Below, piece after piece: positions 1-41,461 of a stretch of 41,461 nucleotides of DNA. A program made the translations under genes and the position numbers. Numbering within the stretch: the stretch's first letter is position 1; each line of letters opens with the position of its first letter. The notes under the pieces were generated by a model that saw only the letters and a list, made by a program, of their open reading frames with translations, was not told the origin of the DNA and did not search any database. Source of the stretch: Thermithiobacillus tepidarius DSM 3134 (GTDB lineage: Bacteria; Pseudomonadota; Gammaproteobacteria; Acidithiobacillales; Thermithiobacillaceae). Location: NCBI RefSeq assembly GCF_000423825.1, contig NZ_AUIS01000025.1, positions 1 through 41,461 of the forward strand. Reading direction: 5' to 3'.

Positions 1-52
1 GAAGTCCGCAGGAATCCGCAGGAGTCCCCGCGAACACGCGGGAGCGCGCAAG

Positions 53-80
53 AAAAAAGGCCAACCGAGAACGGTTGACC
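53..80 (-). terminator. Rho-independent terminator of ssrA
   Basis: Read on the minus strand this is a 9-bp stem, GGTCAACCG / CGGTTGGCC with one G·U pair. The loop is 4 nt, and six T residues follow at once. It lies 9 nt beyond the CCA end of the tmRNA, so it is a textbook intrinsic terminator for that transcript. Confidence 0.9.
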
Positions 81-89
81 TTTATATAT

Positions 90-473
90 TGGTGGAGGCG
101 GCGGGAATCGAACCCGCGTCCGCAAACCCTCTACCGTCCGGTTCTACATGCGTAGTCAGTCTACGATTTGACCTGCAGGGTCTCCGACTGACAGGATACC
201 GAGCAGGCGAGTCTGGTTGGTTTAGCGGATTGGCCCCAGACGTGCCGCACCGCGATCCCGTGTAGGTCGACCCCCCAAATCCCGTTGCCGGGATTACCGT
301 TGCCGGCTCCCAAGCCCACAGGCAGGCCTGGGTGGAGGGCTGGCTGCATTAAGCGGCCAGGGCGTAGTCGCTGTCGTTGGCAGTTATACGTGTTTGCGAT
401 TGGTTTTAAGAGCTTAATCGCAGCTCTGCATGCCCCGAAGGTGTCGCGATCTCCGTCGAAGCCGATCGCCCCC
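90..473 (-). ncRNA. ssrA: Transfer-messenger RNA (tmRNA)
   Basis: This is the tmRNA gene, whose RNA rescues ribosomes stalled on broken mRNAs together with SmpB (encoded at 4417–4872). The 3' end carries an encoded CCA, a T-arm with GGTTCGATTCC, and an acceptor strand that forms 7 bp (one G·U) with the 5' end GGGGGCG. The conserved 5' segment GGCTTCGACGG follows. The internal reading frame encodes a tag ending in YALAA before TAA. The length of 384 nt is normal for a one-piece bacterial tmRNA. A strong terminator follows and a plausible promoter precedes it. The mature 5' end is set from acceptor pairing, so the primary transcript probably starts about 35 nt upstream and is processed. Confidence 0.96.
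349..381 (-). other. tmRNA proteolysis-tag reading frame
   Basis: Within ssrA, the frame GCC AAC GAC AGC GAC TAC GCC CTG GCC GCT TAA encodes the tag ANDSDYALAA. It differs from the E. coli tag (ANDENYALAA) only in the two middle residues. The C-terminal ALAA is the known ClpXP/ClpAP degradation signal. The resume codon is taken as the first GCC, by analogy with E. coli. Confidence 0.9.
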
Positions 474-515
474 GTGGTAAACCTGGGCGCCGCAGCGCCA
501 TTGATTCATCCGTAA

Positions 516-544
516 TTTGTACTATGCTTATCTTGCAAACTCAA
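516..544 (-). promoter_or_regulatory. Probable sigma-70 promoter of ssrA
   Basis: On the minus strand, TTGAGT (539–544) and TACAAA (516–521) are separated by 17 nt in an AT-rich island. Each hexamer matches the consensus at four of six positions. Transcription would start near 508, giving a short 5' precursor to be trimmed from the tmRNA. Confidence 0.45.
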
Positions 545-617
545 TAGACAAACAAACCATAACATAGTTCCCCCCTCAGAGCCCAGCACCTACCGACGAG
601 CTCAGCGGAGTACGCAT

Positions 618-1540
618 ATGAATACGGCTGCCGGCTGCCTTCGTGCCCAGATCCAGGAATTGCGCTTTTTGCCCCCGCTGCCCGCCGCGGCACCGGCGAT
701 TTTGCGGGTGTTCGCGGACGAGGAGGCGGACATCGAGGCCGTGGAGCGTGCCGTGGCGCTGGAGCCGGGGCTGGCGGCGCGCTTGTCGGACTGGCCAACT
801 CCGCCTATTACGGCAATCAGGGCAGGATTTTTACCATCCGCGCCGCCATCATCAAGGCCTTGGGGCTGAAGCTGGTGAAGGATCTGGCGCTGTCGCTGCT
901 GATGGCGCAGAGCTTCCGCCTGCGTGCCGGCCGGGCGTTTCGCCCCGAGGCGTTCTGGCTGCGCGCGGTCACCGTGGCCAAGGCCGCCGCCCTGCTGGCG
1001 GGCGCAGCGCGCCCCTGTGCCGGCAAGGCGCTGGGCAGGCGCCCGAAAAATGCGGCGAATGCCGAGGGCGCGGCCCAGGCCTATCTGGGCGGCTTGCTGC
1101 ATCAGCTCGGCATTGCCGCCTTGGCCCACCTGGCGCCCGAGGAAATGGACCAGGTGCTGCTGGAGGTCGCGGCGCGGCAGGGTGCTTCCCTGGCATCGCT
1201 GGAGGAGGCGCGCTTCGGCATGTCGCACCAGAGCACGGGCGTGCTGCTGGCCAGGAAATGGCATTTGCCCGAAGAGGTGATTTCGGTGATTGGCCACTAC
1301 CACGATCCGGACTACGACGGCCATCACGGCAAGCTGGTATCCGTCGTGCATGCCGCGTGCCTCTTGCACGAAGCCTTGGAGCAGGGAGAGACGACGATGC
1401 AGTTCCATGAGCACAGCACATCGAGATGGCCGGAGCTGGGTCTGGATGCCGAGCGGGTCGGCGGCGTGTTGTCCGGGTTGCGACAGGAGCAGGAAGGGCT
1501 GCGCCTGATGGCGGCGGCCATGAGTGGGGCGGAGCCGTGA
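618..1540 (+). pseudogene. HDOD-domain protein, frameshifted
   Basis: HDOD proteins are non-catalytic relatives of HD phosphohydrolases, often tied to motility or c-di-GMP signalling. The frame opens at ATG 618 with GGAG 7 nt upstream and reads well to about residue 56 (…VALEPGLAARL). It then goes out of register. The family sequence resumes in another frame as GLANSAYYGNQGRIFTIRAA and continues to TGA at 1538–1540. It includes YLGGLLHQLGIAAL and GHYHDPDYDGHHGKLV, typical of HDOD. The break is at 785–787, where TTGTCGGA stands in place of an expected TTG-GTC-GGA, so a single missing G explains it. Restored length is about 307 aa. The stop overlaps the next gene as GTGA, implying translational coupling. 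A sequencing error is as likely as a true mutation. Confidence 0.82.
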
Positions 1541-2676
1541 CGGCGTCCGGCTTGCAGTGGCTGGAGGACCGGATCGATCAGGTGGACGGGTTGTCCGTCC
1601 TGCGGGCTCTGTCCGAGCTGAATGCCTATCGCTTGGAGGGGCCGCAGCTGCTGGTCCAAGCCCTGGGCTTGTGGATCGATTATCTCGGCGTGGACGTGGT
1701 CAGCGTGCAGTTCCTGGAGGACCGGCTGTGGCGGGAGGCGCTGACGCTGGCCTGGAGTCCCGAGCACCAGCAGGTGGAAATCCCCCTGAAGAAGACCCCG
1801 TTCTGGAAATGCTTCAGGAAGCTGTCCGCGGAGATGGTGCAGGCGCAATCCGTGGTCCGGCGCACGCCCCTGTCCGCCGGGGACCAGCCGGGCGGGTCGG
1901 CCCTGATGCTGCCCCTGGGCGGCGATCAGGGGCTGCTGGGGGCGATCTTCCTGTATCACGCCCGCGCCGATTTCTTCACCCCCGCCCACGAGCGCCTGGG
2001 CGCCATCTTCGCCAATTTCCTGGCCCAAGCCATCGTAACCAATCGCCTGGTCCGCCACATGCACGAGGAGGTGGACCAGCGCGTGGCCGCCATGGACGCC
2101 CTCATGCAGGAAACCCTGGAACTGAAGAAAAAATACGAGCAGTTGTCCTTCGTGGACGAGCTGACCCAGCTCTACAACCGCCGCTTCTTCTTCCAGGAAG
2201 CCAAGCTGGCCCTGGCGCGCGATACCCGCAACGACGCCCCGTTCTCGCTGATCATGCTGGACGTGGACCACTTCAAGCGCATCAACGACCGCTACGGGCA
2301 TTCCACCGGCGACGAGGTGCTGCGCTGCATCAGCGATTTCCTGCGCGCCTCCGTGCGCGAAACGGACATCCTGTCCCGCTTCGGCGGCGAGGAGTTCGCG
2401 CTGGCCCTGCCCGGCACCGACTGCAGCGGCGCCCGGCGGGTGGCGCAGATGCTGCTCGACGGCGTGCGGCGCCTGCCTTGCCGCACCGGCAAGGGCGAGC
2501 TCGTCCGCATCACCATCAGCCTGGGCCTGGCTTGCCGTACCTCGCTGGAGTACCTGAACGGCGAGACCGATCTGGAGCGCCTGCTGCACAACGCCGATCT
2601 GGCGCTCTATGCCGCCAAGGAGGGCGGGCGCGACCAGTGCTGCGCCTACGAGGAAATGACCCACTGCCCCCTCTGA
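1537..2676 (+). CDS. Diguanylate cyclase, GAF-like sensor plus GGDEF
   Basis: This protein makes cyclic di-GMP from two GTP. The GTG start at 1537 overlaps the HDOD stop (GTGA), giving 379 aa. Longer upstream starts would run into HDOD coding sequence. Residues about 20–175 resemble a GAF-type sensor, and a charged helix (about 180–210) links to the GGDEF domain. The active-site signature is intact as GGEEF (283–287). RETD (274–277) sits exactly five residues before it, the usual inhibitory I-site, so product inhibition is expected. No transmembrane segment is visible, suggesting a cytosolic enzyme. Coupling to the HDOD gene suggests a joint signalling unit. The stimulus is unknown. Confidence 0.88.
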   Translation: MTASGLQWLEDRIDQVDGLSVLRALSELNAYRLEGPQLLVQALGLWIDYLGVDVVSVQFLEDRLWREALTLAWSPEHQQVEIPLKKTPFWKCFRKLSAEMVQAQSVVRRTPLSAGDQPGGSALMLPLGGDQGLLGAIFLYHARADFFTPAHERLGAIFANFLAQAIVTNRLVRHMHEEVDQRVAAMDALMQETLELKKKYEQLSFVDELTQLYNRRFFFQEAKLALARDTRNDAPFSLIMLDVDHFKRINDRYGHSTGDEVLRCISDFLRASVRETDILSRFGGEEFALALPGTDCSGARRVAQMLLDGVRRLPCRTGKGELVRITISLGLACRTSLEYLNGETDLERLLHNADLALYAAKEGGRDQCCAYEEMTHCPL

Positions 2677-2698
2677 GGGCCGGCGGGCCCGCCCCGCC

Positions 2699-4339
2699 TC
2701 AGGGGTGCCGGGGCTCGATGCGCACCAGCGCCACCACCTTCCCGCTGTAGAGATCCCGTTTTTCCATGAGCAGATAGGCCCGCGCCCGGCCGCCCAGCAC
2801 CCTCGACAAGGCCGGCAGTTCGGCCTGCGGCAGGGCCAGGTACACGGGCCGGCCCATCGCCAGCAGACGCTTCAGTTCCTGCAAGTCCGTCAGGCGATGG
2901 ATCTGCTGCTCGCCGCGCCCGCCGTAGAAGAGCAGGGAGGGCTGGAACCAGCGCCAGGCCGCCAGTGTGTAGGGCGCCTCGCCCTGCAGGCCCTGGATGA
3001 GCTGGCCGAAGCTGCGCGACGGCTTGGCTTCCTCCAGGTGCGGCAGGGCCCAGGCCACCAGCACGAAGGTCAGGGCCGCCGCCGCCGCGCTCAGGCCGGC
3101 GACGGCCGGGGCCAGACGCTGCCGCCACAGGAAGGCGAGGCCCAGCAAGCCGGCCGCCGCGTAGGGCAGGCCGAGCACGCCCAGGGCCGGCAGTTCCGGC
3201 ACCGCTTTGGGGATCTGGACCTGGCCGGCGACGATCAGGGCGATGCCCGCCGCGAGCAGGACCGCCATGGACAGCAGGGCGCCGCCGCGCCGCAGGGGCA
3301 GCTCGCCCCGCAGGGCCTGCACCAGGCGCAGGGCGATGAGGATGAAGAGCGGCGGGTAAGCCGGCCACACGTAGTTGGGCAGCTTGGTGGCCGCCAGGCT
3401 GAAGAAGGCGATCCAGGTCAGCGCCCAGACCATGAGAAAGGCCTGCGCCGGCGCCTGTTGCGCCAGGCGGGCGCCGAAGCGGCGCCAGGGGGCCGCCAGG
3501 GCCTGGGGCAGCAGCACGGACCAGGGCAGCAGGGCCACGGGGATGGTGGCCAGGTAGTAGAGGAGGGGGCCGCGGTGTCCCTCCATGGGATCGAGGAAGC
3601 GGTCCACGTTGTGGGCGCCGAGGAACTGGCGCAGCCATTCCCCTTCGCTGGCCCACCAGGCCCATACGTACCACGGCACGGCGATGAGCAGAAAGAGCGG
3701 GATGCCGAGCCCCAGCCGGCCCTCGCGCCACAGGTGCGGCAGATCCCGGCGCCAAGCCAGGAAGAGCAGGATGATGAGACCGGGCAGCAGCACGCCGATG
3801 GGCCCCTTGGCCAGCACCGCCAGGGCCAGGGCGGCGTAGCTCAGGAGATAGTCCCGGCGCCGGCTGGCCGGGTTCAGGTAGCCCGCGAGCCAGCTGAGCA
3901 GGCCCAGGGCGACGAAGAAGATCAGCAGGGGGTCGGGCACGGCGGCGCGGAAGATCACCTGGCTGTGCAGCGCGGTCGCACCCAGCAGCGCCGCCATCAG
4001 GCCCGTCTGCGCGTCGAAGAGGCGCCGGGCCTGCACCGCCATGAGCAGCACCAGCAGCGCCCCGAACAGCACCGCCCCCGCGCGCAGGCCCCATTCGTTG
4101 AAGCCGAAGAGCCGGGTCATGCCCGCCATCACCCAATAGTTGAGGATCGGCTTGTCGGGCCGCAGCTCGCCGTTGAAGGTGGGCAGGGCGTAATCGCCGC
4201 GGCTCGTCATTTCCTTAAGGGCCTGGGCATTGTTGGGCTCGTCGATGTCCCACAGGGAGCTGTCGCCGGCGCCGATGCCGAGCAGCAGCAGGGCCAGGAC
4301 GAAGAGCAGGAAGCTGTGCTGGAGAAAGGTTTTGTTCAT
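2699..4339 (-). CDS. GT39 / ArnT-like membrane glycosyltransferase
   Basis: This integral-membrane GT-C glycosyltransferase (546 aa) belongs to the PMT/ArnT superfamily, which transfers sugars from polyprenyl-phosphate donors on the outer face of the inner membrane. There is an N-terminal membrane helix (about 8–24). The first periplasmic loop carries the acidic motif WDIDEPNNA (D33/E34), and RPDKPILNYW follows, typical of this family. About ten further hydrophobic segments follow, and a soluble C-terminal tail from about 430. It lies downstream of smpB on the same strand with a 77-nt gap and only a weak GGAAA ribosome-binding site. The substrate (lipid A, protein or other glycan) cannot be deduced. 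Its end converges with the cyclase gene across a short GC-rich palindrome. Confidence 0.83.
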   Translation of the reverse strand: MNKTFLQHSFLLFVLALLLLGIGAGDSSLWDIDEPNNAQALKEMTSRGDYALPTFNGELRPDKPILNYWVMAGMTRLFGFNEWGLRAGAVLFGALLVLLMAVQARRLFDAQTGLMAALLGATALHSQVIFRAAVPDPLLIFFVALGLLSWLAGYLNPASRRRDYLLSYAALALAVLAKGPIGVLLPGLIILLFLAWRRDLPHLWREGRLGLGIPLFLLIAVPWYVWAWWASEGEWLRQFLGAHNVDRFLDPMEGHRGPLLYYLATIPVALLPWSVLLPQALAAPWRRFGARLAQQAPAQAFLMVWALTWIAFFSLAATKLPNYVWPAYPPLFILIALRLVQALRGELPLRRGGALLSMAVLLAAGIALIVAGQVQIPKAVPELPALGVLGLPYAAAGLLGLAFLWRQRLAPAVAGLSAAAAALTFVLVAWALPHLEEAKPSRSFGQLIQGLQGEAPYTLAAWRWFQPSLLFYGGRGEQQIHRLTDLQELKRLLAMGRPVYLALPQAELPALSRVLGGRARAYLLMEKRDLYSGKVVALVRIEPRHP

Positions 4340-4416
4340 GTGTTATGGTTTCCGGCAGCTGGGCACGAGACTCGGCGGGCATGACGGCGCACGGCGCCGC
4401 AACAGCACCCTTGCGG

Positions 4417-4872
4417 CTAACGGCCCCCTTTCAGAATGCGGGCCTTGTCGCGCTCCCATTCGCGTTCCTTGATGGATGCGCGCTTGTCGTGCAGCTGCTT
4501 GCCGCGCGCCAGGGCGATCTCCAGCTTGGCGCGGCCGTTCTTCCAGTACATGGCCGTGGGCACCAGGGTGTAGCCCTTGCGCTCCACCTGGCCGATGAGG
4601 CGGTTGATCTGCTGCTTGTGCAGGAGCAGCTTGCGCGTGCGCAAGGGGTCGGGCTTGATGTGGGTGCTGGCGGTGGGCAGGGGGGAGATGTGCGCGCCGA
4701 AAAGCCACAGCTCGGCGTCCTTGATCAGGACGTAGCTTTCCTTCAGGTTGACCCGGCCGGCCCGCAGCGATTTGACTTCCCACCCTTCCAGCACGATGCC
4801 TGCTTCGAAGCGTTCTTCGATGAAGTACTCGAAGCCGGCCTGGCGGTTGAGGGCGATGGTGGATTGGCTCAT
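4417..4872 (-). CDS. smpB: SsrA-binding protein SmpB
   Basis: SmpB binds the tRNA-like domain of tmRNA and delivers it to stalled ribosomes. The 151-aa protein starts at [12 protein letters not shown] with AGGA 9 nt upstream. An open frame continues further 5' but without family resemblance. It shows the beta-barrel core ([20 protein letters not shown]) and the basic C-terminal tail ([16 protein letters not shown]-type) that occupies the mRNA channel. The length is close to that of E. coli SmpB. Its RNA partner is encoded at 90–473, about 4 kb away. It is divergent from the phospholipase-D-like gene at 4977. Confidence 0.96.
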
Positions 4873-4976
4873 GGACAGCGGTCCTAATGGAAACGGGCGG
4901 ATGCTTTGTTTTAGTGGAATCATTGTAGAGGACTCGGGCAGGGAATGCCTAGCGCCTTTCACGGATCGGGGGAGGA

Positions 4977-6122
4977 ATGGCCAAGGGCTCGCGCGGACAA
5001 TGGCATGAGTTGCAGGATTTCCGGCTGTACACGGAAATGGCCACCATTGCGGAAGCCATCGACACCTGCCTCCTGAATGCGCGCGAGGAGATCCTGCTGG
5101 AGATCTACATCTTCGAGGCGGGAGACTGGCCCGCGCGCGTGCTGGACATCCTGGTGGCGAAGGCGGAGGCGGGGGTGCGGGTGCACCTGACCCTGGACGC
5201 CATCGGCTGCATGGCCTTTCCGCGGGCCTGGGTCCAGCGCTTGCGCCAGGCCGGCGCGCATCTGGTCTGGTATCACCGGCTCGATTACCTGAACCTGCGC
5301 CAGACCATGCGCCGGACCCATCGCCGCATTCTGGTGGTGGACGGCCGCTTCGCCGCCCTCGGCGGCTTCGCCATCGCCGATGCCTGGCTGACCGGGGCAT
5401 GGACCGGCCAGCCTTACCGGGAGCTCATGGTGTGCTTCGGCGGCCCGCTGGCCACGCAAATGCGCATGGCCTTCGGCAGCACGCACCGGGTGCCGCTCCT
5501 GCCGTTGCGGGCGGCCATGCCTGGCGGCGCGGCGGCGCCGGTGCTCGGCAAGGGGCGCCTGCTGCTGAATTCGCCGCCCGGGCGCAACACCATTCACGAG
5601 CGCCTGCTGGCGGCCATCCGCGCGGCGCGCACCCATGTCTGGATCGCCACGCCCTACTTCAATCCGGATTTCTGGGTGCGGCGCGCCCTGTATCAGGCCG
5701 CCCACCGCGGGGTGGACGTGCGCATCCTGCTGCCCGGCCCCTTGACCGACCATCCCATCTTACGCCATGGGGTGCGAAGGTATTATCATAGGATGCTGGC
5801 GGCCGGGGTGCGAATATTCGAATATTCCCCCGCCTTTCTGCACAGCAAGTGCACGGTGGTGGACGGGCGCTGGGCGACCGTGGGTTCGGCCAACCTGGAC
5901 CTGCTCAGCCACTGGTTCAACCGCGAACTCAACCTGGAGTGCCGCGGCCGGCCCCTGGTGAATCTGCTGGTCACCCTCCTGTCCCGGGAGTTCCAGCAAT
6001 CCCAGGAGATCACCCTCGCCAGCTGGCTGGCGCGCCCCCGCTGGCAGCGCGTGCTGGAAAACGGGCTCGGCATCGTGGACCGGGTGCTGCAGAAGAGCGC
6101 CCTGGCCCGCTACAGACGTTAA
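4977..6122 (+). CDS. Phospholipase-D family protein, cardiolipin-synthase-like
   Basis: Two-HKD proteins of this type exchange phosphatidyl groups, for example in cardiolipin synthesis. The 381-aa protein lacks the N-terminal membrane helices of ClsA and resembles the soluble ClsB/ClsC type. The second catalytic motif is canonical: H289-x-K291-x4-D296 (HSKCTVVDG, then GSANLD). The first reads HRRILVVDG, so the usual lysine is arginine (R117) while H115 and D122 remain. The second GG/GSxN-type segment after motif 1 is also altered (ALGGF). The ATG at 4977 follows GGAGG closely. It is followed 9 nt later by ratA. Function as a lipid synthase is inferred, and the Lys-to-Arg change could affect activity. 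Confidence 0.82.
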
Positions 6123-6131
6123 GGAGAATGC

Positions 6132-6599
6132 ATGCACAAAGTCCAAAAAACGGCCGTTCTGCCCTATACGCCCGCGCAGGTGTTCTCTATGGTCGAAGAC
6201 ATTCCTTCCTATCCGGCCTTTTTGCCCTGGGTCAGCCGTGCCCGCATCCTCAGCCGCAAGGGCGACGAGGTGCTGGCCGAGCTCAGTTTCGCGCAGGGTG
6301 GCCTGAGCAAGGCGTTCACCACGCGCAACCTTCATCAGCGCAACAAGATGATCGAGATCCGCCTGGTCAACGGCCCCTTCCGCATGCTGGAAGGGCTGTG
6401 GCGCTTCGAGCCGGTGCGCGGCGGCACCCGCGTCAGCCTGGATCTGCAGTTCGATTTTTCCAGCCGGCTCCTGGAGCTCCTGCTGGGGCCCATTTTCAAG
6501 CACGCCACCGAGACCATGGTCAACGCCTTCCAAGGCCGCGCGCGGGCCATTTACGGCCAGGACCGGGTGGCCGCCGATCAGATCCCCACCGAGATTTGA
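6132..6599 (+). CDS. ratA: RatA / COQ10-like START-domain protein
   Basis: This 155-aa member of the COQ10/RatA polyketide-cyclase-like family has a START fold and binds hydrophobic ligands. In E. coli, RatA was reported to inhibit 50S–30S association, while the mitochondrial relative Coq10 acts in ubiquinone function. The diagnostic start HKVQKTAVLPYTPAQVFSMV is followed by YPAFLPWV and a long C-terminal helix (FKHATETMVNAFQGRA). AAGGAG precedes the ATG. Position directly before rnfH (4-nt gap) is the conserved ratA–ratB pairing. Calling it a toxin would rest on the E. coli work. A ubiquinone chaperone role is equally plausible. Confidence 0.88.
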   Translation: MHKVQKTAVLPYTPAQVFSMVEDIPSYPAFLPWVSRARILSRKGDEVLAELSFAQGGLSKAFTTRNLHQRNKMIEIRLVNGPFRMLEGLWRFEPVRGGTRVSLDLQFDFSSRLLELLLGPIFKHATETMVNAFQGRARAIYGQDRVAADQIPTEI

Positions 6600-6603
6600 C
6601 GCC

Positions 6604-6900
6604 ATGAAAGTGGAAGTGGCCTACGCCGAGCCGGCCCAGCAGTGGCTGCTGGAAATCGAGGTGCCGGAGGGGGCGACCGTGGGCGAGGCGATCCAGCGCT
6701 CCGGCATCCTCGAGCAGTGTCCGCGGCTCGTCTTCGAGCAGCTCAAGGTCGGCGTGTTCGGCAAGCTGACCAAGATGGACCGTGTGCTGCGCGCGGGCGA
6801 GCGCGTCGAAATCTACCGTCCGCTCATCGCCGATCCAAAGCAGGTGCGGGCGGAGCGCGCCAAGGCGGGCAAGGCGGCCAAGGCGGAAGACGGCGAATGA
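6604..6900 (+). CDS. rnfH: RnfH family (RatB) ubiquitin-fold protein
   Basis: A small (98-aa) beta-grasp protein of the RnfH/RatB family, of unknown biochemical role, almost always next to ratA. The core runs from KVEVAYAEPAQQWLLEIEV through GKLTKMDRVLRAGERVEIYRPL to DPKQVRAERAK. This last part is the family's conserved C-terminal signature, followed by a lysine/alanine-rich tail. It starts 4 nt after ratA ends, so the two are co-transcribed. It converges with bamE, leaving only 13 nt between the two genes. Confidence 0.9.
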   Translation: MKVEVAYAEPAQQWLLEIEVPEGATVGEAIQRSGILEQCPRLVFEQLKVGVFGKLTKMDRVLRAGERVEIYRPLIADPKQVRAERAKAGKAAKAEDGE

Positions 6901-6913
6901 GGCGCGGCGCGGC

Positions 6914-7255
6914 CTAGCGCGGCGCGGCCGCCGGCTTCACATCCCCTTCCACCCGCAGCAGCTTGCCGCTGGCGTCGAAGATCACGGTGATGCGGCGTTG
7001 CTCGCGCTTGCCGTAGGACGGCTTGAAGCTGTAGACGTAGTCCCAGCGTTCGGGGTGGAAGGGGTCGGTGACGAGCGGTGTGCCGAGCAATTCCTGCACC
7101 TGCCCGCGATCCATGCCGGGCTTGAGCTGCTCGACCTGCTGTTGCTGAATGACGTTGCCCTGCTGCACATCCACCCGGTAGAGATTGCAGCCCGCCACGG
7201 CAAGGCCCAGAGCGGGAATCAGAGCGAAAGAAAGCGCGCGCACGGTTGTTTTCAT
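6914..7255 (-). CDS. bamE: Outer-membrane assembly lipoprotein BamE
   Basis: BamE (SmpA/OmlA) is a small lipoprotein of the BAM complex, which inserts beta-barrels into the outer membrane. The 113-aa protein has a lipoprotein signal peptide ending in the lipobox VAGC, with the acylated Cys at position 23. The SmpA/OmlA domain follows, with NVIQQQQVEQLKPGMDRGQV, LLGTPLVTDPFHPERWDYVY and ITVIFDASGKL. The start is ATG at 7255. It is transcribed away from fur across an 87-nt shared control region, a classic arrangement. A candidate Fur box covers its start codon. Confidence 0.93.
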   Translation of the reverse strand: MKTTVRALSFALIPALGLAVAGCNLYRVDVQQGNVIQQQQVEQLKPGMDRGQVQELLGTPLVTDPFHPERWDYVYSFKPSYGKREQRRITVIFDASGKLLRVEGDVKPAAAPR

Positions 7256-7271
7256 AACAAGAATTATTATC
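7253..7271. promoter_or_regulatory. Candidate Fur box between bamE and fur
   Basis: Read on the minus strand, this 19-nt segment agrees with the classical Fur-box consensus GATAATGATAATCATTATC at 13 positions by hand count. It overlaps the bamE start codon and the –35 zone of the fur promoter. Iron-dependent autoregulation of fur would therefore be easy to explain. It is a hand comparison only. Confidence 0.42.
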
Positions 7272-7294
7272 CTTCGGCCCAAATCCAGTACAAT
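7266..7294 (+). promoter_or_regulatory. Probable fur promoter
   Basis: TACAAT at 7289–7294 is a good –10 element (five of six). The –35 zone (about 7266–7272) is poor and AT-rich, so an activator or extended contacts may matter. The start site would be near 7301, giving an approximately 40-nt leader to the fur ATG. Confidence 0.4.
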
Positions 7295-7342
7295 GCCCGT
7301 AAAAAGACGGTCTATCCTAAACGAAACGACGAGGATTGTCCC

Positions 7343-7819
7343 ATGCAGAGACTGGATAGTGAAGATTTGAAGAAGGCGGGGCTGAAGGCTACGCTGCCGC
7401 GCCTGAAGATCCTGCGCATCCTGGAAAACAGCCAGACGCGCCATCTCACCGCCGAGGAAGTATACCGTCAGCTGCTGGATGCCGGCGAGGAGGTGGGGCT
7501 GGCGACGGTCTACCGGGTGCTGACCCAGTTCGAGGCGGCGGGCCTGGTGAAGCGCCACCACTTCGAGGGCGACCGCTCCATCTTCGAGCTGGACGAGGGT
7601 GGACACCACGATCACATGGTCTGCACGGCGTGCGGCAAGGTGATCGAATTCTACGATCCGGCCATCGAGGAGCGGCAGCGGGAAGTCGCTGCCAACCATG
7701 ACTTCAGCATCAACGAGCACAGCCTGTATCTCTACGGCACCTGCCGCGGCATGCGCGAGCGGGGAGTCTGCTCCATGACCGGCGCGGCGGAAACGGCGCC
7801 GGCGGACAGCATCTCCTGA
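7343..7819 (+). CDS. fur: Ferric uptake regulator Fur
   Basis: Fur represses iron-uptake genes when bound to Fe(II). The 158-aa protein begins MQRLDSEDLKKAGLKATLPR at ATG 7343, preceded by GAGGA. The winged helix (about 10–80) contains LATVYRVLTQFEAAGLVKRHHFEG. The metal-binding half contains HHDHMVCTACGKVIEFYD with a CxxC pair, and FSINEHSLYLYGTC. The second cysteine pair is C-x8-C (CRGMRERGVC) rather than the C-x4-C of E. coli Fur, so structural zinc binding at the C-terminus may differ. The gene is divergent from bamE and monocistronic by appearance, since recN faces it. Confidence 0.95.
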   Translation: MQRLDSEDLKKAGLKATLPRLKILRILENSQTRHLTAEEVYRQLLDAGEEVGLATVYRVLTQFEAAGLVKRHHFEGDRSIFELDEGGHHDHMVCTACGKVIEFYDPAIEERQREVAANHDFSINEHSLYLYGTCRGMRERGVCSMTGAAETAPADSIS

Positions 7820-7916
7820 AGCCGGTTCCCGCGTACCCCGGATAGCACCGTTCTCGGCACCGTTGCCGGCTGACCGCGGCTGTGCGCCGGCCTGCGTTGA
7901 AATGCAAAGCCCGCAG

Positions 7917-7934
7917 GCGCGGGTTGGCCCGCGC
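7917..7934. terminator. GC hairpin between convergent fur and recN
   Basis: A perfect 7-bp stem, GCGCGGG / CCCGCGC, with a TTGG loop lies in the 156-nt gap between the two converging genes. No T-run follows on either strand, so it may only slow polymerase or act with Rho. Confidence 0.35.
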
Positions 7935-7975
7935 AGACCTGACCTGTTCTCATCCCCACAAGCGCCGTCGTGGCG

Positions 7976-9667
7976 CTAGCGCTCCTCGCCGCTTTCCGCC
8001 AGCATCAGCATCTCCTCGGCCACCGCCCGGGTCTGCTCGGTGATCTGCACGCCGCCCAGCATGCGCGCCAGCTCTTCCTTGCGCGCGTCGGGGGCCAGGG
8101 GCACCAGGGTGCTGAGGGTCTGATCCCCGGCGCTGCGCTTGGTGACGCGCAGGTGATGATGGCCCTGGGCAGCCACCTGGGGCAGGTGGGTCACGCAGAA
8201 GATCTGCTTGCGGGTGCCCAGCTGGCGCAGCTGGCGCCCGACGATCTCGGCCACCGCGCCGCCGACGCCCACGTCCACCTCGTCGAAGACCAGGGTGCCC
8301 ACCACGCCCTGGCCCGCCAGCACCACCTGGATGCCCAGGCTGATGCGCGACAGCTCGCCGCCGGAGGCCACCTTGGCCAGCTCCCGCGCCGGCTGGCCGG
8401 GGTTGGTGTTGACCAGGAAAGCAATCTGATCCAGGCCGTGCTGGCGGAAAGCAGTCTCGTCGGCGGCATCCCGGCTTTCGACCTGCACCTGAAAGCGGCC
8501 CTGCGGCATGCCCAATTGCTGCATCTGCGCCGTGACCGCCTCGCTCAGGGTGCGGGCGGCGGCCTCGCGCGCCGCGCTCAGCTGACGTGCCGTCTCCCGG
8601 TAGGTGGCGGCGCTGGCCGCCAGCGCCGCGGCCGCCGCCTGCAGGTTTTCGCCGAGGTGCTCCAGCTGGTCGCGCTCTTCGGCCAGGGCCGCGCGCCGGG
8701 CCAGCAGGGCGGGGTAGTCGCAGTGATGCTTGCGCAGCAGCCGCTGCAGCTGGTCCAGGCGATCGTTGACGGCATCCAGGCGGCCGGGATCGGATTCCAG
8801 GTGGCCCAGGTAGTTGCGCAGCGCCGCCGCCGCCTCATCCACCTGAATCAGGGCGCCGTCCACCAGGCTGGCGATGCCCTCCAGGCGGACATCCACCCCG
8901 CTCAGTTCCGTGAGCTGCCGGCTCAAGGCGCCGAGCGTGTCGCTGACCGCGCCTTCGCCTTCGTAAAGCTGTTCCAGTCCCCGGCTGGCGGTGCTCTCCA
9001 GCTGGTGGGCGGCGGCCAGGCGCAGCCGTTCCTGCTCCAGCGCCTCCAGTTCGCCCGGCTTGGGATCGGCCTGCTCCAGCTCCTCCAGCTGAAAGCGGAT
9101 CAGCTCCAGGCGCGCATCGCGCTCCTGCTGGCTGTGGCGCAGCTGCTGCAAGGCCTCGCGCTTGGCCTGCCAGTCGCGGAACTGCTGCCTGAGGGTGGCC
9201 AGCAGCGGCTGATTGCCGGCATAGGCGTCCAGGAGCTCGCGCTGCACGTCGGCTTGCAGCAGGCTCTGGTGGGCATGCTGTCCGTAGATGTCGGCGACCA
9301 GATCGCCCACCTGCTTGAGCTGCTGCAAGGGGACCGGGCGGCCGTTGATGAAGGCGCGGGAACGGCCGCCGCGGCTGACGATGCGGCGCAAGAGGCAGTT
9401 GCCCTCGTCCGCGACGGCCAGCTCCTCCAGCAGGGCCAGGGCCGGGTGCGCGTCGGCCAGCTGGAAGTCCGCGGCGATGTCCGCCTGCTCGGCGCCGTGG
9501 CGGATCATGCCCGGATCGGCGCGTTCGCCGAGGACCACGGACAGGGCATCGACGACGATGGACTTGCCGGCGCCGGTCTCGCCGGTGAGCACCGTCAGGC
9601 CGCTGTCCAGGTCCAGGTCGAGGCTGTCGATGATGGCAAAATCACGAATGCTGATGTGGCTGAGCAT
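7976..9667 (-). CDS. recN: DNA repair ATPase RecN
   Basis: RecN is an SMC-like ATPase that handles double-strand breaks in the SOS/recombination pathway. The 563-aa protein matches the family size (E. coli 553). Walker A is GETGAGKS (29–36). A long coiled-coil middle is rich in Gln, Leu, Arg and Glu. The C-terminal half has the ABC signature KVASGGELSRISLG and Walker B GTLVFDEVDVGVGG, then VTHLPQVAAQGHHH. The ATG at 9667 lies 6 nt after the nadK stop, so nadK and recN form a two-gene operon. No LexA box was recognised near it. Confidence 0.96.
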   Translation of the reverse strand: MLSHISIRDFAIIDSLDLDLDSGLTVLTGETGAGKSIVVDALSVVLGERADPGMIRHGAEQADIAADFQLADAHPALALLEELAVADEGNCLLRRIVSRGGRSRAFINGRPVPLQQLKQVGDLVADIYGQHAHQSLLQADVQRELLDAYAGNQPLLATLRQQFRDWQAKREALQQLRHSQQERDARLELIRFQLEELEQADPKPGELEALEQERLRLAAAHQLESTASRGLEQLYEGEGAVSDTLGALSRQLTELSGVDVRLEGIASLVDGALIQVDEAAAALRNYLGHLESDPGRLDAVNDRLDQLQRLLRKHHCDYPALLARRAALAEERDQLEHLGENLQAAAAALAASAATYRETARQLSAAREAAARTLSEAVTAQMQQLGMPQGRFQVQVESRDAADETAFRQHGLDQIAFLVNTNPGQPARELAKVASGGELSRISLGIQVVLAGQGVVGTLVFDEVDVGVGGAVAEIVGRQLRQLGTRKQIFCVTHLPQVAAQGHHHLRVTKRSAGDQTLSTLVPLAPDARKEELARMLGGVQITEQTRAVAEEMLMLAESGEER

Positions 9668-9673
9668 GGATGG

Positions 9674-10570
9674 CTAGGCATCTCCCAGGTGTTCCGCCCA
9701 GTGCAGTTTCTGGCGCAGCACCTGGTAATGGCTCCCCCCCTTGGGATGGATGAGCGTGGCGGCGCACGCCGCGCGGCTGATGTGGATTTCGTCGGCGTTG
9801 TGCAGGTTGTAGGTTTTGTGGCCGTCGAAGCTGACCTGCGCCGGGTTGTTGCGGGTGTCGTTGATGCAGATGCGCAGAGTGGCCTGGTCGGAGACCACCA
9901 GCGGCCGGTTGCTCAGGGTGTGCGGACAGATGGGCACGAGCAGCATGGCCTCCAGGCTCGGTTCGAGGATGGGGCCGCCGGCGGACAGGGCGTAGGCGGT
10001 GGAGCCGGTGGGCGTGGACACGATCAGGCCGTCCGAGCGCAGGGTGTAGACGAAGTCGCCGTTGATGTAGGTGTCGAATTCGATCATGCGGGCGAAGTTG
10101 CCCTTATGGACGACCACATCGTTCAGGGCCGGGGCCTGGTGCAGCACGTAGCCGCCGTCGCGCCAGATGCTGCCCAGCAGCAGGGTGCGGCGGTCGAGCA
10201 CGTAGTCGCCGGCGAGGATGGCCGGCAGGGCGTGCTCCATCTGTTCCAGGGAAACGTCCGCCAGGAAGCCCAGGCGGCCCAGGTTGACGCCGAGCAGGGG
10301 GACGCCGTAGAGGCACAGGCTGCGGGCCGCGCCCAGCAGGGTGCCGTCGCCGCCCAGCACGATGGCCAGGTCGCAGTGCTGGCCGATCTCCTCCAGCGTG
10401 GTCACGGCATGGGGGAGGGCGCTGCCGCCCATGTGCACGGCGCTTTCGGCCTCGACGAAGAGCTCCAGGCCCAGCTGGTGCACCAGTTGCGCCAGCTTCA
10501 GCAGGCAGGGGCCGGTGGAGGGGTCCTGGTACTTGCCCAGCAGGCCGATTTTTTGGAATTGGGTGCCCAT
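9674..10570 (-). CDS. nadK: NAD kinase
   Basis: NAD kinase phosphorylates NAD to NADP using ATP. The 298-aa protein has the phosphate-binding GGDGT motif at 73–77 (DLAIVLGGDGTLLGAAR), the LNDVVVHKG segment, and the glycine-rich GSTAYALSAGGPI. The length is normal. The start at 10570 gives an N-terminus (MGTQFQKIGLLGKYQDP) typical of the family. It heads the nadK–recN operon and is divergent from hrcA. The 169-nt gap to hrcA holds promoter elements for hrcA. Confidence 0.96.
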   Translation of the reverse strand: MGTQFQKIGLLGKYQDPSTGPCLLKLAQLVHQLGLELFVEAESAVHMGGSALPHAVTTLEEIGQHCDLAIVLGGDGTLLGAARSLCLYGVPLLGVNLGRLGFLADVSLEQMEHALPAILAGDYVLDRRTLLLGSIWRDGGYVLHQAPALNDVVVHKGNFARMIEFDTYINGDFVYTLRSDGLIVSTPTGSTAYALSAGGPILEPSLEAMLLVPICPHTLSNRPLVVSDQATLRICINDTRNNPAQVSFDGHKTYNLHNADEIHISRAACAATLIHPKGGSHYQVLRQKLHWAEHLGDA

Positions 10571-10676
10571 AGCGGGAAAGCTAGCACGGGTCGCGAATTA
10601 ATCCAAGACGAGGCGCGGACGGGTGCTTCCAGGGGACTGCCGCCCGGAGGATGGACGAAGGCTGGATCAGGCTTTC

Positions 10677-10706
10677 TTGACACTGGGGCCGCCCCCTTGC
10701 TAGCTT
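10677..10706 (+). promoter_or_regulatory. Probable hrcA promoter overlapping CIRCE
   Basis: A perfect –35 TTGACA (10677–10682) is followed 18 nt later by TAGCTT (10701–10706), a weak –10. Transcription would start inside the CIRCE element that begins at 10707. This is the placement expected for HrcA repression at the start site. Confidence 0.5.
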
Positions 10707-10733
10707 TTAGCACTCTAACTCGTGGAGTGCTAA
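10707..10733. promoter_or_regulatory. CIRCE operator (HrcA binding site)
   Basis: A perfect inverted repeat TTAGCACTC-N9-GAGTGCTAA, identical to the CIRCE consensus, ends 6 nt before the hrcA ATG. HrcA binds this element as a dimer to repress heat-shock genes. GroE chaperonin is known to help HrcA fold, so misfolding stress relieves repression. Here it makes hrcA, and by read-through the chaperone genes, autoregulated. Confidence 0.96.
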
Positions 10734-10739
10734 AGCGGT

Positions 10740-11807
10740 ATGGAACGGGGCGTTTCTCCAATCGCGGCTTCGAAGGACGTGGCGCTGGTCGACGAGCGAG
10801 CCAAGCACCTGCTCAAGACCCTGGTCGAGCGCTATATCGTGGAGGGGCAGCCGGTGGGCAGCCGGCAGCTGGCCCGCGACGCGGGGCTGCAGCTCAGCGC
10901 CGCCACGGTGCGCAACGTCATGGCGGATCTGGAGGAGATCGGCCTGGTGGCGTCGCCGCACACCTCCGCCGGCCGGGTGCCCACCAGCCGCGGCTTTCGC
11001 TTCTTCGTGGACATGCTGCTGCAGGTCCGGCCGCTGACCGAGGAATCCACCCAGCGCCTGCTGCGCCAGTTGGGTGCCGGCCCGGTGGCTCCGGACCTGG
11101 TGGCCCAGACCGCTTCGCAACTGCTCTCCAATATGACGCACATGGCCGGTTTCGTGCGGGTGCCGAAGATTTCGCAAAGTGCTTTCCGCCAGATCGACTT
11201 CGTCGCCCTCAACGACCGGCGGGTGCTGGTGGTGCTGGTCACCCAGAGCGGCCAGGTGGAAAACCGCATCATCCAGACCGAGCGGCCCATGCCGCCCAAC
11301 GAGCTGGCGCGGGCGGCCAATTACTTCAACGAGCTCTTCGCCGGCCTGCCCCTGAGCACGGTGGCCCAGCGCCTGCAGGAGGAGTTGAGCCAGACCCGCA
11401 GCCAGATGGACCAGATCCTGCGCAGCGCCATGGAAATGGGGCGCGAAGTGCTGCATCTGCGCGACGAGGAAGTGGTCATCGACGGCGAATTCAACCTGCT
11501 GGACAGCTCGGATCTGGCCAATCTCCAGCAATTGCGGGAGCTGCTGGAGGTGTTCCGGCAGAAGCGCGACCTGGTCCATCTGCTGGACGAGTGCACGCGC
11601 GCGGACGGCATCCGCATCTTCATCGGCGAGGAGTCCGGCTACGCGCCGCTCAGCCAGTGCAGCATGATCACGGCACCCTACCAGGTGGACGGCCAGATCC
11701 TAGGGGTGCTGGGCGTGATCGGGCCGACGCGCATGCCCTACCAGGACATCATTCCGCTGGTGGACTGCACGGCGCAGATTCTGTCCGGCGTGTTGTCGCT
11801 GCGCTGA
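10740..11807 (+). CDS. hrcA: Heat-inducible transcription repressor HrcA
   Basis: HrcA represses heat-shock operons through CIRCE. The 355-aa protein has an N-terminal winged helix (about 18–90: LKTLVERYIVEGQPVGSRQL, LSAATVRNVMADLEEIGL, SPHTSAGRVPTSRGFRFFVD). A GAF-like core follows, with FIGEESGYAPLSQCSMITAPY near the C-terminus. The ATG at 10740 lacks a well-spaced ribosome-binding site: the nearest GGAG (10724–10727) lies inside CIRCE with 12 nt spacing. The first 15 or so residues are unlike other HrcA proteins, so a later start (for example GTG 10780) is possible, but it is also poorly placed. It leads the hrcA–grpE–dnaK–dnaJ cluster. Confidence 0.94.
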   Translation: MERGVSPIAASKDVALVDERAKHLLKTLVERYIVEGQPVGSRQLARDAGLQLSAATVRNVMADLEEIGLVASPHTSAGRVPTSRGFRFFVDMLLQVRPLTEESTQRLLRQLGAGPVAPDLVAQTASQLLSNMTHMAGFVRVPKISQSAFRQIDFVALNDRRVLVVLVTQSGQVENRIIQTERPMPPNELARAANYFNELFAGLPLSTVAQRLQEELSQTRSQMDQILRSAMEMGREVLHLRDEEVVIDGEFNLLDSSDLANLQQLRELLEVFRQKRDLVHLLDECTRADGIRIFIGEESGYAPLSQCSMITAPYQVDGQILGVLGVIGPTRMPYQDIIPLVDCTAQILSGVLSLR

Positions 11808-11808
11808 A

Positions 11809-11840
11809 CCCTTGAAAAGCAAGGGGCCTTTCCCCATCTA
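11809..11840 (+). promoter_or_regulatory. Sigma-32 (RpoH) heat-shock promoter of grpE–dnaK
   Basis: CCCTTGAA (11809–11816) and CCCCATCTA (11832–11840) are separated by 15 nt. This is an almost perfect match to the proteobacterial sigma-32 consensus (CTTGAAA, 13–17 nt, CCCCATnTA). It starts 2 nt after the hrcA stop and drives grpE about 40 nt downstream of the predicted start site. Confidence 0.88.
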
Positions 11841-11889
11841 CTGAAACAGTGATAGACCGAGTCATTTTCAACCACGGGCAAGGAAAATT

Positions 11890-12465
11890 ATGACAGACGC
11901 AAAGCATGCACCAGGCCAGGAAGAAAGCCAGACACCGGCGGATGCCCAGTCCCCGGAGCCGCAGGCTGCCGAGACGGCTGGCGCAGCCGGAGCCGCGGAG
12001 GGCGCCTCGACCGATTGGGCGGCCAAGGCCCAGGAGAACTGGGAGCTGTACCTGCGGGCCCGCGCGGAGCTGGACAATTTTCAAAAGCGCAGCCAGCGGC
12101 AGCTGGAGGACGCCCACAAGTACGCCGTCGAACGCTTCGCACGCGAGCTGCTGCCGGTGAAGGACAGCCTGGAAATGGCGCTGGCCGTCGAGGCGGGCGG
12201 CGCGGAGGGCGTGGCCCAGTTGCGCCAGGGCGTGGAGATGACCCTGAACATGCTGAATCAGGTCTTCGACAAGTTCGGCATCCAGGTGCTGGACCCGCTG
12301 GAGCAGCGCTTCGATCCCAACCACCACCAGGCCATCGCCGCGGTGGAAAGCGAAGGCGAGCCCAACCGCGTCCTGCAGGTGCACCAGAAGGGTTATCTGC
12401 TGAGCGACCGCCTGCTGCGTCCGGCGCTGGTATCCGTATCCAAGGCGGCCGGTGCCTCGGCCTGA
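11890..12465 (+). CDS. grpE: Nucleotide exchange factor GrpE
   Basis: GrpE releases ADP from DnaK. The 191-aa protein has an acidic, low-complexity N-terminus (Ala/Glu/Gln/Pro-rich to about 40). The long dimerising helix follows (YLRARAELDNFQKRSQRQLE), then the C-terminal beta domain with VLDPLEQRFDPNHHQAIAAV and VLQVHQKGYLLSDRLLRPALV. The ATG at 11890 follows AAGGA. It lies 82 nt after hrcA behind an RpoH-type promoter and 52 nt before dnaK, so it can be transcribed with hrcA or independently under heat stress. Confidence 0.96.
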   Translation: MTDAKHAPGQEESQTPADAQSPEPQAAETAGAAGAAEGASTDWAAKAQENWELYLRARAELDNFQKRSQRQLEDAHKYAVERFARELLPVKDSLEMALAVEAGGAEGVAQLRQGVEMTLNMLNQVFDKFGIQVLDPLEQRFDPNHHQAIAAVESEGEPNRVLQVHQKGYLLSDRLLRPALVSVSKAAGASA

Positions 12466-12517
12466 TCATGTCTCTGGTCTGAAAACATCATAATTCAAAA
12501 TTCAAGGAGCGTAAGAT

Positions 12518-14434
<1,917 letters not shown>

Positions 14435-14463
14435 CGGCCTCGCGGTCGCGAGCCCGGCAGCAT

Positions 14464-14492
14464 CGGGACGCGGGGCCTGCGCCCCCGTCCCG
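14464..14492 (+). terminator. GC-rich hairpin between dnaK and dnaJ
   Basis: CGGGACG-C-GGGG and CCCC(C)-CGTCCCG form an approximately 11-bp stem with a one-base bulge around a 6-nt loop. It is followed by only a short T stretch (CTTTG). It could be a weak or partial terminator, or an RNA-stabilising structure that lets dnaK mRNA exceed dnaJ. Confidence 0.4.
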
Positions 14493-14550
14493 CTTTGCTG
14501 TCAAGACATGGCGCAGTACCCGGCGTGAACCGGGGCATGGATACGGAAAT

Positions 14551-15678
14551 ATGGCAAAACGGGATTACTACGAAGTTCTGGGCGTCAGCCGCAATGCATC
14601 GGAAGCCGAGCTGAAGAAGGCTTACCGGCGGCTGGCGATGAAATATCATCCCGACCGCAACCCGGATGACCACGAGGCGGAGGAGCGCTTCAAGGAAATC
14701 TCCGAGGCCTACGAAGTGCTGTGCGATTCGCAGAAGCGCGCTGCCTACGACCAGTTCGGCCATGCGGGCGTCGGGGCCGGCGAAGGCGGCTTCGGCGGCG
14801 GCTTCGGTGGTTTCGGCGGCCTGGGCGACATCTTCAACGACATCTTCGGGGATGCCTTCGGGCGCGGCTTTGGCGGCGCCCAGTCCTACCGGGGCGCCGA
14901 TCTGCGCTATAACCTCGAACTCAGCCTGGAAGAGGCGGCCCTCGGCACCGAGGTGAAGATCCGCGTGCCCGCCTCGGAGGTCTGCGATGTCTGCAACGGC
15001 AGCGGCGCCAAGCCCGGCACCCAGCCGGAAACCTGCTACACCTGCGGCGGCATGGGTCAGGTGCGCGCCAGCCAGGGCTTCTTCTCCGTGACCCGCACCT
15101 GCCCCAGCTGCGGCGGCGCGGGCAGCATCATCAAATCCCTGTGCAACAAGTGCCACGGCAGAGGCCGGGTGAGCATGGAGAAGACCCTTTCCGTCAAGAT
15201 CCCCGCGGGTGTCGACACCGGCGACCGCATCCGGCTGTCGGGCGAAGGCGAGCCTGGCGAGCGCGGCGGGCCGGCGGGCGATCTCTACGTGCAGATCCGC
15301 ATCAAGCCGCATCCCATCTTCCAGCGCGAGGGCGACAACCTGGCCTGCGAGGTGCCCATCAGCTTCACCCGCGCCGCCCTGGGCGGCGAGCTGGAAGTGC
15401 CGACCCTGTCCGGGCGCGCCAAGCTCAGGATTCCCCACGGCACCCAGTCGGGACAGGTCTTCCGCTTGCGCGGCAAGGGCGTCAAGGGGGTGCGCAGCCA
15501 GATGCCGGGCGACCTGCTGTGCCGCATGAAGGTGGAGGTGCCCGTCAACCTGACCGAGCGCCAGCGCGAGCTCCTGGAGGCCTTCGAGACCGAGGGCCAG
15601 GCCCACGGCAGCCAGACGCCCGAAGGCAGCAGCTGGAGCAGCAAGGTCAAGGATTTCATGGAGAAAATGGGATTCTGA
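14551..15678 (+). CDS. dnaJ: Co-chaperone DnaJ (Hsp40)
   Basis: Type I Hsp40 that stimulates the DnaK ATPase. The 375-aa protein has a J domain (about 4–70) with the HPD motif in [11 protein letters not shown], and a Gly/Phe-rich linker (about 75–120). The zinc domain holds all four CxxCxGxG repeats: [24 protein letters not shown] and CNKCHGRG. C-terminal substrate-binding domains follow. The ribosome-binding site is weak (CGGAAAT). A strong terminator lies 40 nt after the stop, closing the heat-shock cluster. Confidence 0.98.
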
Positions 15679-15717
15679 GTCGGTGCTGAATCCCGCGTGC
15701 CGAATGAAAGCAATGCG

Positions 15718-15757
15718 CAGGGTGCCAGGCGTTCGGTTTGGCACCCTGTTTTCTTCT
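15718..15757 (+). terminator. Rho-independent terminator after dnaJ
   Basis: A perfect 10-bp stem, CAGGGTGCCA / TGGCACCCTG, with an 11-nt loop is followed by TTTTCTTCT. It ends the hrcA–dnaJ unit and isolates dapB, whose start is 40 nt further on. Confidence 0.9.
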
Positions 15758-15781
15758 CGGCACCTGAAACTCAACGGATAA

Positions 15782-16600
<819 letters not shown>

Positions 16601-16610
16601 CTCACGCAGT

Positions 16611-16635
16611 GCGGCACGGGTATCGCCGGTGCCGC
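16611..16635. terminator. Hairpin between convergent dapB and GGDEF-EAL gene
   Basis: GCGGCAC and GTGCCGC form a 7-bp stem, extended by GGG/CCG pairing near the loop, in the 47-nt gap between converging genes. No T-run is present on either strand, so termination activity is uncertain. Confidence 0.35.
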
Positions 16636-16647
16636 GCTGAACGGCTG

Positions 16648-18489
16648 CTACGGCAGCGTCTCCAGCCGGGGCCGCCCGAAGTGGTAGCCTTGCGCCCAGT
16701 TCACCCCCATGTCGCGGAGCATGGCCGCCGTTTCCGCGCTTTCCACGTATTCCGCGATGGTCACGAGGCCCAGATCGCAGGCGATGTCCTGAATCCGCCG
16801 GATGATGATTCGGGCCTTTTCCTCCCGCGCCACGCGCCGCACCAGTTCGCCTTCGAGCTTGAGAAAGGAAATGGGCAGGTCGGTCAGGTAGCGGAAGGAG
16901 GAGTAGCCGCTGCCGAAGTCGTCGATGGCCAGGCGGATGCCGAAATCCAGAAAAGGCGTCAGAATGCGGCGCGCCCGCTGGGTGTCTTCCAGAAACTCCC
17001 GCTCCGTGATTTCGATGACCAGCGGTTTTTCCTTGCCGATCAGGTCGCCGCAGGCGTGGCAGTGGTCTTGCGCGCAGGCCAGCAAATCCTCCACCAGATG
17101 CGCATGGCGCAGCAGATCGGTGGATATGTTGACGAAATGGGCGAGCGGGATGCCGGATTGCATCTGTAGGCTGCAGCGTTGCAGCACCTGGCGGATCACG
17201 GCGTGGTCCACCCGATGCACGATCTGCAGTTGATGGGCGGCGTCGATGAAGCGTCCGGCCTCGAGCACGCTGCCGTCCGTTGCCAGCAGGCGGGCCAGGG
17301 CCTCTTCGGCCACCACCTGGCCGGACTGGAGATCGACGATACTTTGATAGGCGGGCCGTATCCGGCCCTCGTGCAGCGCCATTTCCATCTGGTTGGCCAG
17401 TGAAAAGATGTTCTCGCCGCCGCGATTGCGCCTGACCCGGTTGCGGCCTTCCCGTTTGGCCTCGTAGAGCGCGGCGTCCACCTTGGCGAGCAGGGCGTCC
17501 GGCGTGTCGCCGTCCAGGGGGAAGCTGACCAGGCCGGCACTGATGCTGATGGGAATGGGGCGCCCCTGCCAGGAGATCGGCTGTTCCATGACCAAGTGCC
17601 GCAGGCGTTCGGCGGCACTCAAAGCGGCATCGCTGTCCGTGTCCGGCATCAGGCACAGAAACTCCTCGCCGCCCCAGCGCCCCAGGTGGTCGGTCTGGCG
17701 CAAAATCGCGCGTGCGGCCTCGGTGACGCGCACCAGCACCGCATCACCGGTGCTGTGGCCATAGAGGTCGTTGACCAGTTTGAAGCGATCGAGATCGAAG
17801 AGCAGCAGGCTGTAGGGCCGCTGGCTACGCTGCGCGCGGGCGTGTTCCTGGGCGATGCGCGCTTCCAGGGCGCGCCGGTTGAGCAGGCCGGTCAACGGGT
17901 CGGAGGTGGCCAGCTGCTCCAGTTGGCGGTGCGCGGCGGCCTGGGTCAGCGCCACTTCGCAAAGGCGGGCAAAAGCCTGGAAGGCATCGAGTCCAAGCTG
18001 CTCGAAGTAATCTTCTTCGCCCGCGCCCAGGGCGAACACGCCGGCCTCGCCGGCGCCGCGCGCCTGAAAGGCAATGGATACGACCGAGCGGATGCCGTGG
18101 GCAAGGGCCTCCTCCCGCCACAGCTCGAACTCGGGCGCGCTCGCCACCCGCAGGGTGATGGGGCGGCCGCTGGCCAGGGTGCGACGGGCCGGCCCCTGCA
18201 TGGCCCGGGGATCGCGGCCGATGGCCACCTTGGCGGCATAGGTGTGCGCCGGGCCGGCGACATAGAGCGGCCGAATGACTTCCGGGTCCCGCTCGCCCAC
18301 GTAGATCCAGGCCATGCGAATCTCAGGGGAGGCTGCCACCAGTGCATCGCAGAAGGACCGTAGGATCGCCCCCACCTCCTGCTCCTTGCTCAGGCTGGCG
18401 CTGGCTTCCAAAAGGGCTGCCAGGAGGGCTTCCCGCTGGCCGCTGACGGCCAAGTTTCGGTCTGGGATGAGGTTTTTCTCAATATCCAT
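16648..18489 (-). CDS. GAF-GGDEF-EAL cyclic-di-GMP protein
   Basis: A 613-aa cytosolic protein with a GAF-type sensor (about 20–185), a GGDEF domain (about 195–350) and an EAL domain (about 365–610). The cyclase site is intact (GGEEF 273–277), with an RxxD I-site RQTD at 264–267. In the EAL domain the EAL triad (396–398), N454, the EITE segment, DDFGSG (523–528), K544 and the AEYVES glutamates are present, so phosphodiesterase activity is possible. Deviations are LKLEG for the usual IKIDG, and AEYVE for AEGVE. Which activity dominates cannot be told. The start codon is preceded by an A-rich leader without a Shine–Dalgarno. It is divergent from a second GGDEF-EAL gene. Confidence 0.9.
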   Translation of the reverse strand: MDIEKNLIPDRNLAVSGQREALLAALLEASASLSKEQEVGAILRSFCDALVAASPEIRMAWIYVGERDPEVIRPLYVAGPAHTYAAKVAIGRDPRAMQGPARRTLASGRPITLRVASAPEFELWREEALAHGIRSVVSIAFQARGAGEAGVFALGAGEEDYFEQLGLDAFQAFARLCEVALTQAAAHRQLEQLATSDPLTGLLNRRALEARIAQEHARAQRSQRPYSLLLFDLDRFKLVNDLYGHSTGDAVLVRVTEAARAILRQTDHLGRWGGEEFLCLMPDTDSDAALSAAERLRHLVMEQPISWQGRPIPISISAGLVSFPLDGDTPDALLAKVDAALYEAKREGRNRVRRNRGGENIFSLANQMEMALHEGRIRPAYQSIVDLQSGQVVAEEALARLLATDGSVLEAGRFIDAAHQLQIVHRVDHAVIRQVLQRCSLQMQSGIPLAHFVNISTDLLRHAHLVEDLLACAQDHCHACGDLIGKEKPLVIEITEREFLEDTQRARRILTPFLDFGIRLAIDDFGSGYSSFRYLTDLPISFLKLEGELVRRVAREEKARIIIRRIQDIACDLGLVTIAEYVESAETAAMLRDMGVNWAQGYHFGRPRLETLP

Positions 18490-18510
18490 TTTGTTTTTGA
18501 TTTTGTTTTG
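18490..18510 (-). promoter_or_regulatory. A-rich, SD-less leader before the GAF-GGDEF-EAL start
   Basis: Immediately upstream of the ATG at 18489, the minus strand is almost pure A with a few C and T. No purine Shine–Dalgarno is in reach. This is out of character for the GC-rich surroundings. Unstructured A-rich leaders can recruit ribosomes through protein S1. That role is inference. Confidence 0.5.
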
Positions 18511-18895
18511 AGAGCGGCCGCGGCCAGCTTGCTTGCTGATAGTCCTATTAGTCCAGCATTGCCAAAAGGCAAGAAAGGCGCGTGGATCGGCCTGCCGCCA
18601 CGCGGACGGTTGGCCGTCGCGGGTGGCCTGGGCGCCTTCGGTCGGATCAGGCGTCGCCGACGAGGCGGTGCTCTGGCTGCCGGGCCTGAATCGCTTGTGT
18701 TCCTTTGCTTCATGAGATTAAAGTAGCCGTTAGTATTTTCTTAAATTGACAAAGTCTGATGTTACCCTTCCGAGTCGCCTCCCTGTTGCGCATTGCCGTG
18801 TCCCCTGACGGGACTGCCGCACGTCCGGTGCAGGCGGTGAAGCGGCCATGCGCTGATCCTGGCGCCGGCCGGGCATGAGGGCGCGGGGAGCTGCA
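18511..18895. other. Intergenic region between divergent GGDEF-EAL genes
   Basis: About 385 nt without a supported gene. The half nearer the minus-strand gene is GC-rich with several short stems (for example TTGCC-AAAA-GGCAA). An AT-rich patch at 18716–18765 contains a perfect TTGACA (18746–18751) without a convincing –10 at the normal distance, and a TTAAAT. Promoters for one or both genes probably lie in that patch, but no specific pair can be supported. Confidence 0.5.
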
Positions 18896-20968
18896 ATGGG
18901 CGGGGAAGACAGGATGAGCGGCAGTGCGGAGGAGTTCGCGGAGATCATCAACCTGGCCCCGCTGGCATTCTGGAGCGCGGACGCCGGCTTGCGGCGCATC
19001 CACTTCATCAGCCGGGCGGCCCATGCCCTGACCGGCTTCGATGCCGGCGAATTCGAAGGCAATCCCGACCTCTGGTTCAGCCGGCTGCTGGATGCAGATC
19101 GGCAGGCGGCGCTGCTGATCCATGAGCAGGTGGTGCGGGATCGTTCTCCCGGCCGCTATCAGGCGCGATTCCATCACCGCGACGGCAGTGTGCGCTGGCT
19201 GGACAACTATGTCTTCCCGGCGCTCGACGATGCCGGCAAGGTGGTGCGCCAGCACGGCTGCGTGGTGGACGTCACGCAGGCGAAGCAGCAGGAGGAGGCC
19301 CTGCGCAAAACGGCGCTGGTCTTCGAGCATCTCTACGAGGGCATTCTGATCACCGATGCCCAGGGCTTGATCGAGCATGTCAATCCGGCCTTTACCCGCA
19401 TCACCGGCTACACCGCGGCCGAAATCCTGGGCGCGACTCCCGGCATCCTGAGCTCGGGGCTGCATGACAAGGCATTCTATGAGCTGATGTGGTCGGCCCT
19501 GCTGCGGGAAGGGCACTGGAGCGGCGAGATCTGGAACCGGCGCAAGAGCGGCGAGGTGTATCCGCAGTGGCTGCAGATCGCCACCATCCGGGACGATGCA
19601 GGCGCCGTGCAGAATTACGTGGCCGTGTTCAGCGATCTGAGCCGGCGCAAGGCGCTGGAGGCGCAGGTCCTGCATCAGGCCATGCATGACGTGCTGACGG
19701 ATCTGCCCAACCGGCGCAGTCTGGAGGAGCGTCTGCTGCAGGCCATCGCCCAGGCCAGGCGCCACGGCAATCAGTTGGCCGTGCTCTTCCTGGACCTGGA
19801 CGGCTTCAAGGAGGTCAACGATACTCTCGGGCACGAGGTGGGCGACGTGCTGCTGCAGCTGGCGGCGCGCCGCTTGCGCAGCTGCCTGCGGGAGGAGGAT
19901 ACCCTGGCGCGCTGGGGCGGTGACGAGTTCGTCGTGCTCCTGCCGCGGGTGGACGGCCTGGAAAGCGTGCTGACCGTGGCGGAGCGCCTGCTGGCGGTGC
20001 TGAACGTCCCCTTCGAGCTTGACCACATGCAGCTGCAGCTCAACGGCAGCATCGGCATTGCCCAGTTCCCGGGCTGCGGCCAGGATGTCTCCACCCTCTT
20101 GCGCCATGCCGATGCCGCCATGTACGCGGCCAAGAAGGAAGGCGGCGGCAAATACCGGCTCTTCGGCCGTTCCGTGGCCCCCCTGATGCTGGAACGCTCG
20201 CTCCTGAAGCGCGGGCTGCAGCGCGCCCTGGACGGCAGCGAGTTCGTCCTGCATTACCAGCCCAAGGTGGATTTCCACAGTGGTCGGATCGTCGGCGCCG
20301 AGGCCCTGCTGCGCTGGCAGGATCCGGAGCGCGGATTGCGCGGGCCGGTCGAGTTCATTGCCTTGGCCGAGGAGATGGGGCTGATCCTGCCCATCGGCGA
20401 ATGGGTGCTGGGCGAGGCCTGCCGGCAGGCGCAGCGCTGGCATCGTGCCGGGCATGAGCTGCACGTGGCCGTGAACCTGTCAGCGCGCCAGTTCCAGGAT
20501 CCCGATCTGGTGGCCAAACTGGCGCAGATCCTGGCGGAGAGCCGTATCGCCCCGTGCCAGCTGCAGCTGGAGGTCACGGAGAGCGTGGCCATGGAGCGGC
20601 CTGAAGTGGGCTATGCCATGATGCAGGAGTGCGTGGCCATGGGGGTGGGCATTGCCATCGACGATTTCGGCACCGGCTACTCCTCGCTGGCTTACCTGAA
20701 GCGGCTGCCCGCCCGCGAAATCAAGATCGATCGCGCCTTCGTGCGCGACGTGGTCAGCGACCCCGACGACCGGGCCATCGTCGGCGCCGTCGTCGCCCTG
20801 GGGGGCGCCCTGGGGCGGCGGGTGACGGCCGAAGGGGTGGAGACGCGGGAACAGTTCGCCTGCCTGAAGGAGATGGGCTGCGATCTGGTGCAGGGCTACT
20901 GGACGGGCAGGCCGATGCCGGCCGATGCATTCGAAGCGCTTTTGGGCACGGACCGGCTGTTCGTCTGA
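18896..20968 (+). CDS. PAS-PAS-GGDEF-EAL cyclic-di-GMP protein
   Basis: About 690 aa. ATG 18896 is chosen because GGGGAG sits 5 nt upstream; ATGs at 18875 and 18914 are in-frame alternatives. Two PAS domains (about 10–125 and 140–245; the second with GILITDAQGLIEHVNPAF and TGYTAAEILG) precede GGDEF (about 255–415) and EAL (about 430–683). GGDEF (341–345) is canonical, with REED five residues upstream as the I-site. The EAL half has GAEALLRW, NLSARQF, EVTES, IAIDDFGTGYSSL, IKIDRAFV and TAEGVET, the full set expected of an active phosphodiesterase. It has no membrane segments. PAS domains suggest redox, oxygen or ligand sensing. It is divergent from the GAF-GGDEF-EAL gene. Confidence 0.93.
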   Translation: MGGEDRMSGSAEEFAEIINLAPLAFWSADAGLRRIHFISRAAHALTGFDAGEFEGNPDLWFSRLLDADRQAALLIHEQVVRDRSPGRYQARFHHRDGSVRWLDNYVFPALDDAGKVVRQHGCVVDVTQAKQQEEALRKTALVFEHLYEGILITDAQGLIEHVNPAFTRITGYTAAEILGATPGILSSGLHDKAFYELMWSALLREGHWSGEIWNRRKSGEVYPQWLQIATIRDDAGAVQNYVAVFSDLSRRKALEAQVLHQAMHDVLTDLPNRRSLEERLLQAIAQARRHGNQLAVLFLDLDGFKEVNDTLGHEVGDVLLQLAARRLRSCLREEDTLARWGGDEFVVLLPRVDGLESVLTVAERLLAVLNVPFELDHMQLQLNGSIGIAQFPGCGQDVSTLLRHADAAMYAAKKEGGGKYRLFGRSVAPLMLERSLLKRGLQRALDGSEFVLHYQPKVDFHSGRIVGAEALLRWQDPERGLRGPVEFIALAEEMGLILPIGEWVLGEACRQAQRWHRAGHELHVAVNLSARQFQDPDLVAKLAQILAESRIAPCQLQLEVTESVAMERPEVGYAMMQECVAMGVGIAIDDFGTGYSSLAYLKRLPAREIKIDRAFVRDVVSDPDDRAIVGAVVALGGALGRRVTAEGVETREQFACLKEMGCDLVQGYWTGRPMPADAFEALLGTDRLFV

Positions 20969-20984
20969 ACGCGGCGCGGCTACG

Positions 20985-21017
20985 AAAAAAGGCCCGGCGT
21001 TGCCACGCCGGGCCTTT
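20985..21017. terminator. Bidirectional terminator (tRNA-Leu / PAS-GGDEF-EAL)
   Basis: A perfect 9-bp stem, GGCCCGGCG / CGCCGGGCC, with a 6-nt loop. On the minus strand six T follow, ending tRNA-Leu 6 nt after its CCA. On the plus strand only TTT follows, so it may also weakly end the GGDEF-EAL transcript. Confidence 0.88.
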
Positions 21018-21022
21018 GCGTC

Positions 21023-21109
21023 TGGTACCGAGGGTCGGAGTCGAACCGACACGGTGTCACCACCACCGGATTTTGAGTCCGGCGCGTCTACCAATTCCGC
21101 CACCCCGGC
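21023..21109 (-). tRNA. tRNA-Leu (anticodon CAA)
   Basis: An 87-nt class II tRNA on the minus strand. The acceptor stem GCCGGGG / CCTCGGT has G·U at the first and fifth pairs. The D-loop contains AATTGGTAGAC. The anticodon stem-loop CCGGA-CTCAAAA-TCCGG gives anticodon CAA (reads UUG). It has a long variable arm, a T-arm GTTCGACTC, and an encoded CCA. A strong terminator follows directly. Confidence 0.96.
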
Positions 21110-21203
21110 CAAGAACCGAAAATTGTAGTACGAAGCCTCGGGCTGCGCAAGGTGGATTGGGGCATCGGTGGTTTTTGCCAGGGAGACATGTTAGAAAGCG
21201 CGT

Positions 21204-22500
21204 ATGAACGATCTATTGCTGGTATTCCTGGCCTTTGCGCTGGTGCTGCTCAACGGCTTTTTCGTGGCCGCCGAATTCGCCATGGTCAAGATGCGCGCCA
21301 CCCGCGTGCAGACCATGGCGCGCGAGCACGGACTGCGCGGCCGCATCCTGGCCCAGGTGCATGCCCATCTCGACGCCTACCTGTCCGCCTGTCAATTGGG
21401 CATCACCCTGGCCTCTCTGGGCCTGGGCTGGATCGGCGAGCCGGCTTTTGCCCGTCTGCTGGAGGGCCCGCTGCTGACGCTCGGGGTCGAGTCGCCCGCC
21501 GTGGTGCACGGCATCTCCTTTGCCTTTGCCTTTTTTCTCATTTCCTACCTGCACATCGTGCTGGGCGAGTTGGCACCCAAATCCATGGCCATCCGCCAGC
21601 CGGAGCCGGTATCCCTGTGGACCGCCGTGCCCCTGTACAGCTTCTACTGGCTCATGTATCCGGCGATCTGGCTGCTCAACCAGAGCGCCAACTTCATCTT
21701 GAGGACCCTGGGCCAGGAAATGGCCCATGAGGAGGAGCGCCCCCACTCCCCCGAGGAGTTGAAGATGATCGTGATGTCCAGCCATGCCCAGGGGGAGCTG
21801 ATCGGCGAAGCGGGGGAGATCCTGGCCCGCACGCTGGACTTTTCCGACTTGACCGCCGGCGAGCTGATGCGGCCGGCGGCGGACATGGTCTGCCTCTTCG
21901 TGGACAAGCCGGCGGCGGACAACATCGCCACCATGGACCGCTACCGCTACACGCGCTACCCCGTCTGCGAGGAGGATCGCAGCAACGTGATCGGCATCGT
22001 GCACGTGAAGGACCTCTTCGCCGCCCAGCGCCGCGGCGACTCGCTGAGCGACCTGGGCGTCTTCATGCGGCCCATCGCCGTGGTGCCGCGCGACCTGCCG
22101 GCCTTCGACCTGTTCCGGCGCTTTCGCGAAGGAGAATCCCATTTCGCCGTGGTGACGGACGACCTGGGCACGGTGACCGGCTTCATCACCATGGAGCACA
22201 TCCTGGAAGCCCTGGTGGGCCAGATCCAGGACGAGTTCCAGCGCCAGAAGAGCGGCTGGCAGCGGCTGCCGGACGGCAGCTTCCTGGGCGCGGCCAGCCT
22301 GCCCATCTATACCCTGGAGCGCGAGCTGGACATCGAAATCCCCGCCGAGGAGGTGGATACCATGGGCGGGCTCGTCATGTGGCGCCTGGAGCGCCTGCCG
22401 CAGCCGGGCGAGCGCGTGGCCTTCGACGATTTCGACGTGCTCGTGCGCGAGATGCAGGGGCCGCGTATACTGCGCGTGCAAATTTATCCGAAGCGCCAAC

Positions 22501-22520
<20 letters not shown>
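21204..22520 (+). CDS. CNNM/CorC-HlyC family membrane protein
   Basis: A 438-aa protein with the CNNM transmembrane domain (about 1–180, four hydrophobic segments: NDLLLVFLAFALVLLNGFFV, GITLASLGLGWIG, VVHGISFAFAFFLISY, and one near 140–160). A CBS pair follows (about 205–335), then a C-terminal CorC_HlyC/transporter-associated domain (about 350–435: LPDGSFLGAASLPIYTLERE). Family members are linked to magnesium/cobalt export, although they are often annotated as haemolysin-like. There is no evidence of haemolysis. It overlaps queA by 20 nt, so the two may be translationally coupled. The family member and substrate are undetermined. Confidence 0.88.
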
Positions 22521-24673
<2,153 letters not shown>

Positions 24674-24717
24674 GCGGGCCGCGCAACACATTCGGAAAAT
24701 GTATAAAAGGAACTGCG

Positions 24718-25059
24718 ATGAGTTTTGATCTTGGCTTGATCTCTTCCGCCTATGCCCAGGCGCCGGCCGCGCCGCAGGAGCCCAACCTGCTGCTGCAGCT
24801 CGCGCCGATGCTGGTCATCTTCGCCATTTTCTACTTTCTCCTCATCCGCCCCCAGATGAAGCGGGCCAAGGAGCTGAAGCAGCTGGTGGAGTCGCTGGCC
24901 AAGGGCGACGAGGTGGTGACCAACGGCGGCCTGGCCGGGCGGGTGGTCAACGTGGGCGACGATTTCCTCGGGCTGGAAGTGGCCGACGGCGTGGTGGTCA
25001 AGGTGCAGAAGCAGGCGGTGACCCTGGTGCTGCCCAAGGGTTCGCTGAAAAAGACCTGA
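24718..25059 (+). CDS. yajC: Sec translocon accessory protein YajC
   Basis: A 113-aa single-pass membrane protein associated with SecDF. One membrane helix (about 25–45: MLVIFAIFYFLLIRPQMKRAK) is followed by a cytoplasmic domain with SLAKGDEVVTNGGLAGRVV and VKVQKQAVTLVLPKGSLKKT. AAAGGAA precedes the ATG. It lies 44 nt after tgt and 46 nt before secD, within the same operon. Confidence 0.96.
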   Translation: MSFDLGLISSAYAQAPAAPQEPNLLLQLAPMLVIFAIFYFLLIRPQMKRAKELKQLVESLAKGDEVVTNGGLAGRVVNVGDDFLGLEVADGVVVKVQKQAVTLVLPKGSLKKT

Positions 25060-25105
25060 ACGCCGGACCCTCGCTCCATTCCGCCCTGCCTAAGGAACGC
25101 GCTGC

Positions 25106-26899
25106 ATGAATCGTTATCCGCTGTGGAAGTATCTGCTGATTCTGGCGGTACTCATTCCGTCCTTCCTGTACGCCCTGCCCAACGTCTACGGCACCGATCC
25201 GGCCCTGGAGATCAAGGCGCCCCAGGGCACTGCGGCTCCAAGCCCGGCGCAGGTCGAGTCTCTGCTGCAGCAGGCGCGCATTCCGTATCTGCAGGTGCGG
25301 CAAGGCGGCGGCGAGATCCGGGCGCGTTTCCCTGATGCCGAGTCCCAGGCCAGCGCCCAGGTGCTCCTGCGCCAGCGCCTGCCGGCGCAGACGGAAGTGG
25401 CCTTGGCCTCCCTGTCCGCCGCGCCGGGCTGGCTGCAGGCCCTTGGCGCCAAGCCGGTGAATCTCGGCCTGGATCTGCGCGGCGGTGTCTACCTGCTCCT
25501 GCAGGTGCAGACGGAGGTGGCGATCAACCGCGCCGTCGATCGCTACGTGGACGAGTTGCGCGTCTTCATGCGCGAGAAGGGCATCCAGTACCTGCGGGTG
25601 GAGCGCGAGGGCGCACAGGCGCTGCGCATCAAGCTGAACGATCAGGCCGCCCTCGACGCTGCCGGCCGCGAGTTCGGCGAGCGCTATCCCGAACTGGCCC
25701 TCCTGCCGGAGCGCACGCCCGACGGCCTTTTTCTGCGCGTCACCCTGACCGACGCGGAAAAGGAGCGTCTGCGCAAGTTCGCGGTGGAGCAGGGCATCAT
25801 CACCATCCGCAACCGCATCGACCAGCTCGGCGTGAGCGAGCCGGTCATCCAGCGCCAAGGCATCGACCGCATCGCCGTGCAACTGCCGGGCGTGCAGGAC
25901 ACCGCCCGCGCTAAGCAGATCATCGGCTCCACTGCGCAGCTCGAGTTCAAGATGGTCGACGAGGAGCACGATGTGGCTGCCGCCGTGGGCGGCAGCGTGC
26001 CGGCCGGCGATGCCCTTTACTACGGCCGCGACGGCCAGCCTTATCTGCTGAAGACGCACACGGTGCTGACCGGCGAGTTCATCAGCGATGCCGGTTCCGG
26101 CATCGATCAGCAGACCGGCCAGGCCATCGTCAACGTCAGCTTCGATGGTCGCGGCACGCGCATCTTCTCGCGCCTGACCACCGAAAACGTCGGCAAGCGC
26201 ATGGCCATCCTGCTGGACGACAAGGTCATCACCGCGCCGGTCATCAACGAGCCCATCACCGGCGGGCGGGCGCAGATCAACGGCTTCGCCGACACCCAGG
26301 AGGCCCACTCGGTGGCCATCATGCTGCGCGCCGGCGCGCTGCCGGCGCCGGTGGCGGTGGTGGAGGAGCGCAGCGTCGGGCCGAGCCTGGGCCAGGACTC
26401 CATCGAGCAGGGCATCAACTCCATCATCATCGGCATGCTGGTGGTGCTGGCCTTCATGACTTTCTATTACCGGCTCTTCGGCCTGGTGGCCAATCTGGCG
26501 CTCGCCCTCAACGTGGTGCTCATCATCGCCGCCCTGTCGCTGCTGGGCGCCACCCTGACCTTGCCAGGCATGGCCGGCATTGTGCTGACCGTGGGCATGG
26601 CGGTGGACGCCAATGTGCTCATCTACGAGCGCATCCGCGAGGAGCTGCGCAACGGCATGAGCCCGCGCGCCGCGGTGGACGCCGGCTTCGAGCGCGCAAT
26701 GACCACCATCATCGACTCCAACATCACCACCCTGATCGCCGGCCTCGTGCTCTTCCAGTTCGGCACCGGCCCAGTGCGCGGCTTCGCGGTGGTGCTGAGC
26801 ATCGGCATCCTGACCTCCATGTTCACCGCGGTCATGGTGAGCCGCGCGGTCATCCAGTTCGTGATGGGCCGCCGGCGCTTGCAGAAGCTCTATATCTGA
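25106..26899 (+). CDS. secD: Protein translocase subunit SecD
   Basis: SecD and SecF use the proton gradient to help pull exported proteins through SecYEG. The 597-aa RND-type protein has an N-terminal membrane helix (about 8–24) and a large periplasmic P1 region with NLGLDLRGGVYLLLQV. The conserved ITIRNRIDQLGVSEPVIQRQ leads into five C-terminal helices. VGMAVDANVLIYERIREE is the family's proton-relay signature, with its Asp present. AAGGAA precedes the ATG. secF follows after 9 nt. Confidence 0.98.
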   Translation: MNRYPLWKYLLILAVLIPSFLYALPNVYGTDPALEIKAPQGTAAPSPAQVESLLQQARIPYLQVRQGGGEIRARFPDAESQASAQVLLRQRLPAQTEVALASLSAAPGWLQALGAKPVNLGLDLRGGVYLLLQVQTEVAINRAVDRYVDELRVFMREKGIQYLRVEREGAQALRIKLNDQAALDAAGREFGERYPELALLPERTPDGLFLRVTLTDAEKERLRKFAVEQGIITIRNRIDQLGVSEPVIQRQGIDRIAVQLPGVQDTARAKQIIGSTAQLEFKMVDEEHDVAAAVGGSVPAGDALYYGRDGQPYLLKTHTVLTGEFISDAGSGIDQQTGQAIVNVSFDGRGTRIFSRLTTENVGKRMAILLDDKVITAPVINEPITGGRAQINGFADTQEAHSVAIMLRAGALPAPVAVVEERSVGPSLGQDSIEQGINSIIIGMLVVLAFMTFYYRLFGLVANLALALNVVLIIAALSLLGATLTLPGMAGIVLTVGMAVDANVLIYERIREELRNGMSPRAAVDAGFERAMTTIIDSNITTLIAGLVLFQFGTGPVRGFAVVLSIGILTSMFTAVMVSRAVIQFVMGRRRLQKLYI

Positions 26900-26908
26900 G
26901 GATCGCCC

Positions 26909-27859
26909 ATGGAATTCTTCAAAGGCAGCACGCAAATCCGCTTCATGGACCGGCGCGTCCATTTCGCCATCCTGTCCGCCATCCTGGTGCTGGGCAGTCT
27001 CGTTGCCTTGTTTACCAAGGGCTTGAATCTCGGCATCGACTTCACCGGCGGCACGCTCATCGAGGTGCGCTACCAGCAGGCGGCATCCGTTTCCCAAGTG
27101 CGCGAGGCACTGGCGCGCAACGGCTTCGGCGACGCGGTGGTGCAGACCTTCGGCTCGCCTCAGGACGTGCTGATCCGCCTGCCGGGCGGCAGCCAGGCCA
27201 GCAGCACGGCGCTCAGCGCCCGGGTGTCCGCCGCCCTGCAGCAAACGCCCGGCGGTCAAGGCCTGGAGATCCGGCGGGTGGAGTTCGTGGGCCCGCACGT
27301 GGGCCAGGAACTGGCCACCCAGGGCCTGCTGGCCCTGCTGCTGGTGATTCTCGGCATCCTGATCTACGTGAGCATCCGCTTCGAGTGGCGCTTCGCCGTG
27401 GGTTCCATCGTTGCGCTGCTGCATGACCCCATCCTGATCCTGGGCTTTTTCAGCGTCAGCGGCATGGAATTTTCCGTTACCACCCTGGCCGCGCTGCTGG
27501 CGGTGATGGGCTATTCAATCAACGATACGGTGGTGATCTTCGACCGCATCCGCGAATACCTGGTGCAGCAGCGCAACAAGTCGGTGGTGGAGGTGTTGGA
27601 CATGAGCGTCAATTCCACCCTGTCCCGCACCATCATGACCAGCTTGACCACGCTGCTCGTGGTGCTGGCGCTGCTCTTCTTCGGCGGCCCGGTGATCCAG
27701 CCCTTTGCCGTGACCCTGGTGATCGGCATCATCGTCGGCACCTATTCCTCCATCTTCATCGCCAGTCCCGTGACCCTGTGGCTGGGCCTGAAGCGCGAGC
27801 ACGTGCTGAAGACCAAGCTGATCCGCGCCGGCGACCGGGAGGACGGGGCGCGCATCTAG
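26909..27859 (+). CDS. secF: Protein translocase subunit SecF
   Basis: Partner of SecD, 316 aa, six predicted membrane helices. An N-terminal helix (about 18–36) is followed by NLGIDFTGGTLIEVRYQ, a periplasmic domain, VEFVGPHVGQELATQG, and the conserved membrane signature GYSINDTVVIFDRIRE. LSRTIMTSLTTLLVVLALLFFGG follows in two parts near the C-terminus. GAGGA lies before the ATG. It ends the queA–secF block, and a REP pair begins 32 nt later. Confidence 0.98.
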   Translation: MEFFKGSTQIRFMDRRVHFAILSAILVLGSLVALFTKGLNLGIDFTGGTLIEVRYQQAASVSQVREALARNGFGDAVVQTFGSPQDVLIRLPGGSQASSTALSARVSAALQQTPGGQGLEIRRVEFVGPHVGQELATQGLLALLLVILGILIYVSIRFEWRFAVGSIVALLHDPILILGFFSVSGMEFSVTTLAALLAVMGYSINDTVVIFDRIREYLVQQRNKSVVEVLDMSVNSTLSRTIMTSLTTLLVVLALLFFGGPVIQPFAVTLVIGIIVGTYSSIFIASPVTLWLGLKREHVLKTKLIRAGDREDGARI

Positions 27860-27890
27860 GCGGGCGGGTGTTGCCGGTGGAGGTGACGCG

Positions 27891-27961
27891 ATCGCGGGCA
27901 AGCCCGTTCCTGCGGGGCGAGCGGCGCCGGGGCCACTTGTAGGAGCGGGCTTGCCCGCGAT
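27891..27961. repeat. REP pair A downstream of secF
   Basis: Two inverted copies of a REP sequence, 27892–27913 (TCGCGGGCAAGCCCG then TTCCTGC) and 27939–27961 (GTAGGAGC then GGGCTTGCCCGCGAT), are separated by 25 nt. Each arm has its own palindromic core, and together they can form a large cruciform/REPIN-like hairpin. The motif resembles the GTAGGAGCGGGCTTGCCCGCGA family described in Pseudomonas. It lies after the secF stop, the usual intergenic location. Confidence 0.88.
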
Positions 27962-28052
27962 AAGGCCTGGATGAGAGCGGCGAGCAGACGCTGGTCGTTC
28001 GCCCTGGGCCGCATATCACTTCGCAGAGCCTTGGTTCCGAACAGGAGGCGCC

Positions 28053-28382
28053 ATGAAGGTGAAGGAACTGATCGATACTTGGGAGAAGCACGCCAGCACC
28101 AGACTGACGGCACACGAACTGGCGATCCGGCTGCCGCTGCGCGATGCCGCGCGCATCGCCGCCCTGGCGGAGATGTATCCGCTCCGCAGCGAGCGGGAGC
28201 TCATCGCCGAGCTTTTGAGCGCGGCGCTGGACGAGTTGGAGACCTCGCTGCCCTACGTGCAGGGCGCGCGCGTGATCGCCGAGGATGACCAAGGCGATCC
28301 CATCTACGAGGACGTGGGTCCCACCCCCCGCTTTCACGCCCTGACGCGCAAGCATCTGCGGCGTCTGGAGAGTGAAACGTGA
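28053..28382 (+). CDS. Small conserved hypothetical protein
   Basis: A 109-aa acidic, soluble protein whose family name I do not recognise with certainty. Similar Pseudomonas proteins are, from memory, sometimes labelled pilin-assembly or type 1 pili tip components, with no support visible here. It is predicted to be mostly helical (VKELIDTWEKHASTRLTAHE; LRSERELIAELLSAALDELE) and ends with VIAEDDQGDPIYEDVGPTPR, a strikingly conserved-looking segment. GGAGG lies upstream of the ATG (AGGAGGCGCC). The coding pattern and RBS support a real gene. It is monocistronic, between a REP pair and a convergent desaturase. Confidence 0.75.
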   Translation: MKVKELIDTWEKHASTRLTAHELAIRLPLRDAARIAALAEMYPLRSERELIAELLSAALDELETSLPYVQGARVIAEDDQGDPIYEDVGPTPRFHALTRKHLRRLESET

Positions 28383-28436
28383 ATCATGAAACGTGAGCCG
28401 GCAGTGCCCGGATCAGAATCACGAATCACGTTTCAC
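28372..28436. repeat. Inverted repeat between convergent genes
   Basis: GTGAAACGTGAATC (28372–28385) and GAATCACGTTTCAC (28423–28436) are complementary at 13 of 14 positions across a 37-nt spacer. A partial extra copy of GAAACGTGA lies inside. The left arm covers the stop of the small hypothetical gene. It could act as a two-way transcript end, or be a mobile palindromic repeat remnant. There is no T-run. Confidence 0.6.
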
Positions 28437-28449
28437 CGATCACTGTCTC

Positions 28450-29541
28450 TCAAGCGCCGGCGGCGCGGCTCAAATCCCCTTGGGCGTTGTTGCGGACCAG
28501 CGCGGCGCCCTGCCGGAAGCTGTACCACACCTTGTTCTCGAAGTCATAGAGCTGGCAGCTTTTGAAAATGTGCCGCACCGTGGACCAGCGGAAGCGGTAC
28601 TCGTGGATGTACGAGCCGTACTCCCGCTTCAGGTCGGCGTAGGCGCGCTTCAGGTTGTAGAAGGGGATGCGCGGGTCCACGTGATGCGGCGTGTGCACCA
28701 TGATGTTGTGGATCAGCATTTCGCTCAGGCGAGAACAGCGCACCACCGTGCTGCAATAGAGCTGGCCGAGGGTATTGGTCCACTCCTGCCGCGAGTCGAA
28801 GAAGGGGATCTGCGGGTGGGTGTGGTGCAGGAAGATGAAGAGGGCGATGAAGTAGTTGAAGACCAGCCACGGTACGATGACCGCGGCGATCACGCCCACG
28901 ATGCCGCCCGCGTAGGCATAGGCCAGCGCCGAGAAGGCCAGAAAGAAGACCAGCGTGATCAGCTTGTTCAGCGTGAGGAGATGGCGGTCCTCCGTGTTGG
29001 CGTCCGGCTTGAAGCGCACCATGCCGGGCCACCAGACGCGCAGCAGGTAGTGCAGGGCGCAGCTGTAGGGGCTGCGCTCCAGCCGATAGATGAAGCGCTG
29101 CCACGGCGAGCGGCTGGCGTATTCCGCCGGCGTCAGCGGACGCCAGATCCAGTCCACCGGACTGAAAGAGGTGAAGCTGTGGTGCACGCGGTTGTGGCCG
29201 AAGGCCCAGAGGCGATACATCTGCAGCGAAGGCAGCATGAAAATCGTGCCCAGCACCTCGGCCACGCGCTTGCTCTTGAAGAGCGCGCCGTGGGCGGCAT
29301 CGTGGGCCCACACGAACATGAAAGCCACGGTGCAGCCGGCCAGCAGGCCGAAAAAGAGCTTCAGCCACGGGCTGTGGCTGGCAAAGACGCCCCACATGGC
29401 GCTCAGATAGAGGACAAGGTCGAAGGCGTACCAGCCCAGGGCTTTCCTGGTGGAGCGCTGATAGCAGTCGCTGGAGATCGCCTGGCGGACGGTGTTGAGC
29501 TTGATGCCTTGTAGGGTCTGGATATCGGTCGCTGAGCCCAT
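28450..29541 (-). CDS. Membrane fatty-acid desaturase
   Basis: A 363-aa membrane di-iron desaturase that introduces a double bond into acyl chains. The three histidine boxes are visible: HDAAHG, HNRVHH (each after hydrophobic helices) and HTPHHVDPRIPFYNL. HHTHP, a further histidine cluster, lies in the centre. At least four hydrophobic segments flank them, for example WYAFDLVLYLSAMWGVFA and FFLAFSALAYAYAGGIVGVI. The pattern resembles delta-12/omega-type desaturases, but regiospecificity is not deducible. The start is ATG 29541 with GGAAGAAG upstream. The upstream region is unusually AT-rich, perhaps for cold or membrane-fluidity control. Confidence 0.88.
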   Translation of the reverse strand: MGSATDIQTLQGIKLNTVRQAISSDCYQRSTRKALGWYAFDLVLYLSAMWGVFASHSPWLKLFFGLLAGCTVAFMFVWAHDAAHGALFKSKRVAEVLGTIFMLPSLQMYRLWAFGHNRVHHSFTSFSPVDWIWRPLTPAEYASRSPWQRFIYRLERSPYSCALHYLLRVWWPGMVRFKPDANTEDRHLLTLNKLITLVFFLAFSALAYAYAGGIVGVIAAVIVPWLVFNYFIALFIFLHHTHPQIPFFDSRQEWTNTLGQLYCSTVVRCSRLSEMLIHNIMVHTPHHVDPRIPFYNLKRAYADLKREYGSYIHEYRFRWSTVRHIFKSCQLYDFENKVWYSFRQGAALVRNNAQGDLSRAAGA

Positions 29542-29555
29542 GCTTCTTCCTGGTC

Positions 29556-29600
29556 AGGTTATAAATGGACCCGGTTATATTTATATAAACAAGGGCAGGA
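29556..29600 (-). promoter_or_regulatory. AT-rich promoter region of the desaturase
   Basis: A conspicuous AT-rich island in GC-rich DNA, containing TATATAAATATAAC and TTTATAAC on the minus strand just upstream of the desaturase start. Several –10-like hexamers are present, but no unambiguous –35 at 16–18 nt. It is assigned as a promoter zone by position and composition only. Confidence 0.4.
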
Positions 29601-29732
29601 TACAAGAGGGAAGTGGGTGCGCGGGGTCGCTGGCCGGCCTCCCGGGCTGGCCCGCCTGCTGGCGGTTCGAGGAGCGGTCGCTGGTAGGCGGCTAGATTGA
29701 GCTGGGCCTGTGCCGCCCAACGGGTTGGGGTT

Positions 29733-29756
29733 AGGAGCGGGCTGCGCCCGCCAGCA
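29733..29756. repeat. Single degenerate REP
   Basis: TAGGAGCGGGCTGCGCCCGCC matches the head and one side of the REP motif seen elsewhere in the window. It has a shortened palindromic core and no inverted partner within 100 nt. Confidence 0.6.
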
Positions 29757-29761
29757 ACCTG

Positions 29762-29979
29762 CTTTTTGCCGCTCATTGCGTTCGCTCTCGCTGCGCTCGC
29801 GAAAACGGGCCGCGCCCGTTGCCTGAGGCGCCATAGGCGCCGAAAGCGCAGCGGTAAACTTCCGCTGGTCGTTTTGCCGTTCACTGCGCTCGCTCTCGCC
29901 TGCGGCTCGCGAAACTCCCGTTGGTCGTTTTGCCACTCCCGTGGGCTGCTCTCGCCTGCGGCTCGCGCAACTCGACGGG
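29762..29979. repeat. Three imperfect copies of a ~59-nt repeat
   Basis: Copies lie at about 29762–29806 (short, divergent), 29862–29920 and 29918–29979. The last two abut. The shared skeleton is GGTCGTTTTGCC, a variable stretch, then GCTCGCTCTCGCCTG or the like, CGGCTCGCG and AACTC. The units are rich in CTCGC/GCGAG and are not coding. The origin is unknown; they sit between a lone REP and two REP pairs. Confidence 0.7.
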
Positions 29980-30032
29980 ACAACGGGGTGGAAACGGCAA
30001 AGGCAACCCAGAGCCCCGCTGCCGCCGTCGGC

Positions 30033-30102
30033 TGTCGGAGCGAGCTGGCTCGCGATTGCTCGCCAATCGACACGGCTGATCGCGAGCCAGCTCGCTCCTA
30101 CA
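30033..30102. repeat. REP pair B
   Basis: Inverted arms GGAGCGAGCTGGCTCGCGA (30037–30055) and its complement TCGCGAGCCAGCTCGCTCC (about 30080–30098), flanked by TGTC/CTAC, across a 24-nt spacer. The core has A/T in place of one G/C relative to the other REP pairs, showing compensatory change on both arms. Confidence 0.88.
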
Positions 30103-30216
30103 AGCCAGGATGACAGCCCGCCAGGCTTGGCGCGGCACCGCTCGCGCCGGGCAGGGGGAAGGCTGATAGGGCGGGTGCCCGGCCATTGCCCCTGGACCGC
30201 GCCGCCGCCGCTGGCC

Positions 30217-30284
30217 GTGGGAGCGGGCTCGCCCGCGATTCCTTGGCAGGCGATTCAGTCTATCGCGGGCCAGCCCGCTCCTAC
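30217..30284. repeat. REP pair C
   Basis: Left arm GTGGGAGCGGGCTCGCCCG-CGAT (30217–30239). Right arm ATCGCGGGCCAGCCCGCTCC-TAC (from 30262), across a 22-nt spacer. It is the same family as pairs A, D and E. Confidence 0.88.
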
Positions 30285-30482
30285 ACGCCTCCAGTAGTCC
30301 CTCCCGCCGGATGCGGTTAGGGCTATGATTCCTTTGCCCCGCCGAGTCGCGCAATTCGCCATTGACCCGCAAAGCGGACCGGTGGCGGCGGATCGCTGCG
30401 CGTCGGGGACATTAGCCGTTCCGATTCCCAACATCTGCTGGCTGCGCTCCGCCGGTTTTCTCTCATGCCGAGCCGCAGCGCA

Positions 30483-32090
30483 TCATGCTCCCGCATCCAC
30501 ATCCACGCGCCAGGTCCTGAACTCCCGATACAGCACCTGCCCCGGGCCGCCGCCTGGCTTGCGGGTGACGAAACGGGCCTGGGTCCAGTCCACGTCGGCG
30601 GCCTGGCCGGCGCGCGGGCTGTGGCGCAGGGCCAGGGCGGCGGCCTGGGCCAGCACCCGGTCCGGCGGGCGCTTTTCCTGCTTGGGCATGCGGATCAGCA
30701 CGTGGGCGCCCGGATGGTCCTGCACGTGCAGCCAGATGTCCCAGGGGCGGGCGAGCTTGAAGGTGATGGTTTCGTTCTGGCGGGCGCTGCGCCCGACCAG
30801 GATCTCGTAGCCGTCCACGCTGACGCGCAGGGGCTCGGCATTGCCGTTGCCTGCGCGGGCGGCGCGCGGCTTCGTCTTGCCGGTCTCGGCCGGCGGATGG
30901 AGGGCTTCCAGGCGCGCGGCGATACTTGCCGGCGTGCCTTCGCCGCTGTCCAGCTCCCTGCTGAGCGCCTGCAGCGCGGCGAGCCGGTCCTCCAGCGCCC
31001 GTTGCCGCTCCAGGGCCTGGGCCAGGCCGCGCTCGGCCTTGCGCGCCTGCTTGAAGTAGCCTTCGGCCTGCTGATGCAGCGGCAGGCCGGGCGTGACCGG
31101 CACCCGGATGGCGGCGGGCGGCTCGGCGTTGTAGTCCAGCGCCTCCACCGCATCGCTTTGCGGAATCCGGTCGGGCAGGGTGTAGAGGGCCTGTCCCCAG
31201 CGCCGATAGCGGGCCGGGTCCTGCAGGCGCTCGACATCCGCGCGCACCTTGCGCAGCGTCTCGCTTTCGCGGTGGACGAGCTGCCGCAGCCGCTGTCGCA
31301 GCGCCGTCTGCAGCGGTGCCTGCGCATGCGCGCCGGTGCGCTCGCGCAGGAAGGCCGGCCAGCCCGTCAGGAAGTCGGCCGGGCCGAGCTCATCCCAGCC
31401 GGGCAGGACGATGGGATACAGCAGGTCGTGGTCGTCCCGCCGCAGGCGGTGCCAGGGTCGGCACTGCCGCCGCGCCGCTTCGGCCGTTGCGGCCAGATCG
31501 TCCTGGGCTGCCGGAGGCAGTGGGGGACGGAGGCGCGGCGCGATGAACCAGAGCCGCTCGCCACCCATGCCGGCCGGGGGACGGTAGGGTTGCTGCGGCA
31601 GGATGCGCGCTTCCGCCGCCGTGACCTCGTCCCAGCGCCAGGCGAAGCGCATTCGCCCGTCGCCTTCCAGCAGGACGAGGTTGCTGCGCTGTCCCAGCCA
31701 CTCCGCCACCAGGGTGCGCTGGTCGCGCCGGCCGCTGATGTGCCGCCGTTCGAAACGCAGGCATAGCACCCGGTCCGGATGGGGCGCGTCGATGGCCTGC
31801 AGGTGCAGTCCCTGGAGCTGCTGGCGCGCCAGGTTGGCGAAGGGGGGTGACTCGGCCTCGGGCAGGGCGTCGGCCAGCCAGAGGCCCAGTGGCGCGCGGG
31901 CGATCTGCAGCAGCAGGTCGCGGGTGCCGAATGTCAGCACGATGCCGCCGGGTGCGCTGCGTACCTCGGTGAGCCTCGCCCCCCGCAGGGCATCTGCCAG
32001 GCAGGCGGCGGCGCACTGCAATTGCAGTGCGTCCATGTTGAAGCGGCCCGGGGGGGCGGCGGCTTGGGGCTTGGCGGGAGTTGTCGTCAC
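30483..32090 (-). CDS. rqcH: NFACT family protein, RqcH-like
   Basis: A 535-aa NFACT protein. RqcH/Rqc2 proteins bind split 50S subunits carrying stalled nascent chains and recruit tRNA-Ala to add C-terminal alanine tails. Order: NFACT-N domain (about 19–230), a charged coiled coil (about 270–390), a Lys/Arg-rich linker, and the NFACT-R/DUF814 domain (about 420–530) with YEILVGRSARQNETITFKLA and PWDIWLHVQDHPGAHVLI. The Asp-Arg pair needed for alanine tailing in B. subtilis RqcH has a counterpart in HPDRVLCLRF (D106–R107). The GTG at 32090 and ATG at 32036 are alternative starts, neither with a good Shine–Dalgarno. The second matches the usual family N-terminus (MDALQLQ). It is divergent from glyA. 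Confidence 0.85.
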   Translation of the reverse strand: MTTTPAKPQAAAPPGRFNMDALQLQCAAACLADALRGARLTEVRSAPGGIVLTFGTRDLLLQIARAPLGLWLADALPEAESPPFANLARQQLQGLHLQAIDAPHPDRVLCLRFERRHISGRRDQRTLVAEWLGQRSNLVLLEGDGRMRFAWRWDEVTAAEARILPQQPYRPPAGMGGERLWFIAPRLRPPLPPAAQDDLAATAEAARRQCRPWHRLRRDDHDLLYPIVLPGWDELGPADFLTGWPAFLRERTGAHAQAPLQTALRQRLRQLVHRESETLRKVRADVERLQDPARYRRWGQALYTLPDRIPQSDAVEALDYNAEPPAAIRVPVTPGLPLHQQAEGYFKQARKAERGLAQALERQRALEDRLAALQALSRELDSGEGTPASIAARLEALHPPAETGKTKPRAARAGNGNAEPLRVSVDGYEILVGRSARQNETITFKLARPWDIWLHVQDHPGAHVLIRMPKQEKRPPDRVLAQAAALALRHSPRAGQAADVDWTQARFVTRKPGGGPGQVLYREFRTWRVDVDAGA

Positions 32091-32219
32091 GGTAGTTTTG
32101 GGCGCAGCGATCGGCTTGCGGTTTTGCCTGCTTTCACGTAATTTGAAGAGTTTCCTAATTTACCCACTTTTCCATCATAACACAGCGGCCAGCTGACGCG
32201 GGGTTGGCGGAGAGGCACC
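32091..32219. promoter_or_regulatory. Divergent control region rqcH / glyA
   Basis: 129 nt with an AT-rich centre (32135–32180) between the two divergent starts. TAATTT, CATAAC and TTGAAG elements are present, but no pair has both good hexamers and normal spacing. GGAGAGG (just before the ATG at 32220) is the glyA ribosome-binding site. No glycine or FMN riboswitch pattern was recognised. Confidence 0.4.
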
Positions 32220-33464
<1,245 letters not shown>

Positions 33465-33484
33465 AGAGACGCTAGGGAGCATCC

Positions 33485-33994
33485 GTGCGCTGCCCCTTCT
33501 GCAACCACGAAGACACCCGCGTCGTCGACTCGCGTCTGGCCGACGAGGGCAGCAGCGTGCGCCGGCGGCGCGAGTGCCCCGCCTGCGGCTCGCGCTTCAC
33601 CACCTTCGAGCGGGTGGAATTGGCCATGCCTACCGTGGTCAAGTCCGACGGGCGCCGCGAGCCCTTCGACGAGCAGAAGCTGTTGCGCGGCCTGCAGCGC
33701 GCGCTGTCCAAGCGGCCAGTGGACACTCAGAAGGTGCACGCGGCGGCGCGCGCCATCCAGAAGCGCCTGCGCGAGACCGGCGAGCGCGAGGTGCCCTCGC
33801 GACTGATCGGCGGCTACGTGATGGAGGCCCTGCGCGAGCTGGACCCGGTGGCCTACGTGCGCTTCGCCTCGGTCTACCGCCGCTTCGAGGACGTGGAAGC
33901 GTTCAGCGCCGAAATCGAGCGCCTGCGTCGGGCCTACGAAGAGAACGACGCGCAGCAGCTGAGCCTGCTGCCGGAGAAGAAAGGCGGCGCTTGA
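33485..33994 (+). CDS. nrdR: Ribonucleotide reductase repressor NrdR
   Basis: NrdR represses ribonucleotide reductase genes when loaded with (d)ATP. The 169-aa protein begins at GTG 33485 with the zinc ribbon (C3, C6, C31, C34: [32 protein letters not shown]). The ATP-cone follows (about 49–139), with [16 protein letters not shown] and [18 protein letters not shown]. It lies between glyA and ribD, the common position; its stop overlaps the ribD start as TTGA. No NrdR box was recognised inside the window. Confidence 0.97.
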
Positions 33995-35085
33995 GCGCGG
34001 ATGCCGAGTACATGGCGCGTGCCCTGGCCTTGGCGGAGCGGGGGCTCTACGGGACCGATCCCAATCCGCGCGTGGGCGCCGTGCTGGTGCGCGACGGGCG
34101 CATCGTCGGCGAGGGCTATCACGCCCAGGCCGGCACTCCCCATGCGGAGGTGCACGCCCTGCGCGCGGCGGGCGAGGCGGCGCGCAGCGCCACCTGCTAC
34201 GTGACCCTGGAGCCGTGCAGCCATTTCGGCCGCACGCCGCCCTGCGCCGACGCCCTGGTGGCGGCGGGGGTGGCGCGGGTGGTGGTGGCCATGCAGGACC
34301 CCAACCCGCAGGTGGCGGGGCAGGGCATCGCGCGCCTGCGGGCGGCGGGCATCGCCGTGGAGGTGGGCCTGCTGGCGGAGCAGGCGGCTGCCCTGAATCC
34401 CGGATTCATCAGCCGCATGCAGCGCGGACGGCCCTGGGTGCGGCTCAAGCTGGCCGCCAGCCTGGACGGCCGCACGGCGCTCGGCAACGGCGTCAGCCAG
34501 TGGATCACCGGCCCGGCCGCGCGCGCCGACGTGCAGCGTTTGCGCGCCCGCAGCGCCGCCGTCCTCACCGGCATCGGCACGGTGCTGGCCGATGATCCGC
34601 GGCTCGATCCGCGCCTGGACGGCGAGACGGTCCTGCGCCAGCCGCTGCGGGTGGTGCTGGACCGCGAGCTGCGCACGCCGCCTGCGGCGCGTCTTTTCAT
34701 GGCGGCCGGGCCGGTGCTGATCCTGCACGGCCCCGGGGCGCCGGCCGCGCGGCAGGCGGCCCTGCGGGCAGCCGGGGCGCAGCTGCAGGCGGTAGCGCCG
34801 GCGGCGCGCGGATTGGCGCTCGACGCGGTCTGGCAGGCCCTGCAGGCGCGCGAGATCAACGAGGTGCTGGCGGAATGCGGGCCGACCCTGGCCGGCGCCC
34901 TGATCGAGGGCGGCTGGGTGGACGAGCTGGTGCTGTATCTGGCGCCCAAGCTACTGGGCCACGATGGCCTGCCGCTGGCGCATCTGGGACCCTATGCGGC
35001 ACTGGATCAGGTATCCTTGTGGCAGTGCCTGCGGCACGAGCTGCTGGGCGAGGATCTCAAGCTGCTGCTGCGGCCTCGAAGCTGA
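33991..35085 (+). CDS. ribD: Bifunctional riboflavin deaminase/reductase RibD
   Basis: RibD performs the deamination and side-chain reduction steps after GTP ring opening. The TTG at 33991 (TTGA overlap with nrdR) gives [18 protein letters not shown], matching the family start; ATG 34012 is an alternative. The length is 364 aa. The deaminase domain (1–145) has NPRVGAVLV and the zinc site H51-A-E53 with [11 protein letters not shown] (C76, C85). The reductase domain (about 146–364) has [52 protein letters not shown] and [15 protein letters not shown]. It is followed after 13 nt by the SMR gene. Confidence 0.96.
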
Positions 35086-35098
35086 CGGCGGGAAAGTC

Positions 35099-35419
35099 AT
35101 GGCGTGGCTGTATCTCTTTCTGGCGGGACTCTGCGAAATCGTGTGGGCGGTGGGCCTGAAGTACACCGAGGGCTTCACGCGCCTGGGGCCGAGCGCCGTC
35201 ACCGTGGCGGCCATGGTCCTGAGCTTTTACCTGCTCGCCCTGGCCCTGAAGAGCCTGCCCATCGGCACCGCCTACGCCGTGTGGACCGGCATCGGCGTGG
35301 TGGGCACCAGCATCCTCGGCATCGTGCTCTTCGGCGAGGCCCGCGATGCCTCGCGCCTCTTTTTCATCGGCCTGATTGCCGTGGGCATTCTGGGCCTGCG
35401 TGCCCACGGCACGCACTGA
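35099..35419 (+). CDS. gdx: SMR transporter, guanidinium exporter (Gdx/SugE) type
   Basis: A 106-aa, four-helix small multidrug resistance protein. It matches the Gdx/SugE subtype: G10, E13 and W16 in [19 protein letters not shown]42, and [16 protein letters not shown] with W62. These residues line the guanidinium pocket in characterised Gdx proteins. The protein would exchange guanidinium for protons as a dual-topology dimer. It sits inside the riboflavin operon, between ribD and ribE, with short gaps on both sides. No guanidine riboswitch was seen, unlike many gdx genes. Substrate assignment is by family. Confidence 0.9.
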
Positions 35420-35436
35420 TCGGAGCGGTTGAGACT

Positions 35437-36074
35437 ATGTTTACCGGCATCATCCAAGCAGTGGGCCGCATCCGGGCCAAGCAGCCCCAGGGCGGCGACA
35501 TGCGCCTGCTGATCGACGCAGGCGCCCTGGACATGAGCGACGTCAAGCTGGGCGACAGCATCGCCGTCTCCGGCGTCTGCCTCACCGCCACCGAGCTGCT
35601 GCCCGACGCTTTCTGGGTGGACGTATCCCAGGAGACCCTGGCCAAGACCATCCTCGGCGACCTGCAGCTCGACACCCGGGTCAATCTGGAAAAGGCCCTG
35701 CGCCTGGCCGACCGCCTCGGCGGCCACCTGGTGGCCGGCCACGTGGATGGCGTCGGCGAGGTGGTGGACCTGTCGCCGGCCGGGCGCTCGGTGGTGTACC
35801 GCATCCATGCGCCCCGGGAGTTGCGCCGCTATATCGCCGCCAAGGGCAGCATCTGCGTGGACGGCATCAGCCTCACGGTGAACGCGGTGCAGGGCGGCTA
35901 CTTCGATCTCAACCTGATCCCGCACACCCTGGCCCAGACCACGGCCGCATCCTGGCGCGCCGGCACCCGGGTGAACCTGGAGGTGGATCTCATCGCCCGC
36001 TATCTGGAACGGCTGGTCAGCCGCGAGGCCGACGGCCTCACCCCCGAATTCCTCGCCGAGCACGGCTTCGCCTG

Positions 36075-36075
<1 letters not shown>
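35437..36075 (+). CDS. ribE: Riboflavin synthase alpha subunit
   Basis: This enzyme dismutates two lumazines to riboflavin. The 212-aa protein starts [12 protein letters not shown] at ATG 35437 and shows the duplicated lumazine-binding barrels, with [12 protein letters not shown] in the first and [12 protein letters not shown] in the second. [15 protein letters not shown] lies between. It ends with [10 protein letters not shown] and a C-terminal helix (ARYLERLV). The stop overlaps the ribBX start by one base (TGATG). It is named ribE/ribC depending on the scheme. Confidence 0.97.
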
Positions 36076-37214
<1,139 letters not shown>

Positions 37215-37218
37215 CGAC

Positions 37219-37689
<471 letters not shown>

Positions 37690-37767
37690 GCAGTTTGAAC
37701 AAAACGGGCATTCGGGCTGCCAAAGGGGACAGCGCAAGCGCAGTTTCCACGGCGCACAGAGGTTGGT

Positions 37768-38199
37768 ATGAGCGGAAGTAGACGTTTGGCCCGCGAGGCA
37801 GCCATGCAGGCCCTTTATCAGTGGCAACTCAACCCCGGCGATCCCGCCCAGGTCGAGGCCCAGTTCCTGGCCGACGAGGAAGTGCAGGGCGCCGACCTGC
37901 AGTTCTTCCAGCAGCTATGGCGGGGCGTGACCTCCCATGCGGACGAGCTCGACGCCGCCATCCGCGGCAAGCTCAGCGACCGCAAGTGGGACGAGATCAG
38001 CGAGGTCGAGCGCGCCATCCTGCGCCTCGGCGCTTTCGAGCTCGCCCATCGCCTCGACGTGCCTTACCGCGTCGTCATCAACGAGGCCCTGGAACTCACC
38101 AAGCGCTTCGGCGCCGAACAGGGCCACCGCTTCGTCAACGGCATCCTCGACAGGCTCGCCCACGAATGGCGGGCGGCGGAGATGGCGCGGCGCTCCTGA
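37768..38199 (+). CDS. nusB: Transcription antitermination factor NusB
   Basis: NusB binds rRNA boxA with S10 to prevent premature termination. The 143-aa all-helical protein starts RRLAREAAMQALYQWQLN and contains EISEVERAILRLGAFEL and YRVVINEALELTKRFGAEQG, then FVNGILDRLA. AGAGG lies upstream of the ATG. It is 78 nt after ribH, the standard ribH–nusB order. The operon then ends; a hairpin without a T-run follows at 38288. Confidence 0.97.
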   Translation: MSGSRRLAREAAMQALYQWQLNPGDPAQVEAQFLADEEVQGADLQFFQQLWRGVTSHADELDAAIRGKLSDRKWDEISEVERAILRLGAFELAHRLDVPYRVVINEALELTKRFGAEQGHRFVNGILDRLAHEWRAAEMARRS

Positions 38200-38287
38200 C
38201 GCATCCTGCCAGCCGGACTTCACTCCCGCCGCGGTCCAGCAGCTCAGACGGCTGACGCTGCCGGGACCACCCGCCACCGAAGCCTGG

Positions 38288-38316
38288 ACGTCCCGGCACC
38301 GCCAGTGCTGGGACGT
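38288..38316. terminator. Strong hairpin after nusB
   Basis: A 12-bp stem (ACGTCCCGGCAC pairing with GTGCTGGGACGT, one G·U) around a 5-nt loop, in the gap between nusB and the convergent small membrane gene. There is no T-run, so it may act as an mRNA 3' stabiliser or Rho-linked end. A second, looser stem (GGTCC…GGACC) lies just before it. Confidence 0.45.
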
Positions 38317-38339
38317 GACCAGTGAACTCCCCGCAGGCG

Positions 38340-38609
38340 TCAGCCGATGCCCAGCAAACGGTGCACCAGCCCGGTCACCAGCCCGAGCACGATGACCGCA
38401 CCGAAAAAGGGCAGGGGCGCGCGCATGGCGTAGGTGCCGCCGAGGGCCAGGGTCGCGCCGAACATGGCGCCGGTGACGACGTTGGCCTGGGTCGCGGCGG
38501 TCGGCTCCAGACCGAGGGCCATGGCGATGCGCAGCGCGGCGAAGCTGAACAGGCCGATGAGGACGACGAAGATGACGCGGTTGCGCCGGGGGGAGTTGAG
38601 GTGCTGCAC
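38340..38609 (-). CDS. Small membrane protein, unknown function
   Basis: I do not recognise this family. GTG 38609 is chosen because AAGGAAG lies 5 nt upstream; a TTG at 38627 is in frame but lacks this. The 89-aa protein has a basic N-terminus (NSPRRNR) followed by three hydrophobic stretches, about 12–34, 44–62 and 68–86, implying an inner-membrane location. It is divergent from the DUF2939-like gene. Codon pattern and RBS make it a probable real gene. Confidence 0.6.
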   Translation of the reverse strand: MQHLNSPRRNRVIFVVLIGLFSFAALRIAMALGLEPTAATQANVVTGAMFGATLALGGTYAMRAPLPFFGAVIVLGLVTGLVHRLLGIG

Positions 38610-38742
38610 GGGAACTTCCTTGACCAAGTGGACAACGGAGGAACGGCGCCCGATAAGCTATCATGCTCCGGTGGAAAAAGCATCCCCGAGCCGCATCTCT
38701 GCCAAGCTCGGGGCTGGCATTCTTCACAAGGGAGGATTCCGC

Positions 38743-39279
38743 GTGACAAAGAACAAGAAGCTGATGCTGGGTGTGATCGTCCTGCTCGCTGCCGGCTGGA
38801 TTTACGCGGCCCCGTATCTGGCCGTCCGCAGCATGAAAAGCGCGGCGGAAAGCGGAGATGCGGTGGCGCTGGCCGACCACGTCGACTTTCCGGCACTCAA
38901 GGCGAGCTTGAAGGCCAGCCTTGCTGCTGAGATGACACGACAGATGGCGAGAGAGGATGACGCATTCGCGGCGCTTGGCGTGGCCATGGCCGGCGTCATC
39001 ATCAATCCCATGATCGATGCGCTCGTGTCCCCCGAGGGGCTGGCGGCCATGATGAAAGGGCGCCAGCCGGACCCCGGCAGGCAGGCGGGCGCAGGCGCCC
39101 AACGAGGCGGGCTTGGCGCGAGCGAGGCCGATCCTGTGCTTGAAATGGGCTATGAAACGTTCAACCGGTTCGCGGTGAGGGTATCCGACAAGGTGGATCC
39201 GAAGCGGGAGTTGACCATGGTGTTCCTCCGCGACGGCTTGTCCTGGAAATTGTCCGCAATCAGGCTGCCTGGCTCCTAA
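38743..39279 (+). CDS. DUF2939-like membrane-anchored protein
   Basis: A 178-aa protein starting at GTG 38743 behind an excellent AGGGAGGA site. A single N-terminal helix (about 6–24) is followed by APYLAVRSMKSAAESGDAVALADHVDFPALKASLK. This spacing of A/L with a D-x-VDFPALRxSLK-like core is typical of DUF2939 proteins. A Gly/Gln/Ala-rich linker (about 107–128) precedes YETFNRFAVRVSDKVD and a beta-rich end. It is likely periplasmic-facing. The function of the family is unknown. Confidence 0.72.
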   Translation: MTKNKKLMLGVIVLLAAGWIYAAPYLAVRSMKSAAESGDAVALADHVDFPALKASLKASLAAEMTRQMAREDDAFAALGVAMAGVIINPMIDALVSPEGLAAMMKGRQPDPGRQAGAGAQRGGLGASEADPVLEMGYETFNRFAVRVSDKVDPKRELTMVFLRDGLSWKLSAIRLPGS

Positions 39280-39370
39280 CCGGCCCGCTCCCAGCGAGAG
39301 GGTACTCGGGGAACGCGGGCGTCGTGCCACCGCTGCCCCGGCAGCGAACTGGCCGCGCTGCTCATGGACT

Positions 39371-39439
39371 GTAGGAGCGGGCTGGCCCGCGATAACGGTG
39401 CCGCTCGACCAACCCGATCGCGGGCCAGCCCGCTCCTAC
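39371..39439. repeat. REP pair D
   Basis: Left arm GTAGGAGCGGGCTGGCCCG-CGAT (39371–39393) and right arm ATCGCGGGCCAGCCCGCTCC-TAC (from 39417) are exact complements across a 23-nt spacer. It is the best preserved of the REP pairs. Confidence 0.9.
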
Positions 39440-39577
39440 CAGCACGGGCAGCGTCACGGCCGCGCGAACCGACGGGGATCGCCCACGCTAGCCCTTCACC
39501 CGGCATGCGCCCGGCGGGGGCGGGCATGCCGGGCGGGGGCGGTGCCATGCCAAGCCTGGCGGGCTGGCATGTTGGTG

Positions 39578-39648
39578 TGCAGGAGCGGGCTGGCCCGCGA
39601 TCCGCCGTGCCGGTGGGCAAGCAAGCATGGGCCAGCCCGCTCCTGCGG
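39578..39648. repeat. REP pair E (right arm shortened)
   Basis: Left arm TGCAGGAGCGGGCTGGCCCG-CGAT (from 39578). Right arm ATGGGCCAGCCCGCTCCTGC (39627–39646) lacks the CGCG outer part of the palindrome, replaced by AGCATG. It is a decayed member of the family. Confidence 0.82.
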
Positions 39649-39725
39649 CCGGCGGCAGCGGCGCGGTTGGGCCGGATATCGCGCTGCCCGCTCCGCATGC
39701 GGCACATCGAACGAGAGGCATCCGT

Positions 39726-40022
39726 ATGCAAACGCTCATCTGCGAAGCGATCCGCGATCGCGTGCTGCTCGAACTCCGCTATCAAGGCTTTGCCCGGATC
39801 GTGGAGCCCTACGCCTACGGCCGGGACCGGGATGGAGACGAGTTGCTGCGCTGCTACCAGGTCGCCGGCGGCAGCCGCGGCGGCGAGGAGGCCGGCTGGA
39901 AGCTGCTCAGGGTGGCCGAAATCGGCGCGCTGGCGCGGACCGCGAAGCCTTTCGCCGGGCGCTGTTCCGGCAACCGGCATGGCGATCCGGCCATGGCCGA
40001 GATCTTCTGCGAGCTGCAATGA
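39726..40022 (+). CDS. WYL-like small protein
   Basis: A 98-aa protein with AIRDRVLLELRYQGFARIVEPY at its start, then YGRDRDGDELLRCYQVAGGSR and EEAGWKLLRVAEIGAL. The arrangement resembles a stand-alone WYL-type domain, a fold found in ligand- or nucleic-acid-responsive regulators. There is no DNA-binding domain. GAGAGG lies 9 nt before the ATG. The stop overlaps the following lipoprotein gene as ATGA, implying co-expression. Family assignment is tentative and the function unknown. Confidence 0.65.
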   Translation: MQTLICEAIRDRVLLELRYQGFARIVEPYAYGRDRDGDELLRCYQVAGGSRGGEEAGWKLLRVAEIGALARTAKPFAGRCSGNRHGDPAMAEIFCELQ

Positions 40023-40702
40023 CGGCGGTCCGGCCTGTTCGGTTCTGGCCTTGGCGGCATCTCGGCGCGGCGCTGAGCGTCTCTCTGCTGGCCGGCTGTG
40101 CGCACCAGCCGCCCGAGCTGCCCCGCCCGCAGGCAGCTGCCGATGCCGTACGCTCCTACGTCTACGAATGCGAGGGCGGCTATCGCTTCCTGGTGCATTT
40201 CGCGAGCACCCAAGTCAGGCTCTTCCTGCCCGAAGGCAGCTTGACCTTGCCGCAGGTGATCGCCGCTTCCGGCATCCGCTACAGCGACGGGACGGTGACC
40301 TTCTGGGGCAAGGGCAGCAGCGCGCTGCTGGACCTGGGGACGCGCCGCTACAGCCAATGCGGCGGCCGCCCGGTGGGTGACGCCTGGGAGGATGCCCGGC
40401 TGCGCGGCGTGGTTTTTCGGGCGCTGGGCAACGAGCCGGGCTGGTATCTGGAAATCGGCCGGGACGGCGGGCTGCTCTTCGTGACGGATTACGGCCGGAC
40501 CCGCCATGCCTTTGCGGCGGCGCGGCTGGAGCGGGAGCCCGGGGCGGTGCTGTACCGGGCCCGGGCCGGCGGTCAGGCGCTCACGGCGCGGCTGGTGGAC
40601 CGGCCCTGCCGCGATGACATGAGCGGCGCGGTCTTCGCGACTACGGTGGCGGTCACGCTGGACGGCAAGCGCTACCGGGGCTGCGGCCGGGCGCTGCGAT
40701 GA
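40019..40702 (+). CDS. Lipoprotein: MliC-like domain fused to COG3650-like domain
   Basis: A 227-aa predicted lipoprotein. The signal peptide ends in LLAGC, with the modified Cys at 27. Residues about 45–120 resemble MliC/PliC lysozyme inhibitors (YECEGGYRFLVHF, VRLFLPEGSLTLPQVIAASG, FWGKGSSALLDL). Residues about 130–225 resemble the COG3650 domain (FRALGNEPGWYLEIG, VTDYG, CRDDMSGAVFATTVAVTLDG). If so it would sit in the outer membrane and could bind C-type lysozyme. The start overlaps the WYL-like gene (ATGA). Domain names come from motif memory rather than a search. Confidence 0.7.
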   Translation: MTAVRPVRFWPWRHLGAALSVSLLAGCAHQPPELPRPQAAADAVRSYVYECEGGYRFLVHFASTQVRLFLPEGSLTLPQVIAASGIRYSDGTVTFWGKGSSALLDLGTRRYSQCGGRPVGDAWEDARLRGVVFRALGNEPGWYLEIGRDGGLLFVTDYGRTRHAFAAARLEREPGAVLYRARAGGQALTARLVDRPCRDDMSGAVFATTVAVTLDGKRYRGCGRALR

Positions 40703-40751
40703 TCCCGGCACGGCCGGCATGCTGCGCCTGTCGAATCCGTCTCTCAGGGAC

Positions 40752-40771
40752 TATACTTGACTTGACTTGAC
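40752..40771 (+). promoter_or_regulatory. Candidate –10 with tandem TTGAC
   Basis: TATACT (40752–40757) is a five-of-six –10 element, but its –35 region is poor. Three tandem copies of TTGAC (40757–40771) overlap its end. They look like –35 heads but lack –10 partners 17 nt on. They may be a short slippage repeat or an activator site for the gene at 40844. Confidence 0.35.
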
Positions 40772-40843
40772 GCGCCGCACCCGCGTGCTGCAAGTCCACG
40801 CGGACCGGCACTCCACCGTTGTCGGACTGGAGGAGGGCGAAGC

Positions 40844-41119
40844 ATGGCAAGCAACGTACGCTGGCTTGGGCTGGCCACTTCACTGCTGGCGGCGGGCGCC
40901 GCCGCCCAGGAGCCGGACCCACGCTTTTCCATTGAACTCGAAGGCGGCGGCGTCTGGCAATCGCGCAACAAGGTGCAGATTCCCAACGATGCCACGGGCA
41001 CCCGTTTCGACTTGGCCGAGCTGACGGGCAGCGGCCCCTATGCGGCGGGGCGTCTGACCTTTACCTACGCCTTCCGCCCCCGGCACGAGCTGCGCCTCGT
41101 CTACGCGCCGTTTTCCCTA
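40844..41119 (+). pseudogene. Outer-membrane beta-barrel-type protein, cut by an IS
   Basis: The first 92 codons read as an exported protein. A signal peptide is cleaved near AAGAAA-QE (about residue 21), followed by alternating beta-strand-like stretches (FSIELEGGGVWQSRNKVQIP, YAAGRLTFTYAFRP, HELRLVYAPFSL), as in small barrel proteins. The frame then enters the IS end at 41120 and stops at 41203 after foreign residues. GGAGG lies 9 nt upstream of the ATG. The rest of the gene would be beyond the IS, outside the window. The family is not identified. Confidence 0.75.
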
Positions 41120-41461
41120 GGGTCTGTTCTCAATCAAGCCAACCAGACGATGGAACAAGCCAGATGGACGAACGACAGGAAGGAGTGGGCGAGCTTGTCG
41201 TAACGCGTGGCGATGCGTCTGAATTGCTTGATGCGAGCGAAGAAACGCTCGATCAGATTGCGGCTCTTGTAGATATGCCGGTCGAACGAGCGGGGGTTGA
41301 GTCGGTTGGAACGCGGCGGGATTACCGCCTGACCGCCCTGCGTCGTAATTGTTTCGACGAAGGCATCCGAATCGTAGCCCTTGTCGGCCACGATGAATTC
41401 GGCCGGCTGATCCTGGATCAGTGCTGCGGCCTGTTCGATGTCGGCGACCTGACCTGCCGAG
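41120..41461. mobile_element. IS5-family insertion sequence, one end
   Basis: The left end begins GGGTCTGTTCTCAAT right after CTAG, resembling IS5-family terminal repeats and their CTAR/TA-type targets. A transposase reads inward from the right on the minus strand and stops 14 nt from the end. The element continues past 41461, so its other end and target duplication cannot be checked. Confidence 0.85.
41134..41461 (-). CDS. IS5-family transposase, C-terminal part
   Basis: Partial DDE transposase, about 108 codons, open at the window edge. The second catalytic Asp lies in FIVADKGYDSDAF. The Glu lies in RNLIERFFARIKQFRRIATRYDKLA, the usual C-terminal signature of IS5-type (IS427-like) transposases, where R and K follow the Glu. 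SAGQVADIEQAA upstream is also family-like. It ends with ACSIVWLA and TGA. In this IS group the gene is often split and joined by a –1 frameshift, which cannot be seen here. Confidence 0.9.
   Translation of the reverse strand, partial: SAGQVADIEQAAALIQDQPAEFIVADKGYDSDAFVETITTQGGQAVIPPRSNRLNPRSFDRHIYKSRNLIERFFARIKQFRRIATRYDKLAHSFLSFVHLACSIVWLA

Follow-up and report, generated by a model that had tools for sequence, protein, structure and literature searches.

RIB and RIP elements of E. coli consist of two REP units around a defined middle and are located at the 3' end of transcription units. IHF has a role in these elements (PMC2817692). In the BIMEs (bacterial interspersed mosaic elements) of Stenotrophomonas and E. 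coli, units follow one another head to tail and a RAYT gene is flanked by the same REPs, and the inter-REP segments of Stenotrophomonas lack homology between clusters (Nunvar et al. 2010, PMC2817692). P. fluorescens SBW25 carries REP doublets with a short loop (REPINs) and ordered clusters, in which flank, REPIN and flank form tandem units (Bertels and Rainey 2011, PMC3116915). Other head-head dimers of GTAG-tagged REPs are regularly tied to a second sequence and sit inside a palindrome (PMC3733652). The RAYT protein, TnpA_REP, cuts single-stranded REPs strand-specifically, and cleavage and strand transfer of REPs are known for the E. coli, S. maltophilia and Marinomonas proteins (PMC8266576). 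There is debate on how BIMEs and REPs spread, and on whether a single REP, a REP pair or a larger block is what gets copied.

Here we describe a family of composite repeats in Thermithiobacillus tepidarius. By the features tested it is a BIME, made of REP pairs and exchangeable joints. It shares the head-to-tail units and the REP-flanked RAYT gene with the Stenotrophomonas and E. coli BIMEs; unlike the inter-REP segments of Stenotrophomonas, its joint recurs at about 48 loci and is built of two exchangeable modules. The REP doublets with a short loop, the flank-REPIN-flank tandem units and the Pseudomonas-like REP are also found in SBW25, whereas half of the T. tepidarius pairs mix stem types, partner pairing is not kept, and the flank modules are common genome-wide. 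The family has head-head GTAG dimers regularly tied to a second sequence, as in the palindrome-borne dimers, but the palindrome test in T. tepidarius was negative. With RIB and RIP it has in common two REP units around a middle at gene 3' ends, but its middles are without an exact IHF consensus. The family differs from described BIMEs in its long, genome-wide joints of two independently inherited modules. The genome has a single RAYT flanked by REPs, some 275 REP half-sites and 54 copies of the joint, and it allows the parts to be traced separately. It adds a large, apparently undescribed BIME family in Acidithiobacillia, where the relatives searched are without this REP or a close RAYT.

Window copies and the genomic family

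The genome comprises 2,958,498 bases in 43 contigs, and the same size in 43 scaffolds has been published for T. tepidarius DSM 3134T, an acidithiobacillian (PMC5037610). The window, which is the whole stretch of 41,461 nucleotides analysed, is the entire contig C23. A preliminary description of the window had reported two look-alike blocks in opposite orientation, each with a 26-nt segment between two REP pairs. Both blocks were confirmed, with REPs far above shuffles (nine window matches at up to three mismatches compared to 0.00 expected); the arrangement stood as described, while the block ends given as 30033 and 39648 were off by one and two bases, respectively. The features of the two copies are as follows.

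30013..30033, + strand: copy 1, 5' leader GCCCCGCTGCCGCCGTCGGCT ahead of the left REP pair; weakly conserved among copies, resembles the end of the middle
30034..30101, + strand: copy 1, left REP pair, a REPIN whose GTAG-type ends face outward; REP 30034-30056, 22-nt loop, REP 30079-30101
30102..30216, + strand: copy 1, middle, 115 nt; the 26-nt segment falls in its 5' module, and the 3' module that follows ends in GCCGCCGCCGCTGGCC
30114..30139, + strand: 26-nt segment of copy 1, part of the 5' module; 24 of 26 positions identical to 39541-39566 (-)
30217..30284, + strand: copy 1, right REP pair, the right border of the element; REP 30217-30239, loop, REP 30262-30284
39371..39439, - strand: copy 2, right REP pair; REP 39371-39393, loop, REP 39417-39439
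39440..39578, - strand: copy 2, middle, 139 nt; standard 5' module and non-standard 3' module
39541..39566, - strand: 26-nt segment of copy 2; 24 of 26 positions identical to the copy 1 segment
39579..39646, - strand: copy 2, left REP pair; REP 39579-39601, loop, degenerate REP 39624-39646 (GCAGGAGCGGGCTGGCCCATGCT)

The 26-nt segment is the beginning of a longer middle (115-139 nt in the window copies) and begins 12 nt past the left REP pair; its distance to the right pair is 77 or 101 nt in the two window copies. Only these 26 shared bases had been seen earlier because copy 2 carries a different 3' module. Copy 1 has a fatty-acid desaturase gene (28450-29541, -) on one side and an NFACT-family gene (30483-32090, -) on the other; the neighbours of copy 2 are a DUF2939 gene (38434-39279, +) and an MliC-domain gene (+). 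Within the window, two exact copies of a 17-nt core of the segment were the sole matches with fewer than three mismatches (three matches at up to three mismatches, compared to 0.75 expected).

Searching the whole genome with this core yielded 21 matches at up to two mismatches and none in the reversed control, and all eight matches at up to one mismatch adjoin a REP pair. The three matches without a nearby REP (L013, L017 and L021) each have two mismatches, lie inside genes and look like chance matches. Genome-wide, the segment neither stands mostly without REP pairs nor is represented by merely two chance copies. A covariance model (R1) built from an alignment of 11 middles, which scored the copy 1 middle at 92.6 bits (E 5e-14), counted 54 copies in the genome at E ≤ 1e-3. 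Two tandem middles with a period near 205 bp occur at six loci, giving ~48 loci for the 54 middles. For every one of the 54, at least one flank carries a REP no farther than about 80 nt away, and 37 are bordered by REPs on both flanks; the chance of a REP beside a random stretch of the window was 1.7% per side. The 37 complete copies are dispersed and have unrelated flanks. The recurrent arrangement of two REP pairs with a shared middle proposed in the preliminary description is thus borne out at ~48 loci with unrelated outer flanks, and alternating, regularly spaced REPs with inter-REP segments, a feature of BIMEs, are present.

REP half-sites numbered 275 genome-wide at up to three mismatches, compared to none in the reversed control. 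Among the 100 best-listed REPs, 49 adjoin a middle and about half lie elsewhere; pair-middle-pair is one REP arrangement among several. The middle model found no match in 56 related genomes, one from the same family included. No match was obtained in 18 genomes with related RAYTs (a set outside the own genome, searched without a positive control), and an exact-pattern scan of one genome per species across 84,980 species found none (again without a positive control, the own genome possibly being left out).

In the family alignment the right border was abrupt, the information dropping from 1.5 to 0.3 bits at the outer edge of the right REP pair. On the left, conservation faded over about 20 nt (GCTGCCGCCRCYGGCY), and the fading sequence resembles the end of the middle. 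Because of this abrupt right border and the left leader resembling the middle's end, the unit is best written as a short leader followed by a REP pair, then the joint, whose end is similar to the leader, and a second REP pair. A typical locus holds one and a half units (pair, joint, pair), and the six tandem loci have two successive joints. Joint length ranges from 80 to 158 nt across the family, with a 5' module of ~80 nt after one REP pair and a 3' module of ~60 nt before the next. Some copies have their left part replaced by another REP type, TGTTGGGCTTCG...CAGCCCAACCTAC, which is close to the REP GTAGGTTGGGC listed for Coxiella (PMC2817692). The mosaic combination of motifs that characterises BIMEs is found here in the two independent modules and in these alternative left parts, the second REP type included.

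Gene orientation, taken from a simple G+C-frame gene call, placed the 45 copies with called genes on both sides in 24 convergent, 20 tandem and 1 divergent gap. A circular chromosome must have as many convergent as divergent gaps, and the ratio of 24 to 1 is thus strongly biased (binomial p = 1.5e-6). The bias is in keeping with an element that is of use, or is tolerated, at the 3' ends of genes. That copies are kept between convergent genes is probably due to promoter avoidance, and possibly also to a putative useful role there, for which transcription end, mRNA 3' protection or gyrase binding may be considered. We rejected an IHF-type RIB: no exact IHF consensus was present in or within 130 nt of the 54 middles, and two loose matches were found.

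REP hairpins and the RAYT gene

The REP is Pseudomonas-like (GTAGGAGCGGGCNNGCCCGCGAT) and of the GTAG type known from REPs and REPINs, with a GTAG head and a short G+C-rich palindrome. The inverted pairs, 46 of them distinct in the loci examined, which were genome stretches around repeat sites, have the fixed spacer of REPINs, with loops mostly of 20-25 nt. One variable stem position was occupied by G with C or by A with T within each REP in 90 of 92 REPs (45 of 46 per side). The stem types of partner REPs were independent of each other (15 GC/GC, 14 GC/AT, 8 AT/GC and 7 AT/AT). Stem types covary inside individual REPs but are uncoupled in partners, which suggests that the unit kept intact is the single REP hairpin. 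Selection or transposase recognition seems to see the single hairpin rather than the long hairpin of the pair. A single-hairpin unit is in line with the way TnpA_REP acts biochemically on single-stranded REPs (PMC8266576), whereas independent stem types of the partners sit less easily with partner pairing, which has been described as the conserved feature of REPINs (PMC3116915).

One RAYT (TnpA_REP) gene in the genome has the same REP at both ends. It encodes a protein of 160 aa with a Y1_Tnp domain (E 2e-10; C1:124603-125082) and lies between a REP (L024:3065-3087) and an inverted REP (L024:3595-3617), as in a REPtron. The closest proteins to it in the species collection share about 51-63% identity and come mostly from Pseudomonas, with some from other gamma- and betaproteobacteria. 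Among 31 relatives this REP was absent or nearly so, with two single weak matches within the order; 30 relatives had no close RAYT homologue, distant ones in the order being 24-31% identical. On its simplest reading, this pattern suggests that a Pseudomonas-like RAYT was acquired and that the REP then expanded.

The surroundings of the RAYT gene (L024:2500-5100, C1:124000-126600) contain a third REP arrangement, a direct REP array with a 66-nt period and the spacer GGGATCGGGCTGCGGGGAGGCAGCGCGGCGAAGGGGAGCGTTG on both sides of the gene. L025:2089-2955 (C31) encodes another Y1_Tnp protein, which has 288 aa and an additional C-terminal portion.

Module histories and competing explanations

The preliminary description had taken the middle to be fixed. 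Pairwise similarity of the 5' halves across the middles was uncorrelated with that of the 3' halves (r = 0.012), whereas splitting the columns at random gave 0.48 (lowest value 0.34 in 100 splits). With the 35 best copies only, r was -0.04, compared to 0.41 for random column splits. Blocks of 20 columns fell into two groups, columns 0-80 and 80-139, with a correlation between the groups near zero, and the modules meet at GGGCAGG/GTGAGGG (the slash marks the joint). The 5' module occurs alone in 17 copies and the standard 3' module alone in 5. Copy 2 is one of the 17; across its 3' half and right REP pair it is 95.6% identical to C19:10904 over 135 nt. As judged from sequence similarity, the middle is two modules with independent histories, of which the 5' module alone is common to both window copies, and its fixed nature did not hold.

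In the REP-pair loops, similarity on the left tracked the 5' part of the middle and similarity on the right its 3' part (uncorrected p about 0.02 in each case). The left and right loops themselves showed no correlation with each other (r = -0.16). The loops of the left and right REP pairs within one locus differ in sequence, and loop classes by position, left compared to right, gave only a weak signal (5 of 300 permutations). On these data, the composites seem to have arisen by module exchange.

We believe that the composite is probably a member of a genome-specific BIME family, dispersed by the RAYT in trans and reshuffled by recombination. Copy number, order, borders, module independence, REP hairpin conservation, the position at gene 3' ends and the REP-flanked RAYT are observed parts of this explanation; mobilisation by the RAYT and recombination at the joints we infer, the action of the RAYT from its association with the REPs. 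The RAYT would nick single-stranded REP hairpins beside the GTAG end and, acting in trans, spread REP-bounded pieces; recombination among the many near-identical REPs and joints would then shuffle the modules. Dispersal was read from one genome of the genus, with insertions that we infer and an empty-site search that covered one junction. In a more specific and rather doubtful version, a REP pair and its adjoining module may form an exchangeable cassette, left and right cassettes being swapped at GGGCAGG/GTGAGGG by a RAYT-driven or recombination process. The repeat family would then evolve by combinatorial joining and not by whole-element copying.

Alternatively, the whole pair-middle-pair block of about 250-280 bp could be one non-autonomous mobile element, inserted by the RAYT as a unit like a small composite transposon. 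We consider this unlikely. The dispersal of the 37 complete copies among unrelated flanks and the abrupt right border are what such an element would leave, and some copies with unrelated flanks are similar end to end (86% for C17/C34, 82% for C25/C5), from which block transfer, on this similarity, is taken to have occurred at least sometimes. However, left and right loops are uncorrelated, the 5' half of the middle has a history independent of that of the 3' half, many copies have just one module, and shared tracts stop within the middle or within a REP pair, that of C6:105653/C6:115068 after the first REP of the right pair. Present-day dispersal as one block, as proposed in the preliminary description, was not upheld.

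Still less probable is a middle that was an older intergenic repeat and drew REP-pair insertion at fixed points as a target site, with the REP pairs arriving later and separately. REP dimers within other palindromic repeats have been described in a few genomes (PMC3733652), and other repeats lie upstream of many copies, but none of the 54 middles is without an adjacent REP. A sequence with the arms joined and the REP pair left out, constructed for one junction, had no match at up to three mismatches, the empty site thus being absent at this junction. A larger palindrome around each REP pair was rejected: the flanking arms appeared complementary by eye, but arms of the same copy paired no better than arms of different copies, which also counts against an older repeat as the target.

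It is very improbable as a general origin that a REP pair and its flanking sequence were duplicated in tandem locally, locus by locus, in the manner of the ordered REPIN clusters known from P. fluorescens. Tandem REPIN clusters that include flanks are known (PMC3116915), and six loci have two tandem middles with a period near 205 bp, but the same middle at about 48 loci did not arise independently at each, and the left and right loops of one locus differ. Only the six two-joint loci remain open to such a reading.

The suggestion that the middle is a small RNA gene or a remnant of a mobilising gene is the least likely of all, since one local hairpin in the 5' module (TGCCR...YTGGCA), the only candidate structure, holding in 88-92% of cells of an alignment fitted to the hairpin, and a better-than-shuffled fold of copy 2 (z -2.3) stand against ordinary folds in five of six copies (z near 0), no de novo consensus fold over the 54 copies, no Rfam match at gathering level (the sole matches were sub-threshold ones of microRNAs to the REP hairpins), middle lengths spread over all three phases with no favoured frame, and a RAYT locus where the middle model had no match.

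Neighbouring repeats and variant loci

The window also contains a reversed REP pair at 27891-27961, with the GTAG ends inward (tail-tail) and the REPs 25 nt apart; it has no middle. A weak remnant of a second middle, with the start CTGCCGGGGCAGCGGTGGCACGACGCCCGCG, lies at 39232-39329 (-), immediately outside copy 2. At C5:93383, C6:97166 and C36:250 the right REP pair is followed by comparable starts, and it is possible that they represent a second joint type. A further repeat (GTTTTGCCGTTCGCTGCGCTC...) at 29866-29966 of the window also occurs upstream of several copies, for example C4:108953 and C16:48173; it precedes the left REP pair in 8 of 52 copies, and GGGACAACGGGGTGGAAA likewise in 8 of 52. 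Two loci, L041 and L058 (C6:128963 and C43:50741), have middles that are 90% identical and lie at the 3' ends of apparently paralogous histidine-kinase genes. One of these copies is without most of its right REP pair and has kept CCGCGCCTAC, the footprint of a deletion.
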